Source: Niallia alba
GTDB taxonomy: Bacteria > Bacillota > Bacilli > Bacillales > Cytobacillaceae
Length of the DNA: 64,000 nucleotides
Direction: 5' to 3'
NCBI RefSeq assembly: GCF_012933555.1
Contig: NZ_JABBPK010000001.1
Location: 1,032,001 to 1,096,000 of the forward strand
Below are positions 1 through 64,000 of the stretch, piece by piece. Under the pieces are notes generated by a model that did no database searches, was not told the DNA's origin, and saw only the letters and a list, made by a program, of their open reading frames with translations. The position numbers and the translations under genes were made by a program. Numbering within the stretch: position 1 is the first letter of the stretch; each line of letters begins with the position of its first letter.

Positions 1-1
1 A

Positions 2-67
2 CTATTCAAACGCGAAGCAGATATTGGAGAAGCAACGGTTAATCAGACAGATGCTCAGCTGATATAA
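2..67 (+). CDS. 3' end of an unidentified gene (partial)
   Basis: The first bases form an open frame of 21 codons that ends at a TAA and is followed directly by a Rho-independent terminator. The visible residues end in NQTDAQLI. This is too short to name a family. The terminator about 12 bases after the stop supports it being the real end of a gene that starts outside the window. Confidence 0.5.
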   Translation, partial: LFKREADIGEATVNQTDAQLI

Positions 68-78
68 ATATTAAATGG

Positions 79-114
79 AACAGTAATTTCTTTAGGAGAT
101 TACTGTTTCTTTTA
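79..114 (+). terminator. Rho-independent terminator
   Basis: The arms AACAGTAATTTC and GAGATTACTGTT pair with one G-U, and a T-rich tail follows. It ends the partial gene at the left edge. Confidence 0.8.
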
Positions 115-197
115 GTAGTTTTGATTTTTTTGAGAAAACAAGTTAGCTGGAAATAAAGGGTTTCTTAGTTACCGTCTTGTGATTAGAGCATGGGGAA

Positions 198-375
198 AGG
201 GAGAAGGTTTGTCGTCAGTGACCGATTCGACCTTGGAGGAAGCAAAAAGGGAACAGAGAAAGCTCGTCAGTGACCGTTTCACCATCAAAGGAGAGCAAAA
301 GGGAATAGAGAAGGCCCCTCCGTTACCATTACATCATCAAATCAAGCAAAAAGGGAACAGAGAAATTTTGAAACA
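198..375. repeat. 52-bp tandem repeat, about 3.5 copies
   Basis: The phrase AGGGAACAGAG or a close variant recurs at 198, 248, 300 and 352, a period of 50-52 bases. Between recurrences lie diverged segments such as CGTCAGTGACCG. The same phrase at the same 52-bp period recurs near 45.2 kb. An 86-codon open frame crosses the region (179-439), but it only reflects the repeat and has no convincing start, so I do not call a gene. The rest of the stretch from 115 to 517 holds nothing else I recognise. Confidence 0.75.
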
Positions 376-517
376 CCCATTTGTGATGAGAGAAGAGGGT
401 ACACTTACTTTTGAAAAAAGCAAGAGAATAAACGGATAAAAAATACATGGCTGAATTTAAAAAAGTGCTATAGTTATCATATGTCGAAATATTCTGAGCA
501 AGAGTGGGGGAAAAGGA

Positions 518-1615
518 ATGGCAAATACATTAAGAGAATCCTATAACAAAACAAATTATAAACTAGGTAATCATGGTAAAAGAAATGTCCAAGTATTAAA
601 AGAAGCATTACAAGAAATAGACGAAAATGTGGAAAGCGATATTTATGGACAAGGAAAAATAATAGAAGATTTTCAGGAAAAGATGGCTAAGCTTTTAGGC
701 AAAGAAACAGCAGTCTTTTTTCCAAGTGGGACAATGGCCCAGCAAATCGCCCTCCGAATATGGTGTGATGAAAAAGATTTAGGGAAAGTCGCCTATCACC
801 CATTAAGTCATTTGGAAATACATGAGCAAGACGGATTAAAGAAGCTTCATAAAATAGAAACAATCTTATTAGCTGATGAAACAAGAGTAATAGAATTAGA
901 AGATATTAAGGAGATGGAGAATGGAGTTGCCTGTGTACTGTTAGAATTGCCACAACGAGAAATTGGCGGGCAATTGCCAAGCTTTGAAACACTAGTACAA
1001 ATTTCTTCTTATTGCAAAGAACAAGGAATTAAACTTCATCTTGATGGAGCAAGATTATTGGAGGTACTGCCCTTCTATCAAAAAACAGCAGCAGAAGTAA
1101 GTGCTTTGTTTGATAGTGTCTATATGTCATTTTATAAAGGAATTGGCGGTATCGCTGGGGCAATATTAGCGGGAAGCAGAGAGTTTACTAGTCAATCAAA
1201 GGTATGGAAACGAAGATATGGTGGTGATTTAATCAGTTTGTATCCATATATTCTGTCTGCTGATTATTATTACGAAAAACGAGCTTCTAAAATGGCTGAA
1301 TACTATGAATCTGCTAAAGAATTGGCAGCATTTTTTAATGAGTGCGAAGGAATCCACACCCTTCCAATTGTGCCAGTTTCTAATATGTTCCACGTTCATT
1401 TTGAATTGGAAAAGGCAGAAGCAGAGGCTATCCTAACAGCTGTTCAAAAAATGACGGGAATCGGGATAAGTGGCTATATAAATGTAATTAATGAAAATGC
1501 CTCCGCTTTTGAAATTAGCCTTGGTGATGCCTATAAAGACATTCCGACAGAAATAGTGCGAGAAATGTTTGGAGTCTTATCGGGAAAAATAAGCGAGGTT
1601 AGGAGGGAGAAGTAA
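518..1615 (+). CDS. threonine aldolase / beta-eliminating lyase family PLP enzyme
   Basis: This 365-residue protein belongs to fold-type I PLP enzymes of the low-specificity L-threonine aldolase group, which cleave L-threonine or allo-threonine to glycine and acetaldehyde in the cytosol. The motif FFPSGTMAQQ near residue 70 matches the phosphate-binding segment. LHLDGARLLE near 175 carries the PLP-contacting aspartate, and SFYKGIGG near 207 contains the Schiff-base lysine. Length fits the family (about 340-365). The ATG follows a good GGGGGAAAAGGA ribosome site. It appears monocistronic, with a tandem repeat array right after its stop. The exact substrate is not provable from sequence. Confidence 0.85.
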   Translation: MANTLRESYNKTNYKLGNHGKRNVQVLKEALQEIDENVESDIYGQGKIIEDFQEKMAKLLGKETAVFFPSGTMAQQIALRIWCDEKDLGKVAYHPLSHLEIHEQDGLKKLHKIETILLADETRVIELEDIKEMENGVACVLLELPQREIGGQLPSFETLVQISSYCKEQGIKLHLDGARLLEVLPFYQKTAAEVSALFDSVYMSFYKGIGGIAGAILAGSREFTSQSKVWKRRYGGDLISLYPYILSADYYYEKRASKMAEYYESAKELAAFFNECEGIHTLPIVPVSNMFHVHFELEKAEAEAILTAVQKMTGIGISGYINVINENASAFEISLGDAYKDIPTEIVREMFGVLSGKISEVRREK

Positions 1616-1733
1616 TGGAGGTTATCCAGCAATGATGGCTACGAAGTGTTCGGTAAATTAGATAACTTCCCAGCAGGTGTTAAACAATACTTCTTGCAGA
1701 AAAGATTAGTTGGGCAGGAGAAGTAAAGATGGT

Positions 1734-2066
1734 TTGGCTGATAAACGAGTAGGTTTGGCTGAAAAAAGAAAAGTTTGGCTGATAAACGAGTGAGTTTGGC
1801 TGAAAAAAGAAAAGATTGGCTGAAAAACGAGTGGGTTTGGCTGAAAAAAGAAAAGATTGGCTGACAAACGAGTAGGTTTGGCTGAAAAAAGAAAAGATTG
1901 GCTGACAAACGAGTAGGTTTGGCTGAAAAAAGAAAAGATTGGCTGATAAGTGAGTAGGTTTGGCTGAAAAAAGAAAAGATTGGCTGATAAGTGAGTAGGT
2001 TTGGCTGAAAAAAGAAAAGATTGGCTGAAAAACGAGTAGGTTTGGCTGAAAAAAGAAAAGATTGCT
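1734..2066. repeat. 41-bp composite tandem array with TTGGCTGA core
   Basis: The string TTTGGCTGAAAAAAG recurs at exactly 41-base steps (1754, 1795, 1836, 1877, 1918, 1959, 2000, 2041), so there are eight copies. Each 41-bp unit holds two half-units of 20-21 bases that both begin TTGGCTGA: one continues AAAAAAG, the other AYAARYGAGT. Long minus-strand open frames exist here only because the unit lacks stops; none has a ribosome site. A second array with the same core lies after 27.5 kb. The stretch from 2067 to 2333 holds only the upstream region of the next gene. Confidence 0.9.
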
Positions 2067-2333
2067 GAAATCACAGAGAGATTGAGCTAATAAATGATAA
2101 TTCACACAAAGCATTCAGGAGATTTAGATAGAATAAACTCATATTTTCCTAGCATTCAGCACAGCTTTCTTTTCTTTCTCCACTCTATTCAGCTTTATCC
2201 ATCCATCCATACGGGCAAGAAAAATGTCTTATTCCCCTATATGGAAAAAATAGGTTGATTAGCAATCGATATATCCATATAATTTGAATAGTATAAATAT
2301 TTAGATAGTGGTTAGAGGAAGGAAAGGGGATCT

Positions 2334-4412
2334 ATGAGAAAATTTGTGAAAATTATCATCTATTATTTACTTGGCACTATTGCCATACTGGCTTTAAGTG
2401 TTTTTCCAAAATACTTTCGAATGAGGGATTTACCAGAGGGAGAGGGGTATTTCTCCACACTCCTCTCCTTTTTATCAAAGGAATTTTTTCAGAAGGAAGA
2501 ATGGGTTTATTCCTTAAATGGTGTAGATAAAAAGCCGATTTTGGATGTGCTCTGGCCAGCTTTTATTTATTCGATGGAAATTCTTTTTGGTGCCATTCTT
2601 CTCGGATGCTTTGTTGCTTTTGTTTTATCAATATTATCTTTTTTTCTACCGAAGTTTCTTTTACAGCCAATAAAGAGATTCCTAGATTTAATTGAGTCGG
2701 TTCCAGATATTATTATTGCAACACTTCTGCAAGCATTAGTAATCTTTATCTTTGCTCAAACGGGTATCGAGATTTTTGCGGTGGCTAGTTATTCAGAAAA
2801 GGCATATGCTGGTCCAATTATCACACTTGCCATTCTTCCTGCTATTTCGTTATTCAAAATTCTTATATTGATGATGGAAGAGGAGTATTTGAAGGTTTAT
2901 GTAACATTTGCAAGAAGTAAAGGAATTCGCAATTTTCCAATCCTATGGAAACATATTCTTCGTAATATTATCCCAGTATCCTTTCATCATATGAAAATTA
3001 TTATTTGGGGATTGTTATCTAGCCAATTTATAATCGAACGCCTGTTTAATGTTCATGGATTTACCTATTTTCTTGTAGAGAACTTTACACCAATGACAAT
3101 TGCTGTATCTTTGCTGCTTATATTTACGCCATTTTTTATTCTTTTCCAAGTAGTAGAGATATGGATACAGGAAGAGCAAGAAAAGGCCCGAGAAGTGAAA
3201 AAGGATTCGTGGAAACAGAAAATGAGTTTTTCAAACTTTTTGTTATCGTCTAAGGTATTTGGTATTAATCTAAGGGATGGGGTGCGAAGTTTTAGTTGGG
3301 ATAAGCTCTCCTTGATTCGCCCACTAACTTGGATGGGAAAAACGTTTGCTTTACATATGAAAAATTGGAAATTTGCTATAGGTAGTCTGTTCTTTATTGT
3401 CGTTATTGGTTATAGCATTATTTATTCGGTAACGACCGATAACCATGTTGATCAGATGCGGTTATTTTATGCAGAAGATGGAGTGACACTAATTTCTGCC
3501 ATGCCATTTGCCCCAACGGAACCTTTCTTCTTTGGATCCGATAGATTAGGTTACAGTCTGTTTGATCAAATTGTGATTGGTGCCAAGTATACGTTGTTTT
3601 TCGCGCTACTTATCGCGTGCTTTCGTGTAGTTGTTGGATTATTACTTGCAGTAATTTACTCTTTTTACTTGAAACAGCCAGCACAGCAATGGGTAGCAAA
3701 GATGGTAGATTCGATTCATTTTATGCCATTAAGCTTGATTGCTTATATTTTATTAAGTCCGATTCTTTTACCAGGTTTTGACGGATTCAGCTATTCCTTT
3801 TGGGAAAGAGTCTTTTTAGAAACGATGATTTTGACTCTGTTGGTGGTTCCATTGACTACTGTATTATTAGGGAAAGAAATCAATCGTGTGTCTGATTATG
3901 AATTTATTGCAAGTGCGAAAGTAATGGGCGGTGGGAAATTTCAAATTTTCACTCGACATATACTTCCGCATTTAGGTCCAAGGCTTACCATTTTATTTGG
4001 ACAACAATTTATTCAAGTGTTATTAATTTTTATGCATTTGGGTATTTTTGATTATTTCTTTGGAGGAACAAAATTATCGATGGATCCAATGTTTGCTGAT
4101 CCTCCACAATCCTCTACCTATGAATGGTCAGGGTTAATCGGACAGGTCGGCAGAGGAGCAATTGGCTCTGGACAATACTGGTACTTATATATTCTTGTGC
4201 CATTTATTTTCGCAATATTTGCCATGCAGCTAATTGTTCAAGGAGTGAAAGAGGTTCAACAAGTAAAGGTAGGAGTTATTTTTAAGCTGCCAAGCTTTCG
4301 AAAGAAAAAGCAAAGCATACAATCAAAAGAAGTAGCACCAATGATTACGAAAGAGAGTTTCACACAGATAGGGAGAGATGCAAATGGAAATCAGGCAATT
4401 ACACCACCATGA
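2334..4412 (+). CDS. fused two-domain ABC permease (DppB-DppC type)
   Basis: This 692-residue membrane protein carries two binding-protein-dependent permease domains in one chain, each with the cytoplasmic EAA-type loop that contacts the ATPase. The first loop reads ARSKGIRNFPILWKHILRN (about residues 195-215) and the second ASAKVMGGGKFQIFTRHILP (about 525-545). The N-terminal domain resembles DppB/OppB and the C-terminal one DppC/OppC, normally separate proteins of about 300 residues. It would form both halves of an oligopeptide- or nickel-type importer channel. No ATPase or binding-protein gene is adjacent, so its partners must be elsewhere. The substrate is unknown. The AAGGAAAGGGG ribosome site fixes the start. 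Confidence 0.8.
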   Translation: MRKFVKIIIYYLLGTIAILALSVFPKYFRMRDLPEGEGYFSTLLSFLSKEFFQKEEWVYSLNGVDKKPILDVLWPAFIYSMEILFGAILLGCFVAFVLSILSFFLPKFLLQPIKRFLDLIESVPDIIIATLLQALVIFIFAQTGIEIFAVASYSEKAYAGPIITLAILPAISLFKILILMMEEEYLKVYVTFARSKGIRNFPILWKHILRNIIPVSFHHMKIIIWGLLSSQFIIERLFNVHGFTYFLVENFTPMTIAVSLLLIFTPFFILFQVVEIWIQEEQEKAREVKKDSWKQKMSFSNFLLSSKVFGINLRDGVRSFSWDKLSLIRPLTWMGKTFALHMKNWKFAIGSLFFIVVIGYSIIYSVTTDNHVDQMRLFYAEDGVTLISAMPFAPTEPFFFGSDRLGYSLFDQIVIGAKYTLFFALLIACFRVVVGLLLAVIYSFYLKQPAQQWVAKMVDSIHFMPLSLIAYILLSPILLPGFDGFSYSFWERVFLETMILTLLVVPLTTVLLGKEINRVSDYEFIASAKVMGGGKFQIFTRHILPHLGPRLTILFGQQFIQVLLIFMHLGIFDYFFGGTKLSMDPMFADPPQSSTYEWSGLIGQVGRGAIGSGQYWYLYILVPFIFAIFAMQLIVQGVKEVQQVKVGVIFKLPSFRKKKQSIQSKEVAPMITKESFTQIGRDANGNQAITPP

Positions 4413-4887
4413 TGCAGAAGCATATTTTGCCCTCAGATTAGAGGCATTGCAAACAAATCCAGAAGCATTTGGTTCTAGCTATGAGGAAGAAAAAGATTAT
4501 CCGCTAAGTCAAATACAAAGCAGATTAACAGATCCTGCTTATGTATTTGGGGCATTTCTTGAAAATACTCTAATAGGTGTCGTTACCTTAGTGAGAGAAA
4601 CAAAGCAAAAGATGAGCCATCGTGCTAATATCTATGCTGTCTATGTGACACCTTTACATAGAGGAAAAGGTGTAGCGAAACAATTACTACAAGCGGCAAT
4701 CGAATACGCACATACATTACAAGGGATAGAACAATTATACCTCGCAGTTGTTTCTGATAATATCTCAGCTAAAAAGTTATATCGTTCATTTGGATTTGAA
4801 ACATATGGAATCGATCAAAAAGCGATAAAAATTAGTGGGAAATACTATGATGAGGAATTAATGGTTCGCTTTTTATCCCACTCTTAA
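4384..4887 (+). CDS. GNAT-family N-acetyltransferase
   Basis: This protein of about 167 residues has the GNAT fold. The acetyl-CoA loop is HRGKGVAKQLL and the C-terminal strand is SAKKLYRSFGFETYG. It would transfer an acetyl group from acetyl-CoA to an unknown amine. Its 5' end overlaps the end of the fused permease gene in another frame, so the two are probably translated together. A GGGAGAG at 4371-4377 abuts the ATG at 4378 but sits 6 bases before the ATG at 4384, so the second ATG is the better start. It ends shortly before a terminator. Confidence 0.85.
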   Translation: MEIRQLHHHDAEAYFALRLEALQTNPEAFGSSYEEEKDYPLSQIQSRLTDPAYVFGAFLENTLIGVVTLVRETKQKMSHRANIYAVYVTPLHRGKGVAKQLLQAAIEYAHTLQGIEQLYLAVVSDNISAKKLYRSFGFETYGIDQKAIKISGKYYDEELMVRFLSHS

Positions 4888-4950
4888 CGGGCAGAAAAAC
4901 CTCAATGATGGAAGGTTTCTTTATAACAACTAAGTTAAAGTAAATATTAG

Positions 4951-4996
4951 ACTGTGGTTACTTTGGATTAATCGAAGGATACCACAGTTTTTATTT
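4951..4996 (+). terminator. Rho-independent terminator
   Basis: The arms ACTGTGGT and ACCACAGT are followed by TTTTTATTTT. It closes the permease-acetyltransferase transcription unit. Confidence 0.75.
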
Positions 4997-5050
4997 TGGG
5001 AAGAAAAGTGAAAAATAGCAATAAAGTTATAATAAAAAATTGTTTAAATA

Positions 5051-5077
5051 TAAACAAAAGAGCAAAAAGTCCGATAT
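5051..5077 (+). promoter_or_regulatory. SigD (motility sigma factor) promoter
   Basis: The sequence reads TAAA, exactly 15 bases, then TCCGATAT. This matches the known Bacillus SigD consensus TAAA-N15-GCCGATAA at all but two positions. It lies about 290 bases upstream of the chemoreceptor gene, which is the kind of gene SigD serves. No second promoter is evident in the AT-rich leader between. Confidence 0.75.
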
Positions 5078-5363
5078 ATTATTTGTAAATAAAATTGAAT
5101 TATTCTGTAAATTACTTTAGTATTATACATACAAAGTAATAAAGTAACTTGTTTTTTAATAATCTAATTCTATTTTACTAGTTGTAAACAAATATAGATG
5201 AATGAAATAGAGGCAGATAAGCAAAGAATACTATTCTTAAAGGGAGGAGGAAATAAACGGAAAAATACTATTTCGGAATATTCTAAATCGGTTGTGGATG
5301 GATAGAAGGACAGAAATCTCTTTAATAGTGAGGGGCTTAAATCATCAAAGGGGAGAACTTGTG

Positions 5364-7208
5364 ATGGCGAAAATGAAGCTTAAATTTAAAAAAACAAAAA
5401 TAACTGGTTTAAAGAAAGAAAAAAAATCGAAGCAATCTATTTTGAGTAAGCTAAGTAATGGAAAGCTAATAAAACTTGGTAAGTTTAAAGGACTTAATAA
5501 TCGGTTAACCAAATTAAATAATGTAACAATTGGCTGGAAATATGGAATAACCTTGTTACTTGTTTTTGCACTTTTAACGATTACTACTGTTTTAGTAACT
5601 ACGCGTTTAATCCATATTAATGGCAGTATTGAGCAATTAAATAAAACGGATGAAAGAGCGCTAATAATTACTGAAATGGGTTCACTTACTCGGGAAAAAA
5701 GTATTAGTATTTTAAATTATCTCGATTATCAAAACCCTACATATGTGGACGATTATCAAGTAAGTATTACTAAATTCAATGAATATGAAGCAGAAATTAA
5801 AAAAGATATTCGAAATGAAGAAGAACAAGCGTTGTTTGATGAAATTGTTGATCGTGATAAACAAATGAATGATTTATTCTTAGAGCAAATTATTCCTGCG
5901 ATTGAAGCGAATGATCGATCGGCGGTTAATTCTCTAAGCTTAACTAATACAACTATTCGTAATCGAACAATTACTGCTTTAAATAAAATGCAAGAACTGG
6001 TACAAGCTAGTCGGACAGAGGCAGCAAATGATGCGGTAGATAGTGGAGCCGTCGCTACCAAAACCTTAATTATTGCCATGATTACAGCTCTTGTTATTGG
6101 GACCATTCTAATCATTATCATCAGCAGAAGAATTACACGTAATCTAAAGAAAGTCGTTCAGGTTAGTGATACGATCGCAAAAGGTGATTTAACGGCAGAG
6201 AAGGTTAACTATGAGGGCAAAGATGAAATTGGTCAATTGGCTCAGTCCATGAATAAAATGAGCAATAATCTCCGCATGGTTATTCAAAAGATCTCGGAAG
6301 TATCGATTACCGTTAACAGGCAGAGCGAGAACTTATCTCAATCGACAAATGAGGTGACTGCAGGTAGTCAGCAAGTAGCAACTACTATGCAGGAATTATC
6401 ATCTGGAGCAGAAAACCAAGCAAATACGGCGAGTGATTTAGCGGCATCAATGGAATCTTTTTCTGGCACGATAGGGGATGCATATACACAAGGGGAGCTA
6501 ATTTATCAATCATCTAATAAAGTATTAGGAATGACCAATGATGGAAGCCAATTAATGAAATCTTCTATTGCGCAAATGAATGTAATTAATCAAATTATGA
6601 AAGAAGCAGTAGATAAAGTACGTGGTTTGGATACACAGTCTCAGGAAATATCTAAATTAGTTTCCGTTATCAAAGGCATTGCAGATCAAACAAATTTACT
6701 CGCATTAAATGCGGCTATTGAAGCAGCTCGAGCTGGGGAGCATGGACGAGGCTTTGCAGTAGTTGCAGATGAAGTAAGGAAGCTGGCAGAACAAGTTGCT
6801 TTCTCAGTTACAGATATTACTAATATTGTAGGCAGCATTCAAAAAGAATCTAGTGTGGTTACAGAGTCCCTGCAAGGTGGTTATGAGGAAGTCATAAAAG
6901 GTACAGATCAGATTAAAACAACCGGGGAAACATTTGATGGTATTAAAAACGCGGTAAATGATATGGCAAATAGCATCGAAGTTGTTTCGGAAAATCTAGC
7001 GTCTATCTTGGAAACAAGTAAAGAGATGAATCGTTCCATTGAAGATATCGCAGCGATTTCCGAAGAAGCAGCAGCAGGGATTGAACAAACTTCTGCATCT
7101 GTTCAGCAAACAAGCAGCTCTATGCAAGAGCTTGCAGATAGTTCCCATGAATTATCTAATTTAGCAGTAGAGTTAGACGGGTTAGTGAAAGAGTTTAAAA
7201 TCAATTAG
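5364..7208 (+). CDS. methyl-accepting chemotaxis protein
   Basis: This is a transmembrane chemoreceptor of 614 residues with the chosen start. A lysine-rich N-terminal stretch precedes a first membrane helix (about 58-82), then a four-helix-bundle sensor domain, a second helix (about 230-254), a HAMP domain and a long coiled-coil signalling domain. The hairpin tip [20 protein letters not shown] is the signature that contacts CheA and CheW. The ATG at 5364 is favoured over the upstream ATG at 5292 because AAAGGGGAG lies 9 bases before it. It is monocistronic under a SigD promoter with a terminator right after. The ligand is unknown. Confidence 0.92.
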
Positions 7209-7210
7209 GC

Positions 7211-7252
7211 AAAAAAGTTGAGAAACGAATGAAAGTTTCTCAACTTTTTTTA
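7211..7252 (+). terminator. Rho-independent terminator
   Basis: AAAAAAGTTGAGAAAC and GTTTCTCAACTTTTTTT form a long perfect stem ending in a T run after the chemoreceptor gene. Confidence 0.9.
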
Positions 7253-7377
7253 TTACCTAGTTTATTCGGAAAATAAAAATTTCGGGTATAAAAATAAATG
7301 GTAATGTGCTATGATGAAGGAAATAAATCTCATTGGCTTGGTTATTGATTGCTGATGTTTTAGGAGAGCGATACTAA

Positions 7378-8595
7378 ATGGAAATTTGGAAGCGGAATTT
7401 ACTTGTTTTGTGGATAGGAGTTTTCTTTACCTCCGCATCATTTAACATGGTAATTCCCTTTTTGCCAATTTTTCTTCTAGAGTTAAATGTTCATGAAAAT
7501 ACAGAGATTTGGTCTGGAGTACTGTTTAGCGCAGCGTTTTTTGCAGGAGCATTTGCTTCCCCATTTTGGGGCAGACTTGCCGATAAATATGGAAGAAAAC
7601 CGATGATTATTCGCGCTGGATTTGTGCTGTTTGTCGTTTATACGTTAGCTGCATTTGTTACGAATCCTTATCAATTGTTAGTGCTTCGTATTCTTCAAGG
7701 ATTGTTATCTGGTTTTATTCCTGGGGCGATTGCCTTAATTGGAACGAATACCCCTTCAGATAAAACAGGCTATGCTTTATCGATGATTTCCACTGCGTCA
7801 GCATCGGGTGGGATTATGGGACCATTAATTGGGGGAGTGATTTCTCAATTAGTCGGTAACCGACTTTCTTTTGCGAGTGCTGGCCTGCTTGTTTTTATCG
7901 CTACGTTTTTAATCATTTTCTGGGTAAAAGAGGATAATTTTTCTCCTAGTAAAGAAAAAGGATCTGTTCGAAATGACTTGCGAATTGCCTTTGCGAATAG
8001 GCCACTTATGCTCGTACTCCTTTTAACGGTTGTCACCTCGTGCTCAATCATGACGATTGAACCAATTCTTCCTCTTTATATATTAGAGGTTGGCGGTTCG
8101 ATGGATAAAGCTTCCTTATTAGCGGGAATTATCTTCTCTCTTCCTGGGATTGCAAGTGTCATAATGGCGCCATATTGGGGCAAGTGGGCAGACAAGGTTG
8201 GATTTAACCGCGTTTTATTTATTGGATTATTAGGCGGTGGGCTTGGTACCTTTGCCCAAATTATTTTCAGTAATATTTGGGGCTTCTCGATTACTCGTTT
8301 TATTTACGGTCTCTTCTTCTGTGCGGTATTCCCAGCATTGAATGGGTTAGTTGTGAAATCAACAGCAGAAGACTTCCGTGGCAGAGCCTTTAGTTTAAAC
8401 CAAACAGCAACTCAGCTAGGAGGGATGTTTGGACCAATGCTAGGTGGCTTACTCGGAGGCGTTTTCCCTGCTCAATCTGTTTTTATTGTAACAGGTATTC
8501 TGCTAATCGTAGCAACAGGTATCGCTTATAAAAAAGGCGATGTATTTAGTACAACGATTAAGCAAAAAGTTAAAATAGTTACTCATGGCAAATAA
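7378..8595 (+). CDS. MFS multidrug-efflux-type transporter
   Basis: This 405-residue protein has about twelve membrane helices. The major facilitator motif A GRLADKYGRKP lies between helices 2 and 3, and a degenerate copy GKWADKVG follows in the second half, as expected for the duplicated fold. The drug:proton antiporter motif region GFIPGAIALIG fits an exporter of the MdtG/Bmr type. It would use the proton gradient to expel small molecules; the substrate cannot be told. A TAGGAGAG ribosome site precedes the ATG. It is a single-gene unit with its own terminator. Confidence 0.85.
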   Translation: MEIWKRNLLVLWIGVFFTSASFNMVIPFLPIFLLELNVHENTEIWSGVLFSAAFFAGAFASPFWGRLADKYGRKPMIIRAGFVLFVVYTLAAFVTNPYQLLVLRILQGLLSGFIPGAIALIGTNTPSDKTGYALSMISTASASGGIMGPLIGGVISQLVGNRLSFASAGLLVFIATFLIIFWVKEDNFSPSKEKGSVRNDLRIAFANRPLMLVLLLTVVTSCSIMTIEPILPLYILEVGGSMDKASLLAGIIFSLPGIASVIMAPYWGKWADKVGFNRVLFIGLLGGGLGTFAQIIFSNIWGFSITRFIYGLFFCAVFPALNGLVVKSTAEDFRGRAFSLNQTATQLGGMFGPMLGGLLGGVFPAQSVFIVTGILLIVATGIAYKKGDVFSTTIKQKVKIVTHGK

Positions 8596-8599
8596 CAGA

Positions 8600-8649
8600 A
8601 AGGGACTTCTTGTGCTAAATAGGGCATAAAAGAAGTCTCTTTTTTTTTT
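8600..8649 (+). terminator. Rho-independent terminator
   Basis: AGGGACTTCTT pairs with AAGAAGTCTCT and a run of ten T follows. It ends the MFS gene. Confidence 0.9.
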
Positions 8650-8723
8650 GTTACAAAAAATTCACCTTCCAGCTTACATATTTCGAATGGAGCAAGAGAG
8701 AATAAAGGTTGGAGGTGATAATC

Positions 8724-8861
8724 ATGACAAAAAATAAACATAAAAATGCGAAACAAGCAGTACAGAATGATACGGCTCGTCAATATGATCATGAATTTGC
8801 CAATGAACCCCTAACAGCAGCAGAGAAATTAAATAATAAAAAGACGAAAAAAAGACAGTAA
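8724..8861 (+). CDS. small acid-soluble spore protein, SspO-like
   Basis: This 45-residue lysine-rich gene is short but clear: GGAGGTGAT stands 5 bases before the ATG and a terminator follows. The stretch HEFANEPLTAAEKLNNKK matches the C-terminal half of SspO (CotK) proteins, where EFANE-LT followed by NNKKRK is typical as I recall it. The N-terminal half is shorter than in SspO of B. subtilis. SspO-type proteins are made in the forespore and packed in the spore core. It could be a diverged paralogue and not the orthologue. Confidence 0.65.
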   Translation: MTKNKHKNAKQAVQNDTARQYDHEFANEPLTAAEKLNNKKTKKRQ

Positions 8862-8870
8862 AATGTTCCG

Positions 8871-8901
8871 AAAGTATCCTTCGAATGGGGATACTTTTTT
8901 T
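8871..8901 (+). terminator. Rho-independent terminator
   Basis: AAGTATCC and GGGATACTT form the stem, followed by a T run, just after the spore-protein gene. Confidence 0.85.
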
Positions 8902-9010
8902 ATTGAGCAGGAAAAAATCAAAAAAAATAGAAGGTAAGTAATTAAACATTCTATTTTAGTAAGAAACGCTGTTGTTGCTTAGAAAATATTTTTAGAGAGT
9001 GTGAGGATAG

Positions 9011-10489
9011 ATGGAATATTTACTAAATAGCGAGGAAATGAAAAGATGTGATTTAACTACGATTGAAAAGATTGGAATGCCCTCAATGGTTCTCATGGAA
9101 CGGGCAGCACTTTCCGTAATAGAGGAATTAGCATCTTTTGATTTAACGAAGGTGCTTATTGTATGTGGTTCTGGCAATAACGGAGCAGATGGCTATGCAG
9201 TAGCAAGATTGCTCCATTTACAAAAGATAGCGGTAGACATCTTATTTATAGGAAATGAACAGAAACGATCACCGGAAAACAACCAGCAAAAGAAAATAGC
9301 AGAGTATTATGGCGTGAAGTCGGTAAAGGATATAGAGATAAATCAATATACAACCATTATAGATGCCTTGTTTGGGATTGGATTGTCACGACCGTTATCA
9401 GGAAAGTATGCGGAGGTAATAACCAAAATAAATCAAATGAATGTAGAAGTTCTCTCTGTGGATGTTCCATCTGGTATTTCAGCGGATAACGGAAAAGTGA
9501 TGGGATGTGGCATAAAAGCGACAAAAACAGTGACGTTCGCGTTTAATAAAGTAGGATTGGTACTCTATCCTGGTGCAGCCTATGCCGGGATGGTAAAGGT
9601 TAAAGACATTGGGATAACAGAAGCAGGATTTGAAGAAGAATTTCCAAAAGTATATTCTTATACAATAGAGGATTTAGCTAAAATTCCTAAGCGTAACCCT
9701 TATTCGAATAAAGGTACATATGGAAAAATATTAGTAATTGCTGGCTCAAAAAATATGAGTGGAGCTGCTTATTTCTCTGCGAAAGCAGCTTATCGGATGG
9801 GAGTCGGCTTAGTAAGAATCGTGACACCAGAGGAGAATCGGCAAATAATCCAAAGCTTGCTACCAGAAGCCATTGTCACAACATATCAAAAAAAGCAGTT
9901 AGATGGAGACTGGTTAATGGACGCAATTAATTGGGCGAGTGTGATTGTCATTGGCCCTGGAATGGGTGGATCGGAGGAAGCTCATTATTTGTTAAGCAAG
10001 GTACTTTCGATTAGCGAAGTTCCGCTCGTGATCGACGCAGATGCAATAAATATCCTTGCTAAAGAGCCTGGGCTATTACAGCACAATAAGCAAAATATCA
10101 TTCTTACTCCACATATAGGAGAAATGTCTCGTCTCACCGATAAACCAATTTCCGAGATTGCAGAAAATATAATAGAGGTAGCGGAAAGATTTGCGAAAGA
10201 AAAGAAGTTAACTTGTGTATTAAAGGACGCAAGAACAATCGTCACAGAAGGAAACCGCGGCACTTATGTGAATACATCTGGAAATGATGGCATGGCAACG
10301 GGAGGTACAGGAGATGTATTAACAGGCGTGATTGCTGGCTTACTTGGACAAGGGCTAAGTGTTGTAGAAGCTGCTCGATTAGGGGTTTATATTCATGGGT
10401 TAGCAGGCGATGCAGCAGCAGCCAAAAAGGGGGCATATGGACTGCTGGCAGATGATGTGTGTGAAGCGATTAATGATGTGGTGAAATAG
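9011..10489 (+). CDS. nnr: bifunctional NAD(P)H-hydrate epimerase / ADP-dependent dehydratase
   Basis: This is a 492-residue fusion of the two enzymes that repair hydrated NADH and NADPH. The N-terminal YjeF_N epimerase domain (about 1-215) interconverts the R and S hydrates and shows the phosphate loop GSGNNGADGYAVARLL. The C-terminal ribokinase-like dehydratase domain (about 220-492) shows VIGPGMGGS and the nucleotide-binding GMATGGTGDVLTGVIAG. In B. subtilis, as I recall, the two activities are on separate proteins, while E. coli has this fused form. The hypothetical gene downstream starts 12 bases after its stop, so they are probably co-transcribed. Confidence 0.93.
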   Translation: MEYLLNSEEMKRCDLTTIEKIGMPSMVLMERAALSVIEELASFDLTKVLIVCGSGNNGADGYAVARLLHLQKIAVDILFIGNEQKRSPENNQQKKIAEYYGVKSVKDIEINQYTTIIDALFGIGLSRPLSGKYAEVITKINQMNVEVLSVDVPSGISADNGKVMGCGIKATKTVTFAFNKVGLVLYPGAAYAGMVKVKDIGITEAGFEEEFPKVYSYTIEDLAKIPKRNPYSNKGTYGKILVIAGSKNMSGAAYFSAKAAYRMGVGLVRIVTPEENRQIIQSLLPEAIVTTYQKKQLDGDWLMDAINWASVIVIGPGMGGSEEAHYLLSKVLSISEVPLVIDADAINILAKEPGLLQHNKQNIILTPHIGEMSRLTDKPISEIAENIIEVAERFAKEKKLTCVLKDARTIVTEGNRGTYVNTSGNDGMATGGTGDVLTGVIAGLLGQGLSVVEAARLGVYIHGLAGDAAAAKKGAYGLLADDVCEAINDVVK

Positions 10490-10501
10490 AGGAGGAATAG
10501 A

Positions 10502-11776
10502 ATGGATGCACGGCTAAAAGAGCTAGTTGATTTAACCAAAAAACAATGGGGACTAACCGATTATTATTTAGGAAGACATCGTTTGTTTCGACGTCTTATG
10601 CTGGCTGGCGAGACGATCTATTTCTTAAATATGGAATGGTTCCCTAATAAATATGCCAATTGGATAGATGAAGAGGAAAATCCAGCTGGTACAGCTTCCA
10701 TTGATATAAATATACACACGAAAGAGTTCCACTCCGCTATTTTTGTCCAAGGATTGACGTATGCAAAAAACGGTATTGTTTTTCCTAATAAAGATGTGGA
10801 AGAGGTAAAGGAGTGGCTTGCTAATTTCACAGGGTTAAAGATAGAGAAAGATTTTATTTGCAAAAAAAGAGCAGAACGAGAGCTATATTTTCAAGAGCAG
10901 TGGAATGGAGTGCCCTTATCTCCCTCTGTTTCTATCGAAGTAGAGTTTAATGAAAAGGGAGAGTTAACGTTTTATTCTCAAAATATAAGCGTATTATCGA
11001 AAAGGAAAGACTTAGAGGAAGAGTATACGCTATCGTTATCATCACCCATAGAGGCAATAGCAAGAGAGCAGGTCGTTTTAGCAAAATTCCCTCAAGATGA
11101 TGGTACTATTATCGTCTATGGTGTGGAAGAAACATTTATAAGAAACGATCAAAAAGGCACAGTTCCATTTATACTAGATAAGGGTATTCCCAAAATCGTA
11201 AACAAAGAAATAGTGTGGCAGAATACAAAGAGAGATAATTTTGAAAGAAAGTATTTACAGTGGGATGATGAAGTAAGTGTCGAGGATGCCTATTCAAGGG
11301 TACCACATCCAGACTCTTTGCCCATAACAGATGAGGAAGTAGAGAAATGTATGCAAGGAATAATCGAATTTTTGCAAATGAAGTATCCACATGAATCAGG
11401 TAAATGGATGCTAAAATATTTAAATAGAGAAAACTCCTATTTGCATGCCAATCTTGAGAAAGCTGCTTCCAAAAGCCTTTTTGCAGAAAAAATTCTTATA
11501 TTCCTTGATAATGAAGGAAATGTAATAAACTACATGGACAAAAAGGACTTATGGGATAAAATCATGGACACAAAGGACGATGAACAAAAAGAGATAAAAG
11601 TGAGCAAAGAAGAGGCTTATAATAAACTGAAGCCATATTTTACTTTAACGCCTTACTATGTGTTTGATTCAGGCGATAACAAGTGGGTACTATGCGGAAA
11701 ATTTGACTGTGATTACTTTGTCGATGTGGAAAGTGGAGAAGTCAGCAGGCTAGAGGATTCTTTTTTGATTTATTAA
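10502..11776 (+). CDS. hypothetical protein, possibly YcdB/YcdC-repeat type
   Basis: This 424-residue protein has no signal peptide or membrane helix that I can see. It looks like two related halves: an N-terminal half beginning with a helix and a WFPNKYANWIDEE segment, and a C-terminal half with EAYNKLKPYFTLTPYYVF and DCDYFVDVESGEV. Alternating short beta strands and PSVSIEVEFNEKGELTFYS recall the YcdB/YcdC repeated domain of Bacillus, but I am not certain. A GAGGAATAG ribosome site precedes the ATG, and the gene follows nnr by 12 bases. No function is assigned. Confidence 0.75.
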   Translation: MDARLKELVDLTKKQWGLTDYYLGRHRLFRRLMLAGETIYFLNMEWFPNKYANWIDEEENPAGTASIDINIHTKEFHSAIFVQGLTYAKNGIVFPNKDVEEVKEWLANFTGLKIEKDFICKKRAERELYFQEQWNGVPLSPSVSIEVEFNEKGELTFYSQNISVLSKRKDLEEEYTLSLSSPIEAIAREQVVLAKFPQDDGTIIVYGVEETFIRNDQKGTVPFILDKGIPKIVNKEIVWQNTKRDNFERKYLQWDDEVSVEDAYSRVPHPDSLPITDEEVEKCMQGIIEFLQMKYPHESGKWMLKYLNRENSYLHANLEKAASKSLFAEKILIFLDNEGNVINYMDKKDLWDKIMDTKDDEQKEIKVSKEEAYNKLKPYFTLTPYYVFDSGDNKWVLCGKFDCDYFVDVESGEVSRLEDSFLIY

Positions 11777-11840
11777 CTAAGTGTGTCACTACTTATAAAA
11801 ACAAACAGCAAAGACTTTTTAAACACAAGGAGGAAGAAAA

Positions 11841-13508
11841 ATGGACTCTTCCCTAGAATTACAAATGCTCATTCAATTATTTGAACGAGCTGCCCTTTTA
11901 CTGATAACCTTATTTTTTATGACGAGAGTACCGAAATTTAAAGAAACCTTGCAAAAGGATCATCACTCTCCAACAGAACTAACATTAATCACGCTGATAT
12001 TTTGTGCTTTCGCCTTATTTGGTACCTATTCTGGAATCCAAGTAGAAGGTTCTATTGTGAATATCCGCACAATTGCGATTATGTCAGGCGGTATCCTCTT
12101 TGGTCCATGGGTTGGAATTGTGACTGGAATTGTATCAGGCGTGCATCGTTACTTAATTGATATTGGCGGCGTAACCTCTGTCCCCTGTTTAATTACAAGT
12201 ATTCTTGCAGGGATAGTATCAGGTTATATACATTATCGAGTGAAAAAGAATAGTCGTTGGATATATGGGATAGTCGCTGGAATGCTATGTGAAATGTTAA
12301 CTATGATTCTGATTTTACTTATGGCAGACCCCTTCGATTTAGGGGTAGACATTGTGTCAAAAATTGCCTTACCAATGATTTTAGGACAAGGCAGTATCGG
12401 GTTAATTGTCTTAATGATTGCTAGTGTAGAAGGAGAAAAGGAAAGAATCGCAGCACAGCAGGCACAGCTAGCCCTTAATATTGCTAATAAAACATTACCT
12501 TATTTTCGTTCTATTAATGGCAATTCATTGCGTACGATTTGTACAATTATAAAAGAAGATATCCGGGCGGATGCAGTAGCTATTACCGATACAAAGGATG
12601 TTCTTGCCTATGTTGGATTTGGAGAAGAAAAATACAAGATTGGCCAAGAGATTATCAGTGACTTAACGAAGGAAACGGTCCGAAGTGGTAAGATTACAAT
12701 TCGAAATAATATCGCTGATCACCATACCCCACAGATTCATTGTTTATTGGTCATTCCGCTGGAAGAAAGAGGCGTTGTAACCGGTACTTTGAAAATCTAT
12801 TACCGAAAAGCCTATACGATTACCTATACATTGCAGACAATGGCAATTGGGTTGGCACAAATTATCTCGACGCTTATGGAAGTATCGAGAGTGGAGCAAA
12901 TGAAAGAAGAAGCAAATAAGGCGGAACTAAAAGCATTACAAACAAAAATCAATCCTCATTTCTTATTTAATGCGCTAAACGCGATTGCATCGACTACTCG
13001 TCGTGATCCAGAAAAAGCTCGAGAATTGATTATTAATTTGTCTGGTTATATGCGTTACAACTTAGAGGTAGGGGAAGAGCTTATTGATATCCAGCTAGCC
13101 CTAAAACAAGTAAAAGACTATATTCAAATTGAAAAGGCTCGATTTGGAAATCGACTACAAGTGAACTATGAGATAGATGATACACATATCAAGCTCCCAA
13201 GTCTTCTTATTCAACCTTTAGTAGAAAATGCGGTTGTGCACGGAATTTTAAAACGAAAAGGTCCGGGAGTAGTGACAATATCAGTCAAAGATTTAGGAGA
13301 AACGGTAAGAGTAAGTGTACGAGACACTGGTGAAGGAATTGCTCAGGATGTGATTAATCGTTTAGCAAAAGATGAAGTATCATCAAAACAAATCGGTTTA
13401 ACGAATGTCCATCAACGAGTAAAATTAACATATGGAACAGGCTTAGTCATTCGCAGATTAGAGCCAGGGACGGAAGTTTATTTTGATATAACGAAGGAGA
13501 TAGCATGA
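11841..13508 (+). CDS. lytS: LytS-type sensor histidine kinase
   Basis: This 555-residue membrane kinase has the LytS/YpdA/BtsS layout: a 5TM LYT receptor domain (about 1-195), a GAF-like domain (about 215-345), a phospho-acceptor region with [15 protein letters not shown] (about 371-385), and an ATPase domain with LVENAVVHG and DTGEGI. In this family the known signal is extracellular pyruvate (B. subtilis LytST, E. coli YpdAB and BtsSR); older work links LytS to murein hydrolase control. The gene overlaps lytT by 4 bases (ATGA), and an OFA-type transporter follows, which favours the pyruvate role. An AAGGAGGAAG site precedes the ATG. Confidence 0.92.
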
Positions 13509-14233
13509 AAGCAATTATTGTAGAGGATGAAATACCAGCAAAAGAAGAATTAGAATACTTAATTCAAACACATAGCAATATGGAGATTGTTGCTTCTTTT
13601 GAGGACGGCCTAGATGTGCTTAAATTTTTACAAGCAGAAGAAGTCGATGCGATTTTCTTGGATATTAATATTCCTTCTTTAGACGGAATGCTTTTGGCAA
13701 GCAATATTAGTAAATTTGCGAAAAAGCCTTATATTATTTTTACGACAGCTTATAAAGAGCATGCAGCACAGGCGTTTGAATTAGAGGCATTCGATTATAT
13801 TCTGAAGCCGTATGAAGAAAAGCGTATTGCGGCAATGCTTACCAAACTAGAAACGGCTTTTCAAAAAGACACCGGTGGGGCAGAAGAAGTGACAATAGAG
13901 GTAAATCGCCGTATTAACTTGCGTAAAAATGAAAATATTATTGTAACAGATGTTAATGATATTTATTATGCAGAGGCAAGCGAAAAAGTAACATTAGTTT
14001 ATACCAAATCAGAAGAATATATGATGCCAATGAGTATCTCTGATTTTCACAGTAAGTTGCCACAGGATACTTTTTTCCGCTGTCATCGATCTTATACGGT
14101 GAACCTCTCGAAAATCCATGAAATTGTGCCATGGTTTAATCATACGTATCTAGTCAGATTAAAGGACATAAAGGCAGAAATCCCTGTTAGTAGAAGTAAA
14201 GCAAAAGAGTTTCGACAAATTATGCATCTGTAA
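13505..14233 (+). CDS. lytT: LytTR-family response regulator
   Basis: This 242-residue cytosolic response regulator is partnered with the overlapping lytS. The receiver domain shows the acidic pair in VEDE, the phosphorylated Asp53 in AIFLDINIP, and the lysine in ILKPYEE. A LytTR DNA-binding domain (about 137-240) follows, with [15 protein letters not shown] as its signature. LytTR proteins bind direct repeats spaced by about two helical turns. Such a repeat starts 2 bases after this gene's stop and lies in front of the OFA transporter gene, its likely target. Confidence 0.93.
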
Positions 14234-14234
14234 T

Positions 14235-14265
14235 TACCATTCATTCCGAATAAAGGGCATTTCAT
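14235..14265 (+). promoter_or_regulatory. YpdB-like LytTR binding site (direct repeat)
   Basis: TACCATTCAT, an 11-base spacer, then GGCATTTCAT. From memory, E. coli YpdB binds two direct repeats of GGCATTTCAT with an 11-base spacer upstream of yhjX. The second half here is identical to that motif; the first matches at 6 of 10 positions with TTCAT intact. The 21-bp centre-to-centre distance puts both halves on one face of the helix. That LytT binds here is inference. Confidence 0.6.
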
Positions 14266-14297
14266 TCTGATACCGGTTTCAAAAGTCTTTCAAGCGG

Positions 14298-14303
14298 TAT
14301 AAT
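14298..14303 (+). promoter_or_regulatory. -10 box of the OFA transporter promoter
   Basis: A perfect TATAAT stands 32 bases downstream of the direct repeat. The -35 position holds no good TTGACA match, as expected for an activator-dependent promoter. The bound activator would sit just upstream of the -35 region. Confidence 0.55.
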
Positions 14304-14383
14304 TTAACTATAAATAGAAAGCATAAGCAACCTTTTATAGTAGAAAATACAGTTTATAAACCGTGTAGAAAGAGGAGATCGGA

Positions 14384-15616
14384 ATGAAAGAACGAAACGG
14401 AAATCGCCTTCTTATCGTTATTGGTACAATTATTGTTCAAATGGGGCTAGGGACAATTTATACGTGGAGCTTATTCAATCAGCCCCTCGTTGATAAATTT
14501 GGATGGGATTTGAGCGCAACCGCAATCACTTTTTCCATTACCAGCTTTGCCCTAGCATTCGCAACCCTTTTTGCCGGAAAAATTCAAGATAAATTGGGTC
14601 TGCGTCGCTTAATTGCCTTTGCTGGGATTATGCTTGGCGGGGGATTAATGTTAACTTCTCAAGTATCATCTTTATCGATGCTTTATCTTATAGCAGGCGT
14701 ATGTGTTGGTTTTGCAGACGGGACTGCTTATATTACTTCTTTATCAAATTTAATTAAATGGTTCCCTGAGAAGAAAGGTCTAATATCAGGTATTTCTGTA
14801 GGAGCGTATGGAACCGGTAGCTTAGTGTTTAAATATATAAATACAAGTTTAATCGCATCTTATGGTGTTTCAACAGCCTTCTTAATTTGGGGAATTATCG
14901 CTTTAACGATGGTTGTCGGCGGATCATTCCTTTTAAAAGAAGCACGGGAAGTAGAAACAACTACAACTTCTTTAGCGCCAGAGCAAAAGAATTATACAGT
15001 CAAAGAAATGCTAAAAACAAAGCAAGCATATTTACTCTTTGTGATTTTCTTTACTGCATGTATGAGTGGATTATATTTAATCGGAATTGTAAAAGATATT
15101 GGTGTTAGCTTAGCAGATTTAGATGTAGCGACAGCTGCCAATGCCGTTGCTTTAGTTGCTATATTCAATACAATCGGACGTATTATACTTGGAGCGTTAT
15201 CTGATAAAGTAGGTCGAATAAAAGTAGTTTCTGGAACATTAGTCGTAACAGCTGTAGCAGTAACTGTTTTAAATGTAGTTCCATTAAGCTTCCCATTATT
15301 CTTTGCTTGTGTAGCAGCAATCGCGTTCTGTTTCGGAGGCGTAATTACCGTATACCCTGCCATCATTGCTGATTTCTTTGGCTTAAAAAATCAAAGCAAA
15401 AACTATGGAATAATCTATCAAGGCTTTGGGTTTGGAGCATTAGCCGGCTCTATGATCGCAGCAGTACTCGGAGGATTTCATGCAACCTTTACAGTAATAT
15501 CTGTTTTATGTGTTATTTCTTTCGTAATTACTTTAATTATAAAGCCGCCATTTATGGAACCAGAACCAAAAGAGAAAAAGCAGCCACAACCTAAATTGGT
15601 AAATCGTCTTGGATAA
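14384..15616 (+). CDS. OFA-family MFS transporter (YhjX-like)
   Basis: This 410-residue, twelve-helix major facilitator protein belongs to the oxalate/formate antiporter group. It starts with IVQMGLGTIYTWSLFNQPL, a helix-1 signature shared with OxlT and E. coli YhjX. Motif A appears as GKIQDKLGLRR and again as GALSDKVGRIK, and ADGTAYITSL lies in helix 4. E. coli yhjX is the main target of YpdAB and is linked to pyruvate. Here the gene follows lytST with a YpdB-like repeat between, so import or exchange of pyruvate or a related carboxylate is the best guess. A GAGGAGATC site precedes the ATG; a terminator follows. Confidence 0.87.
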   Translation: MKERNGNRLLIVIGTIIVQMGLGTIYTWSLFNQPLVDKFGWDLSATAITFSITSFALAFATLFAGKIQDKLGLRRLIAFAGIMLGGGLMLTSQVSSLSMLYLIAGVCVGFADGTAYITSLSNLIKWFPEKKGLISGISVGAYGTGSLVFKYINTSLIASYGVSTAFLIWGIIALTMVVGGSFLLKEAREVETTTTSLAPEQKNYTVKEMLKTKQAYLLFVIFFTACMSGLYLIGIVKDIGVSLADLDVATAANAVALVAIFNTIGRIILGALSDKVGRIKVVSGTLVVTAVAVTVLNVVPLSFPLFFACVAAIAFCFGGVITVYPAIIADFFGLKNQSKNYGIIYQGFGFGALAGSMIAAVLGGFHATFTVISVLCVISFVITLIIKPPFMEPEPKEKKQPQPKLVNRLG

Positions 15617-15629
15617 GTGAAAATGAAAG

Positions 15630-15679
15630 AGCCCGCAAATGTTAAAACTAATTTTACATTTGCGGAGCTTTTTTTTTTT
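15630..15679 (+). terminator. Rho-independent terminator
   Basis: AGCCCGCAAATGT and ACATTTGCGGAGCT form the stem, followed by a run of T. It ends the transporter unit. The stretch from 15680 to 15965 is AT-rich and holds only upstream sequence of xpaC. Confidence 0.9.
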
Positions 15680-15965
15680 ACGTTTTCCACATTCAACCAA
15701 ATAAAAGAGAAAACATGAAACATGTGCTTAGATTTGATAGAATAAAAGGATCAAATCATTTTTTTATGCTTTTCCACATACACATAATTTAAAGGAAACA
15801 CAACAAAATACGTCTTTAGTCGTAGACAATATTCCATTTAAAGTCTATAGCAAGAAATAGCTTGCTTACGTTAAAATAGAATTAAATAAAATGTGAATTT
15901 TTGAAACAAATGATGAAATGAAACGTATAAAAAATAAAGGAATACGAAGGCAGGAGTCGATTATA

Positions 15966-16622
15966 GTGAACTCATTTTTAATGTTTTTAGTCCGAACAGG
16001 CATTTCTTTTCCTGTAGGTGCTTTAACATGGCTAATCAGTTATGTGGCGTTTGACCAATATTTCATCCTTTCCGTTGTATATGGAGTCGTGGCAACTGGT
16101 GTTTCCTATGTTATCTCAGACGGAGTAATCAAACATCAATTAATAGCAAGGCAAGGATTATCAAGGAAAGAATATAAATTTATTCAAACACAATTGAAGG
16201 AAGCGAATGAGAAAATTGGTCGGTTAAACCGACATGTATTTTCCATCCGTCATTTTCCGTCTTTTAAACAAAGAATAGATTTAATGCGTGTAACAAAGAA
16301 AATTTATCGATTAACGAAGGAAGAACCACGCCGTTTTTATAAAGCGGAAAAATTCTATTATTCTCACTTAGATTCATTAGTGGAAATTGCGGAGAAATAT
16401 GCGCTATTATCAGCACAGCCCAAAAAGAACCGAGCACTGCAGGCAACGTTAAATGATACGAGAAGAACATTGGAGCAACTTTCAAGAACGCTAGAAGACG
16501 ATCTTCATGAAATACTGTCAGATGATATTGATGATTTACATTTTGAGTTAGATGTCGTAAAGCATACTTCTTATAAGGAGAAAGACACGGAGTTGTTAGA
16601 TGAAAGCAGGCGACCTAAATGA
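15966..16622 (+). CDS. xpaC: XpaC-family protein (5-bromo-4-chloroindolyl phosphate hydrolysis family)
   Basis: This is a membrane-anchored protein of about 218 residues. Two N-terminal helices (about 3-50) precede a charged, helical cytosolic part with RRTLEQLSRTLEDDLHEI. It matches XpaC of Bacillus, named for hydrolysis of a chromogenic phosphate; its true role is unknown. The frame is open from an ATG at 15918, but no ribosome site is seen there, while CAGGAG stands 9 bases before the GTG at 15966, so I prefer that start. It overlaps the next gene by 4 bases, the same xpaC-yaaN pairing as in B. subtilis. Confidence 0.8.
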   Translation: MNSFLMFLVRTGISFPVGALTWLISYVAFDQYFILSVVYGVVATGVSYVISDGVIKHQLIARQGLSRKEYKFIQTQLKEANEKIGRLNRHVFSIRHFPSFKQRIDLMRVTKKIYRLTKEEPRRFYKAEKFYYSHLDSLVEIAEKYALLSAQPKKNRALQATLNDTRRTLEQLSRTLEDDLHEILSDDIDDLHFELDVVKHTSYKEKDTELLDESRRPK

Positions 16623-17755
16623 CAGATGGACGGCAAAAGAACATAATTACAGATGATTATTTCTCTGATCCTTTAGGAGAAAGCAATAATTTGTTCGTTC
16701 AAAAAGGCGAAACAGCAGAAACTGTTCGCCTTATTGATGTTTTATCACCTGAAAATCAAAAACGGGCATATGAACTTGCGAACAAACTTGATCCAACCAA
16801 TCACCGATCAATGATTGCTTACGGGGCAGAAGCCCAGAAGAAATTGCTGTCCTTCTCTCATATGATGATTGAGCACGTACAGCGAAAAGATGTTGGAGAA
16901 GTCGGTAATATTGTTGGTGAATTAATGGAGAAGCTAAATGAAATAAATCCAGATGATTTACGTGTCAAAAAGAAAGGATTTTTTCGAAGACTATTTAGCA
17001 AGCCTTCAAAAAGTGTCCATGAAGTCCTTTCTAATTACCAGAAGGCTAGCGCTCAAATCGATCGCATGAGTGTGCGTCTCGAGCGCAGTAAAAATGTACT
17101 GACTGCAGACATTCATTTACTAGAACAACTGTATGAAAACAACAAAAATTATTTTCAAGATCTGAACATATATATTGCAGCAGCGGAAATGAAATATGAG
17201 GAAATGACGGTAAGGCTTATTCCGGAACAAAAAAAGCTGGCAGAGGAATCCGGTGACCGAATGAAACTGCAAGAGGTAAATGATATAATTCATTTCGCTG
17301 AATTACTCGAAAAACGGATTTATGATTTAAAAGTAAGCAGAGAAATTACAATACAAACAGCTCCACAAATTCGACTGATTCAGCATACAAATCGCACGGT
17401 CATTGATAAAATTCAGTCATCCATCATGACATCGATTCCATTGTGGCGAAATCAAGTTTCTATTGCTTTAACTTTATTAAGACAACGTCATGCAATTGAA
17501 TCGCAAACAAAAATGAGTGCAAATAGGCTTGAGACCAATGTGCAGGAGATGGCAAAAATCGCAAATGAAAATCGTCCAGCAATGTTGGAAATAGAATCAT
17601 TAAAAGAAACCCAGCATAAATTGATGAGTTCATTAGAAGAGACGTTACATATGCAAGAAGAAGGAAAGCAAAAACGAAATCAGGCAGAACAAGAAATCGT
17701 TCAAAGAGAAGGTAATTTAAAACAAGCATTAAATACGGCAAACGATAGGTATTAA
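16619..17755 (+). CDS. yaaN: TelA / toxic anion resistance family protein (YaaN-like)
   Basis: This 378-residue, almost entirely helical cytosolic protein fits the TelA family, named for tellurite resistance. The family block VIDKIQSSIMTSIPLWRNQVSIAL lies near residues 262-285 and a coiled coil rich in glutamine and glutamate forms the C-terminus. It overlaps xpaC by an ATGA, so the two are co-translated. Its last codons (17748-17755) coincide with the outer end of the inverted repeat of the mobile element described next, so the element may have inserted at or just past its end. Confidence 0.88.
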   Translation: MTDGRQKNIITDDYFSDPLGESNNLFVQKGETAETVRLIDVLSPENQKRAYELANKLDPTNHRSMIAYGAEAQKKLLSFSHMMIEHVQRKDVGEVGNIVGELMEKLNEINPDDLRVKKKGFFRRLFSKPSKSVHEVLSNYQKASAQIDRMSVRLERSKNVLTADIHLLEQLYENNKNYFQDLNIYIAAAEMKYEEMTVRLIPEQKKLAEESGDRMKLQEVNDIIHFAELLEKRIYDLKVSREITIQTAPQIRLIQHTNRTVIDKIQSSIMTSIPLWRNQVSIALTLLRQRHAIESQTKMSANRLETNVQEMAKIANENRPAMLEIESLKETQHKLMSSLEETLHMQEEGKQKRNQAEQEIVQREGNLKQALNTANDRY

Positions 17756-17803
17756 AAAAGGCTGATAAAATGTCTAACGGGTTCGGTATTAAGGTAGAAA
17801 AAT
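17748..17803 (+). repeat. left terminal inverted repeat
   Basis: The order is GGTATTAAAAAAG, GCTGATAAAATG, TCTAACGGGTTCGG, then TATTAAGGTAGAAAAATT. It aligns with the reverse complement of the right end with small indels and roughly 80 percent identity by eye. Confidence 0.75.
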
Positions 17804-17822
17804 TAAATATGTAATATAATTA

Positions 17823-17860
17823 GGACTCTAATTCATATATGAATTGGAGTTCTTTTATTT
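17823..17860 (+). terminator. hairpin with T-rich tail inside the left end
   Basis: ACTCTAATTCATA and TATGAATTGGAGT form a near-perfect stem followed by TCTTTTATTT. It could terminate xpaC-yaaN transcription before it enters the element. The remaining bases to 18033 hold the upstream region of the accessory gene. Confidence 0.65.
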
Positions 17861-18033
17861 GTTTATATATAGGCATTTTACTAAGTTTATAATCTAAATT
17901 CGTATAAAAATTAGCATATAAATTGGTAGAAGTCTTCTGACCAGCAGACAGTCTCCAATTACTGTGTTAAAATGTGTGCTAATTGGACATACTAATTGTA
18001 TGAACAATTTTAGAATACGGAGGACGATAAGAA

Positions 18034-18285
18034 TTGAAGTTTATAAAGCCTAAAAACAACAAAGCAGAAAACGTAGATTGGCTTATATCCGAACGAGTGC
18101 GAGCTATCGTCAAGACCTACGCAGAATATACGGAGTATAGTGAAAGCGAAGTCGTTGATATGTTGCTGCTCAATATTTTAGATGATAAAGATTTTATAAA
18201 ATGGATTGAAAACAGACGTAATAATCGGCGGATTGTGAAGCAATTGGAAATTGAGGATTTAGTGGAGACTGATAAAATTGTCTAA
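18034..18285 (+). CDS. small accessory protein of the mobile element
   Basis: This is an 83-residue protein starting at TTG, 9 bases after ACGGAGGACG. It is helical and highly charged, with SERVRAIVKTYAEYTEYSESEVVDML and then NRRNNRRIVKQLEIED; the spacing recalls a ribbon-helix-helix or similar small DNA-binding protein. It overlaps the transposase frame by 8 bases, so the two are translationally coupled. A role as regulator or partner of the transposase is inference from position. I do not recognise the family. Confidence 0.6.
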   Translation: MKFIKPKNNKAENVDWLISERVRAIVKTYAEYTEYSESEVVDMLLLNILDDKDFIKWIENRRNNRRIVKQLEIEDLVETDKIV

Positions 18286-20214
18286 ATTAAAACGATTGGC
18301 GACCAAAGAAGATAATCTAGTTTTTATTCCTTCCCCTGTTTCTTCAGAAGAAATATCGGAAAGAGCTAAAGATTATAATGTTTTGACTCCAAAGCAGTTC
18401 GGAACAAAACACAAAGATTTGTTGTTTATGCCGATTGATTTCAATGGAAAAACCCATCAAATCCAATATAACTATTGCTCCAACCCTTATTGTAAATAGC
18501 ACGGACTTCCACAAGAAAAATTCCCAACTAAAGGGAAACCGAGCCGATACAAATTATCGGGTTCTGGTACGGATAAAACCATTCATTGCAATCCCGACCC
18601 CATTAATTCAAACAAGTTAGCCACATTGGGGTGCCGTACAGTTACTCTATCCAATTGGTCAATTTCTCAAGAAATCGAACGGTTAATCCAAATCAACAGT
18701 GTTCAAGATTTGGAGCCTGATTATCAGTTTCATAAGGAAGGATGCAATTCCGAATGCTCTACCCCATTCAATGAACCGAAAAGATTTTATAAACAAGGGA
18801 AAAGCACAGGTAAATCGCAACGATGGCAGTGCAAATCGTGCAAGAAGTTCACCAATGTCTTGCCGAGCGGCAGAAAGTCCATCACTTATCACCAACAAAG
18901 AAGTGATGTTCTGCCACTGTTTACGAAACTGTTATTAAGCCGTGTTCCAATTACAAGAGCTTGTGAAATCTTGGAGATTGGGCGTGGGACATATTATAAC
19001 AAATTAGAATTTGTTTATCGGAGATGTTTGGAGTTTTTGGAACGACACGAGACCAAACCACTTCAAGCGATGCACTTTAAAGAAATGTGGTTAAACACTG
19101 ATAAGATGACCTATTTCCTTAACAATGTTCGCAAAAAAGGAATGGGCGGCAGCGAATATGATGATGTGGAGGAAAGCCAGTTTCCAACCAGTGTCGTGGT
19201 TACTGCCGATGTCTTTTCAAGATATGTGTTCCGCAGTGATGTGGCATATGATTGGGATATTTCGTTGGGGGATATTGCTCTTGATACCGTTCTTATGAAA
19301 GAGGACCATTTAAATGAATTTGCCAAGAAACACGCTCGTACTCCAAAGTATTCCCATTACCCAATGTCGCCATCAAAAAATGATACACAAACAGAAGTTG
19401 AGTATCGGAAGGATTTAGAGAAGATTGAACGCAGGGCGAGATATATGGATGGATTGCACGTCAATTCGACTTATACAACGATTGCTCATTTCTGGCTTAT
19501 CAAACAACTTATAAAGGCTTCTGAATGGCGTTTCGTGACCGATGAAGACAATTCTTTGATGACTTCCCTTTTTGAGTATTCGCCAATGAATTCCGCTTGT
19601 CGGATGCCCATCACTTTCTCTGCCAAACGGATAAAACGAAATCGAGAAAACAAGCCCGTGAGGAGTTTGTTCAAGCGAGGGTGGATTTGGTTAATTGGGG
19701 AATAAATTCTGGGTATGATACAAAGTCTCTGAGGAAATTAGCGTTCCTGAAACTAGAGGAACTACTCCACACCCATCAATTCCATAAAGAAATTAACACG
19801 GGGGTTTCCAGCCATTTTGAATATGCGGACAATCCAATTGAGCATCCTTTAGCGACTATTGACAGAGGATTTAGATGGGTAGATTGCACAACCAATCTGT
19901 CATCAATTGAACCAAAAGATATTGCTAATCTTATTCTGGAAGTTAATGATAATGCGACCAACACCTTTATCCAACACATTCGAAGGAGATTATCCATCTT
20001 AGAAAGACCATTGACCACTGCCCGTGGCGATGGCAAAAGTTATATCTATTCCAATTTCAATCCTAAGTATGCTCAAATGGCTCTTACCATCCTTCGAACA
20101 TATTACAATTTTTGCTTTGCTTATAAAACAAAGGATAGAATTGGCACTCCTGCACAAAGGTTAGGAATTGCAGAAAAAGAATTTAATATTAAGGATATAA
20201 TCTATATGCAGTAG
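18278..20214 (+). pseudogene. transposase, interrupted by a stop codon and a frameshift
   Basis: Three pieces of one transposase-like protein of about 640 residues lie in sequence. The first runs 18278-18499 and ends at a TAG inside a zinc-binding segment (CSNPYCK-stop-HGLPQEKF); the frame stays open afterwards to 19705. A second zinc motif RWQCKSCKKF and a catalytic-type segment TADVFSRYVFRSDVAYDWD follow. Near 19590-19700 the reading must change frame to continue into VQARVDLVNWG and the C-terminal TYYNFCFAYKTKDRIGTPAQRLGIAEKE, which resembles the ends of DDE transposases. No classic slippery heptamer is visible, so I read this as decay and not programmed recoding. Confidence 0.7.
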
Positions 20215-20330
20215 ATGGAGATAAATTCTTCAGATTTCTTCCCTAATTTCATAATTAACTGTTAAGATTAATTGAACATTCTGTAAAAAGCGATATGAAA
20301 TAATAAACATTAAAACGGGGGTTTGAAAGT

Positions 20331-20852
20331 ATGCATATTAGGGAAGCAAAATTGTCAGATGCCGAAGCAATAGCGAGAGTGTATGTTGATAGTTGGAAGA
20401 GCACATATAAAAACATAATTCCAGACTCTTTCTTAGAAAGAATGACTTACGAAAAAAGAATACCACAGTGGATTAATAACATATCAAGAGCTGACAATTA
20501 TGTTTATGTTGCAGAAACTAACGATGGTGAAATAGTTGGAGTTGCCGATGGAGGAAAAAGGGAAACAAATCAATTCGAGAATTCGGGAGATTTAACCTCT
20601 ATATATATCAGTGAGGAATATCAAGGACAAGGAATAGGAAAAAAATTGGTCGAGAGATTATTCTCAAAGTTAAAGGAGTTAGGGTACCAAAGGATATTTG
20701 TAGAAGTATTAGATGACAATAAATCAAAATTCTTCTATGAAAAATTGGGTGCAGAATTTTACGAATTAACAACAACGGAAGTCCAAGGAAAAGAATTGAG
20801 TTTGGTGATTTATGAATGGAAAGATGTAAATTTGGTACTAATCCCAAGTTGA
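20331..20852 (+). CDS. GNAT-family N-acetyltransferase (element cargo)
   Basis: This intact 173-residue acetyltransferase shows the acetyl-CoA loop YQGQGIGKKLVERLF and the family C-terminal motif NKSKFFYEKLGAEFYE. GNAT enzymes of this shape acetylate small amines, peptides or antibiotics; the target is unknown. It lies inside the inverted-repeat element after the broken transposase and has its own GGGGG ribosome site and terminator, so it looks like a passenger gene carried by the element. Confidence 0.87.
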   Translation: MHIREAKLSDAEAIARVYVDSWKSTYKNIIPDSFLERMTYEKRIPQWINNISRADNYVYVAETNDGEIVGVADGGKRETNQFENSGDLTSIYISEEYQGQGIGKKLVERLFSKLKELGYQRIFVEVLDDNKSKFFYEKLGAEFYELTTTEVQGKELSLVIYEWKDVNLVLIPS

Positions 20853-20873
20853 TAATTGAGTGACATATAAAGT

Positions 20874-20909
20874 AAAAAGCAATGGAAAACTAATTCCATT
20901 GCTTTTTTT
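20874..20909 (+). terminator. Rho-independent terminator
   Basis: AAAAAGCAATGGAA and TTCCATTGCTTTTTTT form a perfect stem after the cargo acetyltransferase. Confidence 0.92.
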
Positions 20910-20969
20910 ATTGTTAATTTAATGCTAATACCGATACTAAAATTAATGCTAAATGGGGTTCTAATTGGA

Positions 20970-21023
20970 ATTTTCTACTTCAAAACCGAACCCGTTAGAA
21001 AATGTCAGCCCTTTTTTAATACC
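20970..21023 (-). repeat. right terminal inverted repeat
   Basis: Read on the minus strand it gives GGTATTAAAAAAG, GGCTGACATTT, TCTAACGGGTTCGG, then TTTTGAAGTAGAAAATT, matching the left end. Confidence 0.75.
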
Positions 21024-21028
21024 TTTAT

Positions 21029-21517
21029 TTAATCTATTAACTTTGCAAAAGGAATCCGCTTATTTAAGTAATGCATAATAGGTATCCCGATGGCCATAAC
21101 GACAAATTCACCAATCGCAGTTGTTGCCCAAGTAATGAAGAATGGGAATCCAAGTGCAAGATGTAATTGATACGCAATAATAAACATATTAAAAGTAAAC
21201 ACAAGTGTATTGATCATCATCAACAGAAGATGACTTTTAACAAACTTGCTTATTCCAATTGTAATTAACAAACAAATAATCGAATGAGCAACACCAAAAG
21301 TTAAATCATATAGCTTAATGGTGGAAAGGAATAAGTTTGCTAGAAACACGCCAACTACAATTCCATAAATATATTTTTTGTTAAATACAACAAGATGATT
21401 AAATAATTCCGAAATACGGTATTGGATGCTGCCAAAGGCAATAGGGGCAATCGCAACAGTAAAGGCAATATACAATGCAGCCACCAAGCCATTCACAGCA
21501 AGTGTTTTTGTTTTCAT
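21029..21517 (-). CDS. queT: QueT-family queuosine-precursor transporter
   Basis: This 162-residue protein with about five or six membrane helices matches QueT, the substrate-binding membrane subunit of an energy-coupling-factor importer for the queuosine precursor preQ1 or related bases. It starts KTLAVNGLVAALYIAFTVA and contains FGSIQYRISELFNHLVVF, both typical. A preQ1 riboswitch directly before its start codon gives strong independent support. ECF importers also need shared ATPase and T subunits, which are not nearby. It converges on the right end of the mobile element. Confidence 0.92.
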   Translation of the reverse strand: MKTKTLAVNGLVAALYIAFTVAIAPIAFGSIQYRISELFNHLVVFNKKYIYGIVVGVFLANLFLSTIKLYDLTFGVAHSIICLLITIGISKFVKSHLLLMMINTLVFTFNMFIIAYQLHLALGFPFFITWATTAIGEFVVMAIGIPIMHYLNKRIPFAKLID

Positions 21518-21525
21518 TGTTTTCT

Positions 21526-21565
21526 CTCCCTTAGTTTTTTTACGTGGGATGGTCTCGAACCACGT
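21526..21565 (-). promoter_or_regulatory. preQ1-I riboswitch
   Basis: On the minus strand the order is ACGTGG, TTCGAGACCAT, CCCACGT, then AAAAAAACTAAGGGAG. The six-base-pair stem, the loop and the A-rich tail ending in ACTAAGG match the small preQ1-I aptamer, where the tail folds back into the loop as a pseudoknot. The tail contains the ribosome site GGGAG, so ligand binding would block translation of queT. Confidence 0.88.
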
Positions 21566-21851
21566 TAGACATAACTTTCACACAGTGAATAATCATATAA
21601 TAGTTAGCCTATGTTCGTCAATGGAATTTTATCCCGCTGTTTGAGTATACTTGGGACTATCATATTTTAATGAAAGGAATTTGCAACAGAGAATCGCTAT
21701 AGATATCTAAAGTCAAACAAAAAAATAAAAAACTTTTCCGCTGACTTCTTCCTGACACATTCCTTTTTTATTCTATTACTTGTAAGCAGCAAGACAATCA
21801 TGCGAATAAGTTAATTCATATAAATAGAATAGAAAGAGGTTGAAGCAAAAG

Positions 21852-22862
21852 ATGAAGAAAAGTTTAAAGAAGTGGATTATTAGTGGAGTATCAGTTTTAG
21901 TAATAGGAACAGGAATCGGATCTTATTATTATTTTACAAATGATAATCAACCGGAAGTAAGAGCGCAGGTTAGAACGCAAACAGCGACTGCTGAAACTGG
22001 GGATGTAGAAATTGAAGTAAGTGGTACTGGAAGCATTGCAACCATTAATAAAGAAACCTTTACTTCTGAAGGAAATGCAACGGTAGATGAAGTATTAGTC
22101 GAGGTTGGCGATGAGGTGGAAGAAGGCGATGAGCTAGTAACGTTCGAGGATGATACGCTGGACCCAATCGTAGCATCTTTTTCTGGTGAAATCACTGCTC
22201 TAAATGTAGAGGAAGATGGAAATGTATCAATGGGAACAGAAGTCGTGACTGTTACTGATTATGATAATTTAGAAATGGTAGTGAACGTAGATGAACTTGA
22301 TATTTCTAAAGTAAAGGTCGGACAAGCTGCAAATATAAAAGTTAGTGCACTTGAAGATAAAGAATTTACTGGCAAAGTTACAAGTGTTGCAAAAGAAGCG
22401 AACAGTGATAGTAATAGTGTTGCTAAGTATGCAGTAACAGTCAAAATAAGCAAGCCTAGCGGATTATTGGTTGGCATGACAGCTGAAGCCACTATCACAA
22501 CTGATAAAGCTGAGGACGTTGTGACCGTTCCAGTCGAAGCAGTACAGAAGGAAGATGATCAATATTATGTTTTAGTGGCAACTGGAACAGCAGCGAATGA
22601 AGAAGGCACAACAGAAACAGCATCTACAAAACAAACCGTTGAAGTAGGATTGCAAAATACAGAAGTTGCAGAAATTAAAAGTGGTTTAGAGGAAGGTACA
22701 ACAGTAGTACTTCCAACATTTGAATCATCGAGTGATAGTGAGACGCAAGGTATGTTCCCTGGTGGAGGACAAATGCCAAGTGGTGAAGGAAGAGGCCAGA
22801 TGCCAGGAGGAGGCCAAGGTGGCGGAATGCCTTCCGGTGGATTTGGAGGTAGAAATGAATGA
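21852..22862 (+). CDS. periplasmic-adaptor-type efflux protein (MacA/YknX-like)
   Basis: This 336-residue membrane-fusion protein has an N-terminal anchor helix (about 7-26), a barrel-sandwich hybrid region (TFTSEGNATVDEVLVEVGD, GDELVTFEDD), a beta-barrel domain, and a glycine- and methionine-rich tail (GGGQMPSGEGRGQM). It would sit outside the membrane and link to the ABC pump encoded by the next two genes. The ATG at 21852 has GAGG 12 bases upstream; an earlier in-frame TTG at 21840 has none. The YknXYZ pump of B. subtilis protects against SdpC toxin; whether this one does is unknown. Confidence 0.85.
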   Translation: MKKSLKKWIISGVSVLVIGTGIGSYYYFTNDNQPEVRAQVRTQTATAETGDVEIEVSGTGSIATINKETFTSEGNATVDEVLVEVGDEVEEGDELVTFEDDTLDPIVASFSGEITALNVEEDGNVSMGTEVVTVTDYDNLEMVVNVDELDISKVKVGQAANIKVSALEDKEFTGKVTSVAKEANSDSNSVAKYAVTVKISKPSGLLVGMTAEATITTDKAEDVVTVPVEAVQKEDDQYYVLVATGTAANEEGTTETASTKQTVEVGLQNTEVAEIKSGLEEGTTVVLPTFESSSDSETQGMFPGGGQMPSGEGRGQMPGGGQGGGMPSGGFGGRNE

Positions 22863-23560
22863 TAGAACAACATGCAATTGTAGAAATAAAGAATGTGAAA
22901 AAGGAATATACTCTTGGAGGAGAAACGGTTACGGCATTGGATAATGTAAGCTTTACCGTCAATAAAGGTGATTTTATTGCCATTATTGGTCCATCAGGAT
23001 CTGGTAAATCGACGTTAATGAATATGATCGGTTGCTTAGATACACCTGACTCTGGAGAATATTATTTGGATGGGCAAAATGTATTTTCTTTAAAAAGTAA
23101 GCAATTAGCAGAAGTTAGAAATCATAAAATAGGTTTTATTTTTCAATCCTTTAACCTTCTAACTAAGCAGTCTGCCTTTGAAAATGTGGAATTACCCTTG
23201 GTTTATAGAGGGATCGGAAGTAAGGAAAGAAAGGAAATTGCTTTACAAGCTTTGAAAAAAGTAGGGTTATTAGAGAGAGCGGAGCATAAGCCAACAGAAT
23301 TATCTGGTGGACAGCAACAGCGCGTAGCGATTGCTCGTGCTCTTGCTGGCAATCCTCCAATCCTGCTTGCCGATGAGCCGACTGGAGCTTTAGACAGTAA
23401 AACAGGGATAGAAGTGATGAATTTGATGAAAGACCTAAATAGTCAAGGACATACGATTATATTGATAACCCATGATTTAGAAATCGCTAAACAGGCTAAG
23501 CGCATCATTCGCATTCAGGATGGTCGATTAGCGGAGACAAAGGAGGTAGTTGTCTCTTGA
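22859..23560 (+). CDS. MacB/YknY-type ABC ATPase
   Basis: This 233-residue ATPase shows Walker A GPSGSGKS, signature LSGGQQQR, Walker B LLADEPTGALD and switch histidine THD. The family (LolD/MacB/FtsE type) powers mechanotransmission pumps that move substrates from the outer membrane face rather than through a channel. It overlaps the adaptor gene by 4 bases and the permease gene by 4 bases, so the three form one tightly coupled operon. Confidence 0.93.
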   Translation: MIEQHAIVEIKNVKKEYTLGGETVTALDNVSFTVNKGDFIAIIGPSGSGKSTLMNMIGCLDTPDSGEYYLDGQNVFSLKSKQLAEVRNHKIGFIFQSFNLLTKQSAFENVELPLVYRGIGSKERKEIALQALKKVGLLERAEHKPTELSGGQQQRVAIARALAGNPPILLADEPTGALDSKTGIEVMNLMKDLNSQGHTIILITHDLEIAKQAKRIIRIQDGRLAETKEVVVS

Positions 23561-24735
23561 AATTAGGACAAGCAATCAAGATAGCCTTTAAAAATATTAC
23601 GATGAACAAATTAAGAGCGGTGCTTACCATGCTTGGTATCATCATTGGTGTAGCAGCGGTCATTGCATTAACTTCATTAGGAATGGGAGCATCTAATTCC
23701 GTTTCAGATGAAATTGCTGGGTTAGGAACAACTACTGTTTCTGTAAACCTTTCGGGGAACTCGAGTGAGGAAGAGGTTGTCGATTATGATGAGCTGATGG
23801 CATTTGCGGAATATGACGAAGTAAAGGCAGTTTCGCCAACAGTGACGACTTCTAGTACGCTCAAAAATGGAACGACATCAAGCTCTGGAGTTACTGTTAC
23901 AGGCGTTACTACTTCTTATGAAGAGGTACAGGATATTACTTTACAGTCCGGAAGAAATGTAATGGACATTGACTTGGATAATCGCAATAAAGTAGTCGTG
24001 CTAGGCTATAATGTAGCAACAGAATTATTCGGATTCACAACTCCAGTCGATAAAACCGTTCAAATTGATGGAACAACGTTTAAAGTAATCGGGGTACTCG
24101 CCGAAAAAGGAGAAGAATTAACTGGATCTGTCGATGATTCCGTCCTTATCCCATTTACAACAGCCCAACGTTTTATTGGTCAAACTTATGTAACCTCAGC
24201 AACTGTCCTTATGACAGATGAGGATTCAGTGGAAATGGGAATGGCAAAAATGAAGCAGAAGCTATACAATCAGTTTGATGGGGATGAAACTTCATATTCT
24301 GTACGAAATCAATCTTCTGTGACAGAGGCACTAGATTCTGTTTCGAACACAATGACTTTATTATTAGCAGGCATTGCAAGTATTTCCTTAATCGTTGGTG
24401 GAATCGGAATTATGAATATAATGCTCGTTTCGGTTACAGAAAGAACAAGAGAAATTGGCATTAGAAAAGCAATTGGTGCTAGAAAAAAAGATATTATGCT
24501 CCAATTTTTAATTGAAGCAATTGTACTTAGTGCATTAGGTGGAATTTTAGGGGCTGCTATTGGCATAGGAAGTGCGGAAATATTGTCCACAACATTAGAT
24601 ATGACTTCCCAAATTACATGGTGGGTTGTTGGCGGTTCCGTTAGTTTCTCTGTATTAATTGGTATTATCTTTGGAATTTTCCCAGCTAACAAGGCATCTA
24701 ATTTAAGTCCACTGGAAGCTTTAAGATATCAATAA
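23557..24735 (+). CDS. MacB/YknZ-type ABC permease
   Basis: This 392-residue FtsX/MacB-fold permease has one N-terminal helix (AVLTMLGIIIGVAAVIAL), an extracytoplasmic domain of about 200 residues, then three C-terminal helices with the family signature TERTREIGIRKAIGA. It starts at TTG with AAGGAGG 10 bases upstream, inside the end of the ATPase gene. With the adaptor and ATPase it forms an export complex. A terminator follows directly. Confidence 0.93.
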   Translation: MKLGQAIKIAFKNITMNKLRAVLTMLGIIIGVAAVIALTSLGMGASNSVSDEIAGLGTTTVSVNLSGNSSEEEVVDYDELMAFAEYDEVKAVSPTVTTSSTLKNGTTSSSGVTVTGVTTSYEEVQDITLQSGRNVMDIDLDNRNKVVVLGYNVATELFGFTTPVDKTVQIDGTTFKVIGVLAEKGEELTGSVDDSVLIPFTTAQRFIGQTYVTSATVLMTDEDSVEMGMAKMKQKLYNQFDGDETSYSVRNQSSVTEALDSVSNTMTLLLAGIASISLIVGGIGIMNIMLVSVTERTREIGIRKAIGARKKDIMLQFLIEAIVLSALGGILGAAIGIGSAEILSTTLDMTSQITWWVVGGSVSFSVLIGIIFGIFPANKASNLSPLEALRYQ

Positions 24736-24739
24736 GAGG

Positions 24740-24786
24740 AATAGATCAGCTATCTGTCAGCAGATAAAGGCTGATCTATTTTTTAT
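24740..24786 (+). terminator. Rho-independent terminator
   Basis: AATAGATCAGC and GCTGATCTATTTTTT form the stem after the efflux operon, with a smaller hairpin in the loop. Confidence 0.85.
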
Positions 24787-24845
24787 CCTGACAATTATCG
24801 GTATAATTGATTTCATTAGTAAAAAATAAAGCATGAGGAAAAAAG

Positions 24846-25535
24846 ATGAAAAAAATTCTAATTGTTGAAGATGAACTGGCAATTTCGATGGTTTTAGGAG
24901 CATATATAGAAAATGCGGGATACGATGTAGATTACGCTTATAATGGAGAAGAGGCTTTACAAAAGCTAGAGGAAGAAACACCTGCTCTTATTTTATTAGA
25001 TATCATGATGCCATATGTAGACGGCTGGAGTGTTCTTTCGTTTATTCGGAAGAAATCGGCATGTCCTGTTATTATGCTTACGGCCTTATCAGATACAGAG
25101 CAAAAGCTAAAAGGATTCGAAAATGGAGCCGATGACTATATTACAAAGCCGTTTATAGGGGAGGAAGTTATTGCACGTGTCCAAGCTGTTTTAAGAAGAT
25201 CGCCTACCTATCAAGAGGATGAGCGTATGAAATACTATGGAGATTTAAAAATAAATTATGTCTCCCATCAAGTTTTTCTAAATGGTATTGAGGTTCCCTT
25301 TACTCCCCGAGATCTTTCTGTCTTTCTTTTTCTAGCAAGCAATCCAAATCAAACCTTTACAAGGGATCAGCTTCTAGATCATGTGTGGGGAAGTGACTAT
25401 GATGGGAGTGATCGAGCGGTTGACTTAGCAATTAAAAGGATAAGGAAATTATTAAATGGGTGGGATCCAAAAGATGGCGAAATTAAAACGTTACGCGGAC
25501 TGGGCTATCAATTTTATATTCAAGAAAAACAATAA
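24846..25535 (+). CDS. OmpR/PhoB-family response regulator
   Basis: This 229-residue regulator has a receiver domain with the acidic pair VEDE, the phosphorylated Asp52 in LLDIMMP and the lysine in ITKPF, followed by a winged-helix domain ending in DRAVDLAIKRIRKLL and LRGLGYQF. It pairs with the kinase gene that overlaps its 3' end. Control of the efflux operon just upstream is plausible from position but not shown. Confidence 0.92.
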   Translation: MKKILIVEDELAISMVLGAYIENAGYDVDYAYNGEEALQKLEEETPALILLDIMMPYVDGWSVLSFIRKKSACPVIMLTALSDTEQKLKGFENGADDYITKPFIGEEVIARVQAVLRRSPTYQEDERMKYYGDLKINYVSHQVFLNGIEVPFTPRDLSVFLFLASNPNQTFTRDQLLDHVWGSDYDGSDRAVDLAIKRIRKLLNGWDPKDGEIKTLRGLGYQFYIQEKQ

Positions 25536-26958
25536 GGAAAAAACACCTCTCCTTTATTATTGGACGAAAAGATATTTACTAACATTGTGTGGTGGCCTAT
25601 TGATTATTGGCATTATCTCCATTCTATGGATTCGCCATAATGCTTTGGAAAACCGCTTAGAATTAACGAAATTAGTTGCCCAGGAAATAGCAGAGCACGC
25701 CAATGAAATGGAAGAAGGAAGGCTGAAGGATATTCGACTTCCATTTTTGCAGGATAGACAGAAATTTATTAATGAAGGACAGCCGCTAGATGTTTTTCTT
25801 AAAGATACAACAGGAAATATCCGCTCGCTGAATCAAAATTTTTCTCCAGATGCACTTGCAAAACAACAGGTAATTGAAGCATTACCTTTAGTGAGTGAAT
25901 TAAGCATAAAAAAGGTGACTTTATGGAATAAGCAAAAAGCTTCTATCGTGATTGCTCCTATTATAAATGGTGGGGTTCAAACAGGCTCTGTCTATATTAT
26001 TCAGCCGCATAATCAGCTTCAGCATTTAAATAAAGAGGAATATCAATTACTAGGATTATTGCTTCTTAGTTTAGCGCTTCTAGGCTGGTTTGTCATTTAC
26101 TCTTTGTCTAAAAAGATGGCAAAGCCGGTGGAAGAAGTGGCGAACGCTGCCCAACAGCTAATGAATGGAAACTATCATATTACGTTAAATGAAGATGTGC
26201 AGGAAAAAGAGCTTTATCAATTGGTTCTATCTTTTAACGAAATGACAAAGAGATTATATGCATTGGAGAGCTTGCGAACACAGTTGTTAGCAGGAGTTAC
26301 CCATGAGTTAAAAACGCCAATAACTTCTATTAGTGCATTAATACAAGCTGTGAATGATAATGTCATTCCTGAAAATAAGAAAAAACAATTTTTAACGATG
26401 AGTTTAAAGGAAGCAGGTCGACTGCAAAGCATGGTGGAGGATTTACTAGATTTTAATAGCTTTAGTGCGGGTTCAATTAAAGTGAATAAGGAAAAGCTGA
26501 ATGTGCAGGCTACTTTAAAAGAAATAATCTATCAATGGGAAATTGTTCATGCCGATGCTTTAACTACTACGGAGCTTATTTTTGTAAATCCAGAGAAACC
26601 AGTATATGCGATGCTTGATAGTGTTCGTTTTCAGCAAATTCTCGTGAATTTATTAAATAATGGGCTTCATGCAATCAAAGGTAAGCAAGACGGGAAAATA
26701 ACCATTCATTTAACATATGACAATCATAATATTATGATTTTAGTAGAAGATAATGGCTATGGAATAGCACAAGAAGAACAAGCTTATATTTTTGAGCGGT
26801 TCTATCGAGGAAAAAACAAAAAAGATATCGAGCGTGGTCTTGGCTTAGGATTGCCATATAGCTTGCTCTTAGCAAAAGCGCAACAAGGAAATTTATCTTT
26901 ACAAAAATCAGACGGTTCCTCTACAATATTTTTATTACAATTTCCATTACTTGCTTAA
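25456..26958 (+). CDS. membrane sensor histidine kinase
   Basis: This 500-residue kinase has two membrane helices (about 33-55 and 196-216) flanking an extracellular sensor domain, then HAMP, the phospho-acceptor GVTHELKTPI (His near 283), and an ATPase domain with NLLNNGLHAI, VEDNGYGI and GLGLGLPYS. The ATG at 25456 lies 80 bases inside the response-regulator gene, with TAAGGAAA about 8 bases upstream; the only other in-frame starts before the first membrane helix lie close by (25474). The sensed signal is unknown. Confidence 0.88.
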   Translation: MGGIQKMAKLKRYADWAINFIFKKNNKEKTPLLYYWTKRYLLTLCGGLLIIGIISILWIRHNALENRLELTKLVAQEIAEHANEMEEGRLKDIRLPFLQDRQKFINEGQPLDVFLKDTTGNIRSLNQNFSPDALAKQQVIEALPLVSELSIKKVTLWNKQKASIVIAPIINGGVQTGSVYIIQPHNQLQHLNKEEYQLLGLLLLSLALLGWFVIYSLSKKMAKPVEEVANAAQQLMNGNYHITLNEDVQEKELYQLVLSFNEMTKRLYALESLRTQLLAGVTHELKTPITSISALIQAVNDNVIPENKKKQFLTMSLKEAGRLQSMVEDLLDFNSFSAGSIKVNKEKLNVQATLKEIIYQWEIVHADALTTTELIFVNPEKPVYAMLDSVRFQQILVNLLNNGLHAIKGKQDGKITIHLTYDNHNIMILVEDNGYGIAQEEQAYIFERFYRGKNKKDIERGLGLGLPYSLLLAKAQQGNLSLQKSDGSSTIFLLQFPLLA

Positions 26959-26979
26959 AAAGAAGGGGGCTGTTCGGAG

Positions 26980-27501
26980 ATGACGGTTCAAGAAGAAAAA
27001 TACTGCAGGGAATCATTAGTAGTAAAAACAAGCCGAATATTCCCAATTGATACAAATAACCATAATTCCTTATTTGGTGGGAAGTTGATGAGCTATATAG
27101 ATGATGTAGCTTCTATTTCTGCCTCAAGACATTCAAGAAGCGATGTAGTTACCGCATCAACGGATTCCGTTGATTTTCTATTTCCGATTCGTCCGACCGA
27201 TTCGGTCTGTTTAGAATCATATGTAACTCATACAGGTAAATCATCAATGGAAGTATTTGTGAAGGTTATAGCAGAGAATCTTAAAACAGGCGAAAGAAAG
27301 CTCGCTGCCACATCATTTTTAACCTTTGTTGCCTTAGATGAAAATGGCAAACCAAAGCAAGTTGCCAAAGTGATACCCCAGTCTGAGGAAGAGACCATGC
27401 TTTATAATACAGCGGAGCAACGCGTAAAAATCCGCAAAGATAGAAGAGAGCATAGTAAAGCATTTGCAAGTGTAATTAGTACGGACATGCCTTGGGGATA
27501 A
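26980..27501 (+). CDS. ykhA: acyl-CoA thioesterase (YkhA-like hotdog protein)
   Basis: This 173-residue hotdog-fold thioesterase hydrolyses acyl-CoA to free acid and CoA. The conserved start of the fold reads PIDTNNHNSLFGGKLMSYIDDVA, with the catalytic-type asparagine and aspartate of the YciA/YkhA group. SVDFLFPIRPTD follows as the second conserved block. It begins 21 bases after the kinase gene, with GAAGGGGG just after that stop. A tandem array follows its stop. Confidence 0.9.
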   Translation: MTVQEEKYCRESLVVKTSRIFPIDTNNHNSLFGGKLMSYIDDVASISASRHSRSDVVTASTDSVDFLFPIRPTDSVCLESYVTHTGKSSMEVFVKVIAENLKTGERKLAATSFLTFVALDENGKPKQVAKVIPQSEEETMLYNTAEQRVKIRKDRREHSKAFASVISTDMPWG

Positions 27502-27518
27502 GTTGACCTGGTATTGGA

Positions 27519-27845
27519 TTGGCTGATATCGGTGTTGGATTGGCTGATATCGGTGTTGGATTGGCTGATATCGGTGTTGGATTGGCTGATATCGGTGTTG
27601 GATTGGCTGATATCGGTGTTGGTTTGGCTGATATCGGTGTTGGTTTGGCTGATATCGGTGTTGGTTTGGCTGATAAAGTGCCGGCTTGGCTGATAAAGTG
27701 CTGGTTTGGCTGATAAAGTGCCGGCTTGGCTGATAAAGTGCTGGTTTGGCTGATAAAGTGCCGGTTTGGCTGATAAAGTGCTGAGTTTGGCTGATAAGGT
27801 GCCGAGTTTGGCTGATATCAATGCAAGATTGGCTGATATCAGCTA
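27519..27845. repeat. 20-21-bp tandem array with TTGGCTGA core
   Basis: About sixteen units follow ykhA. The first eight are 21 bases long and read TTGGCTGATATCGGTGTTGG plus one base. The next set is 20-21 bases long and reads TTGGCTGATAAAGTGCYGG with variants, and the last two return to TTGGCTGATATC. Only TTGGCTGAT is constant. The array shares its core and period with the one near 1.7-2.1 kb. Open frames on both strands here are a by-product of the repeat. Confidence 0.92.
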
Positions 27846-28189
27846 GATTCATATCATAACCAATTAATTTTAAGCTCTGATTCCCTTAATCTTAAATATA
27901 AATACTAGAATATCGCTAATAAAACTATAAAACAGTCAATTTAGCATCAAAACTATTCACTTTCCACCCCTACAAAGCGACTTCCTCCACTTAAAACCCC
28001 CGCATTTTGCATAATCTACTTATTATCTTTTCTCTCAGCCGACCCTATAACTCTATCTTCATCCCTCTTACCATTTATAAACTTACCACCACAACAATAT
28101 GTCGAATAAATAGAAGAAACGTTGCTATTATTGCAAATCATTTCGAAGTACGAAGAAAAATGTCAGAATATATTAACTTTTTAGAAAAT

Positions 28190-28214
28190 ATACTGTCAGG
28201 TTTTCTGACAGTAT
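28190..28214. promoter_or_regulatory. perfect palindrome upstream of livK, likely operator
   Basis: ATACTGTCAG, five bases GTTTT, then CTGACAGTAT: ten-base arms without mismatch, about 110 bases before the livK start. No T run follows, so it is not a terminator. An extra half-site TGTCAG lies at 28161. The centre TTTTCTGA also recalls part of a CodY box, but the full match is weak. The rest of the 475-base gap from 27846 shows nothing else that I can name. Confidence 0.55.
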
Positions 28215-28322
28215 AAAAGACACTTGTCTAGAAGAGGATTATAATCCATACATGGAATAGGAGCAATTGGGAAAATATCCCGTAGCTTCATAGATAAAAA
28301 GACAATTATAGGGGGGTATACG

Positions 28323-29516
28323 ATGTTATCCAAAAAAGCACTTTCTTTAGCTATGACAGCAACATTAGCACTAGGATTTATGAGTGGCTGTATTTCAAAT
28401 GCAAATTCTGATGAAGGCGGTTCTGGGGACAAAAAGGTAATTAAAATTGTCACGCAATCACCACTTTCTGGAGGCAGCGCAACACTTGGTGAAGCAATTA
28501 AATTAGGAGCACAATTAGCTATCGATCAACAAAAGGATAAGTTTGCTGAATTAGGATTTGAAATTAAATTAGATGCACAAGATGATCAGGGCGATCCGAA
28601 AAAAGGGGTAGCGAATGCAAATTTAGTTGTTGCAGATCAATCTGTACTAGGAGTAGTGGGACACTTAAATTCAGGTGTTTCTATCCCAGCATCTGAAGTA
28701 TATGAGAAAAATAATCTTGTCAGTGTATCTCCTGCTAGTACGGCAACAGACTATACGGATCGCGGTTTAAAAACAGTTAGCCGTGTTGTTGCTCGCGATG
28801 ACTTCCAAGGTCCTGCAGGTGCACAATATGCAGTGGAGACATTAGGAGCGAAGAAAATTTTCGTTGTCCAAGATAAAACGGCGTATGGTTCAGGTCTAGC
28901 AGATGCATTTAGAGCTGCGGCAGAAGAATTAGGAGCAGAAATTGTTGGATATGAAGGAATTACCGTTGGTGAAAAAGACTTTAACGGTGTTTTAAACCAA
29001 GTATCTTCTAAAAAACCTGACTTAATCTATTTCGGTGGTCTTTATGCAGAAGGTGGAATTTTAGTAAAACAAGCTCGTGAAAAAGGACTAGATATCCCAT
29101 TCATGGGTGGAGATGGTTTAGACTCGTCCACTTTTGTTGAAATTGCAGGAGATGCTGTTAAAAATACCTTCCTTACTTCCGTTGCCGGAGACACAACGCT
29201 ATCAGAAGAAGGAACGAAATTCGCTGAAGATTATAAAGCAGCTTTCGGAAAAAGTATAGAATCATATTCTGCATATGCATACGATTCCGCAGCAGTATTG
29301 CTAGCTGGTATTGAAAAAGCAATCAAAGATAATGATAATAAATTACCATCACGTGAAGATGTAACAAAAGCTGTACGTGAAACACAAGACTACAAAGGGG
29401 TAGTGACAGAAGTTGGATTTGATGAGAAAGGCGACAATAAATTCGCAAAAATCTTTATCTACAAATTTGACGAAGCCAAATACCCAGCTACATTAGATGG
29501 AGAAATCAGCCAATAA
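28323..29516 (+). CDS. livK: branched-chain amino-acid ABC binding lipoprotein
   Basis: This 397-residue solute-binding protein has a lipoprotein signal ending in GFMSGC, with Cys23 as the lipidated residue. The mature part has the type I periplasmic-binding fold of the LivJ/LivK group: VTQSPLSGGSATLGEAIKLG, then VVGHLNSGVSIPASEVY and VSPASTATDYTD. It would capture leucine, isoleucine, valine or a related compound outside the membrane. The membrane and ATPase genes follow after a terminator and a repeat. A GGGGGG site precedes the ATG. Confidence 0.9.
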   Translation: MLSKKALSLAMTATLALGFMSGCISNANSDEGGSGDKKVIKIVTQSPLSGGSATLGEAIKLGAQLAIDQQKDKFAELGFEIKLDAQDDQGDPKKGVANANLVVADQSVLGVVGHLNSGVSIPASEVYEKNNLVSVSPASTATDYTDRGLKTVSRVVARDDFQGPAGAQYAVETLGAKKIFVVQDKTAYGSGLADAFRAAAEELGAEIVGYEGITVGEKDFNGVLNQVSSKKPDLIYFGGLYAEGGILVKQAREKGLDIPFMGGDGLDSSTFVEIAGDAVKNTFLTSVAGDTTLSEEGTKFAEDYKAAFGKSIESYSAYAYDSAAVLLAGIEKAIKDNDNKLPSREDVTKAVRETQDYKGVVTEVGFDEKGDNKFAKIFIYKFDEAKYPATLDGEISQ

Positions 29517-29526
29517 GCAAGTAAAT

Positions 29527-29565
29527 AAAAAGGGTATGGATCAACCCGTACCCTTTTTATTTTTT
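29527..29565 (+). terminator. Rho-independent terminator between livK and livH
   Basis: AAAAAGGGTA and TACCCTTTTTATTTTTT form the stem and tail. It would keep livK transcripts in excess of the downstream genes. Confidence 0.88.
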
Positions 29566-29692
29566 AAAAGCCTTCCATATTAAAGTAGGTTACCAAATCA
29601 AAGATAAATTATTTTTACAGTAGATAGATAATAGTCGGTAAAAAAGCAGATTCCTTTTGTAAAGTTTGTTGTTTTTTGCATAAATGGAGTGA

Positions 29693-29816
29693 GTTGATTG
29701 GAACGGAGGGCATTGACTCCTGCGGGAAGAAGGGGAAAGGCAGAGACCCCACAGGCAAAGACGAGGTGGCTCAGCTTCCTCCCCGCGGAAAGCAATTGCC
29801 TATAGTGGAAATCAAC
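29693..29816. repeat. GC-rich dispersed repeat with inverted ends, copy 1
   Basis: The unit begins GTTGATTGGAACGGAGGGCA and ends TGCCTATAGTGGAAATCAAC, so its ends are complementary. Inside are GACTCCTGCGGG, GAGACCCC, GTGGCTCAGC and CCGCGGAAAGC. It is far richer in G and C than its surroundings. A second copy, inverted, is at 39.3 kb and relatives lie at 39.5 and 52.2 kb. Its function is unknown; it could form a long hairpin RNA. It sits between livK and livH. Confidence 0.8.
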
Positions 29817-29920
29817 GGACCTCATTTAAAATCCTAAACTAACAATCTTCGAGTAAATTGGAAATGCATAACTACTATCTATCTATTAAACACAATTAAA
29901 TCAAAAGTGTGGGGAAGAGA

Positions 29921-30898
29921 ATGCTAACTGAAATCTTACAAACATTGCCGCAAGTTTTAATTGATGGATTAACATTAGGAGCTGTATATGCCGTTATTGC
30001 ATTAGGGTACACAATGGTTTATGGAATATTAGAATTGATAAACTTTGCTCACGGTGAAATATTTATGTCAGGAGCATTCATTGGGACTGCTATCTTAATT
30101 ACTTTAACAAGTCTAGGATGGACATCCATGTTACCTGCAGTAGTCTCGCTAATTATCATGCTTCTAATCACTAGTCTAATCACAGGATTTTTAGGAATGG
30201 GAATAGAAAGAGTGGCGTATCGTCCGCTTCGAAAAGCACCTAAGTTGATTGCGCTTATCTCTGCAATTGGTATTTCCTTTTTATTACAAGACATCGTTCG
30301 TTTTATCACGGAATTATTCAAAGGAAATTATATCTTAACTTCGCCTAGTCTATTTTCCAACAAAATAAATATCGGATCCGTTTTTGGTTCTCATGCTGCA
30401 AGTTTTAAAAGCTCGTTTTTAGTTGTTATCATAGTAGCCGTTATTTTGATGGTGGGATTAGATTTCTTCGTTAATAAAACGAAGTGGGGCATGGCAATGA
30501 GAGCAGTTGCTCAGGATAGAGATACGGCATCTTTAATGTCGATTAATGTGAACAAAGTCATCTCTGTAACCTTCTTTGTAGGATCTGCTTTAGGTGGTGC
30601 CACTGGGGTATTATTTGCCGTCCAATATGGCACAATTGATCCGTATATAGGATTTATCCTTGGACTTAAAGCATTTACAGCAGCTGTATTAGGCGGTATC
30701 GGTAATATTCGTGGAGCCATGCTTGGTGGTATGTTAATTGGCTTAATTGAGATGTTTACAGCAGCCAATCTTTCTGTTATCACGGGTGGAGTGATGGGAG
30801 CAGAATATAAAGATGTTGTTGCATTTGGCATATTGATTATCGTTCTTATATTTAAACCAGAAGGCTTATTTGGAAAAGCCGTAGCAGAGAAAGTGTAG
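29921..30898 (+). CDS. livH: branched-chain amino-acid ABC permease LivH
   Basis: This permease of 325 residues with about eight helices matches LivH. The start region GLTLGAVYAVIALGYTMVYGI followed by NFAHGEIFMSGAF is the family hallmark, and FTAAVLGGIGNIRGAMLGG near the C-terminal third is the second conserved block. GGGGAAG at 29911 places the start at the ATG at 29921, not at an earlier in-frame GTG. It pairs with LivM to form the channel. Confidence 0.93.
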   Translation: MLTEILQTLPQVLIDGLTLGAVYAVIALGYTMVYGILELINFAHGEIFMSGAFIGTAILITLTSLGWTSMLPAVVSLIIMLLITSLITGFLGMGIERVAYRPLRKAPKLIALISAIGISFLLQDIVRFITELFKGNYILTSPSLFSNKINIGSVFGSHAASFKSSFLVVIIVAVILMVGLDFFVNKTKWGMAMRAVAQDRDTASLMSINVNKVISVTFFVGSALGGATGVLFAVQYGTIDPYIGFILGLKAFTAAVLGGIGNIRGAMLGGMLIGLIEMFTAANLSVITGGVMGAEYKDVVAFGILIIVLIFKPEGLFGKAVAEKV

Positions 30899-30907
30899 GT
30901 GTAAAAG

Positions 30908-32140
30908 ATGGCTAACATAATAAAAACCATACAAACAAATAGGGTCGCCCAAATCATTCTTTTCTTTGCATATGTTTTGGTGACTACTGCTGCACTGGCC
31001 TTTTCGCAAAAATCAGTCATTGCCTTTTTGCTCCTACTATTATCGCTATTACTCCTTTATTATATGAATCTCGGAAATAAGATGAAGTGGATTATTGCTT
31101 TATTAATCTTAGTGATTGTTCTCCCAGTTTCAGCAAGTCAAGGGCCATCCTATCAAGCATATATGGAAGTAGCAACAATGGTAGGGATTTATGTCTGTAT
31201 GGCTTTAGGGCTGAATATCGTTGTTGGTCTTGCTGGTTTGCTTGATTTAGGGTTTGTTGCTTTCTTTGCTGTTGGCGCCTATACATATGGTATTTTTGCG
31301 ACAGCACAAGCAAATAACTTCATGCCCTTTGGAACATACCCTTTGTCAGGAAACAGTTTTTGGTTTTTTATTATCATTGGGTTATTTGTAGCTGCCTTAT
31401 TTGGTGTCTTATTAGGAATTCCAGTATTAAGAGTAAAAGGAGATTATTTGGCCATTGTAACATTAGGTTTTGGTGAAATAATCCGAATCGTGTTTAATAA
31501 TTTAGATAAACCAGTCAATATTACGAATGGAGCGATGGGTCTTCCCAGTATTCAACAGCCAGAGCTATTTGGCATCACTTTATCACAGCCAAACCAATTC
31601 TATTATATTGTGCTAGTTATGTTTATCATCGTTATTTATGCAGTTACGAGAATGGAACATACAAGATTAGGACGATCTTGGAAAGCGGTAAGAGAAAATG
31701 AGATTGCTGCGCAAGCTATGGGAATTCCACTTGTAAAAACAAAATTAACTGCATTTGCTATCGGAGCTTCTTTTTCAGGAATGATGGGAGTCGTTTTTGC
31801 GGCTAAGCAAATGTTTGTAGATCCAACAAGTTTCACCTACTTAGAATCTACTACTATTCTTGTAATGGTTATTTTAGGAGGAATGGGAAGCGTACCAGGT
31901 GTTATTTTGGGAGCGGCAGTTGTAACGATTTTGAATTTACAGGTGTTAACCGAATTAACTGGATGGTTAAGCCAAGTAACTACTATTCCTGATGCTTTAT
32001 CTCCAGCAAAAATGCAAAGATTCATCTTCGGTGCACTTTTAATTACTATGACCTTATATCGTCCTCAAGGATTGATACCTGCTAAAAATAAGAAGTTTAA
32101 TGACAAGAAATTAAAAGAGAGCATAGCAGAAAAACAGTAA
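30908..32140 (+). CDS. livM: branched-chain amino-acid ABC permease LivM
   Basis: This 410-residue membrane protein matches LivM, the larger channel subunit. LGLNIVVGLAGLLDLGFVAFFAVGAYT and LRVKGDYLAIVTLGFGEI are diagnostic. It has an N-terminal extension of about three helices compared with short LivM forms. It starts 9 bases after livH and is followed closely by the two ATPase genes. Confidence 0.93.
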   Translation: MANIIKTIQTNRVAQIILFFAYVLVTTAALAFSQKSVIAFLLLLLSLLLLYYMNLGNKMKWIIALLILVIVLPVSASQGPSYQAYMEVATMVGIYVCMALGLNIVVGLAGLLDLGFVAFFAVGAYTYGIFATAQANNFMPFGTYPLSGNSFWFFIIIGLFVAALFGVLLGIPVLRVKGDYLAIVTLGFGEIIRIVFNNLDKPVNITNGAMGLPSIQQPELFGITLSQPNQFYYIVLVMFIIVIYAVTRMEHTRLGRSWKAVRENEIAAQAMGIPLVKTKLTAFAIGASFSGMMGVVFAAKQMFVDPTSFTYLESTTILVMVILGGMGSVPGVILGAAVVTILNLQVLTELTGWLSQVTTIPDALSPAKMQRFIFGALLITMTLYRPQGLIPAKNKKFNDKKLKESIAEKQ

Positions 32141-32170
32141 TCTACTAAATTGCTTAAGGAGGGGCATCAA

Positions 32171-32947
32171 GTGAATATACTCGAAGTGAAAGGATTAACA
32201 AAAACATTTGGTGGGCTGGTCGCAAATTCCAATATTGATATGACTGTTGAGAAGAACTCTATTACAGCGGTAATTGGACCGAACGGGGCTGGAAAAACGA
32301 CTTTTTTTAATATGATAACAGGCGTGTATAAACCAACGTCTGGAGAAATATTACTCGATGGAAAATCAATTGCTGGGTTTAAGCCTCATGTAGTAGCCAA
32401 GCAAGGGATTTCCAGAACCTTTCAGAATATCCGCCTTTTCAGTGAGATAACGGTATTGGAAAATGTGATGGTCGGAATGCATAACCATATAAGAGGCGGC
32501 TTGATTGGCACATTGCTTCAATTGCCAAAGGCTAAGCATGAAGAAGAAGAAGCAATGAAAGAGGCATATCGGATATTAGAATATGTTGGGCTTGCTGATC
32601 TATTAAATGAAGCGGCTGGAAATTTATCATACGGGGCGCAACGTAGATTAGAAATTGCTCGTGCTTTAGCCACAAAGCCTAGCGTTTTATTATTAGATGA
32701 GCCTGCTGCTGGTATGAATCCGAAGGAAACAAATCTTTTAACCAACTTAATTCAAGATATGTGTAAAAAATATGATTTGACGATTATTTTAATTGAGCAT
32801 GATATGAAGCTAGTAATGGAAATTTCCAATCATATTATCGTCTTAGATCATGGAGAGAAAATTGCAGAAGGTGGTCCTGAAGAGATTCGTTCCAATCCGA
32901 AAGTAATTGAAGCCTATTTAGGAAAAGGAGCGGTATCACTTGCTTAA
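32171..32947 (+). CDS. livG: branched-chain amino-acid ABC ATPase LivG
   Basis: This ATPase of 258 residues shows Walker A GPNGAGKT, the signature LSYGAQRR and Walker B VLLLDEPAAGM followed by the switch EHDM. GISRTFQNIRLF is typical of LivG. The start is the GTG at 32171, because AAGGAGGGG lies 7 bases upstream; an earlier in-frame TTG overlaps that site. The signature has Y where most ABC proteins have a second G, which is normal for LivG. Confidence 0.93.
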   Translation: MNILEVKGLTKTFGGLVANSNIDMTVEKNSITAVIGPNGAGKTTFFNMITGVYKPTSGEILLDGKSIAGFKPHVVAKQGISRTFQNIRLFSEITVLENVMVGMHNHIRGGLIGTLLQLPKAKHEEEEAMKEAYRILEYVGLADLLNEAAGNLSYGAQRRLEIARALATKPSVLLLDEPAAGMNPKETNLLTNLIQDMCKKYDLTIILIEHDMKLVMEISNHIIVLDHGEKIAEGGPEEIRSNPKVIEAYLGKGAVSLA

Positions 32948-32960
32948 AGGGGGGAGCAGC

Positions 32961-33671
32961 GTGGAAAAGATACTAGAATTAACGGGAATAGAAGCTTGGT
33001 ACGGTGGAATTCAAGCATTAAAAGGAATTAGCTTACATGTCGATAAAGGAGAGATTGTTACGCTCATAGGAAGTAACGGTGCGGGAAAATCGACCACTCT
33101 TAAATCGATAAGTGGGCAGGTTCCTATAAAAAAAGGCAGTATTTTTTATAATGGAAAGGATATTGCCAATATAGCAGCACATAAAACAGCCGTTTTAGGT
33201 ATTTCTCAAGTACCAGAGGGGAGAAGGATTTTTCCTAAGCTTTCCGTGCGAGAAAATCTACTGATTGGTGCGTTTGCAGTAAAGGATAAACAATTAATTG
33301 AAACAAGAATGGAAAAAGTATTTGAATATTTTCCGCGGTTAAAAGAAAGAGTGGAGCAAAAAGGTGGAACGATGAGTGGAGGAGAGCAGCAAATGCTGGC
33401 GATTGGACGAGCACTCATGATGCAGCCAGAGGTGCTGATGCTAGATGAACCATCGATGGGACTTGCGCCAATTATTGTAGAGCAAATCTTTGAAATTATA
33501 AAAGAGTTAAACAAACAAGGAATGACTATTTTATTAGTAGAACAAAATGCATTCCAAGCCTTGCAAATTGCTAGTAGGGGATATGTTATTCAAACAGGAG
33601 AGATTGTGTTAGAAGGAACAGGAGAAGAACTAATTACAAATAAACAAGTGCAGGAAGCTTATTTAGCTTAA
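32961..33671 (+). CDS. livF: branched-chain amino-acid ABC ATPase LivF
   Basis: This ATPase of 236 residues shows Walker A GSNGAGKS, signature MSGGEQQM and Walker B VLMLDEPSMGL. EAWYGGIQALKGISL and VPEGRRIFPKLSVREN are LivF hallmarks. The GTG at 32961 is chosen because AAAGGGGGGAG precedes it by a few bases. It dimerises with LivG to drive the importer, and a terminator ends the operon. Confidence 0.93.
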   Translation: MEKILELTGIEAWYGGIQALKGISLHVDKGEIVTLIGSNGAGKSTTLKSISGQVPIKKGSIFYNGKDIANIAAHKTAVLGISQVPEGRRIFPKLSVRENLLIGAFAVKDKQLIETRMEKVFEYFPRLKERVEQKGGTMSGGEQQMLAIGRALMMQPEVLMLDEPSMGLAPIIVEQIFEIIKELNKQGMTILLVEQNAFQALQIASRGYVIQTGEIVLEGTGEELITNKQVQEAYLA

Positions 33672-33682
33672 GGCAAGAAAAG

Positions 33683-33720
33683 AAGGAGAAGGCTTTTAAT
33701 TAAGAGACCTTCTCCTTTTT
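33683..33720 (+). terminator. Rho-independent terminator
   Basis: AAGGAGAAGG and CCTTCTCCTTTTT form the stem and tail after livF, facing the convergent lactonase gene. Confidence 0.88.
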
Positions 33721-33730
33721 CACGACTATA

Positions 33731-34777
33731 TTAATGATTTAAAAATTTTACACAAACTGGTTCTGGTGCCTCGATTTCTGATTGCAATAAAGTTAGTTTT
33801 CCTGTAACCGTATCTCTTTCAAATAAAGTCAGTGTATCTGATTGTTCATTTGATGCAAGTAGGAATTGTTCTGTTGGATCTAAAACAAAATCTCTTGGCC
33901 AGTTTCCTTCTGTAGAAGTTCGGTCGATAAAGGTTAATTGACCAGTTTCGCTATTTACTTGGAAGATAGCGATAGAATTATGCCCGCGGTTACCAGCATA
34001 AACATAGTTTCCGTCTGAAGAAAGATGGATTGCACTTCCTTGGCTATTTTCCGTGAAATCAATTGGTAAAGTAGAGATGTATTGTAATTCCTCAAATGCT
34101 CCAGTTTCGGAGTTAAAAGATAAAGCAATGACTTCATTGCTTAATTCTGTCATGACATAAGCAAATTTCCCATTAGGGTGGAAGGCAATATGTCGTGGGC
34201 CGCTTCCAGGTTTAACGGATAAACTGCTAACTTCTTCTAGCATCCCGTTAACAAGCTTGTAAGTATCTACTCGGTCTGTTCCTAAATCAACAGATACAGC
34301 ATATTGATTATTAGGACTGAAACCAGCAAAATGCATATGGGGTTTTTCTTGGCGAGCAGTATTAGGCCCTGTCCCAGAATGTTCAATAATAGAGGCAACA
34401 CTGTTTAGCGATCCATCTGTATTTAATGGGTAGGATTCGGCCGTTCCTTTATGATAGTTTGCAGAAAGGACGATTGTTTTATCTGCATCCACACTTACAT
34501 GACAAGGAGATGCCCCTTCTGAATATTCGCTGTTAATAAGTGAAAGGCTGCCATCTGATTGAATAGAATAAGCAGAAACACCACCTAAAGAACCTTCTTT
34601 ACCAACTGCAAATAAGTGCTTATTATCGTTTGTAACCGTTAAATAGGTAGGGTTTTCAATTTCAGCAACAAGCGAAACATCTGTAATTTTTTTCGCATCT
34701 GTATCTAATACAAATGAATAAATACCTTTACTAGTTTTCTTTGTATATGTGCCAATGTAGCCAGTGAATTTTGTCAT
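33731..34777 (-). CDS. lactonase-family beta-propeller (6-phosphogluconolactonase-like)
   Basis: This 348-residue cytosolic seven-bladed propeller belongs to the YbhE/Pgl lactonase family. It opens with GYIGTYTKKTSKGIYSF and contains the repeated pattern DGNYVYAGNRGHNSIAIF and RHIAFHPNGKFAYVMTE, with the conserved HMHF segment (EKPHMHFAG). Members such as B. subtilis YkgB hydrolyse 6-phosphogluconolactone in the pentose phosphate pathway, but the family is broad. It stands alone on the minus strand with a GGAGATC ribosome site. Confidence 0.85.
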   Translation of the reverse strand: MTKFTGYIGTYTKKTSKGIYSFVLDTDAKKITDVSLVAEIENPTYLTVTNDNKHLFAVGKEGSLGGVSAYSIQSDGSLSLINSEYSEGASPCHVSVDADKTIVLSANYHKGTAESYPLNTDGSLNSVASIIEHSGTGPNTARQEKPHMHFAGFSPNNQYAVSVDLGTDRVDTYKLVNGMLEEVSSLSVKPGSGPRHIAFHPNGKFAYVMTELSNEVIALSFNSETGAFEELQYISTLPIDFTENSQGSAIHLSSDGNYVYAGNRGHNSIAIFQVNSETGQLTFIDRTSTEGNWPRDFVLDPTEQFLLASNEQSDTLTLFERDTVTGKLTLLQSEIEAPEPVCVKFLNH

Positions 34778-35097
34778 AAACAGATCTCCTTTAACATTTT
34801 TACAAAATTAATACTATTTATTAATTATAGCATGAGCCTAATAGAATGGTACAAATTAGCATCTGTCTATACAAATAAAAGTATTATTTCTTTCTATTTT
34901 CCCTTATTTGCTAACTTGAAACAAGTGATGAAATTTGAATTTTCAGCAAACAGTGTTGTAGCGTGCAGGAACTTGACGGTGCTTGTCGAATTCCTTGTTT
35001 AATAATATGAATAAAAATAGAGAAGACAATCCATACTAAAAAATTCAGGAAGAAGCTAAAAAGTGGAAATCATTAGTATAGCTGAAAGGATAGGATA

Positions 35098-36174
35098 ATG
35101 AAGAAAAGAATTTGGTTTAATCAATGGTTCACAACTGTTGCACACTTTATTGAAATGATTCGGTATAATTCAGATGGGATTGAATTTGAAGTATACGGTA
35201 CATCTACCAATGAAAATGCTCTCTATTTAAGTTACTGTGATGCTGCATTTATGGAGCCTGATACATATGGGGAAGAGTATGTTCAATTCTGCATAGCGTT
35301 TTGTCGTACACATTCGATAGATATATTTGTTCCTCGTAAGGAAAATGTTCTTATTTCCAAGCACATTAAGCAATTTACTGAGTTGGGAGTGAAGGTACTG
35401 GTTTGTCCAGATGCTCGGTTAATGGAAATGCTCGATGATAAGGAAGCTACCTATCGATTAATAGAAAATCACTCTCTCTTGAAAAACTATGTTTCGATTC
35501 CAGAGTACTTCATTGTAACGAATGCAGAAGCATTTAAAACAGCGTATAACCGCTTAAAGGAGATGGGACATAAAGTATGCTTCAAGCCTGTAATAGGAGA
35601 AGGCGGCAACGGTTTTCGATTAATTAAAGATCAATTGGATACCATTGAGGAGTTATTTTACAAAGGCGTTTCCCATCAAATCACCTTTGAACATGCATAC
35701 AGTATTTTGAAACAACAAGCAGTATTTCCTCCTTTAATGGTGCTGGAATATTTGGATGGGACAGAGTATAGTATTGACTGTTTAGCCCTTGATGGAGAAC
35801 TAATGGCAGCTATCCCAAGAAAAAAAGGCAAAGGAAGAGTAAGGGAATTAGAAGAAAATCAAGAATTAATAACATTAGCAGAAAAAATAAATGAAGCTTT
35901 GGAGATTCCATTTGTCTATAATATTCAAGTTAAATATAAGGATGGAAAGCCGAAACTATTAGAGATTAATCCGAGGATGTCGGGAGGACTCCATTATAGC
36001 TGTCTTGCAGGAATCAATATGCCTTATCGAGCGGTAAAGGTATTAATAATGGGCAATAAAGCTATAGAACGTATAGAGCCACATTTTGGAATTAAATCAA
36101 GCTATTTAGAAAAGGAAGTCATATTGAAAGATATTACTGAAAAAATTTCACAGGAAAGAGCGTTTTTTTCCTAA
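35098..36174 (+). CDS. orphan ATP-grasp enzyme
   Basis: This 358-residue protein has a pre-ATP-grasp N-terminal domain and the ATP-grasp fold. CFKPVIGEGGNGFRL is the nucleotide-binding loop, VLEYLDGTEYSIDCLALDGE the central block and LLEINPRMSGGLHYS the Mg-binding end with Glu and Asn. It resembles carbamoyl-phosphate-synthase-like ligases that join a carboxylate to an amine. It has no pathway neighbours, so neither substrate nor product can be proposed. The ribosome site is weak (AAAGGATAGG). Confidence 0.8.
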   Translation: MKKRIWFNQWFTTVAHFIEMIRYNSDGIEFEVYGTSTNENALYLSYCDAAFMEPDTYGEEYVQFCIAFCRTHSIDIFVPRKENVLISKHIKQFTELGVKVLVCPDARLMEMLDDKEATYRLIENHSLLKNYVSIPEYFIVTNAEAFKTAYNRLKEMGHKVCFKPVIGEGGNGFRLIKDQLDTIEELFYKGVSHQITFEHAYSILKQQAVFPPLMVLEYLDGTEYSIDCLALDGELMAAIPRKKGKGRVRELEENQELITLAEKINEALEIPFVYNIQVKYKDGKPKLLEINPRMSGGLHYSCLAGINMPYRAVKVLIMGNKAIERIEPHFGIKSSYLEKEVILKDITEKISQERAFFS

Positions 36175-36508
36175 TTGTAGCATCTAAGTATAGTTTGTAG
36201 AGAAAAGTCGAATTTCTTAGCATAAAAAGAATTCGACTTTTTTGAATGGATATTCATTGAACGATTCTTGCATATGAAAAAAAACCAGTTTATCGACAAA
36301 AAGATTTTGTAAACACTTTCATAAAATGTTCTTTATAAAAAACGAAAAAATATTGACATAGCGAACAGATAAGTTTATATTCAAATATATAAAGGGGGAT
36401 TTATACAAAACCGTTCTTAATAAAGAACTAGTGAATAGAACATAAAAATACTTAGACTATATATTTTCTCGTCTTGTTCTTTATTATGAATCAGTAAAAG
36501 GGGGAATA

Positions 36509-36697
36509 ATGATGAAATCTGTATTAATAAAAATGAAAATCAACCAAAGCATGCGTCTTGCGAATAAGTATTCATTGAAGTCCAATAAAGCAAGGGGAGG
36601 GTTAGAAAGAAATCATTATTTCCAAAAGTATATTTTTTACTATAATAGAGCTCAGTTATTAGAAGAAGACAGAATCAAGAATAAAGCAGCTATATAA
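36509..36697 (+). CDS. small basic hypothetical protein
   Basis: This 62-residue frame follows an AAAGGGGGAAT ribosome site close to two consecutive ATGs. It is rich in lysine, arginine and asparagine, with no membrane segment. RGGLERNHYFQKYIFYYNRAQLLEEDR is likely helical. A weak terminator follows. I do not recognise a family. The upstream gap from 36175 includes a hairpin near 36210-36243 but no other gene. Confidence 0.55.
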   Translation: MMKSVLIKMKINQSMRLANKYSLKSNKARGGLERNHYFQKYIFYYNRAQLLEEDRIKNKAAI

Positions 36698-36739
36698 AAG
36701 AAAGTTATTAGTAGCCATCATATTATTATTTTACCTTTT

Positions 36740-36779
36740 GAAGTAGGTCTTAGCCATATAAGTGGAAAGGCCTATTTTA
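36740..36779 (+). terminator. probable terminator
   Basis: TAGGTCTT pairs with AAAGGCCTA (one G-U), followed by TTTTATT. It is the likely end of the small basic gene. Confidence 0.5.
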
Positions 36780-36862
36780 TTGTATTTTCAGAAAATAACC
36801 GTTGTGGAAAAACTATTAGGTTATTAACGTATTTACTCACAACAAAAATGTTGTAAATATAG

Positions 36863-36915
36863 TATTCCACAGCTTTATCCACATTATCAACAGGTAACGT
36901 ATGTGTTTATCCACA
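36863..36915. promoter_or_regulatory. DnaA-box cluster
   Basis: Two perfect DnaA boxes TTATCCACA lie at 36875 and 36907. A one-mismatch box TTATCAACA at 36884 and a two-mismatch box TATTCCACA at 36863 accompany them, all in the same orientation. The consensus is TTATNCACA. The cluster is intergenic and not near any replication gene. Confidence 0.65.
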
Positions 36916-36933
36916 GAAATGTAAGGGTTTTAC

Positions 36934-36978
36934 AAAAAAGAGGAAGAAGATTGTTCTTATCCAATCTCTTCCTTTTTA
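36934..36978 (-). terminator. bidirectional terminator
   Basis: AGGAAGAAGATTG and CAATCTCTTCCT form the stem with an A run on the left and a T run on the right. It most likely ends yfhE on the minus strand. Confidence 0.75.
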
Positions 36979-36990
36979 AATGTCTTTTTC

Positions 36991-37107
36991 TTATTTATTA
37001 TCTTTTCTACTAGCAGCTCGATCAGCTATTTTAAATTCATTCTGATATGTTACTGCTTGCATGCTAGATAGTGTATGCTTCGGTTTTTGTTTTTTCTTTC
37101 CTTCCAC
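36991..37107 (-). CDS. yfhE: YfhE-family small protein
   Basis: This 38-residue gene starts at GTG. The product reads KKKQKPKHTLSSMQAVTYQ and continues NEFKIADRAASRK, which matches the YfhE family of Bacillus (LSS-QEV-Y-REFK-ADRAA pattern, from memory). Its function is unknown. Its place just before recX on the opposite strand matches the yfhD-yfhE-recX region of B. subtilis. A terminator lies directly downstream. Confidence 0.8.
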   Translation of the reverse strand: MEGKKKQKPKHTLSSMQAVTYQNEFKIADRAASRKDNK

Positions 37108-37250
37108 TTTACAACATTCCTTTCCATTTCGAGTATGTTCTTTATTCTTTCCTAGTTAGATAAAATAGATTCAGAATGTGAACGAATTTTGTTAAAGGCA
37201 AAAGTACTGCGATTCTCCTTTTAATATGCTACATTCTAATTAGATAAAGT

Positions 37251-37345
37251 GAAACTTTCATCAGTGGGGGTTTTCTTTGGCCCCCATTGATGGCTAGTTG
37301 AACCAATCGGACCTTTATGGACAGTTAGAGTGGGACAAAAGTTGC
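37251..37345. ncRNA. candidate structured RNA or dispersed repeat upstream of recX
   Basis: CATCAGTGGGGG and CCCCCATTGATG form a strong 12-base-pair stem (one G-U) with a ten-base loop. It is followed by AGTTGAACCAATCGGACC and a single-stranded tail. There is no T run, so it is not a simple terminator. It lies between yfhE and recX with no open frame of its own. Confidence 0.4.
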
Positions 37346-37387
37346 GAGAAAGAAAAAGTTAAAAATAGATAATGATGTGGTGATTGG

Positions 37388-38197
37388 ATGATTATAAGTA
37401 AAATTACAAGGCAAAAGGAATTGAATGACCGCTACAATATATTTACGATGAAGCAGGGCAAAGATGTTTATGCCTTTAGTGTGGATGAGGCTGTATTAGT
37501 TAAATACCAGTTGCGAAAAGGGATGGAGTTAGATTCTCTTTTATTAAATCAAATCCAGTATACGGATGAAATAAGAAAAGGCTATCATACGGCAGTTAGA
37601 TATTTGGCTAAAGTGAAAAGAACGGAAATGGAAGTAAGAACACATCTCTCTGCTAAAATGGAAAATGATTCATTAGTTTCGGAAGTGATGACGAAATTAA
37701 CAGATATGAAATTTATCGATGATGAAGATTATGCTTTTTCTTATGTGCGCACCCAGCGCAATACGACAACAAAAGGGCCAGAAGCAATTAAAAGAGAACT
37801 GAAGGAAAAAGGAATTCGGATGGAATTAATTGATCGTGCGATGGAGGAGCTTTCCTATGAGGATCAAGTGCTGGCGGCCCAAAAGATTGTTGTAAAGTTT
37901 TTAGCTGGAAAGAACAAGGATTCAAAGAAGATATTAATGCAGAAGCTAGATCAGACACTAGTGAGAAAGGGCTATACAGCTGATATTATTCAAGAAGTAA
38001 AAAGAATGCCGGAGATTCTTGAAATGGATACAGATGAATTAGAAACCGTTCGTATTCATGGCGAGAAGGCAAGAAGAAAATATGCTAAATATACAGGATA
38101 TGAATTTACGCAAAAGATGAAGCAATTTTTATACCGTAAAGGATTCTCGATGGATCTTATCGAACAGTATTTAGACGAAATAGAAAGGGAAATCTAA
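37388..38197 (+). CDS. recX: RecX recombination regulator
   Basis: This 269-residue helical protein modulates RecA filaments. The tandem three-helix repeats are visible: AVRYLAKVKRTEMEVRTHLSAK, then DEDYAFSYVRTQRNTTTKGPEAIKRELKEKGI with the family core, and two further copies. Length matches the long Bacillus form (264 in B. subtilis). It is followed 56 bases later by yfhH, as in B. subtilis. Confidence 0.92.
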   Translation: MIISKITRQKELNDRYNIFTMKQGKDVYAFSVDEAVLVKYQLRKGMELDSLLLNQIQYTDEIRKGYHTAVRYLAKVKRTEMEVRTHLSAKMENDSLVSEVMTKLTDMKFIDDEDYAFSYVRTQRNTTTKGPEAIKRELKEKGIRMELIDRAMEELSYEDQVLAAQKIVVKFLAGKNKDSKKILMQKLDQTLVRKGYTADIIQEVKRMPEILEMDTDELETVRIHGEKARRKYAKYTGYEFTQKMKQFLYRKGFSMDLIEQYLDEIEREI

Positions 38198-38253
38198 TTT
38201 TTTGCCGATTCCAGAGAATTTTATTAAACTAGTTGGTAGTGGAGGGAATATAA

Positions 38254-38574
38254 ATGCTGACAAAAAGATATAGCATGATGACAGAACATGAGCTCCGTAT
38301 GGAAATATCCACTTTAAATGATCAAGCAAAAAAGGCAGAACAGCTTGGAATGGTTAATGAATATGCCGTTTTAGAAAGAAAAGCGGTTCTTGCAAAATCC
38401 TATTTATTAGATCCGAAAGAATATAAAGCAAATGAAGTATATGAAATAGAAGGAGCTCCTGGAGTTCTTTTTCAAATCGATTATATGAATGGTGTGTTTG
38501 CCTGGGGAAGACGCAAGGTGGAAGGCAGCCAAGAAGAAGGGATTCCTATCGCCCTTTTAAAAAAGAAAAAATGA
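38254..38574 (+). CDS. yfhH: YfhH-family protein (DUF1811)
   Basis: This 106-residue protein begins KRYSMMTEHELRMEISTLNDQAKKAEQLGM, a helical hairpin, and ends in a small SH3-like beta domain with YEIEGAPGVLFQIDYMNGVFAWGRR. The family is conserved in Bacillus and of unknown function. The gene sits between recX and sspK as expected from synteny. A GGAGGG site precedes the ATG. Confidence 0.88.
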   Translation: MLTKRYSMMTEHELRMEISTLNDQAKKAEQLGMVNEYAVLERKAVLAKSYLLDPKEYKANEVYEIEGAPGVLFQIDYMNGVFAWGRRKVEGSQEEGIPIALLKKKK

Positions 38575-38581
38575 GTAAGGA

Positions 38582-38612
38582 GGAGGGACCGGAAATGGTC
38601 TCTCCCTCTTTC
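38582..38612 (+). terminator. Rho-independent terminator
   Basis: GGAGGGACC and GGTCTCTCC pair with one G-U and CTCTTT follows. It ends recX-yfhH. Confidence 0.65.
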
Positions 38613-38633
38613 CTACAGAAATAAACGTTTTTC

Positions 38634-38783
38634 TTATTTTTTAGGTTTGCGATGAGAGGAAGCGTGCATTCTCTCTTGAGGATGTGTATTGATTGTGCCA
38701 TTTGCTCTTTTAGAAGCGTATTCCGCTTTCGCTCTCGGTTCCCCTTCAAGCTTAACATCATTTGGATTATCTACATTTCCCAT
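38634..38783 (-). CDS. sspK: small acid-soluble spore protein K
   Basis: This 49-residue gene has GGAGGT eight bases before the ATG. The product contains [19 protein letters not shown] and then HPQERMHAS, the SspK signature as I recall it. SspK is a minor core protein made in the forespore under SigG. Its position between yfhH and yfhJ on the opposite strand matches B. subtilis. Confidence 0.9.
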
Positions 38784-38910
38784 CGTTATACCTCCAAGAA
38801 TTAACTAAGTAAACAGTAATAAACTCATTTTTGTTTATCACTATGGATAGTATTTGTTATACACCAGCAATCTATAAGTAAAAATAGAAAAAGAAAGAAG
38901 GAATGAAACG

Positions 38911-39180
38911 ATGCATGAAGCACAAAAGAAATTAGTCGAACGGCTATTAGAGCTTAATTCTTTTATTTCAGTAGGGCAAGCACAGACATGGGTTGAATTA
39001 TTATGGGAAGATTTTGAAGCTACTTATGCCAAAGCGGGTCGGAAATATCAAGGCGAAGAAGTAACAGAAAAAGTAGTCAGCCAGTGGATTGAGAACTATG
39101 GTGGAAAGCTTCATGAATTTGTGGCAGAAAACCCAAAATATAAAGAATTCCTGACAGATGACAAAAAGAAATTACATTAA
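38911..39180 (+). CDS. yfhJ: YfhJ-family (WVELL) protein
   Basis: This 89-residue protein shows the WVELLWEDFEATYAKAGRKY segment that names the WVELL family. It is acidic, helical and of unknown function. Length matches YfhJ (about 88). An AAAGAAGGAATG site precedes the ATG. In B. subtilis csbB and yfhO follow; here a repeat-rich gap follows. Confidence 0.9.
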   Translation: MHEAQKKLVERLLELNSFISVGQAQTWVELLWEDFEATYAKAGRKYQGEEVTEKVVSQWIENYGGKLHEFVAENPKYKEFLTDDKKKLH

Positions 39181-39311
39181 GAAGAAGCGAGACTAGGACA
39201 TAATAAAATAAAAAATAGGTAAAGGCGAACATGCTCTAATTTAGCACTTAAATGGTTCTTTCCCTATACTCGTTATTTATGTTTCTTAATATAGTTAAGT
39301 ATAGAAACTAT

Positions 39312-39440
39312 GTTGTTCCATTGCGCTACAGACACTCGCTTTCCGCGGGGAGGAAGCTGAGCCCCCTCCTTACATGCACTGCGGGGTCTCAGCCTTTCCT
39401 CTACTTCCTCCCGCAGGAGTCGAGTGTCTTCCGCTCCATT
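39312..39440. repeat. GC-rich dispersed repeat, copy 2 (inverted relative to copy 1)
   Basis: It contains GCTTTCCGCGGGGAGGAAGC, GCGGGGTCTCAGCC and CCCGCAGGAGTCGAGTG, the reverse complement of the inner blocks of copy 1 at 29.7 kb. It lies in the gap where csbB and yfhO would be expected. Confidence 0.78.
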
Positions 39441-39517
39441 TCCCTTCATTTTTAAAGGCTATTTTCTAAAACCTAATTCTTTTACTAAGAAAAAAATGAA
39501 ATAGATTGGAAAATGAA

Positions 39518-39588
39518 GCAGCCTGAATACTCGTAGACTCCGGTGGGCCAGCGCGAGCCCCACGGAAAGCGAAGTGTATTCAGGCTGC
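39518..39588. repeat. GC-rich short repeat with 13-bp perfect inverted ends
   Basis: The ends GCAGCCTGAATAC and GTATTCAGGCTGC are exact inverse complements. Inside are GACTCCGGTGGG, GCGCGAGCCCCACGG and AAAGCGAAG. It is a shorter relative of the 52.2-kb copy. Confidence 0.8.
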
Positions 39589-39623
39589 AGGTGATTATCA
39601 CAAACCTTCTTTTTTACATGAAT

Positions 39624-39686
39624 AAAAACCCAAACAATGATACGAACTATTTTTTACATCAATCTTCGTATCATTGTTCGGGTTTA
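39624..39686 (-). terminator. terminator for yfhP
   Basis: Long arms of about 20 bases (ACCCAAACAATGATACGAA and TTCGTATCATTGTTCGGGT) with one mismatch. Read on the minus strand the stem is followed by TTTTTATT. Confidence 0.75.
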
Positions 39687-39727
39687 TCTTCGGCTGGAAT
39701 ACTTATATCCCAGCTTCATTTTTCATA

Positions 39728-40708
39728 CTAGTTGGTAAGGATATCGAGTTTCTTCTTTAGTTTATCTTCACTAAAGATCCATCCTGTGTAAGAGGTTATG
39801 ATATTCAAGTTTAAATCAAGATGAACGACAGCCACAAACGGATAATGTCCATTACTTCGATAGCGTAAGTCAATAAACCGAACTTGGTATTGGTCTTCCA
39901 GTTCCTGTACTTCCCAACGGAATACAGGAGAAAAGGATAAGAAGGCAGATAAGTTCTTATCTTTTTGTGCTGCTGCAAGTACCGGTGTACTTGGAACCGG
40001 AGTGCGATGGAATTTATCGTAAATTTCAATTTCGTGCTGATGAGAGCGGCCAACATAAAAGGAGTCCTCTGTCATAACCGCGATACGCCAATGGTTATAT
40101 CTCATTGTTGGTGATAAAATAATTTCCGTTGCATCTGGAATCATCTTTTTAACACTTCTTTTTACCTTCAGCTGTGTAAAGATGCGAAGTAAATAATAGC
40201 CAATAAGCACAATAAAAAGGGTTAAAAAGGTATATCCAGGATTTGCGCCAAATACCCAAAACAAGATAGCTACAATATGCAGAGAGAAAATGATTGGATC
40301 AAATGTATTAATAATCCCTAATGCAACCCATTTATTTGTAAAAGGACGTAGGGCCTGTGTTCCATAAGCATTGAAAATATCAACAAAAACATGCAGGAAG
40401 ACCGCTATAAAAGTCCACAGCCATAAATGGAATAGATTCACCCCTGGAAAAACTGGGTACAGAACCGCAAGAATGACTAGCGGCCATAAGATGACTGCCG
40501 GTATGGAGTGCGTTACGCCACGATGATTGCGTATATAAACAGCATTGTTTCTTAATTTTAAAACTGTATCGATATCTGGTATTTGTGAACCGATGATTGT
40601 TGCGATGATGACACTTGTCGTTGTTGCAGGGTTTGAAGCAACAACAGGGTCTAGTGTAGCAAGCCCACCAAGAGCAATCCCCATAACGATATGTGTTCCT
40701 GTATCCAA
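39728..40708 (-). CDS. yfhP: YfhP-family membrane-bound metal-dependent hydrolase
   Basis: This 326-residue protein of the YdjM/YfhP group has the N-terminal segment DTGTHIVMGIALGGLA, then IPDIDTVLK and HRGVTHSIP, which carry the His and Asp metal ligands, followed by four to five helices and a soluble tail. In B. subtilis it is next to mutY, as here, though yfhP is divergent from mutY. The 418 bases between them (40709-41126) are AT-rich promoter region with no further gene. Confidence 0.9.
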   Translation of the reverse strand: MDTGTHIVMGIALGGLATLDPVVASNPATTTSVIIATIIGSQIPDIDTVLKLRNNAVYIRNHRGVTHSIPAVILWPLVILAVLYPVFPGVNLFHLWLWTFIAVFLHVFVDIFNAYGTQALRPFTNKWVALGIINTFDPIIFSLHIVAILFWVFGANPGYTFLTLFIVLIGYYLLRIFTQLKVKRSVKKMIPDATEIILSPTMRYNHWRIAVMTEDSFYVGRSHQHEIEIYDKFHRTPVPSTPVLAAAQKDKNLSAFLSFSPVFRWEVQELEDQYQVRFIDLRYRSNGHYPFVAVVHLDLNLNIITSYTGWIFSEDKLKKKLDILTN

Positions 40709-41126
40709 AATACCAAACCTCCCTGATTTTTCTCTCCGAATTATTTGGATGAAAACACCATAATTACAATAAAAATATCCTTTTCTTTTTTCTCAACAAA
40801 AGATACACTACAAACAGTTAAAGAAATTCGCATAACGAAAAATGCGGATAATGTTATTAAATAATAAATATAGCTGACAAACAATCGGACAATCGCGTAA
40901 TTTTTTTTAAATAGCTCTTCTATTTAAAATGAGGAAAATTTACTTATTTATACTTCATTTAGATATTAAATTGGCGAGGATAGTTTTAAATTTGATAGTT
41001 GAATTTGTAATACTTTCATTCTATCCCATTCCATCCTATGATGCATACCATGTCCAAAAGAATAAAAAGAAATCTATTTAATGTTATTCCCCAAAAAAAT
41101 TAATAATTAACATCTGGAGGTTTATA

Positions 41127-42233
41127 GTGACAGAAAGGCAAGAAATCATTAAAAATCAAGTGAATGTCGAGCAATTTAGAGAAGATTTATTAAATTGGTT
41201 TACGGAAGAACAAAGAGAGCTTCCATGGAGACAAGATCAAGATCCCTATAAAGTATGGGTATCTGAAATCATGCTCCAGCAAACAAAGGTCGATACGGTT
41301 ATCCCATATTTTAATCGATTCGTTTCTCAATTTCCAACAATAGAGGCATTGTCTAAAGCGGAAGAAGAGAAGGTATTAAAAGCTTGGGAAGGATTGGGGT
41401 ATTATTCAAGAGCAAGAAATTTACATGCTGCCGTTAAGGAAGTTCATGAAAAATACGGAGGAAAAGTTCCTAACACGCCTAAAGAAATTGCAGGCTTAAA
41501 GGGAGTCGGCCCCTACACAGCTGGCGCGATTTTAAGTATTGCATATGGAGTGCCAGAGCCGGCAGTAGATGGAAATGTAATGAGAGTTTTATCAAGAATC
41601 CTATCTATTTGGGAAGATATCGCCAAACCGAAAACAAGAAAAACATTTGAAGAAGCAGTACGTGTTCTTATCTCGCATGAGAATCCTTCTTATTTTAATC
41701 AAGCACTTATGGAACTTGGTGCCCTAATTTGTACACCTACTTCTCCTTCGTGTCTGCTTTGTCCAGTGAGGGAACATTGTCATGCCTTTGATGAAGGGAC
41801 AGTAACAGAGCTTCCTGTAAAGACAAAAAGTAAGAAACAAAAGACGGTACAGCTTGCGGCAGTCGTCTTGACAGATGAGAATGGAAGAACATTGATTCAT
41901 AAGCGACCAAATACAGGGTTGCTGGCGAATCTATGGGAGTTTCCTAATATGGAAATCGTTCAAGTGTTGAGAAGTGAGAAAACACAGCTTGAAGAAAAGC
42001 TTTTAGAAGACTATCAGGCTAAAGTGGAAGTTGGCGAAATGATTACAAGAATTGAACATGTTTTTTCCCATTTAATTTGGAATATCAATGTATATAGTGG
42101 AAAATTAATTGATTTAAAAGAGGAAAAAGAAGATTTACGAAGAGTGAATGCAGAAGAAATTGAACCTTTCCCGTTCCCAGTGTCTCATCAAAAGATGCTG
42201 AAATTTTTACCAGAGCAAGTGAAGAAAGGGTGA
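41127..42233 (+). CDS. mutY: adenine DNA glycosylase MutY
   Basis: This 368-residue enzyme removes adenine mispaired with 8-oxoguanine. [20 protein letters not shown] carries the catalytic glutamate, the helix-hairpin-helix is [13 protein letters not shown], and the catalytic aspartate lies in [13 protein letters not shown]. The iron-sulfur ligands follow as C-x6-C-x2-C-x5-C ([15 protein letters not shown]), then a NUDIX-like C-terminal domain that recognises 8-oxoG. It starts at GTG with TGGAGG six bases upstream. Confidence 0.95.
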
Positions 42234-42257
42234 CCATATATGGGTGGTCACTCTTTC

Positions 42258-42258
<1 letters not shown>
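42225..42258. terminator. bidirectional terminator between mutY and yfhS
   Basis: AAAGGGTGACCA and TGGTCACTCTTT pair with one G-U and have A and T runs on either side. It serves both convergent genes. Confidence 0.8.
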
Positions 42259-43344
<1,086 letters not shown>

Positions 43345-43390
43345 GACGTTACTCGCAACAATTTTACTAAAAAGCATTGGTATAAGAAGA

Positions 43391-43425
43391 GGGGATTTTC
43401 CTATTAAGGAGAATTCCCTTTTAAT
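43391..43425 (+). terminator. Rho-independent terminator
   Basis: GGGGATTTTCCT and AGGAGAATTCCC form the stem followed by TTTT. It ends fabL. Confidence 0.78.
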
Positions 43426-43522
43426 TTGATCGGAATAGATTTTCTGGATTTTATTGGTAATAAAAAACTTTGGATAGAACTGAAACGTCTGGGACAAATT
43501 AATATGCGTGGAGGTGATATTC

Positions 43523-43705
43523 ATGGCTAAAAAATCTGGTGTAACTCAAACTGGAACTAACATTCAAGAAGTAAAACAACAAAACGCTCAATCTGCTGGT
43601 CAAGGTCAGTATGGTACTGAATTTGCTAGCGAAACAAGCACTGCAGAAGTAAAAAAATATAACCAACAAGCAGAAGCTAAAAAAGCTAAAAACTCTAGCA
43701 AATAA
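43523..43705 (+). CDS. sspE: gamma-type small acid-soluble spore protein
   Basis: This 60-residue glutamine-rich spore protein has one copy of the gamma repeat: QNAQSAGQGQYGTEFASET. The GPR protease cleaves inside EFASET during germination so that the protein serves as an amino-acid store. B. subtilis SspE has two such repeats and is 84 residues, so this is a single-repeat form. TGGAGGTGAT precedes the ATG. It lies between fabL and ygaB, as in B. subtilis. Confidence 0.92.
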   Translation: MAKKSGVTQTGTNIQEVKQQNAQSAGQGQYGTEFASETSTAEVKKYNQQAEAKKAKNSSK

Positions 43706-43712
43706 TGCAAAC

Positions 43713-43751
43713 AAAGGGCACTTCACTTACGGGAGAGTGCCCTTTGCTTTC
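43713..43751 (+). terminator. Rho-independent terminator
   Basis: AAAGGGCACT and AGTGCCCTTTGCTTT form the stem and tail after the spore-protein gene. Confidence 0.88.
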
Positions 43752-43991
43752 GTCAAAAATAGTCATCATCTTTATTATTATTATTTTTTTAGTAGACGTT
43801 TAATGGTTACATAATTGTATTGAGGCTGTGAATTAGACTAGAATGTTCGACAAAACTTCTCTTTTGTCTACAGAAGTAGTCAAAGGAATAAACATACATA
43901 CGAAGAAATAGTAAAAGGAAGATTTAATAGAAAAGGGTCTATTTATATACAAATGCAGAACCTAAATTAAAAGAGTAGGATGTGTTTTTTC

Positions 43992-44255
43992 ATGGATGTA
44001 TTTAACGGATTAGTTGGAGAACAAATGCGAATAATGGAAAAACTGTTATATTTACAAGGCGAATTAGAACGGTGTGAAGAAATAGAGGCACAATTACAAA
44101 TACTACAAAAAGAAACGGAATTAAAAGAAGTGCAAATAGAAATTATTAACATGAAAGAAGAGCTTAAAGAAATACAGAAAATTTTTGAAATCCAAACAGA
44201 AAAGGTCATTAGAGTCTACCAAGAAAATGAACTGAAACTATCTTCTAGTTCATAA
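43992..44255 (+). CDS. ygaB: YgaB-like coiled-coil protein
   Basis: This protein of about 87 residues is almost wholly coiled coil, with LLYLQGELERCEEIEAQL and LKEVQIEIINMKEELKEI. It matches the position and shape of YgaB, which is of unknown function. An earlier in-frame ATG at 43980 would add MCFF; the ATG at 43992 gives the family-like start MDVFNGLVGEQ. Confidence 0.8.
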   Translation: MDVFNGLVGEQMRIMEKLLYLQGELERCEEIEAQLQILQKETELKEVQIEIINMKEELKEIQKIFEIQTEKVIRVYQENELKLSSSS

Positions 44256-44271
44256 AAATATGGAATATTTA

Positions 44272-44306
44272 AAACCATTGTGTAATTTCAATGGTTCTTT
44301 TGTTTT
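44272..44306 (+). terminator. Rho-independent terminator
   Basis: AAACCATTG and CAATGGTT form the stem, followed by CTTTTGTTTT. It ends ygaB. Confidence 0.8.
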
Positions 44307-44447
44307 AAATTTACTAGAGAACCGTTATAATAAGAAATAAGAAAAAAGAGGAATCGTACTTTGTTGCCTTAAATGAAATAATGAATTGCTTTTAGTATGT
44401 AACAGGTTACAAAGCGTCCGTAAATAGAAAGTAGGGGAGAAATAAAA

Positions 44448-44978
44448 ATGGGCGTACCTATCGAGGGTGAACCAATACAAATTCACAGTTACAAGCATAA
44501 TGGGCACATCCATCGAATCTGGGACGAAACAACGATACTTAAAGGGACGCAGAACTTAATAATAGGTGGTAATGATCGTACAATTGTTACGGAATCAGAT
44601 GGAAGAACGTGGGTAACGCGTGAACCTGCAATCTGTTATTTTCATTCACAACAATGGTTTAATGTCATTGGCATGCTTAGAGAAGATGGCATTCATTATT
44701 ATTGCAACCTAAGCTCCCCGTTTATATACGATGGAGAGGCACTTAAGTATATTGATTATGATTTGGATATCAAAATATTTCCGGATATGACATTTAATTT
44801 ATTAGATGAAGATGAGTACGAACGACATCGCCAAGAAATGAAATATCCAGAGGTCATTGATCATATTTTGAAAACGCAAGTAAATCAATTAATACAATGG
44901 ATAAGACAAAGAAAAGGTCCCTTTGCACCAGATTTTGTTGATTTGTGGTATGAAAGATACTTAACGTACAGAAGTTAA
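44448..44978 (+). CDS. ygaC: nucleoside tri/diphosphate phosphatase (DUF402, YgaC-like)
   Basis: This 176-residue DUF402 protein shares the order of conserved blocks with the staphylococcal Sa1684-type Mg-dependent nucleotide phosphatases: [15 protein letters not shown], then [37 protein letters not shown] with its acidic metal ligands, and a C-terminal helix. It would hydrolyse NTP and NDP in the cytosol. It keeps its place between ygaB and ygaD. GTAGGGGAG precedes the ATG. Confidence 0.88.
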
Positions 44979-44990
44979 TATGGAAGACTG

Positions 44991-45025
44991 AAAAAAGCAT
45001 GTTGAATTTCAGCAGGCTTTTTTCT
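44991..45025 (+). terminator. Rho-independent terminator
   Basis: AAAAAAGC and GCTTTTTTC enclose an inner weak hairpin. It ends ygaC. Confidence 0.65.
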
Positions 45026-45198
45026 TATGCATAAGCTTCGAATAGTGATAAAATGGTTCCTTGTTATTAAAGTGTGAAAGAATTTAGAAGAGAATGAAGG
45101 GGGTTAAAAATCTTAGGGAGCGTTTTCGGTTGGTGGCATAAGGAAGAGGAAATAGAGAGGGATCTCTGAGCCTGTTTTGATTTTAAAAGAGAGAAAAA

Positions 45199-45305
45199 TG
45201 GACCAGAGAAGGCTCCTCAGTGCCCGTTTGGACGTTGGAAGAGGGAAAAAAGGGAACAGAGAGAGCCTATCAGAGCCCATCCCGCTTTCGAATAAAGCAA
45301 AATGC
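45199..45305. repeat. 52-bp repeat, two copies (same family as at 198-375)
   Basis: ATGGACCAGAGAAGGCTCC at 45199 and AGGGAACAGAGAGAGCC at 45251 are 52 bases apart, and each is followed by a CAGTGCCCG- or CAGAGCCCA-like segment. The phrase and period equal those near the left edge. At 45361 a stretch AAAGTGGAAATCAACGAAC matches the right end of the GC-rich repeat of 29.8 kb, so this gap seems to have gathered repeat debris. Confidence 0.7.
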
Positions 45306-45476
45306 AATTTTAAGGTGGTCAGTTGGCTGCAAATTATTTATCAATGTAGCTTAACACTCTAAAGTGGAAATCAACGAACTCCATTAAAAAAGGTATTTTC
45401 GAGAAAGAATCACAATCAAGTTTTCCAAACAGAAAAAACGGAAATAAAACAAGTGCAACAAGAGAGGGGAGTATAT

Positions 45477-47225
45477 GTGGATAGTATTAAAAGGTATATG
45501 ACCTTTGTAAAGCCATACCGATGGCAAATCATTGGGACAATCATCATCGGTATTGTGAAATTTGCGATACCGCTATTAATACCATTGCTATTGAAGTACG
45601 TAATCGATGACATAATCAATAACACGACCTTAGACCAGGCAACTAAAATGAGTAATCTATGGACAATCATGATCATCACGATGATTATTTTTATTGTGGT
45701 GAGACCGCCGATTGAATATTACCGTCAATATTTCGCACAATGGACTTCTAATAAAATATTATATGATATCAGAGATCAGCTTTTTATGCACCTGCAAAAA
45801 TTAAGCTTGAAGTATTATTCCAATACCCGTGCAGGAGAAGTTATTTCCCGTGTAATAAATGATGTGGAACAAACGAAAAACTTCATTTTGACTGGTTTAA
45901 TGAACTTATGGTTAGATGCCGTAACGATTTTAATCACAATTGGAATCATGTTTACGATGGATGTGAAGTTAACCTTTGTCTCTATTATTTTGTTACCGTT
46001 TTATGCCCTTTCCGTAAGCTATTTCTTCGGTAATTTACGTAAATTAACAAGAGAAAGATCCCAGGCTTTAGCTGGTGTGCAAAGCTTTTTACATGAAAGA
46101 GTTCAAGGGATTTCTGTTATTAAAAGCTTTGCTACCGAAGATCATGAACAAAAGCATTTTCAAAAGTATAATAATACCTTTTTAGAAAAAGCAGTCGATC
46201 ATACGAAATGGAATGCTAAAGCATTTGCTGTAGTTAATACCATTACCGATATTTCTCCATTGATTGTGATTGCTTATTCAGGCTATCAAGTGTTGAATGG
46301 CGATTTATCTTTAGGAGCGATGATGGCATTTTTTGCTTATATTGAAAGATTGTATAATCCATTAAGAAGACTAGTGAATTCCTCCACGACGTTGACGCAA
46401 TCGATCGCGTCCATGGACCGGGTATTTGATTTAATTGATGAAAAATACGATATTCAAGATAAGCCAAATGCTGTTCCTTGTAGAAATGTAAAAGGAGACA
46501 TTACTTTTGAAGAAGTGGATTTTGCCTATGATACAAAAGATCCGAAAGTGTTAAATAATATTTCCTTACATATTAAGCAAGGAGAGACAGTGGCTTTTGT
46601 GGGAATGAGCGGTGGAGGTAAGTCCTCGTTAATCAGTCTTATTCCGAGATTCTTTGATGTTACCGGTGGAAGAATTCTCTTAGATGGAAAAGATATACGA
46701 GATTTGCAAGCGCGTTCCTTAAGAGACCAAATCGGTATGGTTCTACAAGAAAATATTCTCTTTAGTGAATCGATTAGAGAGAATATTATGATTGGAAACC
46801 CGAATGCAGCGGAAGAGGAAGTGATTGCAGCTGCAAAAGCGGCGAATGCCCATGACTTTATTATGCAGTTGCCGGAAGGGTATGAAACGAAAGTAGGAGA
46901 ACGAGGCGTGAAATTAAGTGGGGGACAAAAGCAAAGAGTAGCTATTGCTCGCGTGTTCTTGAAAAATCCGCCCATCTTAATTTTGGACGAGGCAACTTCT
47001 GCTTTAGACTTAGAAAGTGAACAATCGATTCAAGAGTCTATTGAAGCATTGGCAAAAGATAGAACGACTTTAATTGTGGCTCATCGTCTATCTACTATTA
47101 CGCATGCTGATCGGATTATCTTAATCGAACACGGTAAAATCATGGAAGATGGCACACATGATGAACTGATGAAGTTACAAGGTCATTATCATGATCTATT
47201 TCAAATACAACAATTAGGAAATTAA
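45477..47225 (+). CDS. ygaD: ABC exporter with fused membrane and ATPase domains (YgaD-like)
   Basis: This half-transporter of 582 residues has six N-terminal helices and a C-terminal ATPase with Walker [10 protein letters not shown], signature LSGGQKQR and Walker [13 protein letters not shown]. It would work as a homodimeric exporter of lipids, drugs or peptides (MsbA/BmrA type). GAGAGGGGAG stands 5 bases before the GTG at 45477, which gives the start [15 protein letters not shown]. It keeps the ygaC-ygaD-ygaE order. Confidence 0.92.
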
Positions 47226-47230
47226 AAGCA

Positions 47231-47268
47231 AAAGGGAACCAGAAAATCGTTTCTGGTTCCCTTTTTTC
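47231..47268 (+). terminator. Rho-independent terminator
   Basis: AAAGGGAACCAGAAA and TTTCTGGTTCCCTTTTTT form a perfect long stem after ygaD. Confidence 0.92.
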
Positions 47269-47335
47269 CATGAAGAAAGTTTACGTTTTTGCAGTCAATT
47301 TAGTGTCTAAACCCTGGGTGTCCAGAGTTTTTTTC

Positions 47336-48421
47336 TTATTCTTCAATCGTTACATCAGCCTCATGCTGATGATGCACTTGAATGGACGTAATTAATGTAT
47401 CAAGATGCTCTACATTCTCGTCATATTCAATGATAGCAGAGACGATTTGCATCATATGGTATTGCTTCAATTCTTCTTCATTTTCATGCACCGTTAACTC
47501 TGTCTCTTTATAGTAATTCATTAATTCCTGAAACAGCATGTTACGGTCAAGAGAAATGCTGCCTTCTTCAAAAACAACATTTGGCTTTACTTTGCCAATA
47601 AATTTAAGCATAACATGTTCGTGATGATGAATCAGACAGTCGAGCTGTTGCTGGATGATATGCTGTAACTCTTCTGGCAAGCTCAATAGCTCATTTTCAT
47701 AACGATGAATCTTTTTCAATGTTTGAAAAGATTTTTTCAATGTCGCAATCATTTGACGATAAATTACTAATTTCCTTGTTTTTAATAAGGTTGTCTTTTT
47801 GAAGTAATTTCGTTCTTCTTTATAGAGCGTATATAATTGATCTATTTTCATTAACCGATCAGACATTTTATCAATATCGTTCTTTAGTAGGCTGTGCTCA
47901 GAGGCATGTCTAATGTTCAAACGAATCCACTTCGTTATTTCCTCACTCATATCAGAAATATGATTGTACAATTTATTTTCATACTTAGGTGGTAGAAAAA
48001 TCAGATTGACGGTCGATGCAGAAAGAATTCCTAGCATCACGGTGGAAAAACGGATTATCGCAAAGGTAATGAAATCATCTGTCGGTGACTCCATAATCGC
48101 GATTAGTGTTACCACGGATAACGTAATCGTTTTTTCTAAGTTTAATTTCAAGTTGATGGTAATAACAATGATTGCTGCAAGTCCGATGATAAAGACATTG
48201 TTTCCAAAGCTTAATACAAAGATGACTGCAATAATAGCGCCAATGATATTGCCTTGTACTTGTTCGATAATAGATAAATAAGATCGATAGACGGTTGGTT
48301 GTATGGCAAAAATGGCAGAAATTCCTGCGAAAACAGGAGTTGGTGCATTTAATAGTTGTGCTAAAAATAAAGCTAAAACGATGGCGATTCCTGTTTTCAG
48401 AATACGCGCTCCTAGTGTCAT
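47336..48421 (-). CDS. ygaE: FUSC / aromatic-acid-exporter family membrane protein (YgaE-like)
   Basis: This protein of 361 residues has about six N-terminal helices, opening GARILKTGIAIVLALFLAQLL and continuing FAGISAIFAIQPTVYRSYLSIIEQVQGNIIGA, the FUSC-like pattern of aromatic acid exporters. A cytosolic helical part with KLVIYRQMIATLKKSFQTLKK follows. The open frame extends to 48541, but AAAGGAAAGGAA just before 48421 marks the likely ATG. It keeps the position of ygaE. Substrate unknown. Confidence 0.82.
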   Translation of the reverse strand: MTLGARILKTGIAIVLALFLAQLLNAPTPVFAGISAIFAIQPTVYRSYLSIIEQVQGNIIGAIIAVIFVLSFGNNVFIIGLAAIIVITINLKLNLEKTITLSVVTLIAIMESPTDDFITFAIIRFSTVMLGILSASTVNLIFLPPKYENKLYNHISDMSEEITKWIRLNIRHASEHSLLKNDIDKMSDRLMKIDQLYTLYKEERNYFKKTTLLKTRKLVIYRQMIATLKKSFQTLKKIHRYENELLSLPEELQHIIQQQLDCLIHHHEHVMLKFIGKVKPNVVFEEGSISLDRNMLFQELMNYYKETELTVHENEEELKQYHMMQIVSAIIEYDENVEHLDTLITSIQVHHQHEADVTIEE

Positions 48422-48705
48422 AAATAAGTGTTCCTTTCCTTTAATGTTACTAACATATTTTCTTATACCCCTTACTTTTTGCGAAAAACACGAAAAGTAA
48501 ACACAATAATGTACTATACAGTGATTAGATGCTAACTTCAATAGACTAATGCCTGATTTTTTCTTTTTTCGATCGTTTTTAAAAAAATGGACATATTGTT
48601 GTTAAATTTGAAATGGATTTAAACTATATTAGTGGTGTAAAACGTTCTAATGGGTGGGGATTTCTGCTGCAAAAACAGTTGGTGGAATTTAGTTGGAGTT
48701 TCATT

Positions 48706-48738
48706 AAAAAAGGTCCAGTATTGTACTGAACCTTTTTT
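48706..48738 (-). terminator. Rho-independent terminator of gsaB
   Basis: AAAAAAGGTCCAGTA and TACTGAACCTTTTTT form the stem with runs on both sides. It lies directly after the gsaB stop. The gap from 48422 to 48705 otherwise holds only upstream sequence of ygaE. Confidence 0.85.
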
Positions 48739-48747
48739 AACTACTAG

Positions 48748-50052
48748 TTAAAACTTATATTCTTCTTTAAGTGTTGCGAATGCTTGATCTACAGCGTGTA
48801 GGGTTGCTTCGATATCTTCTTCTGTGTGTGCGATAGTGATAAACCATGCTTCGTATTTGGATGGTGCTAGCATGATTCCTTGTTCTACTAATAGTTTAAA
48901 GAAGCGGCCGAACATTTCGCCATCTGTGTTTTCTGCTTGTTTGTAGTTGGATACTTTTTCGGTTGTAAAGTATACAGTAAGTGCTCCCTTTAAGCGGTTG
49001 ATAGTAATGGGAACATTGTATTGTGTTGCTGCTTCTAGTATTCCTTTTTCCAACAGTGCACCTAATTTGTCTAGATAATCATATACGCCTTCTTGCTTTA
49101 ATACTTCTAGACAAGCAATTCCTGCTTGGATGGATGCTGGGTTTCCGGCATGTGTTCCTGCTTGATAAGCTGGACCAATTGGTGCCACTTGATCCATGAT
49201 TTCTCTTTTGCCGCCATATGCACCGATTGGAAGACCGCCGCCAATCACTTTTCCTAATGCTGTTAAATCAGGCTGAACACCAAGTAAGTCTTGTGCTCCC
49301 CCGTAAGTAAAGCGGAAAGCGGTGATCACTTCATCATAAATAACAAGTGCACCTGCTTTATGTGTTAGGTCATTGATTCCTTGCAAAAAGCCTTCCACTG
49401 GTTCCACGATACCGAAGTTACCAACGATTGGCTCTACTAGAACAGCTGCAACCTGATCGCCCCATTTATCTAATGCTTCTTTATAGGCATCTAAATCATT
49501 GAAAGGAACAGTGATGACATCTGCTGCAATGACTGCTGGCACACCGGCAGAATCTGGAGTACCAAGTGTAGAAGGGCCAGATCCAGCTGCAACTAATACA
49601 GGATCAGAGTGACCATGGTAACAGCCAGCAAATTTAATGACTTTATTTCTACCAGTGTAAGCACGAGCGACGCGAATCGTTGTCATAACAGCTTCTGTTC
49701 CGGAATTCATAAAACGGATTTTTTCCAGAGAAGGAATTGCCTCCTGAAGCATTTTCGCAAATGTGACTTCATGCGGTGTTGGTGTACCAAATAATAGTCC
49801 AGTTTCGGCTGCACGCGTTACTGCTTTTGTAATATGTGGGTGAGCATGTCCTGTAACAATCGGACCATATGCAGCTAAATAATCGATATATTGATTTCCG
49901 TCGACATCAAAGAAGTAAGCTCCTTGCCCTCTTTCCATAACAACCGGTGAGCCGCCGCCAACAGCTTTGTAAGAGCGAGAAGGACTGTTGACTCCTCCAA
50001 CAATAATATCTAAAGCTTCTTCATGTAAACGTTCTGAATTGGTATGTAACAT
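48748..50052 (-). CDS. gsaB: glutamate-1-semialdehyde 2,1-aminomutase
   Basis: This 434-residue PLP enzyme converts glutamate-1-semialdehyde to 5-aminolevulinate for heme. The motifs are [29 protein letters not shown], the PLP aspartate in [12 protein letters not shown], and the catalytic lysine in [17 protein letters not shown]. subtilis carries two paralogues, hemL in the heme operon and gsaB at this locus; synteny points to gsaB here. AGGAGG precedes the ATG on the minus strand. Confidence 0.94.
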
Positions 50053-50250
50053 ATAAACCTCCTATAAATCGTATCATTCTATAAAAATACCTTCCCTCAT
50101 TTTAGCACTTTTTGAAAGAAGATAAAGGGAAACAGCTTTTTCGTCCACTTCCAATAGAGGAAATGGATAAACGAATAAATACACAAGACAAGCATAGATA
50201 TTAATGATGGAGCCATTAAATACTTTGCAAGGAAGTAAGGGGGTAAGGAA

Positions 50251-50655
50251 ATGTTTTATGTCTTATTAGCACTCATTCTATTTTTTATTGCGATGAGCTT
50301 AAAAACACTGTTTGTTCCTTACCGCAGAAAAGAAAAATGGGTATCGTTTGAAAATTTTATGTATCTAATTTTTGTCTATATCACCATTATGATAGGCTTT
50401 GGATTAATCTATACGTTATTCCAAATGAACGGAATTCCTGTTTATAATGATGGACAGGCGCCATCTTTGAACTATGATTTTTTTCATACTTTACATACTA
50501 GTATATATTTTAGCGGAGTGACCTTATTCTCTGTAGGCTTTGGCGATTTAATGCCGATCGGGATGGGAAGAATGGTTGTATTAGTGGAGGCGTTAATCGG
50601 TTATACGATTCCAGCCGCCTTTGTGGCACGGGCGGTATTTGATATGAACAACTAG
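50251..50655 (+). CDS. two-helix potassium channel
   Basis: This 134-residue protein has two or three helices and a pore loop reading GVTLFSVGFGDLMPIG. SVGFGD is a recognised variant of the potassium filter TVGYGD. It looks like the small LctB-type channels of Bacillus and would form tetramers. It lacks a cytosolic RCK domain. The gene begins after AAGTAAGGGGGTAAGG and lies between gsaB and bcp. Confidence 0.82.
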   Translation: MFYVLLALILFFIAMSLKTLFVPYRRKEKWVSFENFMYLIFVYITIMIGFGLIYTLFQMNGIPVYNDGQAPSLNYDFFHTLHTSIYFSGVTLFSVGFGDLMPIGMGRMVVLVEALIGYTIPAAFVARAVFDMNN

Positions 50656-50724
50656 TAAATCCCTTTTCTTGATTCATGGCAGCAAATTAGGTAGGCTTGT
50701 ATAAAAAGGAAAAGGCGGGATACG

Positions 50725-51195
50725 ATGTCTATTCATATTGGAGAAACAGTTCCAGACTTTGAACTAGAAGCAAATAATGGTGAAAAAATAAAACTTTCCG
50801 ATTTTCGCGGAAAGAATGTTGTCTTATACTTTTATCCGAAAGATATGACACCTGGATGTACAACAGAAGCATGTGATTTTCGCGATAACCACGAAGCTTT
50901 CAAAGGATTTAATACAGTAGTACTAGGAGTAAGCCCAGATCCGATTTCAAGACACCAGAAGTTTATTGAAAAACATGAGCTGCCATTCCCGTTATTATCC
51001 GACGAAAATCATGAAGTAGCCGAAAGCTTTGACGTCTGGAAGTTAAAAAAGAACTTCGGAAAAGAGTATATGGGAATTGAAAGATCGACCTTCTTGATTG
51101 ACAAAGAAGGGAAGCTTGCTCAAGAATGGAAGAAAGTAAAAGTAGCTGGCCATGTAGATGAAATCAAACAAGCATTAGAAAAAATCGAAGCCTAA
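50725..51195 (+). CDS. bcp: thioredoxin-dependent thiol peroxidase (Bcp/PrxQ)
   Basis: This 156-residue peroxiredoxin reduces hydroperoxides with electrons from thioredoxin. The active site KDMTPGCTTEACDFRD holds peroxidatic Cys45 and resolving Cys50 five residues apart, the atypical PrxQ arrangement. It matches YgaF of B. subtilis, which lies just before perR there also. AAAAGGCGGGAT precedes the ATG. Control by PerR is possible but no Per box is seen in front of it. Confidence 0.94.
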   Translation: MSIHIGETVPDFELEANNGEKIKLSDFRGKNVVLYFYPKDMTPGCTTEACDFRDNHEAFKGFNTVVLGVSPDPISRHQKFIEKHELPFPLLSDENHEVAESFDVWKLKKNFGKEYMGIERSTFLIDKEGKLAQEWKKVKVAGHVDEIKQALEKIEA

Positions 51196-51282
51196 TTTTT
51201 ATGGTAGGGACTTTTGTCCACTCATTAAAAGGGGAGGAGCATATTGTATAGTGAGCATATACCTCCTCATATATATGTCGGT

Positions 51283-51313
51283 GGCCAACGAACAGTTCGT
51301 TGGTCTTTTTTTT
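51283..51313 (+). terminator. Rho-independent terminator
   Basis: GGCCAACGAAC and TTCGTTGGTC pair, followed by eight T. It lies about 90 bases after bcp. A weaker inverted pair GAGGAG/CTCCTC lies between. Confidence 0.88.
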
Positions 51314-51525
51314 GTAAGTGAATCTTATAGGAGTCACTCCTATAAAGAGAAGAAATGGATAAATATTCTGGTGAAAGTTATTGTTTTATAAGCATATAAT
51401 GAAAGTAGATTATCAATAACATTCAATAATTCACTCTTATCTAATAGTAGGTATTGTTAAATAATCATTATTGTGTTTTCAGATTGTTCATACATCTATA
51501 AAACCGCGTTATTACAGTAACTGTA

Positions 51526-51572
51526 TTGACAAAACCCTCCTATTATTAGTACACTATTTATAAACATTATAA
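51526..51572 (+). promoter_or_regulatory. perR promoter with Per box
   Basis: TTGACA at 51526 and TACACT at 51550 form a SigA promoter with an 18-base spacer. TTATAAACATTATAA at 51558-51572 matches the Per box consensus TTATAATNATTATAA at 14 of 15 positions counting N. The box covers the expected transcription start, so PerR would repress its own gene. Only upstream sequence lies in 51314-51525. Confidence 0.85.
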
Positions 51573-51607
51573 AATAAGAATATCTTTTAGAAATGGGGTG
51601 CATGTCC

Positions 51608-52045
51608 GTGGAACATAATGAGTTGCAAGAAGCTCTTGATAAGCTGAAAGAAACAGGAGTGCGCATTACCCCGCAGCGTCATGCGATACTTGAATATTTA
51701 ATAAGCTCAATGTCACATCCGACTGCCGATGAAATTTATAAAGCACTTGAAGGTAAATTTCCGAATATGAGTGTAGCCACTGTTTATAATAATTTAAGAG
51801 TTTTTCGTGAAGTAAATTTAGTAAAGGAACTGACATATGGAGATTCTTCCAGCCGGTTTGATTTCATTACTTCTCACCATTATCATATTATCTGTAAAGA
51901 GTGTGGCAAAATAGTTGATTTCCATTATCCAGGACTTGATGAGGTCGAGCAATTTGCTAGCCATGTTTCAGGATTCAAAATCAGCCACCACCGTCTGGAA
52001 ATTTACGGTACTTGTCCTGATTGTGCTCAAAAAGAAGCGCACTAA
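51608..52045 (+). CDS. perR: peroxide-sensing regulator PerR
   Basis: This Fur-family repressor is 145 residues with the GTG start chosen, preceded by GGGGTG. With that start every key residue falls on the known PerR numbers: regulatory-metal ligands His37, Asp85, His91, His93 and Asp104, and structural zinc cysteines 96 and 99 plus a C-terminal CPDC pair. The recognition helix segment is [14 protein letters not shown]. Iron-bound PerR senses peroxide through oxidation of the metal-binding histidines. An ATG at 51593 is in frame but lacks a ribosome site. Confidence 0.96.
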
Positions 52046-52058
52046 TGTAGAAAATAGA

Positions 52059-52132
52059 AGAGGTTGTCTTTTAAGTCTCGCTTTTGTAGGAAATATACGA
52101 AGCGTTTCTTTAAAAGATATCCTCTTTTTTCT
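52059..52132 (+). terminator. Rho-independent terminator
   Basis: AGAAGAGGTTGTCTTTTAAG pairs with the segment CTTTAAAAGATATCCTCTTTTTT, with an inner loop of about 30 bases. It ends perR. Confidence 0.75.
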
Positions 52133-52180
52133 GTTCATTAGTTAGGCTGTTTTCTAAAATGAATAAGTTGGAAAAAAAGA

Positions 52181-52282
52181 GCAGCTGGAATACACCTAGA
52201 AGCCACGAGGATTAGCGAGACAGTCTGAGACCCTGGAAGGCTCAGCGCGAGCCCTAAGGAAAGCGAAGCGTATTTCGGCTGC
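52181..52282. repeat. GC-rich repeat with inverted ends, third locus
   Basis: Ends GCAGCTGGAATAC and GTATTTCGGCTGC are near-complementary. Inside are GAGACCCTGGAAGGCTCAGC, GCGCGAGCCCTAAGG and AAAGCGAAGCG, shared with the copies at 39.5 and 29.7 kb. It sits between perR and ygxA, where B. subtilis has ygzB. Confidence 0.75.
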
Positions 52283-52495
52283 GGGTTATAGCAACATACT
52301 TTACGAAAACAGTCATTGTTTAAAATTATGCTCGGATAATAGTTGGATGATTTCAGCCAAAAAAAGTAATTCTATTTTTAAACAAGTTGTAGTAAGATTT
52401 CATGTATGCCATGGAAATAGGGCAGGATTTTAAGAGAAAATGTCGAAAACAATACGAAACGAATAAAATTTATTCATGGAGATGGAGGAATAACG

Positions 52496-53368
52496 ATGGA
52501 AGATATTCTTCGTCCTATATATCAAGAAAGAGCTAGCCAGACAAATACATTGGGCGTATTAATCATTGATAAAAAACAAAATGAAATGACCGTGACAGAT
52601 ACTTTTGATACAGTGATGCTTATTATTGTGAAAGAAGCAGAGCAACCTGTTTTTATAAAGCACTATACATATGCGGAAAAGAAAGCAGCATTACATATTG
52701 TCACAGAAAAACAATTAAGAAGCTGGATCTTATTAGGAAATAATAAAAGAATCTTTGAATGGATATACAATGGGAGAGTTGTTTTTGATCGTAATGAATT
52801 TATTTATGAACTCAAAAATGAATTAAAAGAATTTCCCATCAATGAAAGAAAACAAAAAATGGCGCTAGAATTCGCGAAGCTTATTAAACGATATATGGAT
52901 GGGAAAGCGTTCTTTGAAAATAAACATTATTTGGACGCGTATAACGATATTGTTCATTCCTTACACCATTTAGCTCGTTTAGCTGTTATTGAAAATGGAT
53001 TCCATCCAGAAGTAACGGTATGGAGCCAAGTAAAACAAATGGAGCCAGAAATCTATAAATTATATGTAGAGTTAGTTAATAGTGATGAGCCGATTGAAAA
53101 AAGGCTCGAGCTTTTATTCTTAGCAAGTGAATTTTTAATTCATTCGAGAATGAGAACAAGCACAAGCTATATTCTCGATATATTAAAAGAGAAGGAAGCT
53201 TGGACATTTAATGAGCTTTTAGAAAAAGAAGCGTTACTTATCTTTTCGGTTGATTTAGGAATGCTAATAGAATATTTGATTGATAAACATCTAATAGAAG
53301 TAGTGAATATCTCAACGAAAAGCCCAGGGGTTTATCACCGATGTTATCGAGTTTTAGAAAAAAAATAA
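52496..53368 (+). CDS. ygxA: YgxA-like nucleotidyltransferase-fold protein
   Basis: This 290-residue protein matches YgxA, the gene just upstream of the rRNA operon at this locus in B. subtilis. The N-terminal half has a nucleotidyltransferase-like fold (LGVLIIDKKQNEMTVTDTFDTVMLIIVKE), the middle is helical with FFENKHYLDAYNDIVHSLHHLARLAVIE, and the C-terminus resembles a winged helix. The exact activity is unknown. GGAGATGGAGG precedes the ATG. Confidence 0.88.
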   Translation: MEDILRPIYQERASQTNTLGVLIIDKKQNEMTVTDTFDTVMLIIVKEAEQPVFIKHYTYAEKKAALHIVTEKQLRSWILLGNNKRIFEWIYNGRVVFDRNEFIYELKNELKEFPINERKQKMALEFAKLIKRYMDGKAFFENKHYLDAYNDIVHSLHHLARLAVIENGFHPEVTVWSQVKQMEPEIYKLYVELVNSDEPIEKRLELLFLASEFLIHSRMRTSTSYILDILKEKEAWTFNELLEKEALLIFSVDLGMLIEYLIDKHLIEVVNISTKSPGVYHRCYRVLEKK

Positions 53369-53387
53369 AAAAGTTTTGGGAAAAGTG

Positions 53388-53417
53388 TTGACCATTATTG
53401 AAGAATAATGTTATATT
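53388..53417 (+). promoter_or_regulatory. rRNA promoter P1
   Basis: TTGACC and TATATT are separated by 18 bases, upstream of the 16S gene. Tandem promoters are usual for Bacillus rrn operons. Confidence 0.75.
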
Positions 53418-53483
53418 AATATCCGTCGCTGAAACAACACAAAACGTTGAAGTAAACGACGGAAAAGATTTTTGGAAAAGCTA

Positions 53484-53513
53484 TTGACATCGAATGTTGA
53501 TAGATGGTATATT
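53484..53513 (+). promoter_or_regulatory. rRNA promoter P2
   Basis: TTGACA and TATATT are separated by 18 bases, about 96 bases downstream of P1. Confidence 0.8.
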
Positions 53514-53545
53514 AGGAAAGTCGCTTCTTAAGTGGCTAACTAAAT

Positions 53546-53554
53546 TGCTCTTTG
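53546..53554 (+). promoter_or_regulatory. boxA antitermination element
   Basis: TGCTCTTTG followed by AAAACTGAAC in the rRNA leader is the conserved boxA of Bacillus rrn operons, bound by NusB-S10 to prevent early termination. Confidence 0.75.
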
Positions 53555-53657
53555 AAAACTGAACAAACAAACGTCAACAATAATCGTTTTATAATGAATG
53601 TTATAAAACAAAAACAAGTAAACAAAAGCTAGAGTTTAGCAATGAGCTAATCAACTC

Positions 53658-55214
<1,557 letters not shown>

Positions 55215-55304
55215 AAAATGGAATTTACATTCCATCATAGATTGTTGACGATTTGTTGTTCAGTTTTGAGGGAGCAATTAATTCCTCAAAACAGTAAGAA
55301 GTTT

Positions 55305-55424
55305 GAGGGTAAAGAGAAACGAGTAGATCAAGGAAGCGCCTGAGTGAGCACCGGAGCGTACAACAGTACGTGAGGAGCAGAACGAAGAAGCTGACGAAGA
55401 GATGCGAAGTTTATCTTTAGCCGA
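55305..55424. repeat. ITS direct repeat, copy A
   Basis: This 120-base block begins GAGGGTAAAGAGAAACGAG and ends TTTATCTTTAGCCGA. It recurs exactly 256 bases later with about ten changes. It includes an inverted pair around CGTAC-AACA-GTACG. No tRNA genes lie in the 16S-23S spacer. Confidence 0.85.
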
Positions 55425-55560
55425 AATTGTTCCTTGAAAACTAGATTATGAATAGTAAAAACAAGAAAGAAACCGAGTAATCGCCATCTTAGATTCTCTA
55501 TGTTAGAGAATTATTTCTTTGAAAAGTAATCGTATTAAACGAATACCTATTCAAAGAATG

Positions 55561-55680
55561 GAGGGTAAAGAGAAACGAGCAGGTCAAGGAAGCGACGGAG
55601 CGAGCACCGGAGCGTACGACAGTACGTGAGGAGCAGAGTGAAGAAGCTGACGAAGAGATGTGAAGTTTATCTTTAGCCGA
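55561..55680. repeat. ITS direct repeat, copy B
   Basis: This is the second copy of the 120-base spacer block. It ends 7 bases before the 23S gene, so it would be part of the 23S leader stem region. Confidence 0.85.
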
Positions 55681-55687
55681 CAACTAA

Positions 55688-58624
<2,937 letters not shown>

Positions 58625-58847
58625 AATGAAAAGCGGAAACGCCTGTTTATCGACGTACAAACTGGAGGAGCATCGACTGAGATAAAGGAAACACGATGAA
58701 CGTAAGTGAATCGATGTTGACTTATCGTAGGGAGATGATCGGAAGTTTGATAGGCGATAGGCGTTGGAGCTGGACAAAATGATTACTCATTTCTTTCTTT
58801 TTACTTCATAATCTAGTTTTCAGGGAATAATTTTTTAAAAATTACAC

Positions 58848-58875
58848 TTGAAAAAATCTCAAAAACATGTATAAT
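58848..58875 (+). promoter_or_regulatory. possible internal promoter before 5S and the tRNA cluster
   Basis: TTGAAA, 16 bases, then a perfect TATAAT, ending 21 bases before the 5S gene. It could drive 5S and the tRNA genes independently of the main rRNA promoters. Confidence 0.45.
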
Positions 58876-58895
58876 AAAATATGTCTTGAGAAAAA

Positions 58896-59013
<118 letters not shown>

Positions 59014-59025
59014 ATACCATATTAT

Positions 59026-59100
59026 TCCGCAGTAGCTCAGTGGTAGAGCATTCGGCTGTTAACCGAACGGTCGTAGGTTCGAGTCCTACCTGCGGAGCCA
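59026..59100 (+). tRNA. tRNA-Asn (GTT)
   Basis: Full cloverleaf with anticodon GTT in CTGTTAA and encoded CCA. It is the first of fifteen tRNA genes after 5S. Confidence 0.97.
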
Positions 59101-59104
59101 TATT

Positions 59105-59196
59105 GGAGAGCTGTCCGAGTGGCCGAAGGAGCACGATTGGAAATCGTGTAGGCGGGTAACCCTGTCTCAAGGGTTCAAATCCCTTGCTCTCCGCCA
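59105..59196 (+). tRNA. tRNA-Ser (GGA)
   Basis: 92 bases with a long variable arm, anticodon GGA in TTGGAAA and encoded CCA. Confidence 0.97.
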
Positions 59197-59214
59197 TTAT
59201 AACTTTTCAAATAT

Positions 59215-59289
59215 GGCCCATTGGTCAAGCGGTTAAGACACCGCCCTTTCACGGCGGTAACACGGGTTCGAATCCCGTATGGGTCACCA
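59215..59289 (+). tRNA. tRNA-Glu (TTC)
   Basis: Anticodon TTC in CTTTCAC, acceptor GGCCCAT paired with ATGGGTC (one G-T), encoded CCA. Confidence 0.96.
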
Positions 59290-59308
59290 ATACATATATT
59301 ATATTTAT

Positions 59309-59384
59309 GGAGGATTAGCTCAGCTGGGAGAGCATCTGCCTTACAAGCAGAGGGTCGGCGGTTCGATCCCGTCATCCTCCACCA
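59309..59384 (+). tRNA. tRNA-Val (TAC)
   Basis: Anticodon TAC in CTTACAA, acceptor GGAGGAT paired with ATCCTCC, encoded CCA. Confidence 0.97.
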
Positions 59385-59394
59385 TTAATATTAT

Positions 59395-59468
<74 letters not shown>

Positions 59469-59471
59469 TCT

Positions 59472-59548
59472 GGTCCGGTAGTTCAGTTGGTTAGAATGCC
59501 TGCCTGTCACGCAGGAGGTCGCGGGTTCGAGTCCCGTCCGGACCGCCA
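59472..59548 (+). tRNA. tRNA-Asp (GTC)
   Basis: Anticodon GTC in CTGTCAC, acceptor GGTCCGG paired with CCGGACC, encoded CCA. It starts 3 bases after the fMet gene. Confidence 0.97.
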
Positions 59549-59577
59549 TTTTTTAAAAATAAATAGCATTAAGTAAT

Positions 59578-59650
59578 GGCTCAGTAGCTCAGTCGGTAGA
59601 GCAAAGGACTGAAAATCCTTGTGTCGGCGGTTCGATTCCGTCCTGAGCCA
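59578..59650 (+). tRNA. tRNA-Phe (GAA)
   Basis: Anticodon GAA in CTGAAAA, acceptor GGCTCAG paired with CTGAGCC. Only CC, not CCA, follows the discriminator A. Confidence 0.96.
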
Positions 59651-59661
59651 CCTTTTATGTC

Positions 59662-59745
59662 GGAGTGGTAGCGAAGTGGCTAAACGCGGCGGACTGTAAA
59701 TCCGCTCCTTCGGGTTCGGCGGTTCGAATCCGTCCCCCTCCACCA
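59662..59745 (+). tRNA. tRNA-Tyr (GTA)
   Basis: Anticodon GTA in CTGTAAA, with a long variable arm and encoded CCA. The acceptor 5' strand GGAGTGG has a T where CCCCTCC on the 3' side needs G, so there is one T-C mismatch. In the B. subtilis trnD order as I recall it, tRNA-Thr lies between Phe and Tyr; here only 11 bases separate them. Confidence 0.93.
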
Positions 59746-59753
59746 TTCAATAC

Positions 59754-59827
59754 AGGGGTATAGTTTAAAGGTAGAACGAAGGTCTCCAAAACCTTTGGTG
59801 TGGGTTCGATTCCTACTACCCCTGCCA
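59754..59827 (+). tRNA. tRNA-Trp (CCA)
   Basis: Anticodon CCA in CTCCAAA, acceptor AGGGGTA paired with TACCCCT, encoded CCA end. Confidence 0.96.
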
Positions 59828-59844
59828 ATTTTAATAATTATTAT

Positions 59845-59921
59845 GGCGGATATGGCGAAGTGGTTAACGCATCGGATTGTGGCTCCGACACTCGTGGGTT
59901 CGATTCCCATTATTCGCCCCA
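59845..59921 (+). tRNA. tRNA-His (GTG)
   Basis: Anticodon GTG in TTGTGGC. The extra 5' G opposite C73 typical of tRNA-His is present; encoded CCA. Confidence 0.96.
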
Positions 59922-59963
59922 TTTTTTTGACACTTTTTTTATTTTATTGCATATAAATAGTAT

Positions 59964-60038
59964 TGGGCTATAGCCAAGCGGTAAGGCAACGGACTTTGAC
60001 TCCGTCACTCGTTGGTTCGAATCCAGCTAGCCCAGCCA
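59964..60038 (+). tRNA. tRNA-Gln (TTG)
   Basis: Anticodon TTG in CTTTGAC, acceptor TGGGCTA paired with TAGCCCA, encoded CCA. Confidence 0.96.
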
Positions 60039-60041
60039 TTT

Positions 60042-60116
60042 GCGGAAGTAGTTCAGTGGTAGAACACCACCTTGCCAAGGTGGGGGTCGCGGGTTCGAAT
60101 CCCGTCTTCCGCTCCA
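60042..60116 (+). tRNA. tRNA-Gly (GCC)
   Basis: Anticodon GCC in TTGCCAA, acceptor GCGGAAG paired with CTTCCGC, encoded CCA. Confidence 0.97.
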
Positions 60117-60125
60117 ATATATTAT

Positions 60126-60199
<74 letters not shown>

Positions 60200-60230
60200 T
60201 AATGCTTATTAAGTTTCCTAATTATATTAC

Positions 60231-60316
60231 GCCGGGGTGGCGGAACTGGCAGACGCACAGGACTTAAAATCCTGCGGTAGGTGACTACCGTACCGGTTCG
60301 ATTCCGGTCCTCGGCA
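60231..60316 (+). tRNA. tRNA-Leu (TAA)
   Basis: Anticodon TAA in CTTAAAA, long variable arm with GGTAGGTGACTACC. CCA is not encoded directly after the discriminator. Confidence 0.95.
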
Positions 60317-60339
60317 TTACCAAAAAAACTTATAAGCGC

Positions 60340-60421
60340 GCCGGTGTGGCGGAATTGGCAGACGCGCACGACTCAAAATCGTGTTCCTTCTGGAGTGTCG
60401 GTTCGACCCCGACCACCGGTA
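60340..60421 (+). tRNA. tRNA-Leu (CAA)
   Basis: Anticodon CAA in CTCAAAA, with a shorter variable arm. Acceptor GCCGGTG pairs with CACCGGT, so the first pair is G-T. CCA is not encoded. Confidence 0.93.
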
Positions 60422-60452
60422 TCGAAATAGGCGGGATAAAGCCTATAGGATC

Positions 60453-60486
60453 AAGAGATCTCACAAATTGGAGATCTCTTTTTTGC
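60453..60486 (+). terminator. terminator of the rRNA-tRNA operon
   Basis: AAGAGATCTC and GAGATCTCTTTTTT form a perfect stem and T run 32 bases after the last tRNA. Confidence 0.9.
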
Positions 60487-60620
60487 ACACCCCGAATACG
60501 ATTAGTATGGCAAAAATCGTGTTCATAGTGGGTGTGATATGATAAGAAAAAAGTGAGAATGAGAACAAGCAGGTTCAACTCTTTTGGCCAATTTGTTCAA
60601 TAAGAGAAGAGCCAACATAA

Positions 60621-60899
60621 TTAATTATCATCTAAGGGTTTAAAACTGCTATCTCTCTCAAATCTTGATGCAGCAGAAATATTTCTCTCATCCAACAATT
60701 TTTTTGAACAAATGCCAATTTCTCTAAAGTTCCTTTGGGCTTCTTTTAAGGATTCTTCATTTGCTCCACCAGCAAAATCTGGTTCAAGAGTTTGCAATCC
60801 ATCATCTTCCCACCTACATACAACACATATCTCCCATGAGTTAAGTTCTGTCAAAGTTTTATATCCGCAACAAGGACATGTATATAGCTCCGCTTTCAT
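60621..60899 (-). CDS. CPCC-family cysteine-rich protein
   Basis: This 92-residue protein begins KAELYTCPCCGYKTL and continues WEICVVCRWEDDGLQ, a zinc-ribbon-like CPCC domain. The C-terminal part DFAGGANEESLKEAQRNFREIG is typical of the family. Members are scattered, often near toxin-immunity loci; no toxin gene is visible here. The function is unknown. It is monocistronic on the minus strand and starts at ATG with GAGGTGAAAT just upstream. Confidence 0.8.
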   Translation of the reverse strand: MKAELYTCPCCGYKTLTELNSWEICVVCRWEDDGLQTLEPDFAGGANEESLKEAQRNFREIGICSKKLLDERNISAASRFERDSSFKPLDDN

Positions 60900-61082
60900 A
60901 TTTCACCTCATCGTCATTATTTCTTTAAACATTATGCTAAATTATGCAATATTATTGATTAAATAGTTTAAGGACCTTAAAGTTATGTAAAACACATCTA
61001 CAATCTCCTTAAATTTCTTATTAAACTAACCTTCCCTTTAGTAACCTTAATAAAGGAACTTCTCAACCATTTGTAATATATC

Positions 61083-61280
61083 TTACTCTTCAAGAATATG
61101 AGGATTTTCAACAAATAAGCCTAATACGTATCCACAATTCGAGCAGTAGTAGAAAGATATTGGTGACGAATGACTTCTTGGATTATTGTTAGAAAACATA
61201 TGGACTACTGTGTTAGCTGACCGAATAATCCCTTTTGTTATTTGATTGCTATTGCATTTAGGACAATCTTTCTCTTCTAT
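61083..61280 (-). pseudogene. small zinc-ribbon ORF without a standard start codon
   Basis: A minus-strand frame of about 65 codons encodes CPKCNSNQITKGIIRS and then FYYCSNCGYVLGLFVENP, two CxxC knuckles spaced as in small zinc-ribbon proteins of Bacillus. AGGAG stands 8 bases before an ATA codon where an ATG would be expected, and no ATG, GTG or TTG lies between the upstream stop and the first knuckle. Either the start codon has mutated to ATA or initiation is unusual. The rest of 60900-61556 holds no other gene that I can support. Confidence 0.4.
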
Positions 61281-61556
61281 CTCTCCGTCACTCCTGTTTA
61301 TGAATATATCATTTATATATATCTACGTGTAACAGGGGATTTGGTCTCAAAGTCATAGAGAGGTAGCATGAGGGGACTTAGAGAATGTCTTCTTAATTCT
61401 CCTCATGATAGTTAACTAGGAGCCTATTATACCTAATTACTTGTATCTATTAATACAAAAGCTGATAAACTTTGCTTTTAGTGCTGTCTTTTTTGCAAAC
61501 CTCCACTTGCTACCCAAAAATAAGCTCTTTCATTCTTTTCATTTATCTTTCACACC

Positions 61557-61580
61557 AAACTTAGTATATTAAATATATAT
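61557..61580 (+). promoter_or_regulatory. likely autoregulatory operator of the GntR/LacI regulator
   Basis: AAACTTAGTATATT lies about 45 bases before the regulator gene and shares TTAGTATA with the perfect palindrome downstream of the gene at 62837. It overlaps the expected promoter. It is a partial, less symmetric site. Confidence 0.45.
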
Positions 61581-61614
61581 TATCCAATAGATATACACAA
61601 AAAAGCCCTGGAGG

Positions 61615-62694
61615 ATGAGTACAATCAAAAACGAACCATTATATCAGCAAATTCAAAGCAAAATAATAGAGCGAATAAAGGAAGGGAAATGGAGAGTAGG
61701 AGATAGAGTTCCCTCTGAAAAAGAATTAATGGATGAATTCCATGTTAGCCAGATTACTACCAAGAATGCATTAGCTGGTTTAGCGGATAAAGGAATTGTG
61801 GAGCGGATTAAGGGGAAGGGGACTTTTGTTATTGAAAGTAGTTTAATAGGTTCAATGGGGCAGAATCAAACTTCAAGAGGGTTGATTGGTTTAATTATTC
61901 CAACGATGAAGACGAAGGTGGAACAGGATTTTGTCAATTTTCTTGAACAATATGTGACGGAGCTAGGGTATAACTTAGTCATTAAGATATCTAGAGAATC
62001 GCAAGTTAAAGAAGCAGAGGCTATTCAGACGTTTCGTGTCATAGGTGTGGACGGGATTATTATTTTTCCTGCAGAAAAGGAAATGTATAATGAAGCTGTT
62101 CTTCGGCTTACGCTAGACAAGTTTCCGCTTGTATTGATTGATCGATATATGAAGAATATTTCTACATATAGTGTAAGTTCCGAAAATACGCAAGGAGCGT
62201 TTGAGGCCGTTTCTTATCTGTTGAATAAAGGGCATGAACAGATTGCGCTTATCTCTCCATTAATAACAAATACGGTGACGGAAGAACGTGCAAAAGGATT
62301 TGAACAAGCTTTTTTAAGAAAAGACATTACAATCGATAAAAACCTTTGGCTAACGTTACCATTTGATAAAATATCCGTTCATGAAACGCCTGTGATGATT
62401 AAACAATTTTTAATGGAAAATCCTCAGTTGGCTTGCCTGTTTACGATGAATGCGGAGTTGGCACAGTATGCTCATCGTGCTATTGTAGAAGTCCAAAAAG
62501 AGTCTTTACGTCCAATAGAGTTAGTCACATTTGATTCCCCTGGAATAGAAGGCATCACTTATGTGCAACAAGATATTCAGCAATGCAGCAAGCAAGCTGT
62601 GAAATTATTAATGCAACAAATAGCTGGCGAATATAATCCAAAGCGAATTTATATACCAGTAAATTTAGTGATTGCTACAGACAAGGAAAAATAA
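61615..62694 (+). CDS. GntR-type HTH / LacI-type sensor regulator (AraR-like)
   Basis: This 359-residue regulator has an N-terminal GntR winged helix (residues 8-75: EPLYQQIQSKIIERIKEG, then VPSEKELMDEFHVSQITTKNAL and GKGTFV) joined to a LacI/GalR-type sugar-binding domain (from about 85: GLIGLIIPTMKTKVEQDF, ALISPLITNTVTEERAKGF). This combination and length are those of AraR, the L-arabinose repressor, and a GH43 arabinan/xylan hydrolase follows. The ribosome site GGAGG abuts the ATG with no spacing, which is odd. The sugar sensed is inferred only from the neighbour. Confidence 0.85.
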   Translation: MSTIKNEPLYQQIQSKIIERIKEGKWRVGDRVPSEKELMDEFHVSQITTKNALAGLADKGIVERIKGKGTFVIESSLIGSMGQNQTSRGLIGLIIPTMKTKVEQDFVNFLEQYVTELGYNLVIKISRESQVKEAEAIQTFRVIGVDGIIIFPAEKEMYNEAVLRLTLDKFPLVLIDRYMKNISTYSVSSENTQGAFEAVSYLLNKGHEQIALISPLITNTVTEERAKGFEQAFLRKDITIDKNLWLTLPFDKISVHETPVMIKQFLMENPQLACLFTMNAELAQYAHRAIVEVQKESLRPIELVTFDSPGIEGITYVQQDIQQCSKQAVKLLMQQIAGEYNPKRIYIPVNLVIATDKEK

Positions 62695-62709
62695 AGTGAG
62701 AAAGAGGAT

Positions 62710-62738
62710 GCTACCTATTAATGGTAGCTATTTTTTTG
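62710..62738 (+). terminator. Rho-independent terminator
   Basis: GCTACC and GGTAGC pair, followed by TATTTTTTT, directly after the regulator gene. Confidence 0.85.
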
Positions 62739-62830
62739 CTCTAACATAATTTTCGTCCTGCCTTTTCCTCTATAATAAATGCCTTTTTTTTCTATTAAGT
62801 AGGACTTTTAAATCAAAATAATATAAAAGG

Positions 62831-62856
62831 TATAATATATACTAAGTTTAGTATAT
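62831..62856 (+). promoter_or_regulatory. promoter -10 box with overlapping palindromic operator
   Basis: TATAAT at 62831-62836 is followed at once by ATATACTAA-GT-TTAGTATAT (62837-62856), a palindrome with nine-base perfect arms. The half TTAGTATAT recurs before the regulator gene. Its placement over the start site fits repression of the GH43 gene by the adjacent regulator. Confidence 0.65.
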
Positions 62857-62885
62857 GTTTGCGAAGTGAGATAATATAAGATATT

Positions 62886-62899
62886 TGTAAGCGCTTTTA
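62886..62899 (+). promoter_or_regulatory. catabolite-responsive element (cre)
   Basis: TGTAAGCGCTTTTA matches the CcpA site TGWAARCGYTWNCW at all but one position. It lies downstream of the promoter of the hydrolase gene, a position typical of CcpA roadblock repression by preferred sugars. Confidence 0.7.
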
Positions 62900-63062
62900 A
62901 TAATCGCAATACAACATGTTTAGATTGAGTTTAATAGTTTTCCTTTCTTCTAAGATTTTTACTAGAATACTGGTATTCAGGGTGTACTAATCAAGTTATG
63001 GCTGATCTGGTATACCCTTTTTATATAAATAGTTGTTCAACAAATATGAGGAGGGGATTATC

Positions 63063-64000
63063 CTGAAAAAGTTAGTAAAAGTCTTACTGTGTGTTAGTTT
63101 ATGGCTTTCTTTACCGTATGCAGCATTCGCATATAGTAACCCAATGGATTTACCAGAATCTTGGACATGGGATAGTGGGGAGTATTATGGGGAAGGAGAC
63201 CCGTATATTCTAAAGTACAATGGTATTTATTATCTTTATGTTAGTACAGTAGATGATAAAAGTGGTGTGAAGGCGTGGACATCGGAAGATTTAGTGAATT
63301 GGACATATGCTGGTCTTGTTACAGAAGAACCTACTACGAAGGCTGCATATGCACCGGAAGTTGTTTACTGGAATGGCGATTTCTATATGTATACATCTCC
63401 AGGTGGCAATGGGCATTATGTCTATAAAAGTTCAAGTCCTCTAGGTCCGTTTAAAAAACAAACAGATAACCTTGGGATGGGTATTGATGGACATGTATTT
63501 ATTGATGATGATGGAAAGTGGTATTTTTATAGTACTGGAGCAAACAGAATAGATGCTCGGACTATGCCATCGCCAACTGAATTTGGAAAAGCAACAGATA
63601 CTGGTGCTAAGATGAATGGCTGGACTGAAGGGGCAACGGTACTGAAAAGACAAGGCAAATACTATATGACTTATACAGGAAACCATATTTGGAATAAAGC
63701 ATACCGTATTGACTATGGAGTAAGTGATTCTCCTGATGTTGGTTTTACAACCAATAAAGAGCAAAATCCTCTCTTATTAAATACAGAAGGAGAAAATGTA
63801 GGATTAGGGCATAACACAGTTGTCCGAGGGCCAGACCTTGATTCCGACTATATCGTGTATCATAGTCATGCAAACCCTGGGCGTAATATAAACTTTGATC
63901 GAATAGCATGGAATGGGGATAAAATGCTAGTGTTGGGGCCAACAACCTCTGAGCAATCAGATCCTGCTTTACCGGATTTTAGTGATCGATTTGATCGAAA
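63063..64000 (+). CDS. secreted glycoside hydrolase family 43 enzyme (partial, CTG start)
   Basis: The frame is open from the first codon to the window edge. Residues 2-24 (KKLVKVLLCVSLWLSLPYA, then AFA) form a classic signal peptide, but the only codon in place to start it is CTG at 63063, 6 bases after GAGGAGGGG. The mature part has the GH43 five-bladed propeller with its three acidic sites: the base Asp in GDPYILKYNGIYYLYVS, the second Asp in GIDGHVFIDDDGKWYFY and the acid Glu in WTEGATVLKRQGKYY. It would attack arabinan or arabinoxylan outside the cell. The first in-frame ATG at 63144 would remove the signal peptide. Confidence 0.85.
   Translation, partial: MKKLVKVLLCVSLWLSLPYAAFAYSNPMDLPESWTWDSGEYYGEGDPYILKYNGIYYLYVSTVDDKSGVKAWTSEDLVNWTYAGLVTEEPTTKAAYAPEVVYWNGDFYMYTSPGGNGHYVYKSSSPLGPFKKQTDNLGMGIDGHVFIDDDGKWYFYSTGANRIDARTMPSPTEFGKATDTGAKMNGWTEGATVLKRQGKYYMTYTGNHIWNKAYRIDYGVSDSPDVGFTTNKEQNPLLLNTEGENVGLGHNTVVRGPDLDSDYIVYHSHANPGRNINFDRIAWNGDKMLVLGPTTSEQSDPALPDFSDRFDR

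Follow-up and report, generated by a model that had tools for sequence, protein, structure and literature searches.

The regulatory site ahead of the E. coli transporter gene yhjX was reportedly first described by Fried in 2013. It is the target of the response regulator YpdB, which together with the sensor kinase YpdA (PyrS/PyrR in the current E. coli annotation) responds to pyruvate above about 600 uM, according to one study (PMC5552118); the same study records that no YpdB motif was found in Serratia and that an E. coli reporter failed there. Another pyruvate sensor, BtsS, binds its ligand via Arg72, Arg99, Cys110 and Ser113, and the response was lost in BtsS-S113T, a change at the fourth position of this pocket (PMC10653868). 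Among Gram-positive bacteria, LytT of B. subtilis needs both of the 13-nt boxes (8 nt between them, a 21-bp spacing) that precede the pyruvate-induced pftAB genes, CcpA binds the −35 region of the same promoter, and the likeness of this LytT site to the YpdB site is already in print (PMC5626966).

Here we compare with these systems a locus of Niallia alba in which the genes for a kinase, a regulator and a transporter are three neighbours within a window of 64,000 nucleotides (the whole stretch of DNA analysed, from a genome of 5.24 Mb). The features of the locus are collected in Table 1; the kinase and regulator genes overlap by 4 bases, a gap of 150 bases separates the regulator gene from the transporter gene, and the terminator was absent from the output of a scan with a loop limit of 8. 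Our main reading, to which we give a probability of roughly 0.8, is that the locus represents a Bacillaceae-type version of the YpdA/YpdB-YhjX pyruvate system, in which sensor, regulator, operator and transporter adjoin one another and a putative cre site is added. Among the titles and abstract openings of the open-licence literature we found no report of a Bacillota species in which a YpdAB-type system is paired with an OFA-type gene and, within that literature, the locus is an unreported Gram-positive member of the YpdAB-YhjX kind to which a cre has been added.

Table 1. Features of the Niallia alba locus, with positions in the window.
Feature	Position	Strand	Remarks
YpdA-type sensor histidine kinase (earlier "lytS")	11841..13508	+	5TM-5TMR_LYT, His_kinase and HATPase_c domains; 62% identity to E. 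coli YpdA, 549 aa
YpdB-type LytTR response regulator (earlier "lytT")	13505..14233	+	Response_reg and LytTR domains; 67% identity to E. coli YpdB, 245 aa
Regulator box 1, ACCATTCATTCCG, 13 nt	14236..14248	+	Conserved in relatives, 21 bp ahead of box 2
Regulator box 2, GCATTTCATTCTG, 13 nt	14257..14269	+	Conserved in relatives and in Enterobacterales yhjX promoters
cre-like putative CcpA site TGATACCGGTTTCA, covering the −35 position	14268..14281	+	9/10 consensus positions
−10 element TATAAT	14298..14303	+	41 nt from box 2 start
OFA-type MFS transporter, predicted monocarboxylate carrier, YhjX homologue	14384..15616	+	NF049980 400 bits; 47% identity to YhjX
Probable transcription terminator, 10-bp stem CCGCAAATGT/ACATTTGCGG, then T run	15633..15679	+	By eye

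Kinase, regulator and transporter

Alignment with the E. coli K-12 proteins gave 67% identity of the regulator to YpdB, against 29% to BtsR and 38% to the second LytT of the same genome, and 62% identity of the kinase to YpdA, against 30% to BtsS and 31% to the paralogous kinase of the same genome. Both domains of the regulator share in this likeness: the receiver is 69% and the DNA-binding domain 68% identical to those of YpdB, and the paralogue reaches only 40% and 34%. In a tree of kinase and regulator, 41 YpdAB-type rows separated from the two outgroup rows with support of 100/99. The phospho-acceptor Asp53 of the regulator was kept in 126 of 126 rows, and the pocket residues of the kinase (R76, R103, C116 and T119) are identical to those of E. 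coli YpdA; across the 126 rows of the clade, the four positions held 122 Arg and 4 gaps, 126 Arg, 126 Cys, and 124 Thr and 2 Ser, respectively. YpdA itself has Thr at the fourth position, where BtsS-S113T failed. The first-pass annotation had called the pair LytST and had proposed that a Gram-positive genome repeats the logic by which sensor, site and transporter are joined in E. coli YpdAB-YhjX. That proposal turns out to be more literal than intended: on these alignments the proteins are orthologues of YpdA/YpdB and not LytST proteins that resemble them, and "LytST" is a loose name, indeed a misnomer.

A true LytST system would sense the membrane or wall and control autolysis, and the transporter would be a bystander with an unrelated promoter of its own. 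The domain names (LytS 5TM, LytTR) invite this reading, and the genome also has an lrgAB-type pair, which some LytST systems control; against it, the LytR equivalog model NF010684 gave 161.6 bits, below its cut-off of 375, the pair adjoins an OFA-type gene and not lrgAB or pftAB, and the only lrgB found lies at C1:2919189, more than 1.8 Mb away. We rejected a LytST-LrgAB identity on this score and this distance and, together with the behaviour of the boxes described below, they make a LytST function very improbable, so the earlier view that this is probably not a murein-hydrolase module seems right. The BtsR equivalog model NF008677 also remained below its cut-off (145.8 bits against 246). E. 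coli BtsS/BtsR-BtsT and the second kinase-regulator pair of the Niallia genome, which adjoins a CstA-type gene, share domain design and pocket with the locus and have a CstA-type transporter as their target; they are unlike it in their identity of 29-38% and in the transporter family.

Over 398 residues, the transporter shares 47% identity with YhjX; its identity to the other OFA-type protein of the genome is 29%. It passes the NF049980 model (400.1 bits, cut-off 320); on the OFA model TIGR00890 its 319.4 bits fall short of the cut-off of 374.85. NF049980 is named for L-lactate MFS transporters, a function that is the model's prediction. SfMCT (6g9x) and OxlT (8hpj), solved OFA-type transporters of the same subfamily by sequence, scored about 135 bits each against the Niallia protein. 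Arg266, the Arg of the OFA group, is kept, and the position of OxlT Lys355 is Phe in the Niallia protein and in 86 of 86 transporters. Lys355 presumably has a role in OxlT such that Phe at its position argues against oxalate; combined with the retained Arg266, this makes a monocarboxylate likelier than oxalate. An oxalate carrier was rejected on this Phe and on the family-model scores. YhjX has a long branch in the transporter tree and is separate there from the linked transporters, so the orthology of the transporter is weaker than that of the regulator.

On the best reading, the transporter would be a pyruvate-induced, probably glucose-repressed monocarboxylate importer. The same architecture might instead serve another ligand, with a sensor that answers lactate or another small acid and a transporter that carries that acid: the best family model is the L-lactate one, S. 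aureus MonT, an MFS pyruvate transporter likened here by description, also restored growth on lactate (PMC12632267), and Ser113 of BtsS is Thr in the window's kinase. The whole pocket is, however, that of the pyruvate-responsive E. coli YpdA (PMC5552118), and we regard another ligand as unlikely, with pyruvate the predicted signal under our main reading.

Boxes ahead of the transporter gene

The first-pass annotation had drawn a direct repeat after the regulator gene, consisting of TACCATTCAT (14235-14244), N11 (14245-14255) and GGCATTTCAT (14256-14265), with TATAAT 32 bases onward (14298-14303), and its letters and distances were all exact, as was the reported lytS-lytT overlap. By itself, the repeat is no evidence, since its 10-mers share 6 of their 10 letters (the second exact to GGCATTTCAT, the first 6/10) and, when the 150 bases of intergenic DNA were shuffled by single bases, 1387 of 2000 shuffles contained a 21-spaced pair of 10-mers at least as good. 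The best 10-mer pair in any register (9/10) was matched by 10 of the 2000 shuffles, and the best 16-mer pair (10/16) by 251. It is comparison that makes the repeat real. Among ten family lineages, picked from 26 loci for having the element in its usual place, which is a favourable choice, this 46-nt element had a mean identity of 77%, the remaining intergenic DNA reached 50% and the third codon positions of lytT 47%, and the identity of the element was the higher one in 45 of 45 lineage pairs. The aligned intergenic stretches contain CCATTCATTCCGAA, then GCATTTCATTCTGA at 21 bases, then TGAWAACGATTTCA; the conserved unit is a 13-nt box, wider than the 10-mers drawn before.

Conservation in relatives had been set beforehand as a test, and the boxes were found there. 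Scanning named genomes, we took the best 80 loci, 44 from Bacillota and 36 from Enterobacterales; an OFA-type gene lay in the fetched stretch in 44/44 and 5/36 of them (Serratia four, Yersinia one), respectively. In the first search, whose 26 loci overlap with the 44, the OFA gene was linked in every case, directly after the regulator gene in 25 and before the kinase gene in G086. The best weight-matrix site lay at most 600 bases upstream of the transporter gene, on the same strand, in all 44 Bacillota and all 5 linked Enterobacterales among the best 80 loci. The background elsewhere in these stretches had a maximum of 12.0 and a median of 2.8 bits; sites no better than the maximum occurred in L076 (8.3 bits), L123 (11.1) and L090 (12.0), and weak or half-lost sites in L021, L027 and L076. 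Where the OFA gene comes first, as in Sporolactobacillus L062 and L078 and in G086, the site comes first as well; in L017 and L026, which carry inserted DNA behind the regulator gene, the site remains with the transporter gene; and in Enterobacteriaceae, where yhjX is unlinked, the boxes are still ahead of yhjX. The site thus tracks the OFA gene through reordering, insertion and unlinking: it goes with the transporter rather than with the tail of the regulator gene. This speaks against a true LytST system too.

It is also conceivable that this stretch serves the end of the lytT transcript or a constitutive promoter and that its likeness to the YpdB boxes is convergence, a view that fits the position of the site directly after the lytT stop codon in at least 20 of the 26 first loci. 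The sites ahead of the OFA genes that precede the kinase and ahead of the unlinked yhjX contradict it, as does the fact that the A half-site of yhjX, of the same sequence, is needed for YpdB binding (PMC4847170), and we consider this view extremely unlikely. On this comparative evidence, the boxes are a conserved element attached to the transporter gene.

To rank sites genome-wide we used R1, a sequence-only model of 17 sites from 17 genomes of the window's family, with no proteobacterial site in training, which scores the best 150 first-look candidates per genome. The OFA/yhjX promoter was the top R1 match in 44 of 56 genomes (17 of these trained); the count was 27 of 39 once the trained genomes were set aside, and 22 of 34 once five close kin were removed too. 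Among 36 whole genomes the promoter was top in 30 and second in G120 and G125, and it was not among the leading matches in G085, G113, G126 (Yersinia) and G127 (Serratia). For 20 more Enterobacterales genomes, the yhjX promoter was top in 14, at 105-141 bases before the gene, second in G932 and absent from the matches in five. Yersinia, Serratia, Rahnella and Ewingella are among the 12 of the 56 genomes in which it was not first. In 17 of 25 Enterobacterales, the known YpdB target was thus the top choice of a model without proteobacterial training. R1 found no second good site in the Niallia genome (next match E=0.41), which again disagrees with a LytST function, and the E. coli motif, searched for in this genome with at most 3 mismatches, hit a single unrelated place and not the window's own site. 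The CstA-type gene of the genome is also preceded by weak GCATTT-type repeats, with a 21-bp period; they lack the TTCATTC extension, and their box-model score is 6.5 against 37.6 for the pair in the window.

With E. coli YpdA/YpdB-YhjX the locus shares an orthologous kinase and regulator, a homologous OFA-type transporter, boxes of the same sequence with a 21-bp period, and a −10 element placed almost equally far from them. It differs in that its genes are contiguous, whereas yhjX is unlinked in E. coli, and in that it has two boxes and a cre, whereas the yhjX promoter has three boxes and no cre. The third yhjX repeat, TCATTCATTCC, lies 21 bases upstream of A in the same register and is kept in most of the yhjX promoters compared. 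This upstream box is also given as CATTCATTCC. By their spacing to the −10 element the window's boxes correspond to A and B; in sequence they come closer to the pair formed by the upstream box and A, with which they share 25 of 34 letters. The published SPR fragments contain the upstream box unmutated (PMC4847170 Table 1): YpdB-D53E continued to bind the fragment with a mutated B, in a single event and with a tenfold lower on-rate, and mutation of A abolished YpdB binding despite the intact upstream box and B (PMC4847170). The intact repeats of the B-mutant fragment are a window-like pair, so binding of YpdB-D53E to such a pair has been shown; taken together, the two mutants argue against strong binding of the upstream box by itself.

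Promoter geometry and the cre-like sequence

The best box pair and the best −10 element were placed by script in 77 distinct upstream stretches. A −10 element with 5-6 of 6 matches lay at +41 from the box 2 start in 26 of the 30 Bacillaceae-like promoters and 21 of the 29 Paenibacillaceae-like ones, and at +42 in 8 of 11 Enterobacterales promoters; the distance is near-fixed in both phyla. The first-pass annotation had seen no good −35 and, in agreement with this, the promoter scan lists no sigma-70-type pair at the window's −10. The −35 position falls within a cre-like sequence, which overlaps box 2. This overlap had gone without mention in the first-pass annotation. Measured against the cre consensus, which we take to be TGNAANCGNWWNCA, a 9/10 match begins 11 bases after the box 2 start in 26/30 Bacillaceae-like and 3/4 Sporolactobacillaceae-like promoters, and at the same position in 1/29 Paenibacillaceae-like and 0/11 Enterobacterales promoters; elsewhere in the same stretches such matches occur at 33 of 29029 positions. 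The Niallia genome encodes CcpA (ccpA model, 542.8 bits, cut-off 442.35), and the protein was above the model cut-off in 8/8 Bacillota genomes tested and 0/2 Enterobacterales. Three of the tested genomes are from Paenibacillus and have CcpA, yet 28 of 29 Paenibacillaceae-like promoters are without a 9/10 cre at this place, so the cre is a feature of a lineage and not an automatic one. Alternatively, the cre-like sequence could represent a −35 region that is conserved as such, or lie within the regulator footprint.

In the mechanism that we propose, external pyruvate would enter the membrane pocket of the YpdA-type kinase, which would phosphorylate Asp53 of the YpdB-type regulator. Two regulators would then occupy the two boxes, both on the same side of the helix, and bring RNA polymerase to a promoter that has a good −10 but lacks a good −35; the transporter so made would import pyruvate and perhaps lactate too. 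When glucose is plentiful, CcpA on the cre, over the −35 and the edge of box 2, may shut the promoter. B. subtilis LytST-pftAB is like this locus in having a LytS/LytTR system, two boxes and CcpA at the −35, where Niallia has its cre-like sequence (PMC5626966), the likeness of LytT being one by description; it is unlike it in that its target is PftAB and not an OFA-type protein. Two boxes followed by a cre over the −35 would be one scheme, used by the Bacillaceae OFA promoter and pftAB for unrelated transporters.

Distribution and possible origin

At E<=1e-60 the regulator was found in 3/398 genomes from the phylum of Niallia (its own included) and in 13/398 genomes from the phylum of a Yersinia genome. 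One of the three is the clostridial G486, whose regulator is 48-50% identical; this genome has a gene of the CstA type but lacks a linked OFA-type gene. The patchy distribution, taken with 67% identity between phyla, suggests horizontal transfer, which we consider likely. Enterobacterales were nested inside Paenibacillaceae in the regulator tree (SH-aLRT 88-92), Yersinia and Serratia were nested likewise in the transporter tree (SH-aLRT 84-93), and the base of the tree of kinase and regulator was unresolved. A Bacillota clade was not rejected by the AU test (p 0.135; 0.096 without one long row), and a transfer from Bacillota to Enterobacterales, as one clade near Paenibacillaceae, is accordingly favoured by the trees at a level that is not significant. 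We tentatively suggest, at a little under even odds, that the low-affinity pyruvate switch of E. coli is an immigrant Bacillota module, of which Yersinia and Serratia keep the original linked transporter, and that in Enterobacteriaceae the operator moved to a diverged YhjX, where a third box, lying upstream, keeps to the 21-bp register.

If our main reading is true, the genes named lytS/lytT in Niallia, Cytobacillus, Neobacillus, Sporolactobacillus and many Paenibacillus would be pyruvate systems, and the neighbour of those genes would be predicted to import pyruvate. Two phyla that differ in RNA polymerase partners and in catabolite control have kept both the operator sequence and its distance to the −10, which would make this a neat case of a regulatory module moving with its own DNA site. 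In Serratia the boxes are present but diverged, before the linked OFA-type gene.

CstA-type genes beside related pairs

Upstream of the CstA-type gene that adjoins the second lytST pair of the Niallia alba genome, we found a repeat pair together with a cre-like (CcpA-type) sequence and a TATAAT. This promoter is laid out like that of the OFA-type transporter in the window, but its boxes are weaker. GCATTT repeats with a 21-bp period, related to this pair, occur in several, though not all, of the 24 stretches scored in relatives. In the clostridial genome G486, a YpdA/YpdB-like pair (46-48% identity) adjoins a CstA-type gene (L176) and no OFA-type gene was present in the 8.5 kb fetched around it; this is possibly an older or alternative partnership of such pairs. 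The LrgA/LrgB-like pair of N. alba has no adjoining lytST pair and is preceded by a LysR-type gene.

Coordinates of the additional features
Feature	Location	Strand	Remarks
CstA-type gene upstream stretch, second lytST locus	L039 3725-3887 (G000:C1, N. alba)		GCATTTCAAAATC-N8-GCATTTTATCATG, cre-like TGAAAACGCTTTTT, TATAAT
LrgA/LrgB-like pair	L046 about 4286-5352 (G000:C1:2918785 on)		After LysR-type gene
Third repeat, E. coli yhjX promoter	L038 about 12143-12090	minus	21 bases upstream of published A site
424-aa reading frame	window 10502-11776		Upstream of kinase
Overlapping pair of frames (359 aa and 205 aa)	window 18626-20214		Zinc-finger-like start

Transporter promoters in relatives

By eye, a stem-loop with a T run lies directly 3' of the regulator gene and before the transporter promoter at two loci (L021 and L026), an arrangement consistent with the transporter being transcribed on its own. 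At L017 and L053, from a Bacillaceae genome, several near-identical tandem units of ~60 bases are inserted between the regulator gene and the box pair. The third repeat of yhjX is retained by most of the other Enterobacteriaceae yhjX promoters compared.

Other reading frames in the window

Searches of Pfam and NCBIfam with the 424-aa frame returned zero matches at E<=0.001. The two overlapping frames look like a single mobile-element gene split by a frame change.
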